From Pyrinomonadaceae bacterium (GTDB lineage: Bacteria > Acidobacteriota > Blastocatellia > Pyrinomonadales > Pyrinomonadaceae), in the NCBI GenBank assembly GCA_030841105.1, contig JAVEDE010000037.1, positions 1-64,000 of the forward strand: a DNA stretch of 64,000 nt, read 5' to 3'. How positions within the stretch are numbered: the stretch's first letter is position 1; the number at the start of each line of letters is the position of its first letter. The notes under the pieces are model-generated. The model was not told the origin of the DNA. It did no database searches and saw nothing but the letters and a program-made list of their open reading frames with translations. Shown here one piece after another: positions 1 through 64,000 of the stretch. The position numbers and the translations under genes were made by a program.

Positions 1-1379
1 CCGCCAACCTCTCGACCTTCACCGCGCACGTCGCCAACATCAGCCGCATGCTCGAACTCTGTCGCGCGCCCGCGCTCGTCCTCTTGGCCGAAGTGGGCAC
101 GGGCACAGACCCCGAAGAAGTCTCTGCGATCGGCGTCGCCGTCGTGGATCACTTTCGCCGCGCATGCGGCGCGCACGTCGTCGCCACGACGCACTACAGC
201 GGCCTCAAGCAGTATGCGGCCAACGAGACGGGCGTCTTGAACGCGAGCGTCGAGTTTAATGAGAAGACTTTGCAGCCGACTTACCGCCTGCTCGTCGGCC
301 TCGCCGGGTCGTCCTCCGGCATCGAGATCGCGGGGCGGTTCGGCTTCCCGCGCGTGATCGTCGAGGCCGCGTCGGCGCGCGTCAACGAGTCTTCGCGCGA
401 GGCGACGGCGTACCTGCGTCGCATCAAACGCGAGTCGGAGGAGGCGGAGAGTTTGCGTCGCGCGCTCGAAGAGGAACGCGCGGCCGTCGCCGAAAAATAT
501 GCCACGCTCGAACGCGACGCCGAACGCCGCGAGCGCGAACGTCAAACAACTTTTGAGCGCGAGATGCGCGAGCGACTCGCGGAGTTTGAGGGACGCTCGA
601 AGGAACTCTTCTCCAAGATCGAAGATCGCGCCGAGCGCGCACGCGTCGAGCGCGAGGCCGCGACGCGCGCCGCCGAACTGCGACGCGACGCACAACGCGC
701 CGCAGCCGCGACGACGACAGCAGCACGCGTCGCGTCGTCCAAGTCCGCGAACGCGGAAGGGACGAGCAGCAGCAGCGGCGTGCGTGTCGTTCGTCAGGGG
801 AACAACGCGGCGGGTGAGACGCGCGCCGCCAAGTCCGCCGTCGAAGCGTTCCAACCGTCGAACGTCGAGCGCGAGATCGTCAAGGGCGACACGGTGCGCC
901 TGCGCACGCTCGGCAAGACGGGCGTCGTCGAAAGGATCGCGGGCGCGGATGCCGAAATCCGCATCGGCCACGTTCGCCTGCGCGAGAAACTCTCGAACCT
1001 CGAACTGATGGAGCGCGCCCCGCAAACCAAAGCGGAGCAGGCGCGCGGTGGCGGCGGCTCACAACTCGAACGCATGGCCGCCGCCGCGGCGCGCAACGCC
1101 GCCGACGTGCGCCTCAACCAACCGAAGGACGCGCCCGGCGCGGAACTCAACCTCATCGGCCGTACCACCGACGAGGCCGTTGACGCCGCCGACAAGTTTC
1201 TTGATGCGGCTTTCCTGAACGGCTATGCGCGCGTCCGCATCATCCACGGCCACGGCACGGGCGCGCTCCGCCGCGCCATCGCCGACTTCCTGCGCACGCA
1301 CGCGCACGTCGAATCGTTCAACGCCGCCCCGCCCGATCAAGGCGGCGCGGGCGCGACCATCGTTGAATTGAAGCAATAA
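1..1379 (+). CDS. mutS2: Endonuclease MutS2, C-terminal part (5' end outside window)
   Basis: The reading frame is open from base 3, so the gene enters from the left and about 458 C-terminal residues are visible. They cover the end of the MutS-type ATPase domain (the G-T-G-T-D-P-E-E stretch and the ATTHYSGLKQYA histidine motif), a long charged coiled coil (visible residues about 125-260), a small KOW-like beta segment, and a C-terminal Smr domain (from about residue 385) with LNLIGR and HGHGTG in place of the usual LDLRG and HGKGTG. MutS2 proteins bind branched DNA or stalled ribosomes, and the Smr domain is the nuclease module. Oddity: the Walker B segment reads ALVLLAE, so the usual metal-binding Asp is Ala (GCC at 87-89). 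dnaG starts 13 bases downstream. Confidence 0.92.
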   Translation, partial: ANLSTFTAHVANISRMLELCRAPALVLLAEVGTGTDPEEVSAIGVAVVDHFRRACGAHVVATTHYSGLKQYAANETGVLNASVEFNEKTLQPTYRLLVGLAGSSSGIEIAGRFGFPRVIVEAASARVNESSREATAYLRRIKRESEEAESLRRALEEERAAVAEKYATLERDAERRERERQTTFEREMRERLAEFEGRSKELFSKIEDRAERARVEREAATRAAELRRDAQRAAAATTTAARVASSKSANAEGTSSSSGVRVVRQGNNAAGETRAAKSAVEAFQPSNVEREIVKGDTVRLRTLGKTGVVERIAGADAEIRIGHVRLREKLSNLELMERAPQTKAEQARGGGGSQLERMAAAAARNAADVRLNQPKDAPGAELNLIGRTTDEAVDAADKFLDAAFLNGYARVRIIHGHGTGALRRAIADFLRTHAHVESFNAAPPDQGGAGATIVELKQ

Positions 1380-1392
1380 ACTCGGAATCAGC

Positions 1393-3228
1393 ATGCGCTT
1401 CCCGCAGACATTCATTGACGACTTGAGACGGCAGGCGGACATCGTGCGCGTGGTGCAGGATTATGTCGCGTTGAAGAAGAAGGGCGCGAACTGGATGGCG
1501 TGTTGCCCGTTTCATCAGGAGAAGACGCCTTCGTTTTCGGTCAACCCGTCGAAGGACATCTTCTACTGTTTCGGCTGCCAGAAGGGCGGGAGCGTCTTCA
1601 ACTTCGTGATGGAGATCGAGCGCGTGTCGTTCCCCGAAGCGATTAAGATCGTGGCGGAGAAGGTGAATATGCCGCTGCCGGAGATGCAGGAGGACAAGCG
1701 TTACGAAGCGCGCCGCAAGGAAGCCGACGAGGTGGTCGAACTCAATTCGTGGGCGCTCGAATGGTGGGAAGGGCAACTCGCGGAAGGCAACGCGGAGGCG
1801 AAGGCGGCGCGCGATTATGTTGAAGGGCGTGGCATCACGGATGAGACGCGACAGACTTTCCGGCTCGGCTATGCGCCCGACAGTTGGGACGGCCTCGGCT
1901 CGTACCTGAAACGCAAGGGAGCTACGTCTACGCAGATCGAGCGGAGCGGCCTCGTCGTCAAAAAAGACGCGGGCGGTTTTTACGATCGCTTTCGCGGGCG
2001 CGTCATCTTCCCCGTGCTCGACGCGCAGGGGCGTGCGGTCGCCTTCGGCGGGCGCGTGCTGCAAGCGGGCGAGCCGAAGTATCTCAACTCGCCGGAGACG
2101 GCGGCCTACACGAAGGGGCGTCACCTCTACGGGTTGCACCAGACGCGCGACGACATCCGTCGCAAAAAATTCGCGATCCTCGTCGAAGGCTATCTCGATC
2201 TGATCATCCCCTACCAGTTCGGCGTGCGGAACGCGGTGGCGAGTTTGGGGACGGCGTTGACGCCGGAACAGGCGAAGCTCTTGGGGCGGTTTGCGCGTCG
2301 CGTCGTGGTCAACTATGATGGAGACAGGGCTGGCGTCGCGGCTGCCAAGCGCGCTATTGAGACTCTCCTCGCGGAAGATTTTGACATCAAGGTGCTGGTG
2401 CTGCCGGAGGGCACAGACCCGGACGAGTTCATCAAGGCGTCGGGCGTCGAAGCCTACAACGAGCGGCGCGGCGCGGCGCTCCCCCACTTACAATTCGTGC
2501 TCGATCAAGCGATGCGGGATCGCAACCTTCGTCGCCCGGCCGACAAGGCCGAGGCCGTCGAAGAGGTGCTCCCGTTCGTTCGCGCTGTGCGCAACAGAAT
2601 TCAGAAGCGCGAATACTTCGACATGACGATGGACGCGCTGCGCGTCGAAGAACCCGCGCTCCGCCGCGAACTCTGGCAGACAGTGGCGAAGGTTCAAACC
2701 ACGACGGACGCCGCCGGAGACGCCGCGGCCTTGCAGGACAAAGTGGTGCGCGCCGAGAGCGCGCCGCTCACGGTGGCCGAACAACGTCTGCTCGAACTGC
2801 TCGTCCACGATGCCGAACTGCGGCGCATCCTGTTGCCGCGCATCGAGCCGGATGACTACGAGGATTTGCCGACTGCCGGAGTCTTCCGCGCGCTCGCGGA
2901 GATTGACGCAGAGGGCGCGGAAGTCAACTTCGACACGCTCGGACAGCGCACGGAAGGCGACGCCGTGGCCTCCGACCTCGTGCCGCTCCTGTTGATGAGC
3001 GAACCGGCCGAGGAGCGCGGCGCGGGCGAGACGCCGGACGACGTGGTGGCCGAGGCCGAGAGTTGCCTGTTGACGCTGCGGCTGATGCGCGTCGAGCGAC
3101 GGTTGAAAGATTTGGCGTTGGAGATCACCAGCGCCGAACGCGCGGGCGACCACGAGCGGCGCGACGCGCTGGTGATGGAGAATTTGGCCTGGACGAGACG
3201 CCGGAGCGCGCTGCTCCCTCGCAACTGA
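1393..3228 (+). CDS. dnaG: DNA primase DnaG
   Basis: This 611-residue primase synthesises the RNA primers for replication. The N-terminal CHC2 zinc-binding domain is intact, with likely ligands C38, H41, C59 and C62. It is followed by the primase catalytic core and a Toprim fold with the acidic motif LVEGYLD near residue 263 and the NYDGD motif near residue 307. The C-terminal 170 residues match the helicase-interaction region loosely. The start at 1393 follows mutS2 by 13 bases and the next gene, rpoD, begins 19 bases after the stop. This is the usual dnaG-rpoD macromolecular-synthesis arrangement without rpsU. No strong ribosome binding site is visible. Confidence 0.96.
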
Positions 3229-3247
3229 CGGCGGCGCGAAAGTAATT

Positions 3248-4999
3248 ATGGTAAGCATGGAAGAGAAAGATCAGGACGACGTGGTGCAACGCCTGTTGGA
3301 GTTGGGCGGCGACAAGAAGTACCTGACGTTCGACGACCTCAACCGCGCGTTGCCCGACAACGTGGTCTCGCCCGACGACATCGAGGACGTGCTGCAAAAG
3401 TTGGACGGCGCGAACATCATCGTCGCCGATTCCGACGAACGCCTCATCGAACAGGCCGCCCAGTCCGCCTCGGTCGCCGCCGATTCGCCCGAAGACGAAG
3501 AGGGGCTGGACGAAGACGAGGCGAGCCTCGATTTGTCGGCGGGCATGCTCGACAAGACGAATGACCCCGTGCGCCTGTACCTGCGTGAGATGGGCGTCGT
3601 CGCGCTCTTGACGCGCGAGGGCGAAGTCTCGATCGCCAAGCGCATCGAGCGCGGCCAGCTCAAGACGCGCAAAGCCATCTCGCGCTCGCCCGTCGCCGTC
3701 TGCGAACTGCTGCGCATCGGCGATGATCTGGTGGCCGATAAGATCAGCATACGCGACGTGGTGACCTTCTCCGAGCAGGCCGAACTGACGGGCGTCGAGG
3801 ACAAGGCCGACGAGTATCACCAGTGGACGGTCGAAGGCATCGGCAACATCCGTAAGCACTTCAAGGCCGGACTCAAGGAGTGGGAACGCCTGCGCGACGA
3901 GCAGAAGTTGACGCGCGGCAAGCCGTCGAAAAAGTTGCTGCGTTTGAAACGCAAGGTCGCGCGCTCGCGGCTCGAAATCGCGCACGAGATCAAGCAGTTG
4001 AACCTGACGGAGCGCGCGCGCCAGCGCATGATCGGCGCGATCCGCGCCGTCGCCAAAGAGGCGCGCAACGCCGAACGCGACATAGACAAGTACACCGAGC
4101 GGCTCGGCAAGCGGCGCATCAAACCGGAGGAGGAGCGCGACTACAAGCGGCACATCGCGGCGGCGAAGCGCAAGCTCCAACAGATCGAAGCGGAGACGCT
4201 GATCTCGACCGTCGAGATCAGGCGCGCGCTGCAAGCAATCGTCGCGGGCGAGCACGAGACGGGGCAGGCCAAGCGCGAACTGATCGAAGCGAACTTGCGT
4301 CTCGTCGTCTCGATTGCGAAGAAGTACACGAACCGCGGCTTGCAGTTCCTCGACCTCATTCAAGAGGGCAACATCGGATTGATGAAGGCCGTGGACAAGT
4401 TCTAGTGGCGGCGCGGCGATAAGTTCTCGACCTACGCGACGTGGTGGATTCGACAGGCGATCACGCGCGCGATTGCGGATCAGGCGCGCACGATCCGTAT
4501 CCCCGTCCACATGATCGAGACCATCAACAAGTTGATTCGCACGTCGCGTTCGCTGGTGCAGGAGTTGGGGCGCGAGCCGACGAGCGAGGAGATTGCGCGC
4601 AAGATGGACATCCCCGTCTCGAAGGTGCGCAAGGTCTTGAAGATCGCGCAAGAGCCGATCTCTCTGGAAACGCCCATCGGCGAAGAGGAAGATTCGCACC
4701 TCGGCGACTTTATCGAGGACAGGTCAATTTTGAACCCGGCGGACGCGGTGGTAGCAGCCAACCTGCGCATGATCACGGACGAGGTGCTGGCGACGCTCAC
4801 GCCGCGCGAAGAGAAAGTGATCAAGATGCGTTTCGGGCTGGGCACGACGGGGTCGGAGCACACGCTCGAAGAGGTCGGCCAGCACTTCGCCGTCACGCGC
4901 GAGCGCATCCGCCAGATCGAGGCGAAGGCGCTCCGCAAGTTGCGTCACCCGTCGCGTTCGCGCAAACTAAAGGCGTTTCTGGAGGGAACGAGGCAGTAA
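3248..4999 (+). CDS. rpoD: Primary sigma factor RpoD, interrupted by an in-frame TAG
   Basis: Read through, this frame encodes a complete group 1 sigma-70 factor of 583 codons: region 1.1 (residues about 5-60), region 1.2 (about 100-130), a non-conserved region rich in Arg/Lys (about 190-330), region 2 ([21 protein letters not shown] onward), region 3, and region 4 with the helix-turn-helix [20 protein letters not shown]. Codon 386 is TAG (4403-4405), between AVDKF and WRRGDKF. The family normally has Glu there, followed by an aromatic residue. The downstream part stays in the same frame and is fully conserved, including the melting motif [14 protein letters not shown] single G-to-T change from GAG would explain it. 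The only later in-frame ATG giving a folded piece is at 4511, which would lack regions 2.3-2.4. Either a base error, a real nonsense mutation, or suppression. Confidence 0.9.
4403..4405 (+). other. In-frame amber codon inside rpoD region 2
   Basis: TAG stands between TTC (Phe) and TGG (Trp) in the region 2.2/2.3 junction of RpoD. Both flanks remain in one frame and are strongly conserved, so this is a single nonsense codon and not a frameshift. TAG ends other genes in the window (pstS, pstA, purE, the TPR protein), so general UAG reassignment is unlikely. Confidence 0.9.
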
Positions 5000-5001
5000 T
5001 T

Positions 5002-5120
5002 TGTCAGTTGTTCTTAAGTCAGTCGTCGGCAATTCGTCAGTTGTTTGCGCGTCGGGAAGCCTCTTAAAGTTCCCTTTCAGCATCAAAGACTGGGCAACAA
5101 CCGACTACGGACAACTGACA
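5002..5120. repeat. Heptad inverted repeat, CCGTAGT/CAGTTGT class
   Basis: The junction between rpoD and the radical SAM gene starts 3 bases after the rpoD stop with TTGTCAGTTGT-type words (5002-5046) and ends with the complementary words CAACAACCGACTACGGACAA (5095-5114) plus CTGACA, just before the next start at 5129. Pairing is imperfect. It belongs to the same family as the elements at 16673 and 41451. Confidence 0.65.
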
Positions 5121-5128
5121 GCTTTTTA

Positions 5129-7009
5129 ATGAAGAAAATCGTCGAAAGTTACAGGAGAAAGCTCGCCACCGAAGAGGGCTACATCGTAAAGCGCGGGGCG
5201 CAGTTGCGTGTCGCGCTCTGCTACCCGAACGTGTACGCGGTCGGAATGGCGAATCTGGGCTTTCACGCCGTCTACGAAATTTTCAACCACATCCCCGAAG
5301 TTTCCTGCGAGCGCGTCTTCCTGCCGGACGAGACGGAGATGCGCGAGTATGAGAAGACCAACACGCCGCTCCTCTCCCTTGAGACGCAATCGAACGTGCG
5401 CGACTTCGACGTGATCGCCTTTTCGATCTCGTTCGAGACGGACTACCTGAACATGGCGCGCATGCTCAGGCTCGCGGGCATCCCGCTGCGTGCGCGCGAA
5501 CGCACGCGCCACGACCCGCTGATCGTGATGGGCGGCGCGGCGTCGTTCCTGAACCCCGAACCCATCGCCGATTTCACGGATGTCGTCGGCGTCGGCGAGG
5601 GCGAAGTGCTCGTGCCGCAGTTGGTGGACACCATCCTCTCGAACGAAGGCGCGAAGGAAGATTTACTGCTCGCGCTCGCGCGGCGCGGACGCGGCTTCTA
5701 TGTGCCTTCGCTCTACGACGTGCGCTACGACGCGACGGGCGCAATCGAATCCTACACGCCGAAGCAGCCGGGCGTGCCCGTGCGCGTCGGGCGCGCGGTC
5801 GCGGCCGAGAACCCGAAGGAGGGGACGCTCAGGCGCGCGATGCGGCGCGGCGATCTGGAGATCGCCGAGAGCTTGCGTCAACAAAACGTGTTCGCGCCTT
5901 CCACGGTCGTGTGGGCGCCGGAAGCGGAGATGGGCGAGCGTTTTCTCATCGAGATTTCGCGCGGCTGTTCACAAGGCTGTCGCTTCTGCTGGGCGGGCTT
6001 TAACTACTGGCCGCCGCGCGTCGTGCCCGCGCGCGACGTGCTGGCGAAGGCCGCCGAGTGGCGCGGCCGCACCGACAAGATCGGGTTGGTCTCGACGGCC
6101 GTCTGCGACCACCCGGAGATCAGCGAAATCTTGCAGGGCTTGCGCGAGATGAATTACCGCATCTCCGTCTCGTCGCTCCGTCTTGATCAGATCGAGGACG
6201 AACTGCTCGACGCGCTCGTCGAATCGCGCGACCAGCAGATCGCCGTCGCGCCGGAGACAGGTTCGGATCGCCTGCGCAAAGTCATCAACAAGAATCTGAC
6301 GAACGACGAGATCGTGGACATCTGCGGCGCGGTCTTTGATCGCGGGATGCTCACCATCAAACTCTACCTGATGGTCGGGCTGCCGACGGAGACGGACGAA
6401 GACCTGGAAGAGATGGTGCGTCTCGTCGAACGCATCAAAGACCGGATGCTCGAAGCGGGCAAGCGGTTCGGGCGCGTGGGCAAAATCATCCCCGCGCTGA
6501 ACGGGTTTGTGCCGAAGCCGAACACGCCGTTTCAGTGGGAGCCGATCTGCGAGGAGCGCGAACTCAAGCGTCGTCTGAAGTGGGTCTCGAAGCAACTCGC
6601 GCGGATTCCGAACGTCGAGGTGCGCGCGATGTCTGCGCGCATCGCGCACGAGCAAGCGTTGTTTTCGTCGGGCGACCGCTCGGTCAGTCAGGTGATCGAA
6701 GCGATGGCGCGAAACGGCGGCGACCTCGGCGGGGCGCTGCGCGAGACCGCGTTCGACCCCGCCTTCCACACGAGCCGCGCGCGCACCTACGAGGAATTTT
6801 TGCCGTGGGAGATCGTTGACGCGGGACTCGGCCGCGAGTTCATGCAGCGTGAACACGAGCGCGCGCAGATCGCGAAATCAACCGCGCCGTGTCCTTCTGT
6901 GAGCACCTGCGAACGCTGCGGCGTCTGCCCGACCACATGGCTCGCCAGCGCGCCCACCGCTTACGTCCAACTGCAAAGCTCGCTCGGCGCGAAAGTCGCC
7001 GCCGTCTAA
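5129..7009 (+). CDS. B12-binding-domain radical SAM protein (TIGR03960-like)
   Basis: The 626-residue protein has an N-terminal cobalamin-binding-like Rossmann domain (about residues 20-170) and a radical SAM core whose cluster motif is RGCSQGCRFC, a CX3CX2C signature that differs from the usual CX3CX2C only in its flanks. A C-terminal cysteine group, CPSVSTCERCGVCP, closes the protein. It resembles the TIGR03960 family, which is often encoded next to or fused with a DUF2344 protein. That partner is not present here. The ATG at 5129 is chosen because an upstream in-frame TTG at 5045 would translate the repeat region. The substrate of the family is unknown to me. Confidence 0.85.
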   Translation: MKKIVESYRRKLATEEGYIVKRGAQLRVALCYPNVYAVGMANLGFHAVYEIFNHIPEVSCERVFLPDETEMREYEKTNTPLLSLETQSNVRDFDVIAFSISFETDYLNMARMLRLAGIPLRARERTRHDPLIVMGGAASFLNPEPIADFTDVVGVGEGEVLVPQLVDTILSNEGAKEDLLLALARRGRGFYVPSLYDVRYDATGAIESYTPKQPGVPVRVGRAVAAENPKEGTLRRAMRRGDLEIAESLRQQNVFAPSTVVWAPEAEMGERFLIEISRGCSQGCRFCWAGFNYWPPRVVPARDVLAKAAEWRGRTDKIGLVSTAVCDHPEISEILQGLREMNYRISVSSLRLDQIEDELLDALVESRDQQIAVAPETGSDRLRKVINKNLTNDEIVDICGAVFDRGMLTIKLYLMVGLPTETDEDLEEMVRLVERIKDRMLEAGKRFGRVGKIIPALNGFVPKPNTPFQWEPICEERELKRRLKWVSKQLARIPNVEVRAMSARIAHEQALFSSGDRSVSQVIEAMARNGGDLGGALRETAFDPAFHTSRARTYEEFLPWEIVDAGLGREFMQREHERAQIAKSTAPCPSVSTCERCGVCPTTWLASAPTAYVQLQSSLGAKVAAV

Positions 7010-7023
7010 GCGGAACGGGTAAA

Positions 7024-7097
7024 GGTCAAAGGGGAAGGGGTAAAGGGATAGACACTCGACTCAATGAGTGTTTCCCTTTACCCCTTCCCCTTTGACC
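7024..7097. repeat. Heptad inverted repeat, GGTAAAG class, perfect 25-bp arms
   Basis: Arms 7024-7048 and 7073-7097 are perfect reverse complements over 25 bases, built from GGTCAAA, GGGGAAG and GGGTAAAG words. The loop contains a second small stem, ACACTC/GAGTGT. The element lies between convergent genes and could act as a bidirectional terminator, though a run of T is lacking. Confidence 0.9.
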
Positions 7098-7116
7098 CTT
7101 CCCCTACTCTTTACTT

Positions 7117-7530
7117 TCAGCCGCCGCCTCCGGGCAGGAGGTTGTTGCTGCGGACGGTGTGGTCGAATTTGTACTCGTAGGTCGTGACGAGGAGTGGGAC
7201 GGGGACGGTGTATTCGACGTGCGCCTCGATGCGCCCCGCGCTGTTGGCGACGTTGATGCGCGCGTCGGGCGGCGCGCCGTAGGACGTGAGATTACGGCGC
7301 AACTGATCGTCTGCCCAGCGCGCGTCCTTGTCGGTGATGACCGCGTTGTTCACCGTGTCCTGCATGAAGACTTTCAATTGCGAAGCCTGATAGGCCACGG
7401 GCACGTACTGATAGCCCGCGTAAGCGACCGCCGCGATGACCACTATCACAATCAGGAAGTTGAGACGCGAGTTGCCGCGCTCGGTTGTCCTGCGCCGAGC
7501 GCCGAAATGTCCGTCTCGCACCTGACTCAT
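7117..7530 (-). CDS. Small membrane-anchored protein, DUF4845-like
   Basis: The 137-residue protein has a basic N-terminus, one hydrophobic segment (LNFLIVIVVIAAVAYAGYQYV, about residues 23-43, one segment of 21 so quoted in part: LNFLIVIVVIAA) and an extracytoplasmic domain of about 90 residues with a beta-rich tail ending in PGGGG. Size and layout resemble DUF4845-type conserved hypothetical proteins; I cannot give a function. It starts 4 bases after the aroB stop, so it is probably translated from the same transcript. Confidence 0.7.
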   Translation of the reverse strand: MSQVRDGHFGARRRTTERGNSRLNFLIVIVVIAAVAYAGYQYVPVAYQASQLKVFMQDTVNNAVITDKDARWADDQLRRNLTSYGAPPDARINVANSAGRIEAHVEYTVPVPLLVTTYEYKFDHTVRSNNLLPGGGG

Positions 7531-7534
7531 TCAG

Positions 7535-8722
7535 TTACCCTCTCTTTTCGTCTGTCAAACTTCCGGCCAGCGCGGCACGGAGCGCGGCGCGCACGACGCG
7601 CGGCGGAATCTCCTGCCCGCTCACGATGCGCGCGCGCCCGATGCGTTCGAGCAGCACCCAGCGAACGTGGCCGCCGACGCTCTTTTTGTCCGAAGCGATA
7701 GCGCGCAGGATCGCGCGTTCATCGAGGTCGTCTGCGCGGGGCAAGCGTCCGGCGAGTTGGACGCAAGCTCTTAGAGATTCTAACTCCGAAGCGGCGAGCA
7801 TGCCTAGCCTGTTTGAAATTTCGGCCGCGACGAGCATCCCGTAACCGACCGCCTCGCCGTGCCGGAAACGCCGGTAACGCGTGACGGCTTCGAGGGCGTG
7901 GGCGGTGGTGTGGCCGAAGTTAAGGATGCGCCGCGAGCGCGCGTCCGTGCGCGATACGTCCTCGCGCTCGTCGGCCGACACGATCTTCGCCTTGAAAGAA
8001 CACTGCGCGGCGATCAACTCTGCGAGTTCGTCAGCGCGACGAGATGCGCGTTCCAACTCGCGCGCGGCTTCGCCGGTTTGTTCGGCGACGAGGAAGCGGC
8101 GCGTCTGCTCGAACAAGGGGCGACTGCCGACCGCGCCCTGCTTGATCGCCTCGCACCACCCGGCCGTCAGTTCGCGCGTCGGGAGAGTGGCGAGCGTCGC
8201 GGTCGAGATGACGACGGCGCGCGGTTGGTGAAACGCGCCGATCAAATTTTTCCCTTCACGCGTGTTGACGGCCGTCTTGCCGCCGACTGAGGCATCAATC
8301 TGCGCGAGGAGCGTCGTCGGCACTTGCAGGAAACCGATGCCGCGCAAATAGACCGCCGCCGCGAAGCCCGCCAAGTCGCCCACGACCCCGCCGCCGAGCG
8401 CGACCACGGCGTCCGTCCGTTCGAGTTTGCTCTCAGAGAAAAACGCGAGGGCGCGCTCCGCCGTCCTGAGATTTTTGTGCCGCTCGCCGTCGCCCATCAA
8501 CCAGTGCGAGACCGCGAACCCGGCGGCGCGCAAGTCGCGTAGGACGCCCGCGCCGTAGAGTTTGAAGACGCGCGCATTCGAGACGACAGCGACGCGGCGC
8601 GCGTGCGGCGACAGTGATCGGCGCGCGGTGTCGCCGACGCGTGCGAGCGCGTTCGCGCCGATCTCGATCTCATAATTTTCGCGCCCCGCGAGGCGCACGC
8701 TGACCTGTCGCATCTGTTTCAT
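7535..8722 (-). CDS. aroB: 3-dehydroquinate synthase
   Basis: AroB converts DAHP to 3-dehydroquinate, the second step of the shikimate pathway, using NAD and a divalent metal. The 395-residue sequence carries the NAD-binding GGGVVGDLAGF motif, the VPTTLLAQIDASVGGKTAVN block, and two metal-binding histidine regions, NFGHTTAHALE and FRHGEAVGYGM. The start codon at 8722 overlaps the stop of the upstream M3-like gene as ATGA, which suggests translational coupling. A small membrane protein gene follows after 4 bases. Confidence 0.96.
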   Translation of the reverse strand: MKQMRQVSVRLAGRENYEIEIGANALARVGDTARRSLSPHARRVAVVSNARVFKLYGAGVLRDLRAAGFAVSHWLMGDGERHKNLRTAERALAFFSESKLERTDAVVALGGGVVGDLAGFAAAVYLRGIGFLQVPTTLLAQIDASVGGKTAVNTREGKNLIGAFHQPRAVVISTATLATLPTRELTAGWCEAIKQGAVGSRPLFEQTRRFLVAEQTGEAARELERASRRADELAELIAAQCSFKAKIVSADEREDVSRTDARSRRILNFGHTTAHALEAVTRYRRFRHGEAVGYGMLVAAEISNRLGMLAASELESLRACVQLAGRLPRADDLDERAILRAIASDKKSVGGHVRWVLLERIGRARIVSGQEIPPRVVRAALRAALAGSLTDEKRG

Positions 8723-10272
8723 TCGCGTGTGAGAGTCGAGTTGAACGAGTCGGACAGCAGGTCAAAGTCGGGCGCGCCGAGGCCGACGAGCGAGGCCAGT
8801 TCTTCGACCGTGTAACGCGAACCCGTGTTCCACATGTCAATCAACTCGTCGGCGGCCTTGTTCGTCGTCCACCAGCGGCGGCCGTGGCGCGTCCGAAAAT
8901 ATTCGCCGAGCGCGGCGGCGAAGAGGCGCGCGCGCAGGTAGACGGCCGGTGGAAGTCGCGCGACCTCCACGCGTCCGTCATGTAAATTGTCGGGCACTAA
9001 ATCGCGCAGGAGGAGCGACGGGTGCGCGCGAAAGCTGGTCGCTTCTTCGAGCGCCGTGGCGTAAGTTTCGGCGAGGTGTTCGGAGCGCGCGTCGGTCGCC
9101 TGTTCGAGCGCACGCTGTTGACGGAGGCGCGCGCAGGCGAGGCGCGTGCGGTGCAATTCGACGAGCGCGAAGGAGCGCGCGATCTCGGTTGCCTCCGAAG
9201 GCCGCACGTTCCTGTGCGCGGCGATCCACGCGGCGTCCGCAAGAAGATCGGCGAAGAGGAGTGCGAAGCCCGCGCGCGTCGTTTCATCGGGCGCGTGGAC
9301 GAGTTCGGGGTAACGCGCGACGAGTTCGCGCGAGACCCAAGCGGAGTGCTGCGCGCGTCCCGCCGCCGCGAAAAATTTTTGATAGAAGCCCGCGCCGTCC
9401 TCATTTTGATAGACGAGGCGCACGTCTTCCGGCGGGTTCACGGCGAAGCACGCGGCGCGGCTTTTACCGAACTCGACCGCCGTCGTCTCGATTCGCACGT
9501 TGGGTTGCAGGCCGACGCGAATGCCCAATGCGCCCATCGCCGCGTCGTAAGTGGAGCGCAGTTCGCCCGCGGGGAAGTATGGATCGAGATGCGTCAGGCG
9601 CGCGAAGTAAAGACTGTCGGCATAGACCAACTCGCGCGCGGACGCGGCGGGCAAGTGACGCGCCGACCACTCGAACAACTTCGTGGCATAGACGCGCGCG
9701 GTGCGTTCGAGAAAATCATCCGCGCCCGTGCCGAGACTTTCAACGCCCGCCTCCGTGATTCCCGACAGGAGATTGAAATAAGAATCGTGGCCGACGGCGC
9801 GCGCGCCTTCGCGCAACGTGTCGAGACGTGCGGCGCGGAGGTCGGAGCACTGGCGCAGCGTGTCGAACCAACGCGCGGCGAGTTCGCGGCGACGCGCGGG
9901 GTCGGTCTCGGCGGCGATTGTCTCAGGCGCGTCGTCGGACGCGAGACGCGCGCCGTCCCACACGACGCGCGCGGACGCTTTGCAGCGCACGAGTTCGTCC
10001 GTCACCTCGGCGGCGCGCGCTTCCGCGTGGCCTAACCCGGACGCGCGCAAGAGGGCGGCGAGTGCGACGCGCTCGGTCTCAAACTGGCTCGAAGTTTCCT
10101 CAAGCGCGCGCGTGAGATCGGCGATGGCGTCGCGCGTCCAGAGGTCGGCGTAGCGGTCGCGGAGCGGCGCGAGGCGCAGTTCCGGCGCGACGCCCGTGTG
10201 GTAATCGTAGCGGGCGCGTTCAAGCGCAGCCGAGTAGGCGGCGTAATCGCGCCGGTAGTCGCCCGTCTTCAT
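8719..10272 (-). CDS. M3/M2-like helical peptidase homologue lacking the HEXXH zinc motif
   Basis: The 517-residue, mostly helical protein reads like an M3-family oligopeptidase. The segment where that fold carries HEAGH reads FAAAGRAQHSAW (about residues 322-333), so both His ligands and the catalytic Glu are replaced. The downstream third-ligand region reads TRAGFALLFADLL, where active relatives have a Glu before G/S-(Y/F/W)-A. I infer a pseudoenzyme that may keep a peptide-binding or structural role. It overlaps aroB by ATGA. The leader upstream holds a candidate small RNA and a sigma-54-type promoter. Identification of the family is by pattern only and could be off by subfamily. Confidence 0.65.
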   Translation of the reverse strand: MKTGDYRRDYAAYSAALERARYDYHTGVAPELRLAPLRDRYADLWTRDAIADLTRALEETSSQFETERVALAALLRASGLGHAEARAAEVTDELVRCKASARVVWDGARLASDDAPETIAAETDPARRRELAARWFDTLRQCSDLRAARLDTLREGARAVGHDSYFNLLSGITEAGVESLGTGADDFLERTARVYATKLFEWSARHLPAASARELVYADSLYFARLTHLDPYFPAGELRSTYDAAMGALGIRVGLQPNVRIETTAVEFGKSRAACFAVNPPEDVRLVYQNEDGAGFYQKFFAAAGRAQHSAWVSRELVARYPELVHAPDETTRAGFALLFADLLADAAWIAAHRNVRPSEATEIARSFALVELHRTRLACARLRQQRALEQATDARSEHLAETYATALEEATSFRAHPSLLLRDLVPDNLHDGRVEVARLPPAVYLRARLFAAALGEYFRTRHGRRWWTTNKAADELIDMWNTGSRYTVEELASLVGLGAPDFDLLSDSFNSTLTRE

Positions 10273-10378
10273 AGGAGCGCGCTTCCGCGGGAAAGTTGAA
10301 TGGCCGAAAAGAGATTTTGCAGAACGAGTCGGATTCTAGCACGCGCGCCGGGCGGCGACGTATCGAGGTGTTCGATAC

Positions 10379-10496
10379 AAAAGCAGAACCGGCGCAGCGA
10401 ACTTGGGGAACGCTGCGCCGGTTCTAATTTGTGGCTACTGTCCTCACCCCAGCAACCACTGAGACGGAGGATCCACCAACCGTCTCTCTTGCCCCA
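10379..10496 (-). ncRNA. Candidate small RNA or structured leader with three hairpins
   Basis: Reading the minus strand from about 10496, three stem-loops follow each other. Stem I is GAGACGG/CCGTCTC (10486-10480 with 10467-10461). Stem II is nine pairs including G-U pairs, GTGGTTGCT with AGTAGCCAC (10459-10451 with 10439-10431). Stem III is a perfect 15-bp stem, AGAACCGGCGCAGCG with its complement (10425-10411 with 10399-10385), followed by GCTTTTG. A -24/-12 element sits at the expected distance upstream. Stem III plus four U could be a weak terminator. If it does not terminate, the structure is the 5' leader of the M3-like gene 107 bases further on. I do not recognise a known RNA family. 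Confidence 0.5.
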
Positions 10497-10507
10497 CAAT
10501 ATACATC

Positions 10508-10522
10508 GCAAGGTTCATGCCA
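10508..10522 (-). promoter_or_regulatory. Sigma-54-type -24/-12 promoter
   Basis: The minus strand reads TGGCATGAACCTTGC from 10522 to 10508. It matches the RpoN consensus TGGCAYG-N4-TTGC with the invariant GG and GC ten bases apart. A start near 10496 would begin the three-hairpin transcript. The 150 bases upstream are AT-rich and could hold an activator site. No rpoN gene is in this window. Confidence 0.6.
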
Positions 10523-10672
10523 TGCAAGCGGTTTTTTCAAATTTTTCGACTTATCGCCTGTCTTTACTAGGGTTTCCGGCGTTTCCCCGGCTTCGAGACG
10601 GGGTTGATTAAAATTTTGCAAGGACACTTAAGCGGTAATAATTACATCAACTAGCGCGTAAAGTTTTCCCTG

Positions 10673-12094
10673 TCACGAGGACTTTTTTTCTCCGAGAGCG
10701 CGCTTGATGACTGCTGCTAAATTTTTTGCCAGACGGTCAATTTCCTCCTGACGCCGCCCCTCGATCATGATTCTGGCGAGCGGTTCGGTGCCCGAATAGC
10801 GGAGCAGCAGTCGCCCCTCCCCGGTGAGGGCGGCCTCTGTGCGGCGGGCTTCCGCGGCGATCTCGGCGACCTCCGCAAACGGCCGCTTCTCGCCGACGCG
10901 CACGTTGACGAGCACCTGCGGGTAGCGCGTGAAGCCCGCATTCAGTTGTTCGAGCGACGCGCCCGTCTCGCGCATCGCGCGCAGCAGGAAGAGCGTCGTC
11001 ATCATGCCGTCGCCCGCGAGGCTGACGCGCGGGAAGATGATGTGGCCGGACTGTTCGCCGCCGAGGCTCGCCCCCGTGCGCAGCAACTCTTCGAGCACAT
11101 ACTTGTCGCCCACGTCGGCACGCAGCATCTCGATCCCACGCGACTTGAGCGCGAGTTCCAGCCCGATGTTGCTCATCACGGTGGCGACGATCAGCCCGCC
11201 CGCCAGTTCGCCGCGCGACTGAAAACTCTGCGCCATCACCCAGAGCGTCGCGTCGCCGTCAACAACTTCGCCGCGCGCGTCCAGAAAGAGCGCGCGGTCT
11301 GCGTCGCCGTCGAACGCGACGGCGAGGTCTGCTCTCTCCGCGACGACTTTCTCGCGCAGTCGTTCGACGTACAGCGAGCCGCATTCGCGGTTGATGTTTC
11401 TCCCGTCGGGCGCGTCGTGGACGGCCGACACCTCCGCGCCCAGACGCTTGAAGAGCGCGGGCGCGAGTTGCGACGCCGCGCCGTTGGCGCAATCAACCAC
11501 GAGCCGCAGGCCATCGAGCCGCAAGCCCGCCGCGACTTCTTCGCAAAGGTAGTCAAGATAGCGCGCCTGCAAAGAGACCGCGCGATGCGACGCGTCAACG
11601 TCCGTGTCCACACTCAGCGACGAACCTTCGCCAAGGCTTTCGGGCGAGTGTGATTCGCCGCCTTCACCGTCGCCCGCGCGCGCCCGTTGGATGTCGGCTT
11701 CGATGAGCCGCTCGGTCGCGTCGTCGAGCTTGCGCCCGTTGGGCATGAAAATCTTGATGCCGTTGTCCTCGTAAGGATTGTGCGACGCGCTGATGACGAC
11801 GCCCGCGTCGGCCGGAAGCGTGCGCGTCAGGAAGGCGACGCCCGGCGTCGTGATGACTCCCGCCGACTCGCACGTCGCGCCACCTGAGCGCGCGCCGTCC
11901 GTGAACGCGCGCTCGATCCGACTGCCGGACTCGCGCGTGTCGCGTCCCAAGATGATGAGCGGCGCGCGCCCGTCGCCCGTTTGCTCCGCCAGTTGACGCG
12001 CCAGCGAGCGGCCGGTCGTCCGGACGGTCTGCGCGTCGAGCGGGAAACGCCCGGCCTCGCCGCGCATGCCGTCCGTGCCGAAAAGTTTTTTCAT
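10673..12094 (-). CDS. glmM: Phosphoglucosamine mutase
   Basis: GlmM interconverts glucosamine-6-phosphate and glucosamine-1-phosphate for UDP-GlcNAc and peptidoglycan synthesis. The 473-residue sequence has the N-terminal FGTDGMRG signature, the phosphoserine loop VISASHNPYEDNG (about residues 102-114), the metal loop AFDGDADRALF, the sugar-binding GGEQSGH, and the C-terminal phosphate-binding RYSGTEPLARIM. It is the last gene of the cdaA-cdaR-glmM cluster, the same order seen in Firmicutes, where GlmM binds and inhibits CdaA. A Glu/Gly/Ser-rich insertion near residues 138-158 is unusual in length. A heptad hairpin precedes its start. Confidence 0.96.
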   Translation of the reverse strand: MKKLFGTDGMRGEAGRFPLDAQTVRTTGRSLARQLAEQTGDGRAPLIILGRDTRESGSRIERAFTDGARSGGATCESAGVITTPGVAFLTRTLPADAGVVISASHNPYEDNGIKIFMPNGRKLDDATERLIEADIQRARAGDGEGGESHSPESLGEGSSLSVDTDVDASHRAVSLQARYLDYLCEEVAAGLRLDGLRLVVDCANGAASQLAPALFKRLGAEVSAVHDAPDGRNINRECGSLYVERLREKVVAERADLAVAFDGDADRALFLDARGEVVDGDATLWVMAQSFQSRGELAGGLIVATVMSNIGLELALKSRGIEMLRADVGDKYVLEELLRTGASLGGEQSGHIIFPRVSLAGDGMMTTLFLLRAMRETGASLEQLNAGFTRYPQVLVNVRVGEKRPFAEVAEIAAEARRTEAALTGEGRLLLRYSGTEPLARIMIEGRRQEEIDRLAKNLAAVIKRALGEKKSS

Positions 12095-12109
12095 GGGTTA
12101 ACTATCAAA

Positions 12110-12187
12110 GGTCAGTCGTTGGCCGTCGGCTGTCGGCGGTTCTGCGATTATTACTTGCTGACTGCCGATGGCTGACGGCTGACGGCT
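12110..12187. repeat. Heptad inverted repeat, TGACGGC class
   Basis: The junction between cdaR and glmM holds arms 12110-12140 and 12157-12187. The right arm is GCTGACT, GCCGATG, GCTGACG, GCTGACG and GCT; the left arm pairs with a one-heptad shift and several G-T pairs. The minus-strand sense arm ends about 15 bases before the glmM start. Confidence 0.65.
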
Positions 12188-12191
12188 CTCT

Positions 12192-13130
12192 TTAAGGATT
12201 AGTTGAGATTAGTTCGACGCGGCCTTCGAGATGCGGCGGCAGCAGGAGGCGCGGGCGCGTCGTGCCGTCGGCCGCCGTGTCGAAGACGATGGAGAGGTCT
12301 GCGGCGCGCAGGGGTTCGACGACGGAGCGCGCGCCGCGCACTTCAATCGTGAGCCGCGACTCCGAGCCGTCCGCCCCGCGCGCGGCGACGCCGCTCAGCC
12401 GCTTCGTCGCACGCGCCTCGGCGATCTTCACGTGTACGTCAACTACGGTGTCGAGCGCGACGAGTTTGCGATCCTGTATGTCAATGGCGACCTGCGTGGC
12501 GGTGAACGTCTCCGTCCGGCCGTCGAGCAGGATGGTTTCGGTCGGCGCACGTTCGAGCGCGTTGACGTGGCTTTCGGGGCCGCGCACGCGCACGCGCGCG
12601 GGCAGCGGTTCGAGTCCCACCAACTCGTAGCCCGGCGGCAGCTTGCCTTCGGGGCGAGGTTCGACGGGCAACTCGCGCTCGACGCGCCGCTCCAACCTGA
12701 GCGGGACGCTCCCCGGCTCGATGCGCTCGACGATGACGCCTTCCGCGCCGATGCCTTCGGGCAGTTGCAGCGAGATGTTGTACGGCGAGAGTTGCACGAC
12801 GCGCTCGCCCGGCCGGTAGCTGCTGGCGTCGTAGCTCAGGGAAACGTCGCTCGCTTTGATCGAGTCGAGCGCGCGCTTGCTGCCGCGCAGCGTCAAGTCA
12901 ACTTCCTCGCGCGGCTCGTTGCTGATCTCCATGTCGGGCGGGAGCACGAAAAAGAGCGGCACTTTACGCAGCCGCGCCGTCGTCGGCACGCGCTGCCCGG
13001 TGACGGCGAACCACAGGCCGAGCGTGATGGCGAGCGCAAGCAGTTTCAACCCCCAGTCGGCGAACAGGAGGTCGTACAGCCACCGACGCCCCATCTGCAC
13101 GGCGTCCCTTTCCATGTCGCGTAAAGTCAT
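12192..13130 (-). CDS. cdaR: YbbR-domain protein, CdaA regulator
   Basis: The 312-residue protein has a single N-terminal membrane segment (about residues 24-44, LLFADWGLKLLALAITLGLW) and repeated extracytoplasmic YbbR-type beta domains with V-x-V-R-G-P-like turns (VRVRGPESHVN near residue 180). In Firmicutes CdaR binds CdaA at the membrane and modulates c-di-AMP synthesis. Position between cdaA and glmM supports the same role. The first ATG (13130) is used; an internal Met at residue 12 is possible. Confidence 0.88.
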   Translation of the reverse strand: MTLRDMERDAVQMGRRWLYDLLFADWGLKLLALAITLGLWFAVTGQRVPTTARLRKVPLFFVLPPDMEISNEPREEVDLTLRGSKRALDSIKASDVSLSYDASSYRPGERVVQLSPYNISLQLPEGIGAEGVIVERIEPGSVPLRLERRVERELPVEPRPEGKLPPGYELVGLEPLPARVRVRGPESHVNALERAPTETILLDGRTETFTATQVAIDIQDRKLVALDTVVDVHVKIAEARATKRLSGVAARGADGSESRLTIEVRGARSVVEPLRAADLSIVFDTAADGTTRPRLLLPPHLEGRVELISTNP

Positions 13131-13136
13131 TGCCGA

Positions 13137-13388
13137 TCAGCGTGCCAAAATTTTGTGCCTACTCCTATAGCCAAGAACACCCGCCCCGGCGATCAGCGAC
13201 AAGCCAAGCCCGATCATCACCAGCCTGACTGCCACCCACTTCTCCCCAATCGTCGTCGTGTCCAGCACGGCCATGCGTTCTCCGGGCGAGAGGCCGCGGA
13301 GTTCGTAATCCAGCCCCCAAGTGTGAACCGAGCCTGAGAGGGAGATGACGAGCGCGGCGGCGGCGAGCAGGACGCAGGCTTTCTTCAT
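13137..13388 (-). CDS. Small two-helix membrane protein within the cdaA operon
   Basis: The 83-residue protein has a signal-anchor-like hydrophobic N-terminus (CVLLAAAALVISLSG), a short extracytoplasmic loop (about residues 20-50) and a second hydrophobic segment near residues 54-72 (VRLVMIGLGLSLIAGAGVLG) ending in basic residues. It starts 33 bases after cdaA and ends 6 bases before cdaR. I do not recognise the family. Its place between cdaA and cdaR suggests an accessory in the same membrane complex, which is inference. Confidence 0.6.
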   Translation of the reverse strand: MKKACVLLAAAALVISLSGSVHTWGLDYELRGLSPGERMAVLDTTTIGEKWVAVRLVMIGLGLSLIAGAGVLGYRSRHKILAR

Positions 13389-13421
13389 GACACTCGGGAA
13401 ACTCTCGCGGCCGTCAATATT

Positions 13422-14279
13422 TTACGTCGAGACCGCCTCGTTGCGCTCGCCCTCGGTTTCGGCAGGCAGCGCGGCCGGTTCATCGCCCGTGCGCGCGGGG
13501 GTCTTGATGGCGTCGAAGATGGCAGCGCGCAGTTTGGTGGCGTCGAGTCCACGGCGGATCTGCCCGCCCTGCACGAAGGAGATCAGCCCGGTCTCTTCGG
13601 AGACGACGACCGCCACGGCGTCCGTGTCTTCGGTGATGCCGATGGCGGCGCGGTGGCGCGTGCCGAGGTCTTTCGACAGGCGCGGGTTCAGCGTGAGCGG
13701 CAGGAAGCAGGCGGCCGCCGCAACGCGGTGACGGCGGATGACGACCGCGCCGTCGTGCAGCGGCGTCGCCGGGTTGAAGATCGTGACGAGCAGATCATAA
13801 CTGAGTTCGGCGTCCATCTTGAGGCCGCCGTCGGTGACGTTCTTCAACCCGACGCCGCGCTCGATGACGATGAGCGCGCCCGTCTTCGTCGAGGCGAGCG
13901 TCGTCGCCGCCAGCACGATCTCGTCGTAGACGCCCTCGCCGAACTGCCCGCGATGGCGTGCGAGACTCGGCAGGCGTATCTGGTTGCCGAGCGAGGTCAA
14001 AGCCTGCCTGATCTCCGACTGGAAGAGGACGATGATCGCGACGCCGATGTAGATGAGCGCGCCGCGCAGCACGAACTCCAACGTGGCGAGATCGCGCCGG
14101 TAGGCGATCCAGTAGAGCAGGGCGAAGGCCGCGATGCCGATCGCCATCGGCACGGCGCGCGTCCCGCGCAGCAGCTTCAACACCGTGTACACGATCAGAA
14201 AGACCAGCGCGATGTCGAGCAAATTGCGCGGCTCGCGTAGTCTGTCCAGATATTCCGTGTAGGACGGTGCGAAAAACAT
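13422..14279 (-). CDS. cdaA: Diadenylate cyclase CdaA
   Basis: CdaA makes the second messenger c-di-AMP from two ATP. The 285-residue product has three N-terminal membrane helices (about residues 15-90) and a DAC (DisA_N) domain with the active-site motifs DGAVVI (near residue 190) and GTRHRAAIG (near residue 220). The downstream order is a small membrane protein, cdaR and glmM. The ATG at 14279 is chosen. The frame stays open 13 codons further up to 14318, but those codons translate the heptad repeat (giving LVTCHSS) and are unlikely to be coding. Confidence 0.95.
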   Translation of the reverse strand: MFFAPSYTEYLDRLREPRNLLDIALVFLIVYTVLKLLRGTRAVPMAIGIAAFALLYWIAYRRDLATLEFVLRGALIYIGVAIIVLFQSEIRQALTSLGNQIRLPSLARHRGQFGEGVYDEIVLAATTLASTKTGALIVIERGVGLKNVTDGGLKMDAELSYDLLVTIFNPATPLHDGAVVIRRHRVAAAACFLPLTLNPRLSKDLGTRHRAAIGITEDTDAVAVVVSEETGLISFVQGGQIRRGLDATKLRAAIFDAIKTPARTGDEPAALPAETEGERNEAVST

Positions 14280-14291
14280 TTGATGAGTAGT

Positions 14292-14367
14292 AAGTGACGA
14301 GTGACAAGTGACGAGCAAAAGACAGAATTGTTTTTACTTGTCACTTGTCACTCGTCACTCGTCACTT
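14292..14367. repeat. Heptad inverted repeat, GTGACAA class
   Basis: Left arm 14292-14315 and right arm 14337-14367 consist of AAGTGAC and GAGTGAC heptads and their complements. The right arm has one more heptad than the left. The element fills the gap between the CDF gene and cdaA; its minus-strand sense arm ends 13 bases before the cdaA ATG. Confidence 0.88.
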
Positions 14368-14374
14368 CCCTTCA

Positions 14375-15340
14375 TCACCCGATGTGCTGCGGGATCGGCT
14401 GGCTCTGTTCGGCGCTGCTTTCCCGCGCGGTCTCCAGAAAGATCATGTCAACTTTCGGCTCGGCTTTTTTGATCAACTCTTCCACTTCGTTGACCACCTG
14501 CTCGATGTCGTCGGTTCCCAGATTGTCGCGAAAGTTGACGTGCGCGTTGATCAAAATCTGCTTGGGCGCGAGGTGCATGGTCAATAGTTCGACGACCTCG
14601 CAGACGTGTTCGTGGCTGAGGATCGCCTGACGAATGCGCTCGACCACCTTCTGCGTCGCGGCCTCGCCGAGCAACAACCCGCGCGCCGAACGCGCGAGCG
14701 AGAAGGCGACGATGGCGAGCACGACGCCGATGCTCATCGAAGCCAGCCCGTCCCAGAACGCGCCCGGCGCTTGGCCGTTGAAGAGCGAAGGGCCGACCTG
14801 ATGATCCGTCAGGTAAATGCCGATGCCCGCGATGATGATGCCGAGCAGCGCGGCGGTGTCTTCAAAGAGCACGGTCTTGGCCGTCGGGTCTTTCGACTCG
14901 CGCAGGTACTCCCAGAACGTCATGCCCTCGTGCCGCGCTTCGTTGATCTCCTGATACAACGCCAGCCCGATGGACGCGCCTTCGAGCACGAGCGAGATGC
15001 CGAGCACCCAGTAAGCCCACGCGAGTTGTTCGGGCGGATGCGGGTGCCAAAGCTTTTGGAAGCCCTCGTAGAGCGCGTAGCTCGCGCCGACGCCGAAGAT
15101 AAAAATGGCCGCGATGAACGACCAGAAGAAGCGCTCCTTGCCATAGCCGAACGGGTGTTTCTCGGAAGCCGGGCGCTTGTAGAAACGCAAGCCCAGCAGC
15201 AGGAAAACCTGATTCGTCGTGTCGGCCAGCGAGTGCAGAGCCTCGGCCATCATGCCCGACGAACCCGTGATCACGGCCGCGATAAACTTCAAAATAGTAA
15301 TCAGCCCGTTCGCGATGAGCGCGCCGATAACAGCTAACAT
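14375..15340 (-). CDS. Cation diffusion facilitator family transporter
   Basis: The 321-residue protein exports divalent metal, typically zinc, in exchange for protons. Six hydrophobic segments are visible in residues 1-215. The first metal-site helix carries EALHSLADT. The second carries FEDTAALLGI, an E-D-T-A-A variant of the usual HxxxD that resembles the ZnT9-like branch. A cytoplasmic C-terminal domain of about 90 residues follows (VVERIRQAILSHEHVCEV...). The start is at 15340. A heptad hairpin separates it from cdaA downstream. Metal specificity cannot be read from this. Confidence 0.88.
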   Translation of the reverse strand: MLAVIGALIANGLITILKFIAAVITGSSGMMAEALHSLADTTNQVFLLLGLRFYKRPASEKHPFGYGKERFFWSFIAAIFIFGVGASYALYEGFQKLWHPHPPEQLAWAYWVLGISLVLEGASIGLALYQEINEARHEGMTFWEYLRESKDPTAKTVLFEDTAALLGIIIAGIGIYLTDHQVGPSLFNGQAPGAFWDGLASMSIGVVLAIVAFSLARSARGLLLGEAATQKVVERIRQAILSHEHVCEVVELLTMHLAPKQILINAHVNFRDNLGTDDIEQVVNEVEELIKKAEPKVDMIFLETARESSAEQSQPIPQHIG

Positions 15341-15468
15341 CTACAGTGTCTCCCACGGGTTAGAGTTAAACGCATCCGCGCCGATTATGTCGAAAATTTC
15401 GACACAAAGCAACAACTTGCCTCGCGCACCGAGGCGCGTGCTACTAATGGCGGCGAAAAATCGTTGAA

Positions 15469-16593
15469 TTATTTTGTTTCTTTGCGCCGCTTGAGGCGCG
15501 TGCGTTGGAGGAAGCCGACGAGTTCGCCCGCGCCGTTCAAGACGGCGAGCGCGCCCGCGCCGTTCTGTTTCATCAGGGCGTCGGCGCGTGCAAGCGGCGT
15601 CGCCGGGTCAACGAAGAGTTCGGGCGCGACGGGTCGCATCACGTCTGCGATGCGCGTGCGGTGGCGGCTTGAGTCGGGAAGTTTCCGCAGGTCTGCGAGG
15701 GTGAGGATGCCGTGCAGGCTGCGGCCGCGCGCGACGGGGAAAGCCTCCTGCGGGTGCTGCGGCAAAAACAGATCAATGAAATGACTGACGAGCACGTCAG
15801 GCTCGACCGCGACGGGCGCGCTCATCGCCTCGCCCACCGTCTGTAGACCCTTGTTGCCCCGCCCGACGCTCGCCGCCGCGCTGTGCAGAAACAGCGCGAC
15901 CACTACCGACCACAAGGCCATGAACAGATCTCCCGTCTTGAAGTAGAGCAGCAGGGCGAAGGCGAAGAGCGTCCACGCGATGAGTTGGCCGCCTAAGCTT
16001 GCGACGCGCGTCGCCTCTTCGAGTTTGCCGTTGCGATGCCAGAGGAAGGCACGCAAGACGCGCCCGCCGTCGAGCGGGTAGCCGGGCAGCAGGTTAAAGA
16101 CGGCGAGCATGAGATTCCAGAAGCCGAGGATGAAGAAGACCGCGCCCGCCAAACGCTGCTCGAAGGCGGCGGCCAACATCATCGCGCCGAAGGCCGCGAC
16201 GGCGAACAGGAAACTCGACGCGGGGCCGGCGACTGCGATGCGAAACTCGGCGCGCGCATTGTCCGGCTCGCGGTCGAGCCGCGCCATGCCGCCAAACGGG
16301 TGCAGCACAATCTCCTCCGTCTCGATGCCCTCGATGCGCCCGACGAGCGCGTGCGACAGTTCGTGCCCGAAGATGGAGAGGAAGAGGCCGAGCGTCGTCA
16401 CCAGTCCGACGACCCACGCGGACGAGGGCGTGACGTTGACGTAGCGAACGAGCGGCGTGCCCTGCTCGAAGTTGCTCGCGATCAACCACGTGCTCAGGGC
16501 GAAGACCATGAACCAGCGGTAGTCAATCCGCACGGGAATCCCGTAGACGCGCGCGACCAGCAGTTGGCGGTGGAGAATTCGTGCGAGAGACAT
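15469..16593 (-). CDS. Site-2-type (M50) intramembrane zinc protease with CBS domains
   Basis: The 374-residue protein has the intramembrane zinc motif FGHELSHALVGR (about residues 74-85) and the second ligand motif LLPGYPLDGGRVLR (about residues 168-181), within six hydrophobic segments. Two CBS-like halves follow (about residues 240-365), including the MSAPVAV and MRPVAPELFVDP turns. This is the standalone rip/SpoIVFB-like M50B group, whose CBS domains sense nucleotides. The substrate is unknown. The gene ends with basic residues and sits upstream of the CDF gene on the same strand. Confidence 0.88.
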   Translation of the reverse strand: MSLARILHRQLLVARVYGIPVRIDYRWFMVFALSTWLIASNFEQGTPLVRYVNVTPSSAWVVGLVTTLGLFLSIFGHELSHALVGRIEGIETEEIVLHPFGGMARLDREPDNARAEFRIAVAGPASSFLFAVAAFGAMMLAAAFEQRLAGAVFFILGFWNLMLAVFNLLPGYPLDGGRVLRAFLWHRNGKLEEATRVASLGGQLIAWTLFAFALLLYFKTGDLFMALWSVVVALFLHSAAASVGRGNKGLQTVGEAMSAPVAVEPDVLVSHFIDLFLPQHPQEAFPVARGRSLHGILTLADLRKLPDSSRHRTRIADVMRPVAPELFVDPATPLARADALMKQNGAGALAVLNGAGELVGFLQRTRLKRRKETK

Positions 16594-16599
16594 AAGAGC

Positions 16600-16774
16600 A
16601 GTGACAAGTGACAGGTGACGAGTGACAAGTTTAAGACAACGAGTGCGTGGCTTTTGTTCCCGGTAGAAAACGTTGTCAGTTGTCCGTGGTTAGTCGTCGG
16701 TTGTTTCGTGGTCGTCTCGGTAGTTGCTAAAGATCGAATTGAACAACTGGCAACTGATCACGGACTACTGACGG
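16600..16774. repeat. Composite heptad element: half GTGACAA arm plus CAGTTGT-class inverted repeat
   Basis: Bases 16600-16631 carry a GTGACAA-class arm with no opposite arm. Next to it lies an inverted repeat with arms 16673-16703 and 16744-16774, which align heptad by heptad. The loop shares GCTAAAGAT and TTGAACAACTG with the element at 41451. The right arm ends at the base before the mreB stop codon. Confidence 0.75.
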
Positions 16775-17893
16775 CTACTCGTAAGTTTCAAACGCGCCCG
16801 CGTCGGCGTTTAAGAGGAGCGAGGGTTCGTTGCGGGCGACGCGGCGCAGGAGCAGCGGGTCGTCGAAGAGTTGGTAGAGTCCTTTGACGATGGCGTGGCG
16901 CGGGTCTTCGGCCATGTGCGTGGAGAGGCGCGTCTCGCTTTGCAGGAAGGCGGCCATGCCGTCGAGGAGTGCGCCGCCGCCCGTCAGCATCAGCCCGCGG
17001 TCGTAGATGTCGGCGGCCACTTCGGGCGACAACTCGGCCAGACCACGCTGCACCACGCGCGCGATGCGCTGCGCGACGCTCTGCGCCGCGAGGCACACTT
17101 CGTCGCTCGTCACGTCGGCCGCGCGCGGCGTGCCGCTCTGCACGTCGCGCCCTTTGACGGTCATCGTCCGCGAGGGGTCTTTCGGTTCGATGGCCGAGGC
17201 CAGATCGATCTTCAAGCGTTCGGCCGTGGGCGCGCCGATGATCAGGCCGTGGTGGCGGCGCAGGCGATCCATGATTGCCTCGTCAATGTCGGAACTCCCC
17301 ACCCGCTCGGCCTGCGCGTAGACGATCATGCCGAGCGCGACGATGGCGACGTTTGTGGTTGCGCCGCCGATGTCCACCACCGCCGAAGCCTTCGGCTCGT
17401 CCACCGAGACGCCCGCGCCGATGGCCGCCGCCAAACCTTCCTCCACCATGTAGACGCGCCCGATGTGCGCCGCCTCGGCCGCCGCCATCAGCGCGCGCTG
17501 CTCGACGTGCGTCACGCCCGACAGCACGCTCATCACGGCGCGACGACTGAAATGCGAGATGCCGCTGCGCGCCTTGCGCACGAAGTGATCGAGCATGCGC
17601 TGCGAACGTTCGAAGTCGGCGACGACGCCGTCCACCATGGGCATGACGAGCGTCACGTCGCGCGCTTCGCGCCCCTGCATCGTGTGCGCCTCGCGCCCGA
17701 TGGCGACGATTTCGCCCGTCGTCTTGCTGACGGCGACGACCGAAGGTTCGTCTACGACGACGCCGCGCCCGCGCACCGAGATGATCGTGCTGGCCGAACC
17801 GAGGTCAATCGCCATCGAGTCGGAAACCAGATCGCGGAGCGCGTCTAAGCCCATCAACGCCCGCGTCTTTCGCATGAAGGAGCTTGATCTCAT
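16775..17893 (-). CDS. mreB: Rod shape-determining actin homologue MreB
   Basis: MreB polymerises under the membrane and directs lateral wall synthesis. The 372-residue product shows the actin-fold phosphate-1 motif MAIDLGSAST, the phosphate-2 motif VVDIGGATTN and the adenosine motif GLMLTGGGALLDG, plus the MVEEGLAAAIGAG stretch typical of MreB. The start at 17893 (MRSSSFMRK) is preferred; the ATG six codons later is also possible, and an upstream in-frame start at 18034 adds 47 residues with no similarity. mreC and mreD are not adjacent, which is uncommon. Confidence 0.92.
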   Translation of the reverse strand: MRSSSFMRKTRALMGLDALRDLVSDSMAIDLGSASTIISVRGRGVVVDEPSVVAVSKTTGEIVAIGREAHTMQGREARDVTLVMPMVDGVVADFERSQRMLDHFVRKARSGISHFSRRAVMSVLSGVTHVEQRALMAAAEAAHIGRVYMVEEGLAAAIGAGVSVDEPKASAVVDIGGATTNVAIVALGMIVYAQAERVGSSDIDEAIMDRLRRHHGLIIGAPTAERLKIDLASAIEPKDPSRTMTVKGRDVQSGTPRAADVTSDEVCLAAQSVAQRIARVVQRGLAELSPEVAADIYDRGLMLTGGGALLDGMAAFLQSETRLSTHMAEDPRHAIVKGLYQLFDDPLLLRRVARNEPSLLLNADAGAFETYE

Positions 17894-18082
17894 AACACCC
17901 GAAGCCTGTGCAAACGCCGGAAAAATTTTGTAAAAAGGGGCGCGAACATCATAGCACACGGCGGCGACGCCGCGCCGAACGTTAACGTGCGGTCGCGACG
18001 TGACACACGGCAAGGCGCGGGTGCGACGCCGCACACGGCGGGACGCGACGCGCGGCCGGACGCGGGCAGAAGTTTTTGCGTC
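17894..18082. other. Intergenic region between mreB and the porin promoter
   Basis: No gene is supported here. The region contains GC-rich sequence and, on the minus strand, must hold the mreB promoter, which I cannot place with confidence. Confidence 0.4.
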
Positions 18083-18126
18083 TGTAATACTTCGTTCAGG
18101 TCTTGTTAATCTGCGCCGCTTAGACT
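18083..18126 (+). promoter_or_regulatory. PHO-box-like repeats and -10 of the porin promoter
   Basis: Three hexamers occur at exact 11-base steps: TGTAAT (18083), GTTCAG (18094) and GTTAAT (18105). After exactly 10 bases comes a -10-like TAGACT (18121-18126). The same geometry is found before pstS, including the 10-base spacer. There is no separate -35, as expected for a PhoB-activated promoter. Confidence 0.55.
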
Positions 18127-18356
18127 GTCGCCCTGCGCGTCCGCAGTCATTGAATCAGGGTCGCGCTTTTCATCCGCCGTCTCCGGCGTTGAAGAGATTC
18201 GATATTTTCCGCCGCGCCGACTTTATGATAACGTCGCATCGCCAATCTACAACGCGGCTGATGCCCGCTCAGGGCGCGTTCCGTCCCGCGCGCCCTCTCG
18301 ATGTTTGCCGCCAACGTCCGACGCTCTTTCTTTTTCGACTTAAGGAAGGACTTACC

Positions 18357-20177
18357 ATGATTACTGTCGCCGCCCGATGCGCACTGCTCACGTGCGCACT
18401 CTTCGTCGCTCTCAACTGCTGCGCCTTCGCGCAAACGCCCGCGACTCCCGCCGCCGTCGTCCTCAAGCCCGATGCGAACGCGCAGACTTCCGCCGTCGCC
18501 GCGTCGCCGACGCACGGCGATGACGCCTCCCCTCTAGACGACGTGCGCAGGCAGTTGCGCGAACAGCAGGCCGAGATCGAACGCCTGCGCGCGACGCTCG
18601 CCGAACAGTCCAGACTCCTCAACGAACTCCTCGCGCGCACCGCCGTCGCCGCCCCGCGCACAGACCCGAACACAGCGACCGTCGCGGCAGCGGTCTATTC
18701 GTCAAACGACGTGGTGGCGACCGACACGCTGCGCCGCGCCGCCGTGCCGGGGCAGGAGGCGGCGACGAAGAACCCGCAGACCGAGGGCGTGGACGCGCGC
18801 GTCCGTGCCATCGAGACGCAGATGCAGAAGACGACCGAGACGCTCGCACGCCAACTCGGCTCGATCTCCTTCAGCGGCGACATACGCCTGCGCTACGAGG
18901 GACAGTTCGGCCAGTTGAACGCGCTCGCGAACGCGGAGAACCCGGCCATCCTCGGCAACGAGTTGACTCCGCGTCACCGCTTGCGGGTACGCGCGCGCCT
19001 TGCCCTGCGCGGCCAGATCGGCAAGCAGTTCGACTGGGGCTTGCGCTTCGCCACCGGCACGCCCGCCGACCTGACGGCCAGCAACCAGACGCTCACAGAC
19101 TTCTTCGACCGCAAACAGTTCGCGCTCGATCAAGCGTACCTCACCTATCGCCCCGCCGCCCTGCCCGGCCTGCGGCTGCAAGGCGGGAAGTTCGAGACGC
19201 CTTGGCTCTTCACCGAGATGACCTTCGACGTTGACAACCAGCCCGAAGGCTTGAACGAAAGCTACACGCGCGACTTCAAACACGGCGCGTTCAAGAACCT
19301 GACGCTCGTCGCGTGGCAACTTCCGCTGCTCGAACGTCAGTCGGCCTTCGTCCTCGGCGCGGACGGTCGCGCCAACGTGGACGCCTCGCGGCGCGGCGGG
19401 CGCGACCTCGCCCTCTACGGCGCGCAGGCGCGCACACGCATCGCCCTCGGCGACAAGGCCGCGCTCACGCTCTCGGCCGCCGACCTCTATTATTCCGGCA
19501 CGCAGTTCATCACGCCCGCGCAGTTCTTCGGCGGTCAACTGCAAGTGCCCGTCACCGTCACGATCCCGGCCACGGGCACGACCCCGTCGCAGACCGTCGC
19601 GGGCTTCGCCGCCGTCCCGCGCGACCTGCTCGTCGCGGGCAGCAGCCTCGGCATCACTGCCGCCAACACCAACGCCGTCAACCGCGACGGGCGGCTCTCG
19701 TCCGGCTTCAACCTCGCAGACTTCATCGGCCGCCTCGAACTGACGCAGAGCAAACGCTTCCCCGTCACAGTGCTCTTCAACTTCGTCACCAACACGCAGG
19801 CGCACGACGTGGTGCTGGCGGGCGCGAACGGCGCGAACCGCGTCGTCGAGAACGACGAGCACCACGGCTTCTGGGCAGAGGCGCAGGCGGGCAAGTCGCG
19901 CGAGCGCGGCGACATCCTGTTCAACTACACGTTCATGCACATCGAGAAGGACGCCGTGCTCACGCCCTTCAACCTCTCCGACATCGCGCAGCCTTCGGAC
20001 GTGCGCGCCCATCGCGTGCTGTTCAGTTACACCGTTGACCCGCGCGTCGTGCTCTCGCTCAACGGCTATTTCACGCAACGCCTGAACGGCGTGGCCGGGC
20101 CGTTCGGCCTGACGCCCGCCGGATCGCTCAACCGCCCGACCTCGCGCGTGCAATTCGACACGCTGTTTCGCTTCTGA
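18357..20177 (+). CDS. Outer-membrane porin with N-terminal coiled coil
   Basis: The 606-residue protein begins with a signal peptide (to about residue 26, cleavage after CAFA), a short coiled coil (about residues 58-90, DDVRRQLREQQAEIERLRAT), a variable linker, and a beta-barrel of about 440 residues starting at FSGDIRLRYEGQFGQ and ending in aromatic RFQFDTLFRF-like residues (VQFDTLFRF). It fits the Porin_5-type putative porins. A Shine-Dalgarno AAGGAAGG lies 8 bases before the ATG. The PHO-box-like promoter suggests induction by phosphate starvation, like PhoE or OprP in function, which is inference. Two strong hairpins follow the stop. Confidence 0.82.
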   Translation: MITVAARCALLTCALFVALNCCAFAQTPATPAAVVLKPDANAQTSAVAASPTHGDDASPLDDVRRQLREQQAEIERLRATLAEQSRLLNELLARTAVAAPRTDPNTATVAAAVYSSNDVVATDTLRRAAVPGQEAATKNPQTEGVDARVRAIETQMQKTTETLARQLGSISFSGDIRLRYEGQFGQLNALANAENPAILGNELTPRHRLRVRARLALRGQIGKQFDWGLRFATGTPADLTASNQTLTDFFDRKQFALDQAYLTYRPAALPGLRLQGGKFETPWLFTEMTFDVDNQPEGLNESYTRDFKHGAFKNLTLVAWQLPLLERQSAFVLGADGRANVDASRRGGRDLALYGAQARTRIALGDKAALTLSAADLYYSGTQFITPAQFFGGQLQVPVTVTIPATGTTPSQTVAGFAAVPRDLLVAGSSLGITAANTNAVNRDGRLSSGFNLADFIGRLELTQSKRFPVTVLFNFVTNTQAHDVVLAGANGANRVVENDEHHGFWAEAQAGKSRERGDILFNYTFMHIEKDAVLTPFNLSDIAQPSDVRAHRVLFSYTVDPRVVLSLNGYFTQRLNGVAGPFGLTPAGSLNRPTSRVQFDTLFRF

Positions 20178-20198
20178 GGCTACCGGAGACAAACGTCG

Positions 20199-20277
20199 CG
20201 CGGCGACCTCACATAGAAATTAACGGCGACTTCATCAACATTTAAGTCGCCGTTAATTTCCTTGTAGCGTCGCCGCG
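20199..20277 (+). terminator. Two-tier stem-loop downstream of the porin
   Basis: A perfect 17-bp stem (20216-20232 with 20244-20260, loop of 11) sits inside an outer 9-bp stem CGCGGCGAC/GTCGCCGCG (20199-20207 with 20269-20277). There is no clear T run, so it may protect the 3' end or assist termination. Confidence 0.55.
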
Positions 20278-20335
20278 TTAGAGTCTCACTCGCACCACCC
20301 CGCCACACATCGTCTCGCCTGACTTATTGCGGACA

Positions 20336-20385
20336 GGGGTCGCGCCGTGCTTCTCCCCGAAGCCTGACGCGACCCCATTTTTTTA
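20336..20385 (+). terminator. Rho-independent terminator
   Basis: Stem GGGGTCGCG/CGCGACCCC (20336-20344 with 20368-20376) is followed by ATTTTTTTA on the plus strand. It is the likely transcription end for the porin. Confidence 0.75.
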
Positions 20386-20419
20386 TCCGCCGTAACTGAA
20401 CTATGACCTGACGGCTCTT

Positions 20420-22933
20420 TTAAGCCACCTGCGAATAACGGACGACCTTCTCGTGCGGGCGCGCGGAGTTGACGAGCGTCTCGACCGTGGGTTCGACCGT
20501 GTAGGTGTCGCAGATCAAGTTCTCCGCCGCCTTCGCGCCCACGGGCTTCGAGAAGAAATAGCCCTGCCCGTTTTCGCAACCTAGCTTTCTGAGCGCGGCG
20601 AGTTGTTCTTTCGTCTCCACGCCCTCGGCGATGACGTTCATGCCGAGGTTCTGCGCGAGGCTCACAATCGTCCGCACGATCTCCACGTTCTCGCCGTCCT
20701 CCGACATGTTGACCACGAACGAGCGGTCAACCTTCAACGTGTCAATCGGGAAACGATGCAGGTAACTGAGCGACGAGTAGCCCGTGCCGAAATCGTCAAT
20801 GCTCAACTTGATGCCGAGCGCGCGCAGGTTCTTGAGCATCTGTGTGGCCGTCTCCACGTTATCCATCACCGCGCTCTCTGTGATTTCGAGTTTCAGCCCC
20901 TCCGGGTTGATCTTCGTCTCGGCGATGATCTGCGTCACGCGCTGGATGAGATCGCTCTGGATAAACTGCTTGCTCGACAAGTTGACGCTGACGAACAGGG
21001 GCGGGTCGGACGGGAATATTTTCTGCCAGCGTTCCATCTGGCGGCACGCCTCGCGCAACACCCACTCGCCGATGTCCACGATGAGGCCAGTCTCTTCCGC
21101 GAGCGGGATGAAGTTGGCGGGCGAGATGAAGCCGCGCTCCGGGTGATTCCAGCGCACCAGCGCCTCGAAGCCCGAAATCTTGAACGTCTCCAGATCAACG
21201 ATTGACTGGTAGTAGACGACCAACTCGTTGCGCTCGACCGCCATGCGCAAGGCCGTCTCCATCTGCAAGAGATCGTTGACCTGCGCGTGCATCGCGGAGT
21301 CGTAAATTTCGTGGCGGTTCTTGCCGAGCGACTTCGCGCGGTACATCGCGGCGTCCGCATCGCGGATCAGCCCTTCGGCCTGATGATAGCTCGTCCAACT
21401 CGAAGCCACGCCGATGCTCACCGTCGTGAAGACCTCGCGGCCGTTGAGCGTGAACGAAGCGGCCAACTCGCTCTTGATGCGTTCCGCGACCTCGATGGCC
21501 TCGTTCTCTTCGTAGATGTCTTCGAGCAGGAGGACGAACTCGTCGCCGCCGAGACGCGCCACCGTGTCGCCCGCCCTGACGCACTTCCAAAGCCTGACCG
21601 CTACCTCTTTGAGCAACTGGTCGCCGACGGCGTGACCCAAACTGTCGTTGATGATCTTGAAGCGGTCGAGGTCAACGTAGAGGACTGCGAACTTGCGCGC
21701 CTCGTTGCGCTGGGCGCGGGCGATGGCGAGTTCGAGGTGGTCTATGAACATCGCGCGGTTGGGCAGCCCGGTCAACACGTCGTGCATCGCCTCGTGTTGG
21801 AGTTGCTCTTCGGCGCGCTTGCGATCCGTGATGTCCTGAATCTGGAAGACGAGCGGCGTAGAGGCCGCGTGCGAGCCGCCCGCCAGAGACGCGCTCCACA
21901 GCCCCCATACCTTATGCCCCGACTTGTGCTGGAAGCGCACTTCGCACTGGTCAATGGTGCTGTTGCCTTTACGCAGACGCTTGATCGCCTCGACCGCCAC
22001 GCTCAAGTCGTCCGGGTGAATGACCGTCAGGAAGTCCGTGATGATCATCTCGCGTTCCGAGTAGCCCAGAATTTTACAGAGCGCGCGGTTGACCTGTAGC
22101 CAGCGTCCCTCCGAAGAGACGAGCGCCATACCGATGGCCGCGAAGTCGAACGCGTTGCGGAAACGGTCTTCGTCGCTCTGGGCGTTGTTGGTGTTCGCCA
22201 CGGCCACTTGAGCCTGCGCGGGCACGCTGATGAAGTGATTGTCCCGGTAAGAGGTATAGGCGAAATACGCGATGGCGACGGCCACGCCCGCGAGCGTGAC
22301 GGGGTTGAGTCCGACGGCGTGCGTGACGCCCGCCGCCAACCCGGCCACGCACCCGGCCGCCAGATAGACCGAGAGCGGCTTGAGATAACTTTTAACGAAA
22401 GCCTGCCAGCGTTTCTGCTGCGGGCTGGCGCTCCGGCCGGTCAGCGTGATGCCCGCGCTGACGATTGACTGCGCGACGATCAACGCGGCGAGCGCGGTGA
22501 TGATGGCGGGTGTGTCCCCGGCCTGTATGAGTTCGGGCACGGAGCCGAACCCGAAGCAGAGCAGCAGCGCGACGAGGAAGGTCGGGAGGATCGAGATCGC
22601 CGAACGGCAGATGAGCGCGGTCAGGCTCTTGCTCGAATGGAGCAACACGCAGGGCGTGACGACGCACGCCAAGACGGCCGCCGCCTCTGCGTCGAACACC
22701 AGCATGGAGAGGAGCAGGAAACTGTCCGTCAGGTAAATGTGATTGCCCGCCCCGGCGATCTTCACCGGGAAGCTCGAACTGGCGCGCACGGCCAGCAGGG
22801 CGAACAGTAAAAGCGGGAGTCCGATATGTGCCACCGGCAGGCAATAGATTGCCGCCAGAAAAACGATGGCATAGACAGACAGGATCACCTTCGTATAGGT
22901 GCTGACGGCTTCGTGTTCGCTCAGGCTCTTCAT
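20420..22933 (-). CDS. Membrane PAS-GGDEF-EAL cyclic-di-GMP protein
   Basis: The 837-residue protein starts with a membrane sensor of about seven hydrophobic segments (residues about 15-230). A PAS domain follows (about 258-375, with the PAC end ITDRKRAEEQLQHEAMHD), then a diguanylate cyclase domain with an intact active site RLGGDEFVLL and an EAL phosphodiesterase domain with SGFEALVRW, ITESAVMDN, IDDFGTGYSS and VIAEGVET. Both enzyme motifs look complete, so it could make and degrade c-di-GMP. It is divergently transcribed from the DUF47-pit operon, sharing a 357-base control region. Confidence 0.94.
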   Translation of the reverse strand: MKSLSEHEAVSTYTKVILSVYAIVFLAAIYCLPVAHIGLPLLLFALLAVRASSSFPVKIAGAGNHIYLTDSFLLLSMLVFDAEAAAVLACVVTPCVLLHSSKSLTALICRSAISILPTFLVALLLCFGFGSVPELIQAGDTPAIITALAALIVAQSIVSAGITLTGRSASPQQKRWQAFVKSYLKPLSVYLAAGCVAGLAAGVTHAVGLNPVTLAGVAVAIAYFAYTSYRDNHFISVPAQAQVAVANTNNAQSDEDRFRNAFDFAAIGMALVSSEGRWLQVNRALCKILGYSEREMIITDFLTVIHPDDLSVAVEAIKRLRKGNSTIDQCEVRFQHKSGHKVWGLWSASLAGGSHAASTPLVFQIQDITDRKRAEEQLQHEAMHDVLTGLPNRAMFIDHLELAIARAQRNEARKFAVLYVDLDRFKIINDSLGHAVGDQLLKEVAVRLWKCVRAGDTVARLGGDEFVLLLEDIYEENEAIEVAERIKSELAASFTLNGREVFTTVSIGVASSWTSYHQAEGLIRDADAAMYRAKSLGKNRHEIYDSAMHAQVNDLLQMETALRMAVERNELVVYYQSIVDLETFKISGFEALVRWNHPERGFISPANFIPLAEETGLIVDIGEWVLREACRQMERWQKIFPSDPPLFVSVNLSSKQFIQSDLIQRVTQIIAETKINPEGLKLEITESAVMDNVETATQMLKNLRALGIKLSIDDFGTGYSSLSYLHRFPIDTLKVDRSFVVNMSEDGENVEIVRTIVSLAQNLGMNVIAEGVETKEQLAALRKLGCENGQGYFFSKPVGAKAAENLICDTYTVEPTVETLVNSARPHEKVVRYSQVA

Positions 22934-23098
22934 TTAGCTTCAACTGAATCGGGTTTTGTTCGCTCACCTCAGGCGAGCGTCTGACCCATCCACCAAGCAA
23001 TTCAAAGGCCACCCTCACGCCCCACGAACAAACGCGATAATTCCAACTAACTCGCAAAACTCCGCGTCCCGCGCTCAAGCTGACTGACACGTCCGACG

Positions 23099-23129
23099 TT
23101 CAAACTGACTTGCGCCACGTCAGTTTGAA
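23099..23129. promoter_or_regulatory. 11-bp inverted repeat in the divergent GGDEF/DUF47 control region
   Basis: TTCAAACTGAC (23099-23109) and its exact complement GTCAGTTTGAA (23119-23129) are separated by nine bases. It may be an operator or a transcript hairpin. The rest of the 22934-23290 gap holds the PHO-like box and promoter listed next. Confidence 0.5.
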
Positions 23130-23201
23130 AGAAATAACGTCACCCTTCCGACGCCGCCCGCCGGTTCGATCCACGGCAGTTCGCTCCCCGTCTCACCTAC
23201 C

Positions 23202-23249
23202 GTTCAGCCCGCGTTCACCTTGAAAAGCGCGCCCCGGTTCGTCTATAGT
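23202..23249 (+). promoter_or_regulatory. PHO-box-like repeats abutting a full -35/-10 promoter for DUF47-pit
   Basis: GTTCAG (23202) and GTTCAC (23213) are 11 bases apart; a weaker TCTCAC lies a further 11 upstream. Immediately after comes TTGAAA (23220-23225), an 18-base spacer and TATAGT (23244-23249). Unlike the porin and pstS boxes, this promoter has its own -35, so control may be of a different sign. Confidence 0.5.
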
Positions 23250-23290
23250 GCGGATTCTTCTTTCAATCCCACAACGGAGCCGGTAAAAAG

Positions 23291-23917
23291 ATGGCGCGTT
23301 TCAGTTTTCTGCCCCGCGAGGATCAATATTTCTCTTTCTTCTCGCAGATGACTTCATACATCTACGATGCCTCGACCATTCTCGTCGAGATGATGGGCGA
23401 GGGCGGCGGCCACGACTACAACGCCTACGCCCAGCGCATCAAGACCATCGAGCACGCCTGCGATGAACTGACGCACACCATCTCGACCAGCCTCAACAAG
23501 TCGTTCATTACTCCCTTCGACCGCGAAGACATCTACGAGTTATCGAGCGCGCTCGACGACGTGGTTGATCTCATTGACGACGCCGCGCGCGCCATGGTCA
23601 TGTTCAACATTCAGGGCAGCACGCAGCACGCGCGCGCCTTCGCCGATGTCATCCAGCGCATGGCCGTGCAACTCCACGAGATCGTCTCGACGCTCGCGCG
23701 CCCCACGGGCATCAACCAGCGGCTCGTCGAAATCCACCGCCTTGAGAACGTCGCCGACGATACCTATCACGCGGCCATCGGCGAACTGTTCCGGCAGGAG
23801 TCAGACCCGCTCACCGTCCTGAAGTTCAAAGAGATTTACGAAAAACTCGAAGCCACCGTTGACCGCTGCGAACAGGTCGCCAACATCATCGAAAGCGTGA
23901 TCATCAAGAACGCCTGA
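23291..23917 (+). CDS. DUF47 (PhoU-like) phosphate transport accessory protein
   Basis: The 208-residue all-helical protein begins MARFSFLPREDQYFSFFSQ and has two PhoU-like helical halves with the metal-binding-type acidic repeats HACDELTH and RLENVADDTYH. DUF47 proteins are regularly encoded just before pit and modulate low-affinity phosphate uptake. The ATG at 23291 follows ACGGAGCC by ten bases. A heptad hairpin separates it from pit. Confidence 0.9.
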   Translation: MARFSFLPREDQYFSFFSQMTSYIYDASTILVEMMGEGGGHDYNAYAQRIKTIEHACDELTHTISTSLNKSFITPFDREDIYELSSALDDVVDLIDDAARAMVMFNIQGSTQHARAFADVIQRMAVQLHEIVSTLARPTGINQRLVEIHRLENVADDTYHAAIGELFRQESDPLTVLKFKEIYEKLEATVDRCEQVANIIESVIIKNA

Positions 23918-23924
23918 AAGGAAT

Positions 23925-24012
23925 GGATGAGGGATGAGGGACGAGGGATGAACAAAAGCATTCAAACGATTGAGTGCTTTCCGGTTCATCTCTCATCCCT
24001 CATCCCTCATCC
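23925..24012. repeat. Heptad inverted repeat, GGATGAG class
   Basis: Left arm 23925-23953 (GGATGAG and GGACGAG heptads) and right arm 23983-24012 differ at about two of 29 positions. The loop holds a second 10-bp stem, AAGCATTCAA/TTGAGTGCTT (23956-23965 with 23970-23979). The element starts 8 bases after the DUF47 stop and ends 12 bases before the pit ATG. Confidence 0.9.
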
Positions 24013-24024
24013 TTCATTGCTCCT

Positions 24025-25065
24025 ATGTCTGTCACCTTAGCGTTCGTCATCTTCATCATCTTCATCGCGCTCGTCTTCGACTACATCAACGGCTTTCATG
24101 ATGCGGCGAACTCGATTGCGACGGTGGTTTCGACGCGCGTGCTCTCGCCGGGCATGGCCGTCGTGTGGGCGTCGTTCTTCAACTTCATCGCCTTCGCCCT
24201 ACTCGGCACGCGCGTCGCCAAGACCATCGGCGGCGACCTCGTGCGGATCGAATTGATCCAGCCCGACCTGCGCCTCTACGTGCTCTTGGCCGCCCTGCTC
24301 GGCGCGGTCATCTGGAACTTGATCACGTGGTATCTCGCGCTCCCCACGTCGAGTTCGCACGCGCTCGTCGGCGCTTACGCGGGCGCGGCGGTAGCAGCCT
24401 ACGGCGGCTTCGGGGATTTGTTGAAAGCCGAAGGCTGGATCAAGACGCTCATCTTCATCATCGCCTCGCCGCTCATCGGCCTGACCTTCGGCTTCATCCT
24501 GATGGTCGCCGTCTACTGGCTCTTCCGCCGCTCGACGCCGACGCGCGTGGACAAACTTTTCCGGCGCGGCCAACTGCTCTCGGCCGCCGCCTACTCGCTC
24601 GGCCACGGCGGCAACGACGCGCAAAAGACGATGGGCATCATCACCATCGTCCTCGTCACTAGCGGTCTAATCGAAGCGGGCGCGGGCGGCAAACTTCCCG
24701 ACATCCCGCTCTGGGTCGTGCTGACGGCACATGCGGCGATTGCCGCCGGGACGCTCTCCGGCGGCTGGCGCATCGTCCACACGATGGGATCGAAGATCAC
24801 GAAACTCAAACCCGTCGGCGGCTTCTGCGCCGAGACGGCCGGAGCGCTGACGCTCTTCGGCGCGACGCTTGCGGGTATCCCCGTCTCCACCACGCACACG
24901 ATCACGGGCGCGATCGTCGGCGTCGGCGCGACGCGCCGCCTGTCGGCCGTCAAGTGGGGCATCGCGGGTCGCATCGTCTGGGCGTGGGTCTTGACGATCC
25001 CCCTCGCCGCCATCATCGCCGCCATCTCGTTCCTCGTCATCCGTCTGATTGACCGTCTCACTTAG
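24025..25065 (+). CDS. pit: Low-affinity inorganic phosphate transporter PitA/PiT family
   Basis: The 346-residue membrane protein has about ten hydrophobic segments and both PiT signature repeats: GFHDAANSIATVVSTRVLSP in the N-terminal half and HGGNDAQKTMGI in the C-terminal half, followed by GIPVSTTHTITGAIVG. It imports metal-phosphate with protons. The start at 24025 is chosen; seventeen further in-frame codons upstream translate the heptad repeat and are not likely to be used. No ribosome binding site is evident, because the repeat arm runs up to the start. Confidence 0.94.
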   Translation: MSVTLAFVIFIIFIALVFDYINGFHDAANSIATVVSTRVLSPGMAVVWASFFNFIAFALLGTRVAKTIGGDLVRIELIQPDLRLYVLLAALLGAVIWNLITWYLALPTSSSHALVGAYAGAAVAAYGGFGDLLKAEGWIKTLIFIIASPLIGLTFGFILMVAVYWLFRRSTPTRVDKLFRRGQLLSAAAYSLGHGGNDAQKTMGIITIVLVTSGLIEAGAGGKLPDIPLWVVLTAHAAIAAGTLSGGWRIVHTMGSKITKLKPVGGFCAETAGALTLFGATLAGIPVSTTHTITGAIVGVGATRRLSAVKWGIAGRIVWAWVLTIPLAAIIAAISFLVIRLIDRLT

Positions 25066-25082
25066 GACGCGCCCCGTCGTCC

Positions 25083-25137
25083 GTTAACATAAATTTAAAG
25101 CCATGTTCAGGTGCGTGTAACAGCCCCGCGCTATCCT
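25083..25137 (+). promoter_or_regulatory. Four PHO-box-like repeats and -10 of the pst promoter
   Basis: GTTAAC (25083), TTTAAA (25094), GTTCAG (25105) and TGTAAC (25116) occur at exact 11-base steps. Ten bases after the last repeat lies TATCCT (25132-25137) as -10. This is the clearest PhoB-type site in the window and has the same spacer as the porin site. Confidence 0.7.
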
Positions 25138-25180
25138 CGGAGACTTCTATGCGAGTCTTAAACTTCCGAGGAGAGTGACG

Positions 25181-26299
25181 ATGTTCCCCACACCACAGAC
25201 GACCCGCCGCAGCGGCAGCCGCGCCATCTACGCGGTCTTACTCGCCGTTGCGCTGGCGTTCGCGTCCGGATGCAGCGGCGAACGCGCCGACAACACCGCG
25301 ACGCCGGGCGCGGGCGGCGAGACGATCCGCTTGCAGGGCGCGGGCGCGACCTTCCCGAACCCGCTCTACCAGAAGTGGCTGAGCGAACACGGCAAGCTCA
25401 ACCCGCAGGTGCGGATTGATTACCAGTCCATCGGTTCGGGCGGCGGCATCCAGCAGATTCAATCTCAGACGGTTGACTTCGGCGCGTCCGACGCCCCCAT
25501 GAGCGACGAGGATTTGAAGAAAGCGCCGGGCGCGATCCTACACATCCCGACCGTGCTCGGTGCGGTTGTCATCACCTACAACTTGGAGGGCGTCGCCGAG
25601 CCGCTGCGCTTCTCGCCCGACGTCGTGGCAGACATCTTCCTCGGCCGTGTCAAACGTTGGGACGACGCGCGCATCAAGGCCGACAACCCCGGCGTCGCTC
25701 TGCCCGCCACGGACATCTCCGTCGTCCATCGTTCGGACGGCAGCGGCACGACCGCCGTCTTCACGGATTATCTGGCGAAGGTCAGCCCCGAATGGAAGGC
25801 GTCGCCGGGCGCGGGCAAGTCGGTTGACTGGCCGGTCGGCATCGGCGGCAAGGGCAACGAGGGCGTCTCCGGTCAGGTCAAGAAAACGCCGAACACCATC
25901 GGCTACGTCGAACTCGTCTACGCCGTGCAGACGAAACTGCCCGTCGCGCTCGTCAAGAACAAGTCGGGCAACTTCGTCGCGCCGTCGCTCGACGCCGTGA
26001 CGGCCGCCGCCGCCGAGATGCTCGCCACGACGCCGCCGGACTTGCGCGTCTCGATCACCGACGCGGCTGGCGCAACCGCCTACCCAATTTCCAGTTACAC
26101 TTACATCCTCGTCTACAAAGAGCAGAAGGACGCGGCCAAAGGCAAAGCCCTCGTAGATTTCCTCTGGTGGAGCATCCACGACGGCGAACGCTTCGCCAGA
26201 GATTTGCAATACTCGCCGCTCCCTGCGGAGATCGTCGAGAAGGCTTCGGCCATCATCAACTCGATCACCGCGGGCGGCAAGACGCTCCGCGGCGCGTAG
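25181..26299 (+). CDS. pstS: Phosphate ABC transporter, periplasmic phosphate-binding lipoprotein PstS
   Basis: The 372-residue protein captures phosphate for the high-affinity Pst system. It has a lipoprotein signal with lipobox ASGC (Cys31), the GAGATFPNPLYQKW start of the mature domain, phosphate-contact motifs IGSGGGIQQ and GASDAPM, and HRSDGSGTTAVFTDYL. The ATG at 25181 lies behind GAGGAG; an in-frame GTG two codons earlier is less likely. It is the first gene of pstSCAB-phoU-phoBR. The stop is TAG. Confidence 0.95.
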   Translation: MFPTPQTTRRSGSRAIYAVLLAVALAFASGCSGERADNTATPGAGGETIRLQGAGATFPNPLYQKWLSEHGKLNPQVRIDYQSIGSGGGIQQIQSQTVDFGASDAPMSDEDLKKAPGAILHIPTVLGAVVITYNLEGVAEPLRFSPDVVADIFLGRVKRWDDARIKADNPGVALPATDISVVHRSDGSGTTAVFTDYLAKVSPEWKASPGAGKSVDWPVGIGGKGNEGVSGQVKKTPNTIGYVELVYAVQTKLPVALVKNKSGNFVAPSLDAVTAAAAEMLATTPPDLRVSITDAAGATAYPISSYTYILVYKEQKDAAKGKALVDFLWWSIHDGERFARDLQYSPLPAEIVEKASAIINSITAGGKTLRGA

Positions 26300-26314
26300 G
26301 AAGTTTCAATAGGA

Positions 26315-26396
26315 AGTTTCAAGTTTCAGGTTTCAAGACTGAGGCTCTCCGGTTCTTTGGTCTTGAACTTGAAACCTGCAACCTGAAACTTGAAAC
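26315..26396. repeat. Heptad inverted repeat, AAGTTTC class
   Basis: Left arm 26315-26339 is made of AAGTTTC and AGGTTTC heptads ending in AAGAC. Its complement is split on the right: GTCTTGA (26360-26366) and AACCTGAAACTTGAAAC (26380-26396), with two extra heptads between. It fills the pstS-pstC gap. Confidence 0.85.
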
Positions 26397-26418
26397 CCGA
26401 ACCCGTCCCCTGACATTC

Positions 26419-27429
26419 ATGCAACAACCAATGCCAACCCTACCGACGCCAACGTCCGCCTACGGCGCACGCGTGCGCGCGTGGGACTGGCGGCGCGCGC
26501 TGTCGCCGACGGGCAACACGGGCGACGCAGTGTTTCGCGCCGCGCTGTTCGGTTGCGCGCTCTTGGTGCTGCTCTTGGTCGGCGCGATGATCGCGGCGAT
26601 GGCCTCGAACGCGCGCCTGTCCCTCCGCGAGTTCGGCTTCGGCTTTCTGACGAGCAGTGAGTGGAATCCCGTGTCGGGACAGTTCGGCGCGCTCCCGTTC
26701 ATCTACGGGACAATCGTCTCGTCGCTGCTCGCGCTCGTGATCAGCGTCCCCATCTCGCTCGGCGTCGCCGTCTTCCTCGTCGAACAAGCGCCGCGCCGTC
26801 TGTCGCGCCCGATCACTTTCCTCGTCGAACTGCTGGCCGCGATCCCTTCGGTCGTCTACGGGCTGTGGGGCATCTTCGTGCTCGCGCCGCTCCTGCGCCA
26901 GTATGTCGAGCCGCCGCTGCAAAAGTGGCTCGGCTGGACGCCGTTCTTTCAAGGGACGATCACGGGCATCGGTTTGTTCACGGGCGGGATCATCCTCGCC
27001 ATCATGATCACGCCGATCATCTCAGCGGTGGTGCGCGATGTGCTGGCCGCCGTCCCCGTGACGCAACGCGAGGCCGCACTCGCGCTCGGCGCGACGCGCT
27101 GGGAGACGACGCGCGTCGTCTTAGCCAACGGCGGCCCCGGCATCGCGGGCGCGATCATCCTCGGCTTGGGGCGCGCCATCGGCGAGACGATGGCCGTCAC
27201 GATGGTCATCGGCAACCGCGCGCAGATCAGCGCGTCGCTGTTCGAGCCGTCCTACACCATCGCCTCCGTCATCGCCAACGAATTCACGGAAGCGACCGAG
27301 GCGATCTACCTGAGCGCGCTCGTCGAACTCGGACTGATCCTGTTCCTCGTCACGTTCATCATCAACGCCGCCGCGCGCCTCCTCGTCTGGAGCGTCACGC
27401 GCGGCACAAGCGGCACGGCCAGAGCTTAA
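26419..27429 (+). CDS. pstC: Phosphate ABC transporter permease PstC
   Basis: The 336-residue inner-membrane permease has six hydrophobic segments and the ABC-permease loop EAALALGATRWETTRVV (about residues 215-231), which contacts PstB. The start MQQPMPTLP at 26419 follows the heptad repeat and a short pyrimidine-rich stretch without a Shine-Dalgarno. Eighty-four further upstream codons are open but run through the repeat and the pstS end, so they are rejected. Confidence 0.93.
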   Translation: MQQPMPTLPTPTSAYGARVRAWDWRRALSPTGNTGDAVFRAALFGCALLVLLLVGAMIAAMASNARLSLREFGFGFLTSSEWNPVSGQFGALPFIYGTIVSSLLALVISVPISLGVAVFLVEQAPRRLSRPITFLVELLAAIPSVVYGLWGIFVLAPLLRQYVEPPLQKWLGWTPFFQGTITGIGLFTGGIILAIMITPIISAVVRDVLAAVPVTQREAALALGATRWETTRVVLANGGPGIAGAIILGLGRAIGETMAVTMVIGNRAQISASLFEPSYTIASVIANEFTEATEAIYLSALVELGLILFLVTFIINAAARLLVWSVTRGTSGTARA

Positions 27430-27437
27430 GAACTTTA

Positions 27438-27523
27438 GGGGAAGGGGGAAAGGTAAAAGGTAAAGGGCGAACGCAACTTGCGGCGGGTTTCGGTTTTAAC
27501 CTTTACCCCTTCCCCTTTCCCCC
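27438..27523. repeat. Heptad inverted repeat, GGTAAAG class
   Basis: Purine arm 27438-27467 (GGGGAAGGGGGAAAGG then TAAAAGG-type words) is complemented by pyrimidine arm 27496-27523 with small indels. It lies between pstC and pstA and ends 9 bases before the pstA ATG. Confidence 0.85.
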
Positions 27524-27532
27524 AACGCTTTT

Positions 27533-28366
27533 ATGCCGACGACGCACGCCAGACGCTACGCGACCAACGCCGTGATGACGACGTTGACGGCCGCGTGCGC
27601 CTTCTTCGCCGTCGCCGTGCTCGTGCTCATTCTCGGCTACATCGCCTATCGCGGTCTCGGCGCGATCAGCTTTCAATTTCTGATCGAGACGCCCAAGCCC
27701 GTCGGCGAAGGCGGCGGCATCGGCAACGCCATCCTCGGCACTTTAATTTTGTTGGCGATGGCCTGCGTCGTCGGCATGCCCTTCGGCATCGCCACGGGGA
27801 TTTACCTCGCCGAGTACGGCGCGGGACGTTTCGCCTCGCTCGTGCGCTTCCTGACCGACACGCTGACGGGCATCCCCTCAATCCTCGTCGGCGTCTTCGT
27901 CTACACGATCATCGTCCTGCCGATGAAGCAATTTTCGGCGATGGCGGGCGGCGTCGCGCTCGCCATGATCATGATCCCCATCGTCGCGCGGACGACCGAA
28001 GAGATGATCCGGCTCGTGCCCGCCTCTTTGCGCGAAGGCGCGCTCGCGCTCGGCGCGCCGCAGTGGCGTGTGACGACCGGCGTCGTCTTGCCCGCCGCCG
28101 CTTCCGGCATCGTGACGGGCGCGATGCTCGCCGTCGCGCGCGTCTCCGGCGAGACCGCGCCGCTATTGTTCACGGCCTTCGGCAGTCGCTTCTTCAACGT
28201 CTATCTCGACCAGCCAATGGCTTCTTTGACCGTCCAGATTTACAATTACGCCATCTCGCCCTACGACGAGTGGCACGCGCAGGCGTGGGCGGCGACGCTC
28301 ATTCTGATGACGCTCATTCTCGTCATCAACATCACCGTCCGCTTCTTTACGCGGGGGAAAATTTAG
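27533..28366 (+). CDS. pstA: Phosphate ABC transporter permease PstA
   Basis: The 277-residue partner permease of PstC has six hydrophobic segments, the typical TLTGIPSILVGVFVYTIIV helix and the cytoplasmic EGALALGAPQWRVTTGVV loop for PstB contact. The start MPTTHARRY at 27533 comes directly after the pyrimidine arm of a hairpin. The stop is TAG, and the next hairpin starts 2 bases later. Confidence 0.94.
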   Translation: MPTTHARRYATNAVMTTLTAACAFFAVAVLVLILGYIAYRGLGAISFQFLIETPKPVGEGGGIGNAILGTLILLAMACVVGMPFGIATGIYLAEYGAGRFASLVRFLTDTLTGIPSILVGVFVYTIIVLPMKQFSAMAGGVALAMIMIPIVARTTEEMIRLVPASLREGALALGAPQWRVTTGVVLPAAASGIVTGAMLAVARVSGETAPLLFTAFGSRFFNVYLDQPMASLTVQIYNYAISPYDEWHAQAWAATLILMTLILVINITVRFFTRGKI

Positions 28367-28368
28367 GG

Positions 28369-28458
28369 AGTGACAAGTGACGAGTGACAAGTTAAAGCAG
28401 CACACTTGTTTTTAAACTTGTCTTTGATCTCGTCACTCGTCACTTGTCACTCGTCACT
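28369..28458. repeat. Heptad inverted repeat, GTGACAA class
   Basis: Left arm 28369-28391 (AGTGACA, AGTGACG, AGTGACAAG) pairs with right arm 28431-28458, which has one extra heptad. It occupies the pstA-pstB gap and ends 8 bases before the pstB ATG. Confidence 0.88.
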
Positions 28459-28466
28459 GTTTTATT

Positions 28467-29303
28467 ATGTCCGCACCATCTTTTATGATCGCGCCGCGCG
28501 CGGCCGCGCCGCCGCCGGAGCAGCAGCAACAACAGCAGGCGACGGCGCAGGCGAAAGTCAGTGTGCGCGAACTGAACTTTTTCTACGGCACGGCGCAGGC
28601 TCTCTTCAACATCTCGCTCGACATCTCGGAGCGGCTCGTGATGGCCTTCATCGGCCCTTCGGGCTGCGGCAAGTCAACGTTCCTGCGCACGCTGAACCGG
28701 ATGAACGACACCATTCCCGGCACGCGCGCCACGGGCGAGGTCTTGATTGACGGCGAAGACATCTACGCGCCCGGCTTGAACGTCGTGAACTTGCGGCGCA
28801 GGGTCGGGATGGTCTTTCAGAAGTCGAACCCGTTTCCGAAATCCATCTTCGATAACGTCGCCTACGGCCTGCGCATCAACCGGCTGACGACGAACAAGAC
28901 GGAGTTGCAGGATCGCGTCCGGCAAGCACTGGAAGACGCGGCCATCTGGTCGGAAGTTAAGGATCGTTTGAAGGCTTCCGCGCTCGGACTCTCCGGCGGG
29001 CAGCAGCAACGCCTGTGCATCGCGCGCGCTCTGGCCGTGCGCCCCGAAGTGTTGTTGATGGACGAACCGGCCTCCGCCCTCGACCCCATCGCGACGCAGA
29101 AGATCGAAGAGTTGATCGTGGAACTCAAGAAGCAGTACACCATCGTCATCGTCACGCACAACATGCAGCAGGCGGCGCGCGTCTCGGACGTGACCGCCTT
29201 CTTCTGGCTCGGCAAACTGATCGAGGTCAACGCGACCGAGAAGATGTTCACGAACCCGAACGAGAAGTTGACCGAGGACTACATCACCGGGAGGTTTGGC
29301 TGA
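28467..29303 (+). CDS. pstB: Phosphate ABC transporter ATPase PstB
   Basis: The 278-residue ATPase energises phosphate uptake. All motifs are intact: Walker [11 protein letters not shown]-loop VFQKSNPFP, signature LSGGQQQR, Walker [14 protein letters not shown] and the switch His in IVTHNMQQ. A Pro/Gln-rich N-terminal extension of about 30 residues precedes the ABC domain and is unusual. phoU follows after 14 bases, the only pst-operon junction before phoB without a heptad hairpin. Confidence 0.96.
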
Positions 29304-29317
29304 AAAGCTCCGGCAAT

Positions 29318-29977
29318 ATGGAACGGCATAGGCATCTCGACTACGATCTGGACAACATGCGTAACCGCGTGCTGCTCCTCGGCGGCAAGACCGAAACCGC
29401 GCTCGCGCGCGCCATGTTCGCGCTCGTCGAACGCGACACCGCAGCGGCCGAGGAAGTCTTGCGCGACGACGACCAGATCGATCAACTCGAACTGGAAATA
29501 GACCGGCTCTGCATTGACGTGCTGGCCTTGCGCCAGCCCGCCGCGCGCGATTTGCGTTTCGTCGTCTCGGTGGCGAAGGTCACGCCCATTCTCGAACGCA
29601 TCGCCGACCACGCCTGCAACATCGCCCGCGCCGCCATTGATCTCAACGACGAGCCGCAACTCAAATTCTTCGCCGAACTGCCGCGCATGGCCGCGCTCGC
29701 CTCGGCGATGCTGCGCGCCGCGCTCGACGCCTTCACCACGGGCAACGCCGCCGAGGCGCGCAGCGTCATTGACGGCGACGACGAGATTGACGCGCTCTAC
29801 GAGCACATGTTCCAAACACTGATCGCGTTGATGTCCTCCGACCCGACGACCACCGGGCGCGGCGCGCGCCTCTTGCTCATCGCCAAACACCTCGAACGCG
29901 TCGGCGATTACGTCACGGACATCTGCGAACTCACGGTCTACATGGCCGAGGCGGCGTTCATCAAACATAGCAATTAA
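29318..29977 (+). CDS. phoU: Phosphate signalling protein PhoU
   Basis: The 219-residue helical protein has two PhoU repeats with the metal-binding acidic motifs ERIADHACNIARAAIDL and ERVGDYVTDICELTVYM. PhoU links Pst transporter state to PhoR and keeps the regulon off when phosphate is plentiful. The ATG at 29318 is chosen because it gives the family-typical MERHRHLDYDLDNMR start and lies 14 bases after pstB. Confidence 0.94.
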   Translation: MERHRHLDYDLDNMRNRVLLLGGKTETALARAMFALVERDTAAAEEVLRDDDQIDQLELEIDRLCIDVLALRQPAARDLRFVVSVAKVTPILERIADHACNIARAAIDLNDEPQLKFFAELPRMAALASAMLRAALDAFTTGNAAEARSVIDGDDEIDALYEHMFQTLIALMSSDPTTTGRGARLLLIAKHLERVGDYVTDICELTVYMAEAAFIKHSN

Positions 29978-29980
29978 GAC

Positions 29981-30082
29981 AGTGACGAGTGACAGGTGAC
30001 AAGTGACAAGTTAAAAACTAAAGCCCGTCCGGCTCACGTCGTTTGTCTTCAACTCGTCACTTGTCACTCATCACTCGTCACT
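29981..30082. repeat. Heptad inverted repeat, GTGACAA class
   Basis: Arms 29981-30012 and 30051-30082 are each 32 bases of AGTGACG, AGTGACA and GGTGACA heptads and match at about 28 positions. It fills the phoU-phoB gap, starting 3 bases after the phoU stop and ending 7 bases before the phoB ATG. Confidence 0.9.
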
Positions 30083-30089
30083 TAAAAAT

Positions 30090-30830
30090 ATGTCAAAGCC
30101 GATTCTCATCATCGAAGACGACCCGGACATCGCCGAAGGGTTGCGCTACAACCTTGAGCGCGAGGGGTTGGAGGCGATCATCGCGCCGACGGGCGAGCAG
30201 GGCTTGGCGGCCGCGCTCGACACACGGCGCGCGCCCGCCCTCATCATCCTCGATCTGATGCTGCCGGGGATGAGCGGCACGGAGTTGTGTCGCCGTCTCC
30301 GGCGCGAACCCGCCACGCGCCGCACGCCCATCATGATGCTCACGGCGCGCACCGACGAAGCGGATCGCGTCAGCGGTCTCGACGTCGGCGCGGACGACTA
30401 CATCACGAAACCCTTCTCGGTCAAAGAGGTCATGGCGCGCGTGCGCGCCGTCCTCAGGCGTGCGGGCGAACAGAGCGCGCCCGGCTATGGCGACGAACGG
30501 CTCGCGATTGATTTCGCGGACATGCGCGTGACGTGCGACGGTGCGCCCGTCAAACTCACACGCAAGGAGTTTGCCCTGCTCGAAATGCTCTCCAAGACGG
30601 GCAGCCGCGTCGCCACGCGCCAGCACATCCTCGACAACGTGTGGGGCTACGAATACTACGGCGACACGCGCACGCTCGACGTGCACATCCGCCGCCTGCG
30701 GCAGAAACTTGGGCTGTGCGGCAACTGCATCGAGACGGTCGTCGGCGTCGGCTATCGCTTCGTCGGGTGCGCGAAGCCGACGACCGAGACGGAAGCGAAG
30801 GCGGCGACGGATGGGGAGACGAAGGGGTGA
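30090..30830 (+). CDS. phoB: Phosphate response regulator PhoB
   Basis: The 246-residue OmpR-family regulator has a receiver domain with acidic pocket EDD (9-11), phospho-acceptor Asp55 in ILDLMLPG and Lys in TKPFS. A winged-helix DNA-binding domain follows (from about residue 140, with YGDTRTLDVHIRRLRQKL). Its place between phoU and phoR and the PHO-like boxes upstream of pstS support the PhoB assignment. OmpR-type domains bind 11-bp direct repeats, matching those boxes. Confidence 0.92.
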   Translation: MSKPILIIEDDPDIAEGLRYNLEREGLEAIIAPTGEQGLAAALDTRRAPALIILDLMLPGMSGTELCRRLRREPATRRTPIMMLTARTDEADRVSGLDVGADDYITKPFSVKEVMARVRAVLRRAGEQSAPGYGDERLAIDFADMRVTCDGAPVKLTRKEFALLEMLSKTGSRVATRQHILDNVWGYEYYGDTRTLDVHIRRLRQKLGLCGNCIETVVGVGYRFVGCAKPTTETEAKAATDGETKG

Positions 30831-30869
30831 CGGTTGACCGCGCCGCCCCCTTGGTCGAGAATTAATTAG

Positions 30870-32204
30870 ATGTCTCTCCGCGTATCCTCAGCCGTCACGC
30901 TCGTCGCCGCGCTCCTCGTCTCTTTTCTCGCACTCATCTACTGGCGTCCCGCGTCGGCGTTCGCGGCACTGGCGTTCGCGCTGGCGGGCGCGTGTGTCGC
31001 GCGTCTCCTGACGCGCGGCGCGGCCGGAGAATCATCCGGCGACGGCGCGGCTTCTCCACCAACCGATACGACGAGGACAACGGAAGGCGCAGAGTCGGCA
31101 GCGGCGGGAGCGACGGCCGAGAGCGTGACGGCGGGCGAGTTGGTCGAGACGATGCTGGACAGTATGCGCGAGGGGATGCTCGTCGTTGATGAAGAGTTGA
31201 ACGTGGTTGCGTCGAACACGGCGGCACGCGTCCTCTTCGGGTTCGGGCGGGGCGGTACGGCGGCGGCGGGGCGGCGGCCGCGGCTCGGCGAGTTGACGCG
31301 CAACCCGGCCGTGCTGTCGGCCTACCTCGACGCGATTGAGCGGGGCGAGCGCGTGGAAGTCAAAGTCGCGATGGAGGACGCGGAGCGGCGTGTCTTCGAT
31401 CTGCGCGTTGCGCCGCTCAGGCAACGCCGCGGGGCTGGCTTGCCGGGAGCGGCGGCGCGCGGCGCGGTCGGCGTCTTCTTCGACATCACGCGGCTCGAAC
31501 GCTTAGAGCGCGTGCGGCAAGAGTTTCTCTCCAACGTCTCGCACGAACTGCGGACGCCTTTGACCGCCATCCGCGCCTTCGTCGAGACGCTCGAATCGGG
31601 CGCGCTCGAAGACGCCGACAACAACCGCCGCTTCCTCTCCATCATTGACCGCAACGCCGCGCGCATGCACAGCCTCATTGACGACATCCTCGAACTCTCG
31701 GCCATCGAGGCCGGGACGGCGACCGTGGAGGCGCGCCCCGTCCGCCTGCGTCCCATGATCGACGAGGTGCTGACCGCGCTCGCGGCGCGCGCGGCCGAAC
31801 GCGGCGTGACGCTCCGCAACGAAGTCTCTGAAGACGTGTTCGTCCATGCAGACGCGCGCCGCCTCGAACAGATGCTCACGAATTTGTGCGACAACGCCGT
31901 CAAGTTCAGCGCGGAGGGCGGCGCGGTCTCCATCACGCACGAGCGCGCGGGCGGGCGCGACCGCATCAGCGTCGCAGACTCCGGCGAGGGCATCGCGCCC
32001 GCGCACATCCAACGCATCTTCGAGCGTTTCTACCGCGTTGACCGCGCCCGCTCGCGCGCCCTCGGCGGGACGGGACTCGGACTCGCCATCGTCAAACACC
32101 TCGCGCGCGCGCACGGCGGCGAGGCCACAGTGCGTTCCACTTCCGGCGAAGGCTCGACATTCACCATCGAACTGCCGCATAGTGGTGATGCCGATCACCG
32201 ATGA
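30870..32204 (+). CDS. phoR: Phosphate sensor histidine kinase PhoR
   Basis: The 444-residue kinase has two closely spaced N-terminal membrane helices (about residues 5-48) with almost no periplasmic part, as in PhoR. A PAS domain lies near residues 90-205. The HisKA domain carries His225 in SNVSHELRTPLTA. The ATPase domain has the N box LCDNAVKFS, DSGEG and GGTGLGLAIVKH. It probably receives its signal through PhoU and PstB. The start at 30870 is 39 bases after phoB. Confidence 0.93.
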   Translation: MSLRVSSAVTLVAALLVSFLALIYWRPASAFAALAFALAGACVARLLTRGAAGESSGDGAASPPTDTTRTTEGAESAAAGATAESVTAGELVETMLDSMREGMLVVDEELNVVASNTAARVLFGFGRGGTAAAGRRPRLGELTRNPAVLSAYLDAIERGERVEVKVAMEDAERRVFDLRVAPLRQRRGAGLPGAAARGAVGVFFDITRLERLERVRQEFLSNVSHELRTPLTAIRAFVETLESGALEDADNNRRFLSIIDRNAARMHSLIDDILELSAIEAGTATVEARPVRLRPMIDEVLTALAARAAERGVTLRNEVSEDVFVHADARRLEQMLTNLCDNAVKFSAEGGAVSITHERAGGRDRISVADSGEGIAPAHIQRIFERFYRVDRARSRALGGTGLGLAIVKHLARAHGGEATVRSTSGEGSTFTIELPHSGDADHR

Positions 32205-32426
32205 TTGCCGGACGATGAATGAAAGGCCGACGCTTTTCTCCATCCTCAGACGCCCCCTTCATCCTTGCTCTTGACGCTTCGCGAGAACCGCTGTTACACT
32301 TTTGTGACGATTTAAGCAGAGCCTTTGGCGCGTCCTGCGCCCCAAGAGCAAGAGGGTAAACCTACAAAACCCGGCCGCTGCTCACGCGCAGCGAAACTTT
32401 TCTCAGACAGTGTTAGGAGGTACGTG

Positions 32427-32987
32427 GTGGGCTTCAAAATTGGTCAGAAAGTCGTCTATCCCAATCATGGCATCGGAACTATCGAACAGGTCGAGCAGAA
32501 ACAGATAGGCGCAACATCCATCCCCTTTTACACCCTTCGCCTCGCAGCCACTAACTCAGTTGTCCTCGTCCCCGTCGCCAACGCCGGCGAAGTGGGACTG
32601 CGCTCGCCGATCTCTTCCGCCGAGTGTGAGATGTTGTTGAAGAACCTCGGCGACGACTTCGCCGCCGCCCCCAACGACTGGAAAGATCGCTTCAAGGAAT
32701 TTTCCGACAAGATGCGGACGGGCGACATTTTTGAAGTCGCCGGAGTGCTCAAGCACCTGACTTATTTGAGCCACCTCAAGCCGCTCAGTTTTCGCGAGCA
32801 ACGGATGCTGGAACGCGCGCATTACCTCGTCGTCTCGGAACTCGCCGCCGTGTGCCGCCAGCCGGAATGCAACGTCCAACCGCGCGTCGAGCAGGCGCTT
32901 GCGCGCGCCTGCGCCAAGCACGAACGCCGCCCCGCCGCCGCGACGGGACGCGCCACCCGCGCCGCCGGAGTCGCCGCCGGACACTGA
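32427..32987 (+). CDS. carD: CarD/CdnL-family RNA polymerase-binding regulator
   Basis: The 186-residue protein has the CarD N-terminal Tudor-like domain (FKIGQKVVYPNHGIGTIEQVE) that binds the RNA polymerase beta subunit, and a helical C-terminal domain that touches promoter DNA. The family stabilises open complexes at rRNA and other promoters. The GTG at 32427 lies 6 bases after a strong AGGAGG (32415-32420); a second GTG is at 32424. The last 20 residues are Ala/Arg-rich and look disordered. Confidence 0.92.
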   Translation: MGFKIGQKVVYPNHGIGTIEQVEQKQIGATSIPFYTLRLAATNSVVLVPVANAGEVGLRSPISSAECEMLLKNLGDDFAAAPNDWKDRFKEFSDKMRTGDIFEVAGVLKHLTYLSHLKPLSFREQRMLERAHYLVVSELAAVCRQPECNVQPRVEQALARACAKHERRPAAATGRATRAAGVAAGH

Positions 32988-32996
32988 GAAAGCTTT

Positions 32997-33088
32997 AGGG
33001 AAAAGGGGTAAAGGGGTAAAGGTTAAAGGTTAAGTCACTCGGCCGAGTGCTTTTCCTTTACCCTTTACCCCTTTACCCCTTTTCCCCT
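32997..33088. repeat. Heptad inverted repeat, GGTAAAG class, loopless 92-base palindrome
   Basis: Arms 32997-33042 and 33043-33088 are near-perfect complements meeting at the palindrome CACTCGGCCGAGTG (33036-33049) with no loop. The words are AAAGGGGT and AAAGGTT. It lies between the convergent carD and histidine kinase genes and may terminate both. Confidence 0.9.
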
Positions 33089-33128
33089 TCCCCTTTTCCC
33101 TGATCGCTTCCGTTTCCCTTTTCCCGCC

Positions 33129-36100
33129 TTATTTTTCCACCGTGCGCCCGGCGAGGCTGGCGACGACGGCCGCGAGTTCGGCCGGTTCGACGGGCTTCGG
33201 CACGTGGAGTTGGAAGCCCGCGAGCAGGGCGCGCATGCGGTCTTCGGCGCGGGCGTAGGCGGTGAGGGCGGCGGCCGGAATTTTGCCGCCGCGCTCCGGC
33301 GGCAGGGCGCGCACTTTGCGGATCAGCGTGTAGCCGTCCTCGCCCGGCATCTCGATGTCGCTGATCAAAACGTCAGGCCGCCACGACTCCAACTGCGAGA
33401 GCGCGTCGGCGGCGTTCGAGACGGCGCGCACTTCCGCGCGGCACTGCGTCAGCACGACGACGAGCATCTCGCGCGAATCCGCATCGTCCTCCACGAGCAA
33501 CACGCGCAGGCCGTCGAGTTCGGACGGGCATTCGAGCGAGATCCTTCCCCCGGCCGTCGGGTGCTCGGCCGCAACGTGCTCCCCGGAGTTCGACGCGTGC
33601 TCCGGCTGGTGCAGGATCATCTGCGGGAGCGACACCTTGAACGTCGTGCCCTGCCCCGCGCCCTGACTTTCCGCCGTCACCGTCCCGCCGTGGAGTTCGA
33701 CGAGGTGGCGCACGATGGCGAGGCCGAGTCCAAGGCCGCCGTGCTTGCGCGTCGTCGAAGGGTCGGCCTGCCGGAAGCGGTCGAAGACGTAGGGCAGAAA
33801 CTTCTCTTCGATGCCCTGCCCCGTGTCGCTCACAATGAGTTCGAGGTGCGAACCCGCGCGCTCCAACCTGACCTGCACGCGCCCGTCCTTCGGCGTGAAC
33901 TTGATGGCGTTCGACAACAAGTTCCACACCACCTGTTGCAAGCGGTCGGGATCGCCGGAGACCGGCCCTGCGCGCGGGTCGAGGACGACTTGCAGGCGGA
34001 TGCCCTTGGCTTCGGCCGCCGGGCGCACGCTATCCACGGCCGCCTCGATGACGGGCGTGAGTTCGGCCGTGCGCACGTTCAAACGCAGCTTGCCGCGGAT
34101 GATGCGCGACACGTCGAGGATGTCGTCAATGAGTTGCACCTGCGACTGCGCGTTGCGCTCGATGGTTTCGAGCGCGCGCTGGTGGGTCGTCTCGTCGAGT
34201 TGCCCCGTGCCGAGCAGGCGCGTCCAGCCGAGCACGGCGGTCAGGGGCGTGCGTAGTTCGTGCGAGAGCGTGGCGAGAAATTCGTCCTTGAGTCGGTTGA
34301 CCTCTTGCGCCTCGCGGTAGAGGCGCGCGTTGTCCACGGCAAGCGCGGCGCGTTGCGCGAGGTCTTCGGCGAAACCTAGATCGGCTGCGCCGAAACGACG
34401 GCCGGACTCGGCGGCCATCAAAGTGATCGCGCCGAGCACGCGGTTGTGCGCGACGAGCGGAATGATCATGCTCGACTTGAGACCGAGTTCGCGCAAAGTT
34501 TTCAGGTGCTCGGCGTCGCGCGAGACGAGCGCGAGCAGTTCGTCGGGGATGTTCGGGTAGAGTTCGGGGCGACCCGTGCGGATGACTTTCGAGACGCCCT
34601 CCGTCTCGTAGAGGTCGTGCGGGTAGAGGCGATTCAACTCCCAAGCCAGTTCCACTTTCGACGGGTCTTGATGCGTGACGGCGAGACGCTCGATGGCGCG
34701 GTCGTCTGTGAGCATGTCAACCGTGCACCAGTCGGCGAGGCGCGGCACGATCAGGCGCGCCAGCGACGTGAGCGTCGCCTCGTAGTCGAGCGAGGCGACG
34801 AGCACCGCGCTCGCTTCGGCGAGGAAGCGTTGCTGTTCCTCGGCGTGCTTGCGGTCGTCAATGTCCGTACACGTGCCGAACCACTTGATGACGCGGCCGC
34901 CTTCGTCGCGCAGGGGCAGAGCGCGCCCCAAGTGCCAGCGATACTGACCGTCCGACGCGCGCCGGAAGCGATACTCGATCTCGTAAACCTCGCCCGTCTC
35001 GACCGAGTGCTGCCAGCGCGCGAGGCTGCGCGTTGCGTCGTCCGGGTGGAGGACTGATTGCCAGCCCCACCCGTGCGGCTCGTCCGGTCTCTGCCCGGTG
35101 AATTCGTACCAGCGTTGGTTGAAGTAATCAACGCCGCCGTCGGGTTGCGCCGTCCAGATGATCTCTGGGATGGCCTCGGCGAGAAAACGGTAGTAACGCT
35201 CGTTGGCCTCGGCGTTCGCGCGCTCTTCTTTAGCGACTTCGAAGAGGCGCGCGTTGTCCATGGCGATGGCGGCCTGCGCCGCAAGTCCCTCGACGATCCC
35301 GGCGGCGCGCGCCGTGAAGATGTTCGCCTCTTCATGGCCGAAGAACAGCCCGCCGAGCACCTCGCCCGAACGCGAAACGACGGGCACGGCCAGATAACTC
35401 ACCACCGGCAGATGGCCTTCCGGCATCCCGTAGTAAGGTGAGTTCTTGCCGAAGCGCGCATCGAGTTTGACATCGTCAATGCGCAGCGTGCCTTCGCCGC
35501 GGAAGGTGGGGCCGAAGAGGTCTGTGGCGCGCGGCATGGGGAAGTGTGCGAAGGCTTCGCGCGGCACGCCGGAGAGCGTGTAGAGCATGAAGGACGCGCC
35601 GTGCTCGTCCAGCACGTTGTAGAAGAACGAGCCGAAGTGCGCGCCCGTCAGTTCGGTTGCGGCGTCAGTGACGGCCTGCACGAGTTTGTGCAAGTCCAGT
35701 TCGGCCGCGAGCATCTGCCCGACCCGGTTGACCGTCTCGACCGCTTCGGTCTGTTCGCGCAGAGCCTTCTCCGCCGCCCTGTCCTCCGTCACGTCTTCGG
35801 CGATGCCGACGATGCGGAACAGCGTGCCCTGCTCGTCGCGGACGGGGAAGGCGCGGTCGCGAATCCAGCGCACCGTGCCGTCGCCTCGCACGATGCGGTA
35901 CTCCTCTTCGGTGCGCGATCCTGCGTGCTGTCGTCTCAGCGAAACCGACACGCGCTCGCGGTCGTCGGGGTGCAGGATTTTGAAAAACGTGTCGTGGTCT
36001 TTGTAGAGGTTCTCGCGCGTGTCGCCCCAGATGACTTCGTAAGCCGGGTTCGCGTAGACGACTCTGGCCTCCTTGAGATCGTAGACCCAGAAGACCTGAT

Positions 36101-36482
36101 CAATGTTGTCGGCCAACTGGCGGAAGCGTCGCTCGGAGACGGTCAGTTGGCTCTCGGCGCGATTGCCCCGCTCGATCACGAACGCGATCAAGAGCGTGAC
36201 CACGATGAACACGCCCAACTGGAGGAATGCCGTCGTTCCGAGGTTGAACGAATTGGCCGGGGCGAAAAAGAAGTAGGCGCTGGCGACGACGGCCAGCGCG
36301 ATGGCGAGCAGGCCGGAGCGCAAACCGCCGTAGATCGTGCTGACGACGACCGCCGCGTAAAAGAAGGCGAGCCGCACCGGCTGGTTGAACGGCCACAGCG
36401 CGAACGTGCTGAGCAGCGACGCGGCGACGGTTAAGACGGCGATGAGGTAACGCCCCCAACTGGATCGAGTCAAATTCAGCAT
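33129..36482 (-). CDS. Hybrid multi-sensor histidine kinase (DUF4118-PAS-GAF-PAS-GAF-HisKA-HATPase-REC)
   Basis: The 1117-residue protein opens with a KdpD-like DUF4118 membrane domain (residues about 12-105). It continues with PAS (about 115-240), GAF (about 245-410), PAS (about 430-550) and GAF (about 560-715) sensors, a HisKA domain with LSHELRTPLTAVLG, an ATPase domain with NLLSNAIKF and GGLGLGLAIVRH, and a C-terminal receiver with its Asp in VLISDIEMPGEDGY. Phosphotransfer from His to the receiver is expected. No partner regulator is adjacent, so its output is unknown. Confidence 0.93.
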   Translation of the reverse strand: MLNLTRSSWGRYLIAVLTVAASLLSTFALWPFNQPVRLAFFYAAVVVSTIYGGLRSGLLAIALAVVASAYFFFAPANSFNLGTTAFLQLGVFIVVTLLIAFVIERGNRAESQLTVSERRFRQLADNIDQVFWVYDLKEARVVYANPAYEVIWGDTRENLYKDHDTFFKILHPDDRERVSVSLRRQHAGSRTEEEYRIVRGDGTVRWIRDRAFPVRDEQGTLFRIVGIAEDVTEDRAAEKALREQTEAVETVNRVGQMLAAELDLHKLVQAVTDAATELTGAHFGSFFYNVLDEHGASFMLYTLSGVPREAFAHFPMPRATDLFGPTFRGEGTLRIDDVKLDARFGKNSPYYGMPEGHLPVVSYLAVPVVSRSGEVLGGLFFGHEEANIFTARAAGIVEGLAAQAAIAMDNARLFEVAKEERANAEANERYYRFLAEAIPEIIWTAQPDGGVDYFNQRWYEFTGQRPDEPHGWGWQSVLHPDDATRSLARWQHSVETGEVYEIEYRFRRASDGQYRWHLGRALPLRDEGGRVIKWFGTCTDIDDRKHAEEQQRFLAEASAVLVASLDYEATLTSLARLIVPRLADWCTVDMLTDDRAIERLAVTHQDPSKVELAWELNRLYPHDLYETEGVSKVIRTGRPELYPNIPDELLALVSRDAEHLKTLRELGLKSSMIIPLVAHNRVLGAITLMAAESGRRFGAADLGFAEDLAQRAALAVDNARLYREAQEVNRLKDEFLATLSHELRTPLTAVLGWTRLLGTGQLDETTHQRALETIERNAQSQVQLIDDILDVSRIIRGKLRLNVRTAELTPVIEAAVDSVRPAAEAKGIRLQVVLDPRAGPVSGDPDRLQQVVWNLLSNAIKFTPKDGRVQVRLERAGSHLELIVSDTGQGIEEKFLPYVFDRFRQADPSTTRKHGGLGLGLAIVRHLVELHGGTVTAESQGAGQGTTFKVSLPQMILHQPEHASNSGEHVAAEHPTAGGRISLECPSELDGLRVLLVEDDADSREMLVVVLTQCRAEVRAVSNAADALSQLESWRPDVLISDIEMPGEDGYTLIRKVRALPPERGGKIPAAALTAYARAEDRMRALLAGFQLHVPKPVEPAELAAVVASLAGRTVEK

Positions 36483-36861
36483 CTAGTTGTTCCGTCAAAT
36501 GTCAGTGCAGGCAAGTTCTCGCATGCGGGACGCACGTCGCGCGGCGGGCGCAACTCTCTCCGGGTGATGCTGGTGGGGGGGCGTGCTCGTGCCGATTCCC
36601 GGCGCAAAAACTGCTCCCGCCCTTCGCTCGCATGGGGCTTCGGCACACCGGCATCATACTAAATTTACGCGCCTGTGGGGAAGACGCGCCCCGCGCCTTC
36701 GCGACGCAAAAGTTGAATCTTCAAGCAGACTTCACGCGGGGCGCGGCGTCGAGTTTGGGCGTCGCAAACTTTCGGGCGGCGGGTGAAAAGTAGTAAGCTA
36801 TCGGCCACCTGAGTAGTCTTCTTAAAATCCGAATTTAGCGAAAGGTGCTCGAACTAAAATC
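36483..36861. other. Divergent control region with interleaved inverted repeats upstream of icd
   Basis: No gene is supported. Two inverted repeats are interleaved in the order A-B-A'-B': GCGCCCCGCG (36686-36695), GCGACGC (36701-36707), CGCGGGGCGC (36735-36744) and GCGTCGC (36759-36765). In RNA this order would allow a pseudoknot. The high G+C content makes chance pairing possible. Confidence 0.4.
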
Positions 36862-38304
36862 ATGGCACAGAATGTTCCCATCACGGTCGCGCACGGCGAC
36901 GGCATCGGCCCCGAAATCATGGAGGCGACGCTCCACATTTTGAAGGAGGCGGGCGCGCGTCTTGAGATTGAGACGATTGAGATCGGCGAGCAGGTTTATC
37001 TGCGCGGCGACACCGCAGGCATCCCGGCGAGCGCGTGGGACAGCTTGCGCCGCACGAAAGTTTTTTTGAAAGCGCCGATCACGACGCCGCAGGGCGGCGG
37101 CTTCAAGAGTCTCAACGTGACGGTCAGGAAGACGCTCGGCCTCTACGCCAACGTGCGCCCGTGTGTCTCGTACCACCCGTTCGTGGACACGAAGCACCCG
37201 AAGATGGACGTGGTGATCGTGCGCGAGAACGAGGAAGACCTCTACGCGGGGATCGAGCACCGGCAGACGGCGCAGGTCTATCAATGCCTGAAACTCATCT
37301 CGCGCCCCGGTTGTGAGAAGATCGTGCGCTACGCCTTCGAGTACGCGCGGCGCAACAACCGCAAGAAGGTGACGTGCTTCACGAAAGACAACATCATGAA
37401 GATGACCGACGGTCTCTTCCACAAGGTCTTCGACGAGATCGCGGCCGAGTACGCCGACCTCGAAAACGAGCACTGGATCGTGGACATCGGCGCGGCCAAA
37501 CTCGCCGACACGCCCGAAGCCTTCGACGTGGTGGTCATGCCGAACCTCTACGGCGACATCCTCTCGGACGTGGCCGCGCAGATCGCAGGCTCGGTCGGAC
37601 TCGCCGGGTCGGCCAACATCGGCACGTCGGGCGCGATGTTCGAGGCGATTCACGGCTCTGCGCCGCGACGCGCCGGTCAGAATCTAGCCAACCCTTCGGG
37701 ACTGTTGCTCGGCGCGGTGATGATGCTCGTCCACATCAACCAGCCGGACGTGGCCGAGCGCGTCCACAACGCGTGGCTGCGCGCCGTGGAAGACGGCGTT
37801 CACACTTACGACATTTACGCAGAGGGCGTGAGCAAGCAGAAGGTCGGCACGCGCGAGTTCGCGGCGGCCGTGGTGGAGCGTCTGGGGCAGTCGCCGCAGA
37901 CGTTGAAGGCCGTCAAGTACAACGAGGGCGGCGGCAGCGAGACGAGCACGGCGGGCGCGGGCACGGGCAAGGTCGAGAAGAAGGAGTTGGTCGGCGTTGA
38001 CGTGTTCCTCAACTGGGAAGGCGGCACGGCGGAGGCGCTCGGCGAGACGTGCGACAAGTTGAGCGGCGAAGGTCTCAAGTTGTCCCTGATCGGCAACCGC
38101 GGCATCACCGTCTGGCCGCAAGGGTTGCCCGAAACATTCCTCTCCGATCACTGGCGTTGCCGCTACCTCGCCTCGCAGGAAGGCGCGTCAATCTCGCACT
38201 CGCAGATCACCGCGCTGCTTCAACGCGTCGCGGATCACGGACTCGACTTCATCAAGACCGAGAACCTCTACAACTTCGACGGCAAGCCCGGCTACTCGCA
38301 ATAA
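36862..38304 (+). CDS. icd: NADP-type isocitrate dehydrogenase, long C-terminal form
   Basis: The 480-residue enzyme oxidatively decarboxylates isocitrate to 2-oxoglutarate in the TCA cycle. The N-terminal 330 residues form the core: GDGIGPEIMEATL, substrate motif SLNVTVRKTLGLYANVRPC, RENEEDLYAGIEH, metal-binding Asp pair in NLYGDILSDVAA, and AIHGSAPRRAGQN. A C-terminal extension of about 140 residues is like that of Thermus and Rickettsia-type enzymes. Cofactor choice is not proven by sequence alone. The ATG at 36862 lacks an evident Shine-Dalgarno. Confidence 0.93.
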   Translation: MAQNVPITVAHGDGIGPEIMEATLHILKEAGARLEIETIEIGEQVYLRGDTAGIPASAWDSLRRTKVFLKAPITTPQGGGFKSLNVTVRKTLGLYANVRPCVSYHPFVDTKHPKMDVVIVRENEEDLYAGIEHRQTAQVYQCLKLISRPGCEKIVRYAFEYARRNNRKKVTCFTKDNIMKMTDGLFHKVFDEIAAEYADLENEHWIVDIGAAKLADTPEAFDVVVMPNLYGDILSDVAAQIAGSVGLAGSANIGTSGAMFEAIHGSAPRRAGQNLANPSGLLLGAVMMLVHINQPDVAERVHNAWLRAVEDGVHTYDIYAEGVSKQKVGTREFAAAVVERLGQSPQTLKAVKYNEGGGSETSTAGAGTGKVEKKELVGVDVFLNWEGGTAEALGETCDKLSGEGLKLSLIGNRGITVWPQGLPETFLSDHWRCRYLASQEGASISHSQITALLQRVADHGLDFIKTENLYNFDGKPGYSQ

Positions 38305-38326
38305 CGGTCGCAGCTAAGAGGTGTCT

Positions 38327-38356
38327 ATGAACATCCTCACCTCCGATTTGAAGTGA
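38327..38356 (+). CDS. Nine-codon leader ORF coupled to purE
   Basis: An ATG at 38327 lies 5 bases after a good AAGAGG (38316-38321) and reads MNILTSDLK before TGA. Its stop overlaps the purE start as GTGA (38353-38356). purE has no ribosome binding site of its own, so translation of the short ORF may deliver ribosomes to purE. The peptide itself need not have a function. Confidence 0.45.
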
Positions 38357-38895
38357 AAGAAGAAGCGAAACAGGAAACGGCCGAGACGAACGACGGAGAC
38401 GCGGCGGCGCAGCGGCGGCCGCTCGTCTCGGTCGTGATGGGCAGCAAGTCCGACTGGGAGACGATGCGCGGGGCGGACGAGGTGTTGACGGAGTTCGAGG
38501 TCGCGCACGAGTGCCGCGTCGTCTCGGCGCATCGCACACCGCGCCTGTTGGCGGAGTTCGCGTCAGAGGCGGAGGCGCGCGGCGTGCGCGTGATCATCGC
38601 GGGCGCGGGCGGCGCGGCGCACTTGCCCGGCATGGTCGCCGCGCAGACGCTCGTGCCCGTGCTCGGCGTCCCCGTCGAGAGCCGCGCGCTCAAGGGGCTG
38701 GACTCTTTGCTCTCCATCGTGCAGATGCCCGCCGGGATTCCCGTCGGCACGCTCGCCATCGGGCAAGCAGGCGCGCGCAACGCCGCGCTCTTAGCCGTCG
38801 CCATCCTCGCAGGCGAGGACGAACGCCTGCGCGAACGCCTGCGCGCGTTTCGTGCGGAACAGGAGCGGCAGGTGCGCGCGGCGGAGTTGAGTTAG
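38353..38895 (+). CDS. purE: 5-(carboxyamino)imidazole ribonucleotide mutase PurE
   Basis: PurE moves the carboxyl group of N5-CAIR to C4 in purine synthesis. The 180-residue protein matches class I Pur[13 protein letters not shown], the catalytic histidine motif [20 protein letters not shown], and [22 protein letters not shown]. The GTG start is inferred from the overlapping leader ORF and the first conserved block at residue 24. The 20 residues before it are charged and probably disordered. purK follows after 179 bases. Confidence 0.94.
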
Positions 38896-38917
38896 GTTGT
38901 TACCAACTCTTCTGTCG

Positions 38918-38934
38918 GGTTAGAGACTCTAACC
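38918..38934. other. Short palindrome downstream of purE
   Basis: GGTTAGAG and CTCTAACC flank a single A. It may be a weak hairpin or a binding site. The rest of the 38896-39074 gap shows nothing I can name. Confidence 0.3.
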
Positions 38935-39074
38935 ACAGATGACCCGGAGGGGCAGACAGGGCGTCGGCAGGCGATCTCAAATTCACAATCTCAAATGGTT
39001 TTTCGCTCTACTGCTCCTATGCTCTCTCTATGTGGTGAACGCTTTCCAATTCAAATTACCCGTTCGTTAATAAC

Positions 39075-40244
<1,170 letters not shown>

Positions 40245-40282
40245 AAGACGCAGGCTTTCAATCGCATCAACGGCCGAACGTG

Positions 40283-40320
40283 CGAAGGCCGGAGAGTTAA
40301 CAAAAACTCTCCGGCCTTCG
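40283..40320 (+). terminator. Terminator-like 16-bp perfect stem after purK
   Basis: CGAAGGCCGGAGAGTT (40283-40298) pairs perfectly with 40305-40320 across a six-base loop. No T run follows, but the strength and position after purK, ahead of a convergent gene, suggest transcription termination. Confidence 0.65.
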
Positions 40321-40406
40321 CGCGGAACAGGGGAGGGGGAAATCCTTCTGCTCCGAAGTTAGACGCCCGCGCGGCGCACGAGTTACACGCCGACCATACG
40401 GATGCG

Positions 40407-41282
40407 TTACACGCCGACGACGCGGACGCTGCCGTTGATGCCGTTGGCCTCGATGTTCGCGCCGCCCGTGCCGATGCGCGCGCGCAACTTATCGCGCTTC
40501 TGTTCCTGCACTTCGACGTTCGGGGCTTCGATGGTCATGCGCCCGTTCACGCCGTTGAGATTGAGGTCGGCGTTGACGCCGCCGCCGAGACGAAGTTCGA
40601 CGCCGCCGTTGATGCCGTTTACGGTCAAGCCGTGCTCGCCGATCTCTTTGACGTTGACGGTGACGCCGCCGTTGATGCCGTTGACTTCCGCGTGGCCGCG
40701 CGCCCCGCCGATCTCGACGCGCCCGTTGACGCCGGAGACCTGCACCGACCCTTCCATCTCGCCGACCAAAACTTTGCCGTTCGTGCCGCGCACCGCCAGC
40801 TCGACGCCGCGCGGGAGTTTCAAGACGACGTTGTGGCGCACCTCGCCGCCGCTGCCGCGCAGCCACTTCCAGAAGCCCCAGTTGTTGCTCCCCTTGCCGC
40901 GCACGACGAGACTCGTCTTCGTGTGCTCGACGATGACCTGATTGGCCTTCAACTCGCTCAGGCTTCCGCCCGTGCTCGTCACGCTGACCTCGGCGGTGTC
41001 GCCGTCAACCGCTTCGACCGTGACGGGGCCGTTGATGCCGTAGACATCCACCTGCGCGCCGTCTTCGAGTTCGTAAGATTCGTTGATGCGCCGCTCGCTC
41101 GAACCCGCCGCTGGCGCTTCGTCCGCGTGCGCCGCGTCGTCGCCGCTGCCGTCGTCGTGCGCCTCGCCCTGCACTTCCTGCTGCACCGAATGGACCAGAC
41201 TCTGCCCGCCGCTCTTAACGCTCCGGCCGACCACCCACGCCACCACCACCGCCAGGATCACGATAAAGATTTTGCATTTCAT
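40407..41282 (-). CDS. Secreted or membrane-anchored DUF4097-like beta-repeat protein
   Basis: The 291-residue protein starts with a hydrophobic anchor (MKCKIFIVILAVVVAWVVG). An acidic linker follows, then from about residue 85 a domain of repeated short beta strands built on N-G-x-V turns: YGINGPVTV, GTNGKVLVG, SGVNGRVEIGG, NGINGGVTVN, NGINGGVELRLGG and NGVNGRMTIEA. This looks like the DUF4097/DUF2807 beta-solenoid fold. The start at 41282 is preferred over an upstream in-frame ATG at 41318. Function unknown; such proteins are often near anti-sigma factors, none of which is here. Confidence 0.7.
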   Translation of the reverse strand: MKCKIFIVILAVVVAWVVGRSVKSGGQSLVHSVQQEVQGEAHDDGSGDDAAHADEAPAAGSSERRINESYELEDGAQVDVYGINGPVTVEAVDGDTAEVSVTSTGGSLSELKANQVIVEHTKTSLVVRGKGSNNWGFWKWLRGSGGEVRHNVVLKLPRGVELAVRGTNGKVLVGEMEGSVQVSGVNGRVEIGGARGHAEVNGINGGVTVNVKEIGEHGLTVNGINGGVELRLGGGVNADLNLNGVNGRMTIEAPNVEVQEQKRDKLRARIGTGGANIEANGINGSVRVVGV

Positions 41283-41450
41283 CGCCAACACTCTCCCCCG
41301 CCTCACGGCGCGCTTCACACGAACGCACGTTGTTTACCGGATTTTGCGCCCCAAGTGTCCCGTCTTTTGAAGTCCACGAAGAAAAACGTCAGAAACCGCG
41401 CGCGGGTTCAGTCTATTTTGGGAAACGATGAAACTGAGAGCGTTCGCCGT

Positions 41451-41549
41451 CCGTGATCAGTTGTCCGTAGTCAGTTGCATGTGACTCTTGCGCGAGTCGC
41501 TAAAGATTTCTTGAACAACTGACTACGGACTACCGACTACTGACCACGG
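41451..41549. repeat. Heptad inverted repeat, CCGTAGT/CAGTTGT class
   Basis: Left arm 41451-41478 is CCGTGAT, CAGTTGT, CCGTAGT, CAGTTGC. Right arm 41516-41549 complements it with exactly one extra heptad (CTACCGA). The loop holds a GACTC/GAGTC stem (41483-41498) and the phrase GCTAAAGAT shared with the element near 16735. Confidence 0.9.
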
Positions 41550-41570
41550 ACACTTCCCTTCTTCGTTACT

Positions 41571-44500
41571 TCACCTGCCCGCCTTCCCCTCCGCGCCCTT
41601 CTGCTGGCTGGCTGCCACGGGCTGCGTGATGGCTTCGACGTTGACGAAGAAGCGGAACGCGCCGTCGCGCTCGACGCCGAGGACGAACTGCACGTCAATG
41701 CTCGCGCCGGGGATGAGCGCGCCGCCCGCGAGCGGCACGACGAGGGTCGAGTTCATGCCGCCGCCGCGCGTCTGCGCGGGCGGCTGTTCGAGGATCGTGC
41801 CTCTGACCGTGAGCAGCCCCGCGCTCGTCTGCACGTCCGCGTCGGACGAACTGGCGGCGCGCAGGTCGGCCTGCGGGTTCGACTCGACGGGCGAGCCGAG
41901 CGTGGTGATGCCGGTCAGTCGGAAGCGCAGGGCGAGCACCGTGCGCCCCGTCTTGTTGACGAAGCGGCGGCGGATGGTGAGCGTGCCGAACGACCCGTTC
42001 TGTATCGGCGCGCCCGCGCGCACGCGGTTGGGCGGCGACGTGGACGCGGCCTGCGGGTCGATCAGAGAGGCTTTGATCGTGGCGTTGTGCTGCGTGGGGC
42101 TGTTGAGATTTTCCGGCCCCGGCGCGCCGAGTTCGGCCGCGAGGTCGCCGCCCGCGCCCGCGCTCGGCAAAGGACTCTGCACAGCGACGAGCGCGAAGTC
42201 GTCTGCATTCTGATCGGTGTCGGCTGGCGTGCCCGCGGGCTGTTTACGCACGAGGCTGTAGTCGGCCGCCGGACTCGCCGCCGTGCCGACGTTGCGACAC
42301 AGACCCGCGACGCGCCCCTCGCTCAGACGCGCGTCGGCGCACGCGCCGCCCGCGGCGTCGAGACGGTTCGCGGTCGTGAAGTTGTTCGCGTCGGCCGTGC
42401 GGAAGAGCGCGACGCCGCGGAACGGGTGCGCCGCATCGTCGCCGGAGAGGTCGCCCTGTGGCGTCGTGAGATCGGCGAGGGCGCGGTTGACGCCGCCGTA
42501 ACCGGCCAGCGAGTAGCCGCTGCCCGCGACGAGGTAATGACCGCGCGCGGGGATGTTTGTGCCGTTGGGGACGACCGCGTAAGTTTCGAGCGTGACGCCC
42601 TGCGCCCCGTCGCGCCCGGTGACCAAAGCCCAGCCCGCGGAGTTGTCGGAAGTCGTCACCGTGATCGGCTCGTTCGTGTTGTTGTAGAGTTCGACGAACT
42701 CGTCGCGCGCACCGTTCGGGCCGTCGAGGCGATACTCGGAAATCAACACCTCGCGCGCGCCGCCCGCGCGCGTGTAGGTGGCGGTGTAGGTCGTGTTCGC
42801 GGCGGGCACGTTGATGTCGTGCGTGGCCGCACCATTGTCAGACCACGAGACGAAGTTGTAAGTCACGCCGTCCAGAGTTTGCGGCGACGGCGCGCCGAGC
42901 GTGCGCCGGATGCCCGCGACGTTCAGTTCCGCGTAGCCGTCCGTTTTCGGCTGCCCGTCGAGCGTGACCTGTAGACCGGCCGGACTCGTGCGGAGCGTGA
43001 CGACGGCGGTGCGCGGCGTCACGTCGCGAAAGACCGTATGCGACAGCCCGCCCGAATCGGTGACGGTGAGAATGATCCGATAGAAGACGTTGGCCGCCGT
43101 CTCGCCCGTCGTCGGGATGATGAAAGAGCCGCTGGTCGCGCCCGTCGTCGCGGGGACGAACGGGTGCGTGTGCGTGTCGTGGTGAAAATCAACCTGCCAC
43201 GTGAACGCGCTCGCGGGGAGCGTGCCGTCTTCCCTGTCCGTGCCCGCGCCGGAATAGTTGACGGTATCGCCCGCGCTGTAGAGCGTGCCCTCCGGCGGCG
43301 CGTCTATCTGCGCGATGGGCGCGGTGTTCGAGCCGGTGACGATCAACTTCGCGCTGTTGCTCGTCACGCTGCCGAAGGCGTTCGAGACGACGCAGCGAAA
43401 CTGCGCGCCGTCGTCGTCGAAGGTGGCCGGTTCGAGCGAGTAGCTCGACTGGTTCGCGCCGGGGATGTCCACCTCGTTGCGCTGCCATTGATAGTGAAGC
43501 GGCTCGCTGCCCGTGGCGGAGACGATGAAGGTGACGGGCTGCCCGGCGGCGACGCTGCGACTCTGCGGGTGCATCACGATGGAGGGCGGCGTCTGCCCCG
43601 CCGGATATTGAATGCTGCGGAGTTGGCCGTTCGCGCCGCGCTGCAAGTAGTAGAGGCTACCGTCCGAGGCGACTTGCAGGTCAACGGGCGACGACGCGCC
43701 GGAGGCGAAGTCTGTGGCCGTGCCGTTCGACGGATCGAAGAGGCGAATCCAGTTGCTGCAAAAATCTGCGAAGAAATATTTCCCGGCGTAAGCGGTGGGG
43801 AACTGTTGCGTCGTGGGGTTGTAGAACACGCCGCCGGTGATGGCACAGCCCGTCGTCGCGGTGAAGCCGTGGCCGTACTGAAAGAGCGGATTGCGGAAGC
43901 CGGGATTCGCGCAACTGCCTTCGCAGGTCGGCCAGCCGTAGTTCGACCCACTGATGCCGTCGTTGATCTCTTCGACGGCATTCTGGCCGACGTCGTTGAT
44001 GAACATGCGACCCGTGCCGGGCTGGAAGTTGAACGTGTAGGGGTTGCGAAGTCCTAACGCCCAGATGGCGCGGTTCTTACCCGTAGCCGTGTTGAAGAAC
44101 GGGTTGTCCGAGGGGATCGTGCCGTCCGAGTTGAGGCGCAGCATCTTGCCGAGAAGATTGGCGAGCGTCTGCGAGTTCGAGGGCGTCGCGTTCTCGCCGA
44201 CGGCGACGTAGAGTTTGCCGTCGGGGCCGAAGTGCATCGCGCCGCCGTTATGGTTGGTCGCGCCGCTCAAGTTGTCGAGGTCTAGAAGGACGGTTTCGCT
44301 GCCCGCGACGGCCACGTCGCCGTTCGCGGTGAAGCGGCTGACGCGGTTGTGGATGGGCGCGGCGGCCGTCGTGTAGTAGACGTAGACGAAATTGTTCGTG
44401 TTGAAGTTCGGGTCGAAGGCAACGCCGAGCAGGCCGCGCTCGCCGGAGGCGTTGACGGCGACGGTGAGGAAGGGCGTCGGAAGGAGCGCGTTGTTTTTGA

Positions 44501-44714
44501 CGACGCGCAGCGCGCCGTCTTGCAGGCAGACGAAGACGCGCCCGTCAGGCGCGATTGCCATCGCCGTGGCGTTCGACAAGTTGCCCGCCACAAGCGTGTC
44601 GGTGAAACCGGCGGGCACGGTGGCCGCGCGAGTTTGCGAGGCGGCGCAGAAGATTAGTAACGACGTGAGGATGAGAGTAGAGACCGACCGCGCGCGGCAC
44701 GTTGAGAAGTTCAT
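41571..44714 (-). CDS. Secreted PQQ-type sugar dehydrogenase-like protein with Ig and lamin-tail-like domains
   Basis: The 1047-residue protein has a signal peptide (to about residue 30) and a beta-propeller of the glucose/sorbosone dehydrogenase family (about 35-370), with NHNGGAMHFGPDGKLYVAVGE, ALGLRNPYTFNF and INDVGQNAVEEIN. An Ig-like domain (about 375-465), a PKD/Ig-like part, and a lamin-tail-like domain (VLISEYRLDGPNGARDEFVELYNNT, about 665-780) follow. No enzyme domain besides the propeller is seen. Cofactor and substrate are unknown. ATG 44714 is chosen to place the signal peptide at the N-terminus. Confidence 0.82.
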   Translation of the reverse strand: MNFSTCRARSVSTLILTSLLIFCAASQTRAATVPAGFTDTLVAGNLSNATAMAIAPDGRVFVCLQDGALRVVKNNALLPTPFLTVAVNASGERGLLGVAFDPNFNTNNFVYVYYTTAAAPIHNRVSRFTANGDVAVAGSETVLLDLDNLSGATNHNGGAMHFGPDGKLYVAVGENATPSNSQTLANLLGKMLRLNSDGTIPSDNPFFNTATGKNRAIWALGLRNPYTFNFQPGTGRMFINDVGQNAVEEINDGISGSNYGWPTCEGSCANPGFRNPLFQYGHGFTATTGCAITGGVFYNPTTQQFPTAYAGKYFFADFCSNWIRLFDPSNGTATDFASGASSPVDLQVASDGSLYYLQRGANGQLRSIQYPAGQTPPSIVMHPQSRSVAAGQPVTFIVSATGSEPLHYQWQRNEVDIPGANQSSYSLEPATFDDDGAQFRCVVSNAFGSVTSNSAKLIVTGSNTAPIAQIDAPPEGTLYSAGDTVNYSGAGTDREDGTLPASAFTWQVDFHHDTHTHPFVPATTGATSGSFIIPTTGETAANVFYRIILTVTDSGGLSHTVFRDVTPRTAVVTLRTSPAGLQVTLDGQPKTDGYAELNVAGIRRTLGAPSPQTLDGVTYNFVSWSDNGAATHDINVPAANTTYTATYTRAGGAREVLISEYRLDGPNGARDEFVELYNNTNEPITVTTSDNSAGWALVTGRDGAQGVTLETYAVVPNGTNIPARGHYLVAGSGYSLAGYGGVNRALADLTTPQGDLSGDDAAHPFRGVALFRTADANNFTTANRLDAAGGACADARLSEGRVAGLCRNVGTAASPAADYSLVRKQPAGTPADTDQNADDFALVAVQSPLPSAGAGGDLAAELGAPGPENLNSPTQHNATIKASLIDPQAASTSPPNRVRAGAPIQNGSFGTLTIRRRFVNKTGRTVLALRFRLTGITTLGSPVESNPQADLRAASSSDADVQTSAGLLTVRGTILEQPPAQTRGGGMNSTLVVPLAGGALIPGASIDVQFVLGVERDGAFRFFVNVEAITQPVAASQQKGAEGKAGR

Positions 44715-44831
44715 AAAACACACCCTTGATCTAAATTTCAACTTTGAGGACTTGGGGGAGTTGCGGCGTGGGGCTGTGACTGTTGCCAGAGAGGATTATC
44801 CGAGGCCGCGCCGGAGTCGTCAAGGCCAAAC

Positions 44832-44954
44832 AGGGGAAAGCGGGAAAGGGGGAAAGGGGAAGGGTAAAAGTGAAAGCCAAGAATCGGGAGTCGTGCTTCG
44901 GCTTCGTCCTTTCCCCACTTTACCTTTACCCTTTCTCCTTTACCCCTTTCCCTT
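44832..44954. repeat. Heptad-type inverted repeat, GGTAAAG class, in a divergent promoter region
   Basis: Purine arm 44832-44876 and pyrimidine arm 44909-44954 are complementary with several indels. This is the only element of the family between divergently transcribed genes. Elsewhere in the 44715-45064 gap I see no gene. Confidence 0.75.
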
Positions 44955-45064
44955 TGCCTTAACTTTCGACGGGCGCAGCGTTAGTGGCGCGCGCGGCATC
45001 TATGATAAATTTCCGCGCGCCGGAGACTCTTCCCAACACACCAGAAATTTCCGAGGAGACTTAT

Positions 45065-47119
45065 ATGAAGCGTTCTACTGTTTCAGTCGTCGTCCTGACG
45101 CTCGCGCTCTTAGTCTGCGCCAACGCCGCCGTGGCGCAGACGGCGAAGCGTCCCATGACCATTGACGATTTGTTGAAAGTGCGTCGCGTCGGCGACCCGC
45201 AACTGTCGCCCGACGGCCGCCTCGTCGCCTACCAGATCAGCGACCCCGACAAGGACGCGAACCGCAGCCGCACGCACCTCTACCTCGTCCCGTTGGCGGG
45301 CGGCCAACCCGTCCAACTGACGAGCGGCGACGCGTCATCTACGACGCCGCGCTGGTCGCCCGACGGCAGGCGGATCGCGTTCATGCGCGGCGGGCAGATT
45401 CACACGATGGACGCGACGGGCGGCGACATCAAAAAGATCACGAACATCTCCACGGGCGCGGGTGATCCCGTCTGGTCGCCCGACGGACGCTGGCTCGCCT
45501 TCGTCTCCGACATTTACCCAGACTGCGCCGACGACGCCTGCAACCAGAAACGCGACGCCGAAGTGGAAGCGAGCAAGGTCAAGGCGAAAGTTATTGACCG
45601 CCTGCTCTACCGCCACTGGACGGCCTTCAAGGACGGCAAGCGCACGCACGTCTTCGTCGTCTCGGCCGACGGCGGCGCGGCGCGCGATGTCACGCCCGGC
45701 GACTTCGACGCCCCGCCCTTTAGCTTAGGCGGCCCTCCCGACTACGCCTTCTCGCCCGACTCGCGCGAACTCGCCTTTGCGCGCAACACGGAGAAGGTCG
45801 AAGCGACTTCGACGAACAACGACATCTTCGTCGTGCCCGTCGCGGGCGGCGAAGCGCAGCGCATCACGGGCGACAACCGCGGCTCGGATCAGTCGCCGCT
45901 CTACTCGCCCGACGGCCGCTACATCGCCTATCGCTCGCAGGCCACCCCCGGCTTCGAGAGCGCGCGCTGGCGTCTGATGCTCTACGACCGCCAGACGAAG
46001 AAGACGCGCGAGTTGCTCTCGAAGTTCGACGCCTACGTCGAGGGCTTCACCTTCACGCCCGACGGCAAGCGCATCTATTTCGTCTCCGGCGAGCGCGGCC
46101 GTCAACCTGTCTATGTCGTGAACGTGGCCGACGGGCAGTTGACGAAAGTCTTCGACGGCTTCAACGACGACGTGCGCGTCGCCCCGAACGGCGAGACGCT
46201 CGTCTTCACGCGTTCGAGTTCGATCCAGCCGGCGGAGATTTATCGCTACGACTTTGAAGGCGGTCACCGCGTCGTCGCGCAACTGACGAGAACGAACGAC
46301 GCCTACCTCGCCAACTTCAATTTGCAGTTGGCGGAAGACGTGGAGTGGACGGGCGCGGGCGGCACGAAGGTTCACGGCTGGCTCGTGCGCCCACCGGCGA
46401 GCGCGTCGGCCACCACCACGCCGCGTCACCCGCTCGTCGTGCTTATCCACGGCGGGCCGCAGGGGGCTTGGAACGACAGTTGGAGCTATCGTTGGAATCC
46501 GCAAATCTTCGCCGCCGCCGGTTACGTCGTCTTCATGCCGAACCCGCGCGGCTCGACCGGCTACGGGCAGCAGTTCACCGACGACATCTCCGGCGACTGG
46601 GCGGGCAAGGTCTACACCGACATCATGAACGGCGTGGCGCAGGTCGCCGCGCGCCCGGATGTTGACCGCGAGCGCATCGGCGCGGCGGGCGGTTCTTACG
46701 GCGGCTACATGGTCAACTGGATTCTCGGCCACAACGACCACCCGCAGGTCAAGTTCAAGGCGCTCGTCTCGCACGCGGGCGTCTTCAATCTGACGAGCAT
46801 GTACGGCGTGACGGAGGAACTCTGGTTTCCCGAATGGGAATTCAAAGGGACGCCGTGGGACAACCCCGAACTCTACGCGCGCTGGTCGCCGCACCTCTTC
46901 GCCAAGAACTTCAAGACGCCGACGCTCGTCACGCACGGCGAACTCGATTACCGCGTGCCCATCGGCGAGGGATTCCAGTTGTTCACCTATCTGCAAAAGC
47001 AGAATGTGCCCTCGAAGCTGCTCTACTTCCCCGACGAAGGCCACTGGATTTTGAAGCCGCAAAACTCCGCGCTCTGGTACACCACCGTCATCAGTTGGTT
47101 CGACACGCACCTGAAATAA
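45065..47119 (+). CDS. Secreted S9-family (acylaminoacyl/dipeptidyl) peptidase
   Basis: The 684-residue serine peptidase has a signal peptide (cleavage after AVAQ, about residue 25), a WD-like beta-propeller with repeated SPDGR motifs (residues about 40-400), and a C-terminal alpha/beta-hydrolase domain. The catalytic triad is visible: Ser in GGSYGGYM (about residue 544), Asp in HGELDYRVP and His in PDEGHWI. The start at 45065 follows GAGGAG by seven bases. It likely digests peptides in the periplasm. A terminator follows. Confidence 0.92.
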   Translation: MKRSTVSVVVLTLALLVCANAAVAQTAKRPMTIDDLLKVRRVGDPQLSPDGRLVAYQISDPDKDANRSRTHLYLVPLAGGQPVQLTSGDASSTTPRWSPDGRRIAFMRGGQIHTMDATGGDIKKITNISTGAGDPVWSPDGRWLAFVSDIYPDCADDACNQKRDAEVEASKVKAKVIDRLLYRHWTAFKDGKRTHVFVVSADGGAARDVTPGDFDAPPFSLGGPPDYAFSPDSRELAFARNTEKVEATSTNNDIFVVPVAGGEAQRITGDNRGSDQSPLYSPDGRYIAYRSQATPGFESARWRLMLYDRQTKKTRELLSKFDAYVEGFTFTPDGKRIYFVSGERGRQPVYVVNVADGQLTKVFDGFNDDVRVAPNGETLVFTRSSSIQPAEIYRYDFEGGHRVVAQLTRTNDAYLANFNLQLAEDVEWTGAGGTKVHGWLVRPPASASATTTPRHPLVVLIHGGPQGAWNDSWSYRWNPQIFAAAGYVVFMPNPRGSTGYGQQFTDDISGDWAGKVYTDIMNGVAQVAARPDVDRERIGAAGGSYGGYMVNWILGHNDHPQVKFKALVSHAGVFNLTSMYGVTEELWFPEWEFKGTPWDNPELYARWSPHLFAKNFKTPTLVTHGELDYRVPIGEGFQLFTYLQKQNVPSKLLYFPDEGHWILKPQNSALWYTTVISWFDTHLK

Positions 47120-47167
47120 ACAGCCCGGCGGCGGGCATCAAGACGGGCGACAACACCCCGCGCTATC

Positions 47168-47203
47168 GAGAGGCGGCAACCTGACACCGGGTAGCCGCCT
47201 CTC
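47168..47203 (+). terminator. Terminator after the S9 peptidase gene
   Basis: GAGAGGCGGC (47168-47177) pairs perfectly with GCCGCCTCTC (47194-47203), followed by AATTTCTGTTT. Confidence 0.65.
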
Positions 47204-47211
47204 AATTTCTG

Positions 47212-47240
47212 TTTACTCGTTTTTGGCTTGTTGCTATAAT
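47212..47240 (+). promoter_or_regulatory. Sigma-70 promoter of the TPR protein gene
   Basis: TTTACT (47212-47217), a 17-base spacer and a perfect TATAAT (47235-47240) lie 80 bases before the start codon. It is the best housekeeping promoter in the window. Confidence 0.7.
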
Positions 47241-47319
47241 GCGCGTCACCGACGCGTACATTCAGGCGATGTACCAACCACCGCCTTCTAGTTGAAACAA
47301 TCCTGTAGTGGAGTTAATC

Positions 47320-48453
47320 ATGAAGAAAGATGCTCGTTTAGCGTTTGGCTTAGCCATCGGGCTGGCCGTCGTCCCCGGCACCACATCAGTTGCCGCCCGC
47401 ACCTACCACCCGCTGACCGGTCAGTTGATGATCAGCGCGGGTTTCGTACAAGGCCGGAACGCCATCTACGGCCGCGTGTATGGCCCCTCCCGGCAGCCCG
47501 TGGGTGACATGTATGTGGAATTGCTCGACGACATGGGTTCGACCATCACCCGCCAGAAGGCGGACGCCTCTGGGCGATTTACCTTTACTGGTCTGGGCAA
47601 CGGGCGTTTCATGATTAAAGTGCTGCCCTACAACACTCCCTACCTGGAGCAGTTACAGGACGTGACCCTCTCGGCGGTGTCCGCCGCCGCCGGCAGCGGC
47701 GCTGACCAGCAGCAAGTTGACGTTTATCTGAGAGAGAACCCGCGCGCCAATGTCAGCCCGTTCGGAGGTGCCCCCGGCGTCCTCTTCGCGCAAGACGTGC
47801 CCGCGGCGGCGCGGAAGCTATACTCGGAAGGCATCGGCTACCTCCGCGACAAGAAGGAGAAGGAAGGCTTTGAGAGTTTGAAAAAATCCCTCGAAATTTT
47901 TCCCACGTATTACGACGCGCTGGATCGTCTGGGCGCGGAATACGCCATGCGCGGCGTTGACGCGAGCGGCAAGTTAAACCCGGCTTACTTGCAGGCGGGC
48001 GGCTCGCTGCTGATGAAGGCGGTGGAGGTCAACCCGCGCGGCTATTCAAGCGTGTTCGGTCTGGCTTGGACGCAGTTTCAACTGGGGATGATCGATCAGG
48101 CCATCGAAAATTTTAGAACTGCGACCACGATTTACGGCAAAGGGGCCGACGCGCAACTGTGGCTCGGCAAGGCGCTCAAGCGCGCCGCGAAACTCGAACT
48201 GGCCGAGGCGGCCTTTAAGCGCGCTAACCAGTTTTCCGAGGGCAAGGGCGCGGAGGTGCATAAACAACTGGCCGGACTCTATAGCGAGCAGAAGCGTTAT
48301 AAAGAGGCGGCCGACGAGTTGGAGTTGTTCCTCAAAGTGCAGCCCAAGAATAAGGAGACGGAGGCGGAGTTTGTGAAAATCAGAGAACTGATCAAGCAGT
48401 TGCGGGACAAGGCCGCCACCACTCCCGCCCCGGCCGCACCGGCGACGAACTAG
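47320..48453 (+). CDS. TPR protein with N-terminal carboxypeptidase-regulatory-like domain
   Basis: The 377-residue protein has a signal-like N-terminus (to about residue 27), a CnaB/carboxypeptidase-regulatory beta domain (about 45-125, YGRVYGPSRQPVGDMYVELLDD), and TPR repeats from about residue 155 to 350. The C-terminus is Ala/Pro-rich. Third positions are less G/C-rich than in most neighbours, which may point to high expression or later acquisition. Function unknown; placement before a TonB-type receptor gene is convergent, not an operon. Confidence 0.78.
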   Translation: MKKDARLAFGLAIGLAVVPGTTSVAARTYHPLTGQLMISAGFVQGRNAIYGRVYGPSRQPVGDMYVELLDDMGSTITRQKADASGRFTFTGLGNGRFMIKVLPYNTPYLEQLQDVTLSAVSAAAGSGADQQQVDVYLRENPRANVSPFGGAPGVLFAQDVPAAARKLYSEGIGYLRDKKEKEGFESLKKSLEIFPTYYDALDRLGAEYAMRGVDASGKLNPAYLQAGGSLLMKAVEVNPRGYSSVFGLAWTQFQLGMIDQAIENFRTATTIYGKGADAQLWLGKALKRAAKLELAEAAFKRANQFSEGKGAEVHKQLAGLYSEQKRYKEAADELELFLKVQPKNKETEAEFVKIRELIKQLRDKAATTPAPAAPATN

Positions 48454-48545
48454 CGCGGACACACACACGTTCGGCCACGACATTCACCCGCCGCCGCTAA
48501 GCAATTCACACTACCCTCAGGCAGCCGTAGCGACGGCAAAAAAAT

Positions 48546-48574
48546 AAGCCCATCCGGATAAACCGGATGGGCTT
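48546..48574. terminator. Bidirectional rho-independent terminator
   Basis: AAGCCCATCCGG pairs with CCGGATGGGCTT around ATAAA. An A run precedes it and a T run follows, so it can serve both the TPR gene and the converging receptor gene. Confidence 0.85.
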
Positions 48575-48613
48575 TTCAAGTTCAAGCTCTCTGTTGGGAG
48601 AGCCGGTAAAGTT

Positions 48614-51600
48614 TTAGAACAAGAGGCGGAAGCCGAAGCGAACCTCGCGCGGACCCTGGTAGAGGTTCGCCAGGTTGTAGGTTCCGCTGCGACGCTCGGG
48701 ATTGGTCGGAGCGTTCAGGAAGTTGAGCACCTGTGTCTGGATGCCGCCGTTGAAGATGCCGAGGATGGTGGCAACTTCTCTCTGAGCAGCGGTGCCGGTC
48801 GTGAAGCCGATGTTGGCTCCGACGACGTTGGTTCCGCTGATCGCGGTCTGGCGTCCCAATTCGTTGCTCTCATTGAAGACGTTCAGGACATCGATCTCGG
48901 CAACCATCGTGAACCGCTCGTTGCTGCCAAAGCGATACTTGTGGCGAACAGCGACGTCAGACTGCGTGTACATCTCTGTGCGACCCAAATCGCCCTGACC
49001 GAACAGAATCTGCGGGGCAAGGCTGTACAGCGAGTAGGTCGTCGTCAGCGGCGTGCCTGACGTAGCGGTCGTGAAGGCCGAGAACTCGGTCGAGTTGTTC
49101 CCGTGCCAATCCTGCGTGTACGCGCCGTAGGCTTTGAACACGTGCGGACGATCCGTGGGCAAGCGACCGTCAACCGGCTGGCCGTTGGCCGTGAAGGCCT
49201 GGAACGGCAAGTCGAACAGACGGCTCACGTTCGGGCTGGTACGCCCGACGCCGTTGGCATCTTTCTCAAGCGAACTCGCCAGACCGGAGTAGTTACCGAA
49301 CAGGCGGCTGTAGGTGTAGTTGGCGTTGAAGTAATACTTGCGCGTGAAACGCTTGTCGAACTGCAACTCCATCGCGTCGTACTTGCGAACGGCCTTGACC
49401 GAAGGATAACCGAAATCCCTGGCGGTCTCATCGGCCAGGCCGAAGCCGGGGTTACCGATGATGTAGGCTTCGCTGCCGCCCGCCGTCGGGATACCGATGT
49501 CTTCAATCGCGCGGTCAACATTCTTGTGGGTGTAACGACCACGGAAGAGGTAGCCGCCGCCCAGGTCGCGCTCCAAGCCGACGGTGAACTCGCTCTGGCG
49601 AGCCGCCTTCAGGTTGGGATCGACAGCGCCGCTGCTGAAGAGGTTTTCCAGACCGAGGTTGGTCGGGATGCGGAAGTCGAACTGGCAGCGCGAGAGCGCG
49701 CCGGCAGCGCGACGAACCGCGGGGTTGTCGCTATCACAGGTCGGGTCAGCCGCACCGTTCGCCGGGTCAGCCGCGTTGCCGATGATCTGAGCCACGGTGA
49801 ACGAGTTGTACGCCACGCCGGGGAACAGGTCGAAGTAATCGCGACGGAAGAAGTCGCCGCCGAAGGAGCCGCGCGGCAATTCATACTTGAAGCGGTCATA
49901 GAACCAACCGTAGCTGGCGAAGACTTTCGTCCTGCCATCGCCGGTCACGTCATAAGCCACGCCGAGACGCGGCGCGATCTTGTCGCCGAGACCGAACGTG
50001 ATGCCGGGGTTCGAAGCGCTGAAGCTCGGAACCGTCTCGTGCTCGGCGCGAATGCCGAGGTTGAGCGAGAGGCGGTTGACGGGCTGCCAGCTATCCTGGA
50101 AGTAGATGGAGTGGCTGGCGCTGCTCGCCTGACCAATCGTGCCGAAGCGTTGCAGGACGCCCACGCCAATCGCGCCCGGAGCCGGAGCCTGGCCGGTCTG
50201 GTTCGCGATGGTCTGCGTTCCGTAGATGAGCGTCAGCTGGCCGACATCGGCGTAGCCCTGGCTCGTGTTGTTGGCGATACCGTTGAACTGGTAGCCGCCC
50301 TTGAACTGGTGACGACCGACGAAGTTGTTGACGAGGTAGCTCGCATCGGCGTCGAAGGTTTTGCGGGTCGAAACGTCGTAGTCAACCTGGAAGTTGCTCG
50401 CGAAGTTCTGCAAACCGTTGCTACAACCGGCGAGAGCCGTGGCCGCAGCAGTACCGGAGCAGACGTAACGCAAGGAGCGCGGGAGGCCGTAAGATCCCAA
50501 CTTCTCGTTCAAGAAGCTGCGACCGCCACGGAAGTTCAAGACCAGCTTGCTGGTCGGCGTCCAGACGGCAGCGCCCGTCACGTTGTTGGAGTTCTGGCGT
50601 CCACCCTGCTGGCCGAGGAATTCAGGCCCGAAGAGCGTCCCGATGCTGCCGCCGAAATTGGCCGACTGCTGCGCAGCCGTCGTTTCGGTGAAGAGGGGAA
50701 GCGCGCCCCTGTCACGAATCGGGTTGTAGGTGAACGTGCCCGTCAGGCGCAGCGTGTTGGACGGCGCGGCATCGAGGCGAAGCTGCGTGTAGTCGATCTT
50801 ACGGTTGAACCGGTAGGTGCCGGAGTCGTTGATCGTTCTACCGCGGGGGTCGGACGACACGTAGTTCAACGTGCGGTTCGCGTTGATGAACTGCGGCGTG
50901 TAGCTCGTGAAGAACCACAGCCGGTCGCGGACGATGGGGCCGCCGAGGTTGGCGGTCGGGAAGAAGTCCGTGCCGTTGTCGCGCTGCGGACGGATGTAGT
51001 CGGCGCGGTTAACGAAGGTGCTGACGTTGCCGGGGGTGTCAAAAGTCTGGAAGTTGCGCAGGAACTGGCGCGGGCCGGCCTGCAACTCCGACGGGCGGAA
51101 CTGCATGCCGAATTCGCCGTGGAAGTCGTTGCTGCCGCCCTTGGTCACGATGTTGACCACGCCGCCGGTCGCGCCGCCGAATTCGGCCTCAAAACCGGAG
51201 CTCTTGATCTGCACTTCCTGCACGAGCTGGAAGGGGAGGTTGTTGTTGGTGTTCAGCAAGCCGGTGCGGAAGTTCGTCACTTCCTGACCGTCAATGATGA
51301 AGGTGTTTTCCGAACCTGACGCGCCGTCAATCTGGAAGCCGCCGGAGAGCGGTTCCTGACGGGTCGCCGCGGAGACCTTGAAGAGGCTGGTGATGTTGGT
51401 GCCCTTGGGCAGCAACTCGGCAACCTGCGACGTGATGTTGGTCTGAATCTTGTTGTCGGTCGGGTCAATGGCGATGGCGTCCGACGTGACGGTGACGGTC
51501 TCGGAAACGTTACCCGTTTGCAGCGAGAAGTTCACCGGGGTCGTCTTACCAAGTACGACCTCGACGCTGGGGTTGGTCGCGCCGCTGAACCCGGAGATGG

Positions 51601-51883
51601 CAGAGGTCGTCACGGTGTAGAAACCGGGCGGCACTTCCTGCGCGCGGAAGAACCCGCTATCGTCCGTGGTCAGAGTGCGGTTGAAACCGGTGGTCGCATC
51701 TTGGCGCGCGCCTTCGGTCGTCCCGCGACTGCTGATGGTCACAGTCACGCCCGGCACGACGTTGCCCGCCGGGTCGGTGATTGTGCCTTCTATCGCACCC
51801 GTTCGCTCCTGTCCAAACGCCGCGGCGGTCAGACAGAGCAGGAGGGCGACGATAGACGGTAAAAACTTAATTTTCTGGATCAT
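48614..51883 (-). CDS. TonB-dependent receptor-like (Oar-type) outer-membrane protein
   Basis: The 1089-residue protein has a signal peptide (cleavage near residue 24), a carboxypeptidase-regulatory domain (about 28-115, GAIEGTITDPAGNVVPGVTVT), a plug domain (about 125-255, with the IDGQEVTNF and EVQIKSSGFEAEFGGATGG motifs), and a large beta-barrel ending in GFRLLF with terminal Phe for BAM recognition. This architecture is abundant in Acidobacteriota. The ligand cannot be inferred. Its codon use and third-position G+C look slightly lower than neighbours, as for the TPR gene next to it. Confidence 0.9.
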   Translation of the reverse strand: MIQKIKFLPSIVALLLCLTAAAFGQERTGAIEGTITDPAGNVVPGVTVTISSRGTTEGARQDATTGFNRTLTTDDSGFFRAQEVPPGFYTVTTSAISGFSGATNPSVEVVLGKTTPVNFSLQTGNVSETVTVTSDAIAIDPTDNKIQTNITSQVAELLPKGTNITSLFKVSAATRQEPLSGGFQIDGASGSENTFIIDGQEVTNFRTGLLNTNNNLPFQLVQEVQIKSSGFEAEFGGATGGVVNIVTKGGSNDFHGEFGMQFRPSELQAGPRQFLRNFQTFDTPGNVSTFVNRADYIRPQRDNGTDFFPTANLGGPIVRDRLWFFTSYTPQFINANRTLNYVSSDPRGRTINDSGTYRFNRKIDYTQLRLDAAPSNTLRLTGTFTYNPIRDRGALPLFTETTAAQQSANFGGSIGTLFGPEFLGQQGGRQNSNNVTGAAVWTPTSKLVLNFRGGRSFLNEKLGSYGLPRSLRYVCSGTAAATALAGCSNGLQNFASNFQVDYDVSTRKTFDADASYLVNNFVGRHQFKGGYQFNGIANNTSQGYADVGQLTLIYGTQTIANQTGQAPAPGAIGVGVLQRFGTIGQASSASHSIYFQDSWQPVNRLSLNLGIRAEHETVPSFSASNPGITFGLGDKIAPRLGVAYDVTGDGRTKVFASYGWFYDRFKYELPRGSFGGDFFRRDYFDLFPGVAYNSFTVAQIIGNAADPANGAADPTCDSDNPAVRRAAGALSRCQFDFRIPTNLGLENLFSSGAVDPNLKAARQSEFTVGLERDLGGGYLFRGRYTHKNVDRAIEDIGIPTAGGSEAYIIGNPGFGLADETARDFGYPSVKAVRKYDAMELQFDKRFTRKYYFNANYTYSRLFGNYSGLASSLEKDANGVGRTSPNVSRLFDLPFQAFTANGQPVDGRLPTDRPHVFKAYGAYTQDWHGNNSTEFSAFTTATSGTPLTTTYSLYSLAPQILFGQGDLGRTEMYTQSDVAVRHKYRFGSNERFTMVAEIDVLNVFNESNELGRQTAISGTNVVGANIGFTTGTAAQREVATILGIFNGGIQTQVLNFLNAPTNPERRSGTYNLANLYQGPREVRFGFRLLF

Positions 51884-52305
51884 ACTTCGCTCCTTAGAAG
51901 TCTAAAGTCAACATGAAATGATGCGAGCAATTTGCGCTTTGAACCTTGTCGCTGCGCCTCCACTGTTGTCACCATTACGCCTAAAAAGAATTTCTTGGCG
52001 ACATGAAGTCTGCAACTTAGATACCAGAGCCGCGCTCCAAACCCCACCAGTCGCGTAACCCGGCCTGACTGCAACACTTACCGGAATGATTTGAGTGCCG
52101 GGGAGACGGCGCGGCCGCAAGTTTTTTTACATAAAACTACGAAATCTCAGATATTCGATATTTATTTCTCCAACTTTTTGAATTTATATTCGCGTAGAGA
52201 CGGGCGGGCGGTAAGTTGATCCCGAACGGATCTCAGGCGGGCGCGCTTTGGGCGGGCGCGAAAAACCACTTAACTCGTTCAACCGGCGACTTAAAGATTT
52301 CCCGT
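51884..52305. other. Intergenic region upstream of the receptor gene
   Basis: No gene is supported. An AT-rich segment (about 52125-52195) is the likely promoter area for the minus-strand receptor. The remainder shows no clear repeat or hairpin. Confidence 0.4.
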
Positions 52306-54291
52306 TTAAAGATTTTCCAGCGGAACCGGCTCAACCGGGTCGGCCAGTTCAAACCCGAAGACGCGCGAGTAGAAATAGAGTTCGCCTTCGAGCGCGCGCT
52401 TGATGTTCTCGGCGCGGCGGAAACCGTGCTGCTCGCCGGGGAAGGCGACGTAGGCGACGGGCAGCCCCTTCGCGCGCAAAGCCTCGACCATCAACTCGGC
52501 CTGATTCGGCGGCACGACCTTGTCTTCGAGTCCCTGAAAAAAGATGACGGGGCAGGAAAGTTGATCTGTGAAGTTGACGGGCGAGCGCGCGTGGTAGAGG
52601 TCTGCGCGTTCGGGGTAAGGGCCGATGAGGTTGTCTAGATAGCGCGCCTCAAACTTGTGCGTGTCGCGCACGAGCGCGCCGAGGTCGCTGACGCCGTAGT
52701 GGCTCGCGCCAGCCTTGAAGGTGTCGCGGAAGGTGAGCGCGGCGAGCGTGGTGTAGCCGCCCGCGCTGCCGCCCGTGATGACGCACCGCGCGCTGTCAAC
52801 GAGTCCTTCGGCGGCGAGCGAGAGCGCGCCGTTCGCGCAGTCGTCAACGTCCGTGATGCCCCACGTGCCGTTGAGGCGCATGCGGTAGGCGCGGCCGTAG
52901 CCGGTGCTGCCGCCGTAGTTCACGTCGAGCACGGCGATGCCGCGGCTCGTCCAGAATTGAATGTTGAGGCTGAGCGTGGTCGAGGCGGCGGCGGTCGGGC
53001 CGCCGTGGCTTTTGACGAGGAGCGGCGGCCGTTCACCCGTCGGGGCGGCGAAGTCGCGGTTACGCGGCGGGTAGAAGAAGGCGTGCGCGGTCTGCCCTTC
53101 CGTAGTCGGAAATTCGACGGGCTGCGCGATGGAGAGATAGCCTTCGTCTATGTCGTGCTCGTTGGCGCGACGCAAAACTTCAAACTGCGCCGACGCCAGA
53201 TCGAACGCGACGATGGCCGCCGAACGCTGCGGCGCGCCCGCGCGGAACACGGCGCGGCCGCCAGCGACTTGCATGTACTGCAAATCGGCGTAGAGGCTTT
53301 CGACCGGAGTGAGTTTTTTATTCGTCGTGTCGAGCCGACCGAGGCGCGACATGCCGCGCACGATGTAGGCGCACGCGATCTCCGCGTCCGATGCGAAGGC
53401 GTAAGTTGACATGCCGAAGCCCCACTGCGGCTGCCCGAACTCGGCCTCCATCTCGCACAACGGTTCAAACTCCTCGCCCGCGCCTTCGCCCATGCGATAG
53501 AGATTCCACCAGCCGCTGCGGTCGGAGACGAAGTGGAGACGCCCCGCGGCGGGCGACCATTCGGGTTGAAAGATTGACTCGTCGCGCCCGCCCGCGACGC
53601 GACGCGCGTTCGCAATCGTGCCGTCTTCCGCCACGTCGCCGAGCCACAACTCCGTCCCGTCCCAAGGCATGTTCGGGTGATTCCAACAGAGCCAAGCCAA
53701 CTGCCGCCCGTCGGGACTGAGGCGCGGCGAGGAATAGAAATCGTAACCGGAGGCGAGCACGCGACCGCCGTCCGCGTTCTCGTCTGCGTCGTCGAGCGAG
53801 AGTGCGACGAGCGTGTTCGCGGGTTCGTGCGCGCCCGTCGCCGACGCGCCGCGGTGGTCTTCGCGCACGGCGACGAGGCGGCGTCGCGCGGCGTCCACGA
53901 TGGCGTCTGCGTAGCGCAGTTCGGCGTTCGATTCGGGCGTGAGCGGTTCGGGCGCGTGAGCGTCCGGCGTCTGGCGGTAGAGGCGTTGGTCGGAGAAGTT
54001 GGAGAAATAGATCGCGCCACTGTGTACGACGAAATCGCCGCCGCCGTATTCGTGGACGCGCGTGCGCGCGTTAAAGTCGGGCGGCGTCATGTCGCGCAAC
54101 TCGCCTCCGGGCGTGCGGCGGACGATGCAGGTGCGCCCGCCTTCGTTGGGGCGCAGTTCGAGCCAGTAGATGTCTTCGCCGTCGGTCTTGACCATGCCTA
54201 GACCGACTGCGCCCTGCACGATGAGGTCGGCGGTGATGGGCGATTTCCAGGAACCGTAAGGAGCGATTTGAGTTTCAGCCATGCCCGACAT
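52306..54291 (-). CDS. S9-family peptidase (dipeptidyl aminopeptidase/acylaminoacyl-peptidase type)
   Basis: The 661-residue enzyme lacks a signal peptide and is probably cytoplasmic. A beta-propeller (residues about 20-380) precedes an alpha/beta-hydrolase domain with Ser in [15 protein letters not shown], Asp in [11 protein letters not shown] and His in GEQHGFRR, plus [11 protein letters not shown] and [13 protein letters not shown] typical of S9C. The start is placed at 54291 (MSGMAETQ); 54282 is equally possible. A longer in-frame extension to 54459 is basic and unconserved in appearance. Confidence 0.9.
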
Positions 54292-54706
54292 AATGAACCA
54301 GAAACCGGCGGTAAGCCAAGCCCGACGCCTACGCCGCCGGGGTAAAAATTTTCGCCCGACGACTACTTTGCAGCCCTGCCGCGACGCGCCGTTGCCCGCG
54401 TGAAAACGCTCTCGGCAAACGGCTTTCGCCGGATTTCCCTGCGCGGCCGTCGCCCGCAACTGCCGTCCGTCCGGTTTTCGCCCCTCGTCGCGTTAAACAT
54501 CTCAAGAATTCCTCAAGTGCGCCCGCGCATATTATAGAGGTGACGGGCGAGAGCGCGCCCCATGCGGTCGCCCAAGCCCGAACAGACTGTGAGAAGGATG
54601 CCCCTGATGATGTTGGATAACTTTGCCAGAACTCTCGCACGCGCCCTCAAAAAAGCCCGCGCGTCTGAAGGTCATCCCTGCAAGAGAGAGTTGAGAGAAG
54701 GAAACG
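54292..54706. other. Divergent control region with a CTCAAG direct repeat
   Basis: No gene is supported. CTCAAG occurs at 54501 and 54512, an 11-base step, followed after 12 bases by TATTAT (54530-54535). The geometry is like an OmpR-family site for the plus-strand ATPase gene, but the hexamer differs from the PHO-like boxes. Confidence 0.35.
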
Positions 54707-55540
54707 ATGGGACTGATCCTCGATAAGATTACGCCGCCCGTGGAGTCGCCGCGCGTCTCACGCCGCCGTCTGCTCGACGCGTTAGGTGACAGCATGAACT
54801 GTTGCACGTCCACCGTCATTTACGGGCGCACGGGCACGGGCAAGACCATGCTTGCCTCAGACTTCGCCGGGCGCAGCGACCGGCGCGTCGCTTGGTACAA
54901 AGTTGACGCGCCGGAGGTTGACCGCCAGACGTTCCTGCAATACCTCGTCGCCGCCGTGCGCAACCAGCACCCCGGCTTCGGGCGCAAGACGCTCGCGCTC
55001 CTGTCTTCGAGCGGCGCGATGCCGGACGCCGCGCTGCTGGCCGAGTCGTTCGTCTACGAGATGACGATGCTCGAAGCGGAAGAGCCGCTCTTAGTCGTCG
55101 TGGACGATCTGCACCTGTTGTATGATGCGGAATGGATCGTCCCGTTCTTCGGCCGCCTCCTGCCGCTCTTGCCCGCGGAAGCGCACATGATTTTGATCGG
55201 CCGCACGCTGCCGCCCGCACCGCTCTGGCGCATGCGCTCGAAGCAGACGTTGCGCGTGATTGACGAATCCGCGATGGCCTTCACGCTCGGAGAAGCGGAA
55301 GAACTCTTCGACAGTTACGGCTTGCCGACGAAGCCCGCCGCGCAGGCTTTGGCCGAGACGTGGGGGCGCGCCGCCGCACTCGACCGCACGGCGCGCGCGC
55401 ACCGCGAGGCTTTGAACGCGGAAGAGTCGCGGGCGTCACAAGTCGCGGCGTTGAACTCCGGCGCGGAGAGTCGCGCGGCCAACTCCCGCCTGCGCCTTGT
55501 CAAAGGTTACGCGGAGAAGTCTTCGGTCAGGGCGAGTTGA
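54707..55540 (+). CDS. Stand-alone MalT/STAND-type ATPase domain protein
   Basis: The 277-residue protein corresponds to the NTPase domain of MalT-like regulators, with P-loop YGRTGTGKTML (about residues 39-49), Walker B LLVVVDDLHLLYD and the sensor ILIGRTLPPAPLWRMRS. It ends after the NTPase part; no TPR, helix-turn-helix or BTAD domain follows. A Shine-Dalgarno GAGAAGG lies before the ATG. It precedes a full-length MalT-like gene on the same strand, so it may act with it or be a truncated paralogue. Confidence 0.75.
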   Translation: MGLILDKITPPVESPRVSRRRLLDALGDSMNCCTSTVIYGRTGTGKTMLASDFAGRSDRRVAWYKVDAPEVDRQTFLQYLVAAVRNQHPGFGRKTLALLSSSGAMPDAALLAESFVYEMTMLEAEEPLLVVVDDLHLLYDAEWIVPFFGRLLPLLPAEAHMILIGRTLPPAPLWRMRSKQTLRVIDESAMAFTLGEAEELFDSYGLPTKPAAQALAETWGRAAALDRTARAHREALNAEESRASQVAALNSGAESRAANSRLRLVKGYAEKSSVRAS

Positions 55541-55759
55541 AGCGTGAGCGAGCGCGAGGCCGGTCGGTCTCGCCGGACGCGGCGCGCTTGCGCGCGAGGG
55601 TTCGGACGGAGTAAGAATTTAAAAACTAACGTGGCCGCGCGCGACACATGCGCACCTGAAGGGATTGACCAAAGGCCACGACCGCAGACGCGCCGACCGA
55701 CATTCTAATTCGCTTGGGCGACCTTCAGCGACACGCGCGCGGAAGACGCCGGGAGGCTG
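55541..55759. other. Gap between the two MalT-like genes
   Basis: No gene, repeat or terminator is evident in these 219 bases. Confidence 0.35.
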
Positions 55760-58700
55760 ATGAGCAACAGGCCGCATCGTCAGGGCAAGCTACAGACTTC
55801 CCCGCTGCCGCCGCTCACGGGAGCGACGACCGGGGGCTTGGCGACGCCCGCCTTCTTCCTCCGCACCAAACTCCTGCCGCCGCGCCCCACGCCCGCGCTG
55901 CTGCAACGCCCGCGTTTGATGGAGCGACTTTCATCGAACCTCGCGCACCCCGTCACGCTCGTCGCCGCCAACGCCGGTTCGGGCAAGACCACACTCGTCG
56001 CAGACTTCGTGCGCACTCACGCGCGCCCCTTCGTCTGGTATCAACTCGACCGCACCGACGCCGACCCCTTCGTCTTCCTCGGCTACCTCGCGCACGGCAT
56101 CAAGCAGGTCGTGCCGGAGTTCGGCGCGGCCACGCTCTCGTACATGCAGCAGTCGGCCGCCGAACTCGCCGAGCAGCCCGAACGCGCCGTTGATGTCTTC
56201 CTCAACGAAGTGCTCGACCTCGTTGACCAGCAACTCATCTTCGTCTTAGACGACTATCATCATCTCGGCACGGACACGGCCGTCCACCGCGTCGTGGATC
56301 GTCTGCTCGCGTACCTGCCGGACGTGTTGCACATCATCATCATCTCGCGCGACGTGCCGCCGCTCGCCCTCGCGCGCCTGCGCGCCCACAACGAACTCAC
56401 GATCATTGACCGCGCCGAACTCCTCTTCACCGACGAAGAGACGCAGGAACTTTTTCGCAAAGTCTTCGACCTCGAACTGACGCCCGAACAACTCGCCGAG
56501 TACCGCGAACGCACGCACGGCTGGATCACGGCGCTGCAACTCATCCGTCAGGTCGCGCAGCGTCAAGCGTTAGCCAGTGGCGCGCGGGTGGGCGAGTCGG
56601 CAGCACGCCCCGACCTCTCCGAGATTCTGCGCCAGTCCGAACTCGACATCTTCGACTACTTCGCCGAAGAGGTGTTCGCCGACGAGGCGGCCGACGCGCA
56701 AAGTTTGCTCCTGCGCATCTCGCTCTTGGAACGCGTCGAGGCCGACATCTGTAGTCGCCTCTTCCCCGACGGCAGTTGCGCGCAACTGCTGCCCGCGCTC
56801 GTGCGCCGCAACGTCTTCATGACCGTGGCGGGCAGCGACGGGCGCGGCGAAGAGTATCGCCTCCACCCGTTGTTCAAAGATTTTCTGCAACGCCGTTTGC
56901 GCTCCGACATCGGGCAGGCGGGCGTCGCGCGCGAGCACGCGCGTTACGCCGAGTTCTTCGTCGAGCGCAAGCAGTGGGAGCAGGCCATCCGCCACCTGCT
57001 CGCGGCCGAAGACTTCGGGCGCGCCGCCATCATCATCGCCAACAAGGGGCAAGAGTGGATCGCGACGGGCGCGTTCACGTCGCTCATCACGTTCGTCGAG
57101 GCCATCCCCGAGTCGGCCATCGAAGCGCACCCGCGCGCGCTCTTCCACCGCGCCGAAGTCGCGCGTCTGCGCGGCGAGTACGAAACTTCGCAGACGCTTT
57201 TCCGCCGCGCCGCCACGCTTCTCAACGCGCGCGGCGACGCTGACGGCGAGGCCGAAGCTCTGCACTCGCTCGCCACCATCGCCCGCCGACGCGGCGACTG
57301 CGCGGGCGCGTTCACCTATCTCGACCGCGCGCTCGAACTCGTCGGCGAACAGTCGAGCGTGCGTATCAAGTGCGGCAACACGCGCGGCCTCTGTTACTTC
57401 GCGCTGACCGAATGGGCGGCGGCCGAGGGCGAGTTTCGCGCCGCGCTCCAACTCGCAGAGGAGCAGCACGACACCCACTACATGCACCTCATCGCGCACA
57501 ACCTCGGACTGCCTGCGATGATCCGCGGCGACTTCTCCGAGGCCATGCGCTGGCTGCGTCGGATGCTGCGCGATAACGGCAACGCCCCGCCCGTGCCGCA
57601 GGAGGCTTGGGCTTATTTGAACCTCGCGCGCTGCCATCTCTACCGCGGCGATCTCGAAGCGTGCGAGCAACACCTCGACAGCGCGCTCGAACGCTGCCAA
57701 CTCTTCAACCTCGTCGCGCAACGCGCCGAAGCCTTCGAGACCTACGGCAACCTCTACCGCGAACGCAACGATGCGGCACGCGCCCTGGAGTTCTACAACC
57801 ACGCCGCGCGCACTTACGAAGAGGCCGGAGTTGATCCTTCGCGCGCGGAGTTGTGGGACGAGCAGGCTATGCTCAGTCTGCAACTCGGCGACCCGGCCGC
57901 GGCCAAAGGTCAACTCGAACGTCTCATCGCCGCGCGCGCCGCCGTCAAAGACGAGATGGCTTTGCAGACGGCCACGCTCTCACACGCGCGCGTCATTGCC
58001 GCGCTCGGCGACACCGCCGCGGCGCGCGCCGAACTCGAAAGCGCGCTCTCCTATTTTCACACGCACGGCCTGCACTACTACGAAGCGCAGGCCGCGCTCG
58101 CGCTCGCTTCCTGCGCGCTCTCCGAGGGGAAAGAGAACGAGGTGGTCGAACGCCTGCGCCGCGCGCTCGATCTGGCCGCGCGCTACGACTACGACTACTG
58201 GCTGCGCCGCGAGGTCGCGCACCACCCGCAGCTCTTCGCCGCGCCCGACGCCGCCGCGCTCCTCCCGCCCGACATACGCGAGGGCGTACAACTCGCGCAG
58301 CCCGGCGCGCAGACGCAGCAACAACAAACTCAACAGACGACGGCGACGACGGCGACAACTAATGTGACGCGCGTCGTCGAGATGACGCAAGTCGCTGCCG
58401 TCCAACTCGTGCCGCCGAAGCCCGCCGCCGATTTGACGCTCAACATGCTCGGCCCGGTCGAAGTCTTCCGCGACCCGGCGCGCCCGCTCGCCGCCGACGC
58501 GTGGACGACCAAACGCGCGCGCGACATCCTGTGCTTCATTGCCTCGCGCCGCCACCGCCGCGCCTCCAAAGACACCATCATTGACACCTTCTGGGGCGAG
58601 GCCGACTTCGACGCCGTGGAGAAAAACTTCCACCCCACGGTCTCGCACATACGCAAAGCCCTGAACAGCAATCAGCCCGTCAAGCAAAACTTTCTGCTCT

Positions 58701-59185
58701 ACCGCGACAGCGACTACTTGCTCAATCAGGAGTTCTCATACCGTATTGACACGGAAGAGTTCGACCGCCTCGTCGCCGAGGCCGAGACGGCCAAGCGCGC
58801 AGGCGATCAGGCGCGCTACATCAGTTGTTACGAAGACGCGCTCGCCCTCTATCGCGGCGACTTCATGCAGGGCAGTTACGACGAGTGGGTGGACGAGCAG
58901 CGTTCGTACTACCGCGAGCAGCATTTGCGTATGCTCGAAGTGTTGGCCGTCGCGGCGCAGAAGAACGAGGAGTGGTCGCGCTCGCTCCAACTGGCGCAGC
59001 AAATCTTAGGCGACGATCAATTTCGCGAAGACGTGCATTGCATGATCATGCGCGCGCACGCCGCGCTCGGCAACCGCGCGGCCGTCAAGGAACAGTACGA
59101 ACACTTGCGGCGGGTGCTGCGCAAGGAACTCGGCGTCGAACCGGCGGCCGAGACGCAGAAAATTTTCAAGAACTTGATGAGTTGA
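55760..59185 (+). CDS. MalT-like ATPase-TPR regulator with C-terminal winged helix and BTAD domain
   Basis: The 1141-residue protein has a STAND NTPase (P-loop ANAGSGKTTLVADF near residue 72, Walker B FVLDDYHHLG, sensor IIISRDVPPLALARLR), a winged-helix-like segment with HPLFKDFLQ, then TPR-like repeats (about residues 400-840). A Gln/Thr-rich linker follows (about 860-885). The C-terminus is an OmpR-like winged helix plus bacterial transcriptional activation domain (LNMLGPVEVFRDPARPL... to the end), replacing the LuxR-type helix-turn-helix of MalT. It is likely a ligand-gated transcription activator. Targets unknown. Confidence 0.88.
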   Translation: MSNRPHRQGKLQTSPLPPLTGATTGGLATPAFFLRTKLLPPRPTPALLQRPRLMERLSSNLAHPVTLVAANAGSGKTTLVADFVRTHARPFVWYQLDRTDADPFVFLGYLAHGIKQVVPEFGAATLSYMQQSAAELAEQPERAVDVFLNEVLDLVDQQLIFVLDDYHHLGTDTAVHRVVDRLLAYLPDVLHIIIISRDVPPLALARLRAHNELTIIDRAELLFTDEETQELFRKVFDLELTPEQLAEYRERTHGWITALQLIRQVAQRQALASGARVGESAARPDLSEILRQSELDIFDYFAEEVFADEAADAQSLLLRISLLERVEADICSRLFPDGSCAQLLPALVRRNVFMTVAGSDGRGEEYRLHPLFKDFLQRRLRSDIGQAGVAREHARYAEFFVERKQWEQAIRHLLAAEDFGRAAIIIANKGQEWIATGAFTSLITFVEAIPESAIEAHPRALFHRAEVARLRGEYETSQTLFRRAATLLNARGDADGEAEALHSLATIARRRGDCAGAFTYLDRALELVGEQSSVRIKCGNTRGLCYFALTEWAAAEGEFRAALQLAEEQHDTHYMHLIAHNLGLPAMIRGDFSEAMRWLRRMLRDNGNAPPVPQEAWAYLNLARCHLYRGDLEACEQHLDSALERCQLFNLVAQRAEAFETYGNLYRERNDAARALEFYNHAARTYEEAGVDPSRAELWDEQAMLSLQLGDPAAAKGQLERLIAARAAVKDEMALQTATLSHARVIAALGDTAAARAELESALSYFHTHGLHYYEAQAALALASCALSEGKENEVVERLRRALDLAARYDYDYWLRREVAHHPQLFAAPDAAALLPPDIREGVQLAQPGAQTQQQQTQQTTATTATTNVTRVVEMTQVAAVQLVPPKPAADLTLNMLGPVEVFRDPARPLAADAWTTKRARDILCFIASRRHRRASKDTIIDTFWGEADFDAVEKNFHPTVSHIRKALNSNQPVKQNFLLYRDSDYLLNQEFSYRIDTEEFDRLVAEAETAKRAGDQARYISCYEDALALYRGDFMQGSYDEWVDEQRSYYREQHLRMLEVLAVAAQKNEEWSRSLQLAQQILGDDQFREDVHCMIMRAHAALGNRAAVKEQYEHLRRVLRKELGVEPAAETQKIFKNLMS

Positions 59186-59471
59186 CCCGCGTAGCGCGCC
59201 GGGGATGTTGTCAACCGCGTCTCGCCTGCTCGTCTGCTCCCGCCAACACACGCAGGTTTTCGTCACGACCGGCACGCGCCGCGGGGCGTCTTTAAAATAG
59301 AAGGAAAATGTAACAACCCGTTTGGTCAGTCTGGATGAACATATGTTATTTTGCTTTCCCCGACTTTTATGCTCCTACCTCGCCGTGCTCCCGACCCCCA
59401 GCGCGAGCAGCAGGGCAAACTCATCCAGGCCATTATCTTTAGGCAGCGTCAGGCGTCCGTGTTTTAACGAC
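59186..59471. other. Gap upstream of the subtilase gene
   Basis: I see no terminator or promoter that I would defend. The subtilase frame is open into this gap to 59322, but the sequence reads nothing like a signal peptide. Confidence 0.35.
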
Positions 59472-62400
59472 ATGATGAATATAGTTTTGAAAAAAACCCG
59501 ACAGGCGACCGCAGTCTCCCTCGCGCTCGTGCTCCTGCTCGGTTCGGTCAACGCCGGGATCACCATCGCCACCGGCGACGGCATCACCGCCTCCGGCGCG
59601 GACGGCATCAACTACATCGGCGCGAACGGCATCACCGCCTCCGGCGCAGACGGCGTGCTCACGTTCGGCGTCAACGGCATCACCGCGTCGGGCGCGGACG
59701 GTATCACTGCTTCCGGCGCAGACGGGATCACGGCTTCCGGGGCTGACGGCATTATGGCCTCCGGCGCAGACGGTATCACCGCGTCGGGCGCGGACGGCGT
59801 GGCCTATCCGAGCACGAACAGCGTCGTCGTCGCCAAGCCGACAGGCATCACGGCGTCGGGCGCAGACGGTATCACTGCGTCGGGCGCAGACGGCATCCTC
59901 GTCTCGACCGCCGACGGCACGCAGCAACGCGCCGACTCCATCATCATCACCAACCCGAACGGCATCACCATCTCGACCGCCAACGGCCTGACCGCCATCG
60001 GCGCGAACGGCATCACGGCCTCCGGCGCGGACGGCATTCTCGTCTCGACCGCCGACGGCATCACCGCCTCCGGCGCAGACGGCATCCTCGTCTTGACCGC
60101 CGACGCCGTGACGCTCAGGAGCGCGGACGGGCAGTTCTCGAACGTCGCGCCGAACGGCATCTCGATCTCGAAAGTTGACGGCATCACGGCCTCCGGCGCG
60201 GACAACCTCGCCGTCGTCTCTGCCGAACGCATCACCGTCAACACGCCGACGGGCATCTCCACGGCGACGAGCGCGTCGCGCCAGCAGGTCGGCTTGCAGA
60301 GCGTTGACCCCGAACTCGCGTTACTTTTGAATCAAGCGAATCAGGCGACCGACGACAGCAACATCAACGCCGTCGTCGTCTATCACCAACTGCCCGCCGA
60401 GCGCGACTTCTCGGATTTGCAACGCATCGGCATCCTCGGCGGCACGCGCTTCCACGTCCTGCCCGCCGTCTACATCTCGGCCAACCCCGATCAGATCATC
60501 GCCCTCTCGCGCCTCCCGAACGTGCGCTCCATCTATCGCAACCGCACGCTGCAACTGACGGCCGACCCGGCGCAAGGAGTGACGGGCGTGGAACGCGCGC
60601 GACGCGACGCCGACGTGGTGCGTAACAACGCGGGCACGCCTTTGAGCGGGCGCGGCGTGACCGTTGCGGTGCTCGACACGGGACTCGACGCGACGCACGG
60701 CGACCTCTCCGGGCGCGTCGCGCAGAACGTCAAACTCGCAGACATGCAGAGCGCAAGCGTCGGCTTCAACTATCCCGTGAACGTCGAGAATTTGCCAAAC
60801 ACGGATCAGCTTTACGGCCACGGCACGTTTGTCGCGGGCGTCATCGGCGGGAGCGGTTTGAAGTCTGGCGGGCAGTACACGGGCGTCGCTCCGGGAGCGC
60901 GCCTCGTCGGCATGAGCGCGGGCGATCTCAACCTCGTCTTTGTCTTGAACGGACTCGACTACCTGTTGGAGCGCGGCGCGTCCTTAGGCGTCCGCGTCGT
61001 CAATTGCAGCTTCTCTGCGAACACCTTGTTTGACATCAACGACCCCGTCAACGTGGCGACGAAGATGCTCACGGAGCGGGGCGTCAACGTCGTCTTCTCG
61101 GCGGGCAACACGGGCGCGGGCTGGCACACTTTGAACCCTTACGCCGTCGCGCCGTGGGTCGTCTCCGTCGGCGCGACCGACTTCAAAGGACGCCTTGCGG
61201 ACTTCTCCTCGCGCGGTGATTTCGCCAGCCAACTTTTCCGCCCGACGCTCGTCGCGCCGGGCGTGCGCGTCGTCAGTTTGCGTTCGAGCGGCTTGAGCGT
61301 GACGGGCGTCGAAGGCATCGGCTTCAACGGCGACACGGGTCTCGCGCCGGGCAACGTGCCGTTCTACACGACGGCGAGCGGCACTTCGTTTTCCGCGCCG
61401 CAGGTAGCCGGGGCGATTGCCTTGATGCTCGAAGCCAACCCGCGCTTAACGCCCGCAGAGGTGCGCGATATCCTGCAACGCACGGCGACGCCGCTCTCCG
61501 CTTACTACGCGCACGAGGTCGGCGCGGGGATGCTCAACACGCACGCGGCCGTCCTTGAGTCGGCCTTCCCGCAACGCAAGCTCGGCAACTTTCGTGCGAC
61601 GCTCAACCGCGGTCAAGTGCGTTTCACGAGCGACCCGCTACGCGAAATTTCCGGCACGGTCAACCCCGGAACGTCTGGCTTCGAGACCACTGTCGAGATG
61701 CCCGCCGACGCGCTGATGGCCTCGATGCAGATCGGCTGGGGCGCGCTCAGCGCGAACGACCTCGGCTTCGCGTTGTACGACGCGAGCGGCCGCAAGCAGG
61801 CCGATAAGAACGACATCAACTTGCCCGGGCTGACGGGCAACCGCGAGCGCGCCGTCTTGAATGCGCCGACAGCGGGCGCGTGGCGCGTGACAGTGAAGAA
61901 CACGCTCGGCAGTCTTGCCCTCACGCCGCAGCAGTTCGCGGGCGTGCTCGAAGTCGGGCGCGCGGAGTATGCGCCCGTCAAAGACGTTGACGCGCTCACG
62001 ACGACGCAGCGCGCAGCCGTCTACCAGAACATACGCTCGTTCGTGATGTCGCCGACGGGTCACAAGTTCCGCCCCGCGCAGGCCGTCACGCGCGGCGAAC
62101 TGGCCGAGGCGCTCGTGCTCGGCGCGCGTGTGCCGCAATACGTGCCCGCCGCGGCCACCTACCGCGACGTGCGTAACGACACAATGCTGTTCGTCGAGAG
62201 CGTGCAGAACGCGCCGGGGGGCGCGCTCTTTCTGGACGTGGAGCGCGGCGGCTCGTTCTCGCCGAACGACGCGGCCGGTCGTCTCACAGCGGCGGTCGCA
62301 CTCGTGCGCGCCGCGGGGCTGCAAGCCGAGGCCGAGTCATCGCAGAGCCTCCCGCTAACGACGCTCTTCGACGCCAGCTTGATCCCCTCCGCGCTGCGCG

Positions 62401-62531
62401 GCTACGTGCGCGTCGCCATCTCGCGCGGGCTGCTCACGACCACTAACTCCAACTTCCGCCCGCAAGCCCCCCTTACCCGTCTCGAACTCGCGCAGGCGAT
62501 GGTCGCTGTCCAAAAACTCCAAACACAATAA
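59472..62531 (+). CDS. Subtilisin-family (S8) protease with octapeptide-repeat prodomain and SLH-like C-terminus
   Basis: The 1019-residue secreted protein starts MMNIVLKKTRQ with a signal peptide (to about residue 28). Residues about 35-245 are made of octapeptides G-I-T-A-S-G-A-D and variants; ITASGAD occurs exactly eleven times. A linker resembling an I9-type propeptide follows (VVVYHQLPAERDFSDLQRIG). The catalytic domain has Asp402 (VAVLDTGLD), His450 (YGHGTFVAGV) and Ser639 (ASGTSFSAPQVAGA). The C-terminal 230 residues hold a P-domain-like beta region and SLH-like motifs (TRGELAEALV, LTRLELAQAM), which suggest wall or surface attachment. The start at 59472 is chosen because it gives the signal peptide. 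Confidence 0.88.
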   Translation: MMNIVLKKTRQATAVSLALVLLLGSVNAGITIATGDGITASGADGINYIGANGITASGADGVLTFGVNGITASGADGITASGADGITASGADGIMASGADGITASGADGVAYPSTNSVVVAKPTGITASGADGITASGADGILVSTADGTQQRADSIIITNPNGITISTANGLTAIGANGITASGADGILVSTADGITASGADGILVLTADAVTLRSADGQFSNVAPNGISISKVDGITASGADNLAVVSAERITVNTPTGISTATSASRQQVGLQSVDPELALLLNQANQATDDSNINAVVVYHQLPAERDFSDLQRIGILGGTRFHVLPAVYISANPDQIIALSRLPNVRSIYRNRTLQLTADPAQGVTGVERARRDADVVRNNAGTPLSGRGVTVAVLDTGLDATHGDLSGRVAQNVKLADMQSASVGFNYPVNVENLPNTDQLYGHGTFVAGVIGGSGLKSGGQYTGVAPGARLVGMSAGDLNLVFVLNGLDYLLERGASLGVRVVNCSFSANTLFDINDPVNVATKMLTERGVNVVFSAGNTGAGWHTLNPYAVAPWVVSVGATDFKGRLADFSSRGDFASQLFRPTLVAPGVRVVSLRSSGLSVTGVEGIGFNGDTGLAPGNVPFYTTASGTSFSAPQVAGAIALMLEANPRLTPAEVRDILQRTATPLSAYYAHEVGAGMLNTHAAVLESAFPQRKLGNFRATLNRGQVRFTSDPLREISGTVNPGTSGFETTVEMPADALMASMQIGWGALSANDLGFALYDASGRKQADKNDINLPGLTGNRERAVLNAPTAGAWRVTVKNTLGSLALTPQQFAGVLEVGRAEYAPVKDVDALTTTQRAAVYQNIRSFVMSPTGHKFRPAQAVTRGELAEALVLGARVPQYVPAAATYRDVRNDTMLFVESVQNAPGGALFLDVERGGSFSPNDAAGRLTAAVALVRAAGLQAEAESSQSLPLTTLFDASLIPSALRGYVRVAISRGLLTTTNSNFRPQAPLTRLELAQAMVAVQKLQTQ
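59577..60216 (+). repeat. Coding 24-bp repeat array (GITASGAD octads) in the subtilase gene
   Basis: The array repeats every 24 bases as degenerate codons for ITASGADG. Codons for Ala, Thr, Ser and Gly vary among copies (ACC/ACT/ACG, TCC/TCG, GCG/GCA/GCT) while the peptide stays constant. This indicates selection on the peptide, not recent duplication of DNA. Confidence 0.85.
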
Positions 62532-62535
62532 GAAT

Positions 62536-62640
62536 GGTTAAGGGGTCAAGGGTAAGGGGTCAAGGTTGAAGACAAAAAGCGGGGCGCAGCGATCAACTGC
62601 TGCGCCCCGCTTCCTGTTGTTAACCCTTCCCCTTTACCTC
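62536..62640. repeat. Heptad-type element with a strong internal hairpin
   Basis: Outer arms 62536-62568 (GGTTAAGGGGTCAAGGGTAA words) and 62618-62640 pair loosely. Inside lies a perfect 14-bp stem AAGCGGGGCGCAGC (62577-62590 with 62599-62612). It sits 4 bases after the subtilase stop and ahead of a converging gene, so it may end transcription. Confidence 0.75.
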
Positions 62641-62694
62641 TTCCTCTCGACATAAGAGTCTGCTATCGCGCCCCAAACTCGATAACGGCAAAAA

Positions 62695-62725
62695 GAAATG
62701 CCGCGACTCATTGTCGCGGCATTTC
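62695..62725 (-). terminator. Terminator of the Asn/Gly-rich protein gene
   Basis: GAAATGCCGCGA pairs with TCGCGGCATTTC across seven bases. On the minus strand it is followed by TTTTTG, so it serves the gene at 62760-63302. Confidence 0.75.
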
Positions 62726-62759
62726 AGTTCAGGTAAATGTTATTCGGTTGGTAACCGAC

Positions 62760-63302
62760 TTAAGGCCGTCCGAGGATTCCGCCGAGGATGCTGCCAATGC
62801 CGTTCCCGTTGTTCCGACGGTAGTCGCCGTTGTTGTTGTAACCGCCGTACTGGCGATAACCGGCGTCATAGCCCTGCACGAAGCCTTCGCGGAAAGCCTG
62901 CGTCGAAGCGTCCTTGTAATAGTGTGAACGCTGCGGGCTGTAGCTCTGGTCACGCTGCGCGTCTTTTGCGCCCGTGTTCACGCCCGCCTGATAGCCCCGG
63001 TTGATCTCAGCCTGATAGGCACTGTTGTTGTAGCCGCCGTTGTTGCCGTAGCGACCGTTGTTGCCGTAGGTGCGATTGCGGCCGTAAGTGCCGTTGTTGC
63101 CATAACCGTCATTACGCCAGTCACGATTACGGTTGTCGCGCTGATTGCGAGCCTGACGGTCGCGGTCGCGGCGATGCCATTGACCGTCGTTGCGTCGGTT
63201 CTGCGCCTGTGCGGTCGCGCTCGACATGATTCCGATTCCAAACACCAGAGAGACACCCAAGATAGCGCCCCCGATTTTGCCCTTGAAGTTATTTATTTTC
63301 AT
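62760..63302 (-). CDS. Secreted Asn/Gly/Tyr/Arg-rich protein
   Basis: The 180-residue protein has a signal peptide (MKINNFKGKIGGAILGVSLV, cleavage near AQAQ at about residue 33). A low-complexity basic part follows (RRDRDRQARNQRDNRNRDW), then YGNNG-type repeats, and a C-terminal part with YQAEINRGYQAGVNTGAKDA and FREGFVQGYDAGYRQYGGY. The paired YxxG-x-G-x-x-A motifs recur, as in acidobacterial proteins of unknown function. A GCGGCATGCCGC palindrome lies 29 bases upstream. Confidence 0.7.
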   Translation of the reverse strand: MKINNFKGKIGGAILGVSLVFGIGIMSSATAQAQNRRNDGQWHRRDRDRQARNQRDNRNRDWRNDGYGNNGTYGRNRTYGNNGRYGNNGGYNNSAYQAEINRGYQAGVNTGAKDAQRDQSYSPQRSHYYKDASTQAFREGFVQGYDAGYRQYGGYNNNGDYRRNNGNGIGSILGGILGRP

Positions 63303-63330
63303 TTTTATCCCCCCGCCAGATAAGTAGCAA

Positions 63331-63342
63331 GCGGCATGCCGC
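63331..63342. promoter_or_regulatory. 12-bp perfect palindrome upstream of the Asn/Gly-rich protein gene
   Basis: GCGGCATGCCGC lies between the start of the minus-strand gene and its likely promoter. It may be an operator or a small leader hairpin. Confidence 0.35.
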
Positions 63343-63462
63343 CGGGCAGGGAGGATAAAAGCCGTGATTACACAGCAAACTCTTCAAACGCGGGGGTGAA
63401 CCGTGTTCCCATATAGTGCACCGACGGAGCAGATGAGTTACCGGCTATCGGGAAGTTTAACT

Positions 63463-64000
63463 TCACTGCCGCACGAACAACTCCTCTGCGTTCCAGAGCG
63501 AGAAGGGCGGGAGCGGGCTGGGGCGGTAGTTACCGACGCGCGTGTTGGCGGCGACGGCGATGTGACGCGTGACGATGGGGATGAGCGGCAGTTGCTCGGC
63601 CATCAACAGTTGGATGTCGCGGAAGATGGCGCGGCGTCGTTCGTGGTCAACTTCGTGCGCCTGCCGCGTGGTCAACTCGTCGAGCCGCGCTTCCCATTCG
63701 GTGGCGGGCTTCGTTTGTTTGGGATTCCAGAAGTGCTGCGGACTCGCGCTGCGCAGGAGGTCTGTGTAAGAGGACGGGTCGGGTTCGGAGGCCGACGTGC
63801 CGAAGAGCACGGCCTCGTAGTCGTAAGACTGGTTGATGCGCGCGGACAACTGCGCGTTCTCGATGGGCGCGACCTGCACGTTCATCCCCAGCTTCTTCAA
63901 GTCCTCTTGGATCACAATCGCGCTCTTGACGCGCACCTCGTTGCCGGCGGGCGCGATGATCGTGAACTCGACGCGCTGGCCTTTGGCGTCCTTCAACTCC
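63463..64000 (-). CDS. Oligopeptide/dipeptide ABC transporter substrate-binding protein, C-terminal part
   Basis: The frame is open to the right edge, so the N-terminus lies outside the window. The visible 178 residues match the C-terminal lobe of SBP_bac_5 proteins (DppA/OppA type): VEFTIIAPAGNEVRVKSAIVIQEDLKKLGMNVQ, then EAVLFGTSASEPDPSSY, and the closing LLMAEQLPLIPIVTRHIAVA (quoted in pieces). It would deliver peptides or similar solutes to an ABC importer. No permease gene is seen downstream on this strand. Confidence 0.85.
   Translation of the reverse strand, partial: ELKDAKGQRVEFTIIAPAGNEVRVKSAIVIQEDLKKLGMNVQVAPIENAQLSARINQSYDYEAVLFGTSASEPDPSSYTDLLRSASPQHFWNPKQTKPATEWEARLDELTTRQAHEVDHERRRAIFRDIQLLMAEQLPLIPIVTRHIAVAANTRVGNYRPSPLPPFSLWNAEELFVRQ

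Follow-up and report, generated by a model that had tools for sequence, protein, structure and literature searches.

Organisation of the locus

The window, meaning the whole stretch of 64,000 nucleotides of Pyrinomonadaceae DNA analysed here, carries on its minus strand the genes cdaA (DAC domain), cdaR (YbbR) and glmM in a row (10673-14318), a conserved c-di-AMP synthase/glmM operon that directly precedes a predicted small RNA. The transcript is predicted to start at 10496, 12 bases after the C of the −12 promoter element, and to be about 118 nt long; the features of the locus are collected in Table 1. Directly 3' of the terminator, an inverted repeat, TATCGA-ACACC-TCGATA, occupies positions 10361-10379 of the minus strand; it is not kept in a related locus (L002).

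Table 1. Features of the RNA locus, in the order of transcription
Feature	Position	Strand	Evidence or conservation
glmM (phosphoglucosamine mutase-type), syntenic upstream neighbour	10673..12094	minus	PGM_PMM domains I-IV; synteny
Distal palindrome-like site GGGAAAACTTTACGC, putative second activator site	10656..10670	minus	Just 3' of the glmM stop; degenerate, 23 bp upstream of the proximal site
Proximal palindrome ATGTAATTATTACCG, consensus TGTAA-N3-TTACA, putative activator site (UAS)	10633..10647	minus	Conserved in sigma-54-type copies
Overlapping sigma-70-like elements TTGCAT - 18 - TATATT	10498..10527	minus	Sigma-70 scores compared across copies
Sigma-54-type −24/−12 element TGGCATGAACCTTGC	10508..10522	minus	GG, CA, TT and GC each 2.0 bits (28 family copies); GG-N10-GC shared by copies from three further families
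Predicted 5' end and conserved leader UGGGGCAAGA	10487..10496	minus	In sigma-54-type copies, not in sigma-70-type copies
Hairpin I, GAGACGG/CCGTCTC with inner GG/CC	10461..10486	minus	Compensatory switch from G-C to A-U (5 sequences); 100% paired
Hairpin II, 10 bp with two G-U pairs	10431..10459	minus	Compensatory changes in the stem
Loop of hairpin II, nearly invariant GGGTGAGGA	10449-10441	minus	GGTGAGGA core in nearly all copies
Hairpin III, perfect 15-bp stem (10425-10411 with 10399-10385), then GC and TTTT (10382-10379); intrinsic terminator	10379..10425	minus	Double-sided changes in 11 of 12 consensus pairs
Extended -10-like TGCTAGAAT before the M3-like gene, separate from the RNA	10333..10341	minus	TGCTAGAAT or TGCTACAATC-like in many relatives
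Downstream gene, M3-like according to the earlier note	8719..10272	minus	0 Pfam families at E <= 0.001

RNA structure and covariation

The region 10507-10375 folds with a minimum free energy of -65.7 kcal/mol (z = -6.5), and none of 200 shuffled sequences folded as low. An earlier note on this DNA had described three stem-loops from about 10496, ending in a perfect 15-bp stem and four T; the fold and the coordinates bear this out, and its start near 10496 agrees with the one predicted from the −12 C.

A consensus structure of 31 pairs was derived from 30 loci. Double-sided changes were found in 14 of these pairs, most of them in hairpin III, with one such pair in hairpin I and two in hairpin II. 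Standard pairs fill 99.4% of pair cells (93.0% in shuffles), the double-changed cells number 63 against 15.1 in shuffles, and the covariation score is 0.306 against 0.165; none of 500 shuffles was as high on pairing, double-sided changes or covariation score, and sliding the partners by 1-3 columns lowers pairing to 38-56%. The compensatory stem changes that the earlier note had named as a check are thus present, beyond every shuffle and slid control.

The loop of hairpin II, GGUGAGGA, is nearly invariant over about 100 copies, and its GGTGAGGA core has single-base exceptions in three of them (L066, L122 and L137). In the family of the window GGUGA(A/G) occurs in both hairpins I and II, with GGUGAAUCC in loop I and GGUGAGGAC in loop II. 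Hairpin I differs in the other families of the class, and loop II is the conserved element. The predicted transcript is short and structured, has its own promoter and intrinsic terminator, and has a structure under selection.

Distribution of the RNA

Relatives were found first by a DNA search, in which the block of promoter and RNA turned up in most family genomes, together with extra copies in the same genomes, and then with a covariance model. The model detects the RNA in 75 of 99 Pyrinomonadaceae genomes, representing all 29 genera. In the class as a whole, the Blastocatellia (Acidobacteriota of soils and hot springs), 94 of 162 genomes match, and these belong to four families. Genus g9 stands out in that most of its genomes have no match. 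The copy number is 1-6 per genome. The weaker copies come from searches with a model that was itself derived from copies of the family; their promoter, leader and neighbouring genes give independent support. Matches include many Pyrinomonadaceae metagenome assemblies as well as Pyrinomonas methylaliphatogenes K22, a cultivated species, whose copy is sigma-54-type (L011/L210).

When 396 genomes from across the phylum were sampled, the 21 that matched all belonged to the class, and no match was found outside Blastocatellia. Horizontal spread to Acidimicrobiaceae, Ilumatobacteraceae and Ignavibacteria was considered and rejected: the pattern matches there (L145, L149, L167, L187 and L209) fail the covariance model and are therefore attributed to chance. 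No Rfam family matches the RNA at its gathering score, the models of Qrr, GlmY/GlmZ, Acido-1 and Acido-Lenti-1 included; of the two comparative checks proposed earlier the one for covariation was positive and the one for a known Rfam family negative.

The window's genome holds a second copy (G000:C44:886-987, L062) with a sigma-70-type promoter, which is kept in two loci of the same genus (L063 and L064). Genomes of another family, f6, have up to four copies, mostly with a sigma-54-type promoter and palindrome (L103, L104, L112, L113, L115, L116, L119, L121 and L124); a multi-copy sRNA set under one activator is proposed for this family.

The −24/−12 promoter element

The element TGGCATGAACCTTGC spans positions 10522-10508 of the minus strand, with GG at 10521-10520, GC at 10509-10508 and exactly 10 bases between them. 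It is the sole match in the window to the pattern TGGCAYNNNNNTTGC; taken alone this is modest evidence, because 0.19 matches are expected by chance and 15 of 100 shuffles carry one. Conservation provides the stronger argument. In the window's family, whose sigma-54-type copies number 28, the letters GG, CA, TT and GC show no variation (2.0 bits), while the intervening bases carry between 0.3 and 1.4 bits. Elsewhere in the class, copies from three further families mostly have a classical TGGCA(C/T)-N5-TTGC with little sigma-70 likeness.

Copies of the RNA fall into two promoter types. The sigma-54-type class (n=52, with upstream DNA in the sample for 51) shares GG-N10-GC and a UGGGGCAA-like leader; it includes L107, which lies outside the range of the scripted promoter search and has TGGCACTTTGATTGC, and L123, which has a deviating TGGCACGCTCTGTGC and was assigned by visual inspection of this element and its palindromes. 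Sigma-70-type copies lack both the −24/−12 element and the leader, and have TTGNNN-17/18-TATANT-like elements instead. The RNA structure is retained under both promoter types. The mean sigma-70 score is 7.5 for the sigma-54-type copies of the family, 6.1 for those of other families and 8.7 for sigma-70-type copies.

The genome of the window contains rpoN, one of the genes that the earlier note had asked for, and its reading of a sigma-54-type promoter with perfect −24/−12 spacing is upheld by an element that is conserved around variable intervening bases. The conserved spacing is accompanied by rpoN, upstream sites and activator genes in the same genome, and the main proposal of the earlier note, that a compact RNA is driven by a sigma-54 promoter, is supported by these comparisons.

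Upstream palindromes and candidate activators

Nearly all sigma-54-type copies carry, 90-140 bp ahead of −24, a 13-bp palindrome, TGTAA-N3-TTACA. It had been missed in the earlier note and supports the sigma-54 reading independently. When the best palindrome in the interval from -185 to -110 (counted from hairpin I) was scored, values of >=9/12 were reached by 28 of 28 sigma-54-type copies in the family, 21 of 24 in other families and 1 of 58 sigma-70-type copies, against 2-4% of shuffles, a comparison somewhat favourable to the palindrome because its consensus was read from the same sequences as were scored. The contrast between promoter types does not depend on the shuffles alone. In 24 of the 28 family copies a second site lies at a spacing of 22 or 23 bp from the first; its placing is less regular in other families. 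The combination of the palindrome and, after 90-120 bases, GGC-N7-TTGC occurs once in the 5-Mb genome of the window, at the RNA, and the reversed control gave 0 matches.

Enhancer-binding proteins, another check suggested earlier, are plentiful: about 20 strong sigma-54 activator ATPase genes were found in the window's genome. Seven of its own activators (L238, L241, L242, L243, L246, L254 and L258) have an orthologue in K22 and none in G022, a genome with sigma-70-type copies, so that this presence/absence comparison yielded seven candidates and no single one; five of them (L238, L241, L242, L243 and L246) are of the response-regulator type on sequence inspection.

A single change of promoter type

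In one branch of the family a sigma-70-like promoter stands in front of the main copy, which has lost both the −24/−12 element and the palindrome. A glmM tree was built by a quick method for 41 main-copy loci (25 sigma-54-type and 16 sigma-70-type); it is unrooted, and along it the promoter type changes once, with an SH-aLRT value of 95. The sigma-70-like promoter is read as the derived state because the copies of three other families are sigma-54-type. Loss of sigma-54 was rejected as the cause, since rpoN persists in genera with sigma-70-type copies. Dispersed copies are sigma-70-type in the family of the window and mostly sigma-54-type in family f6.

The two kinds of element overlap at the window's own locus. 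TATATT, here at 10503-10498, is found in most sigma-54-type copies of the family, and the overlapping sigma-70-like promoter could give sigma-54-independent transcription. Whether both promoters work in this family, with enhancer-driven sigma-54 output added to a basal sigma-70 level, could go either way; this would refine rather than replace the sigma-54 reading. Besides the overlap in most family copies, such an arrangement has been reported for glmY of E. coli (PMC6075780) and would provide a natural stepping stone towards the one switch to a sigma-70-like promoter, but the 18-base spacing and weak -35 make for a modest sigma-70 element, which moreover is lost in three related genomes (L023, L082 and L088) that retain −24/−12.

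Possible partners of the RNA

A gene for Hfq, present in the window's genome, was found in all 6 genomes examined. Several candidate interactions were rejected. Pairing between loops II and III is no better than in shuffles (mean energy -4.50 against -4.36 kcal/mol), and the complementarity of loop II, as a Shine-Dalgarno mimic, to the 16S tail is no better than that of shuffled loops. The TCCTCC of loop I, for which the earlier note had suggested pairing with Shine-Dalgarno sequences, did not hold up as such an element: its letters vary among relatives (ACCTCC, GCCTCC, TCCACC) and hairpin I differs in other families.

The RNA might instead titrate a protein through the repeated GGUGA(A/G) of hairpins I and II. 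The near-invariance of loop II in about 100 copies, the presence of several copies per genome, and the pair of motifs GGUGAAUCC and GGUGAGGAC speak for such a decoy. CsrA is the usual protein titrated by decoy RNAs of this kind; it was not found in the genome of the window (an assembly about 89% complete), so a CsrA sponge was rejected, and the loop I motif is not retained in other families. Overall, a protein-binding decoy appears unlikely, if still to be reckoned with. More doubtful is a class-wide version, according to which the RNA would have a dedicated activator with essentially one enhancer site in the genome and would titrate, via its GGUGA loops, a conserved RNA-binding protein apart from CsrA, RapZ and Crc, one lineage having been rewired from signal-dependent to housekeeping expression.

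Free-standing RNA or leader of the downstream gene

The main copy lies mostly about 170-220 nt 3' of glmM and precedes M3 or aroB in most genera, also in other families. This constancy, together with a terminator placed ahead of a gene in the form of an attenuator, would suit a cis-acting leader in which the M3/aroB transcript would begin with the RNA and hairpin III would act as a regulated terminator, as the earlier note had offered beside a small RNA. However, the gene 3' of the RNA varies by lineage, being an M3 homologue in many relatives and aroB or another gene elsewhere, so that no downstream gene is constant in all copies. The dispersed copies have no common neighbour, and their neighbours recur only as groups of 2-4. 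Many relatives have a TGCTAGAAT or TGCTACAATC-like sequence between the terminator and the next gene, and the predicted fold gave no sign of an alternative, anti-terminator pairing.

A free-standing RNA is favoured over a leader because the downstream gene varies, extended -10-like sequences intervene and the neighbours of dispersed copies differ. The leader or attenuator is accordingly judged improbable, and of the two earlier proposals it is the small RNA that survives, as a conserved, covarying, terminator-ended unit. Conserved synteny with glmM and M3/aroB leaves space for a local role.

Comparison with known small RNAs

The RNA resembles Qrr of Vibrionaceae, which is LuxO-activated and sigma-54-dependent, in being a short, terminator-ended sRNA with a −24/−12 promoter and several copies per genome. 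Upstream of Qrr genes lie two LuxO sites, 13-bp palindromes whose halves are separated by 3 bp, TTGCAWWWTGCAA (PMC10162802); the Blastocatellia RNA likewise has two upstream sites of this form, here TGTAA-N3-TTACA. Unlike Qrr, it has three hairpins, a different palindrome and host class, and no match to Rfam.

In E. coli, glmY has a sigma-54 promoter overlapped by a sigma-70 promoter, and activator sites lie upstream (PMC6075780). The same three elements liken our RNA to GlmY/GlmZ of Enterobacteriaceae, which are QseF-activated and RapZ-bound. In the window's genome rpoN and a rapZ-type gene (L031 and L237; G000:C48, about 20.1-23.6 kb) lie within about 4 kb on one contig, and the RNA adjoins glmM of the same pathway, an adjacency that may be coincidence. 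It differs from GlmY/GlmZ in having no Rfam match and an upstream site other than the TGT-N12-ACA of QseF.

Two structured non-coding RNAs of Acidobacteria have been described, Acido-1 (RF01686) and Acido-Lenti-1 (RF01687) (PMC2864571); even with permissive thresholds, cmscan matched neither of them to the window copy or to a copy from another family. GGA hairpin loops in a short multi-hairpin RNA recall the RNAs that sequester CsrA/RsmA (RsmY/RsmZ, CsrB), but CsrA was not found in the genome of the window and the GGA of loop I is here often GAA.

The best reading of these likenesses is a new family of activator-controlled sRNAs, which would be Qrr- or GlmY-like in architecture and, by Rfam, a member of neither. 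No earlier description of a sigma-54-controlled sRNA in Acidobacteriota was found in the open-access literature searched.

Interpretation and significance

Judged by comparative sequence evidence, the RNA is a real, so far undescribed bacterial sRNA gene conserved across Blastocatellia. The explanation that fits best, to which we assign a probability of roughly 0.85, is a free-standing, trans-acting, activator-controlled sRNA gene. A sigma-54 activator would sense a signal and bind the TGTAA-N3-TTACA sites that lie in tandem some 90-140 bp before −24, then contact and remodel the sigma-54 RNA polymerase sitting at −24/−12; transcription from near 10496 to hairpin III would give the RNA of about 118 nt, whose GGUGAGGA loop would engage a conserved partner, either an mRNA (possibly with Hfq) or a protein. 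This output through loop II is less certain than the input side. Action in trans as an independent RNA is suggested because the neighbours of dispersed copies differ and the terminator precedes a separate promoter-like sequence.

It is hardly credible that the RNA is instead a constitutive sigma-70 sRNA, with TTGCAT-18-TATATT the real promoter and the −24/−12 match a by-product: the TATATT of most family sigma-54-type copies and the good sigma-70-like promoters at the same place in the sister branch and paralogues would agree with this, but copies of three other families have −24/−12 with little sigma-70 likeness, three loci keep −24/−12 without TATATT (L023, L082 and L088), the palindromes go with −24/−12, a single sigma-70-type copy of 58 reaching the score, and GGCA and TTGC are fixed within what would be a free sigma-70 spacer.

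For the activator-controlled sRNA, the gene tree records one exchange of promoter in which the RNA remained largely the same, and this amounts to a natural experiment. A whole class keeps an sRNA of which promoter, enhancer-like sites, RNA and terminator can all be read from the sequence. The RNA gives a direct handle on a signalling circuit, and the cultivated K22 carries a sigma-54-type copy.
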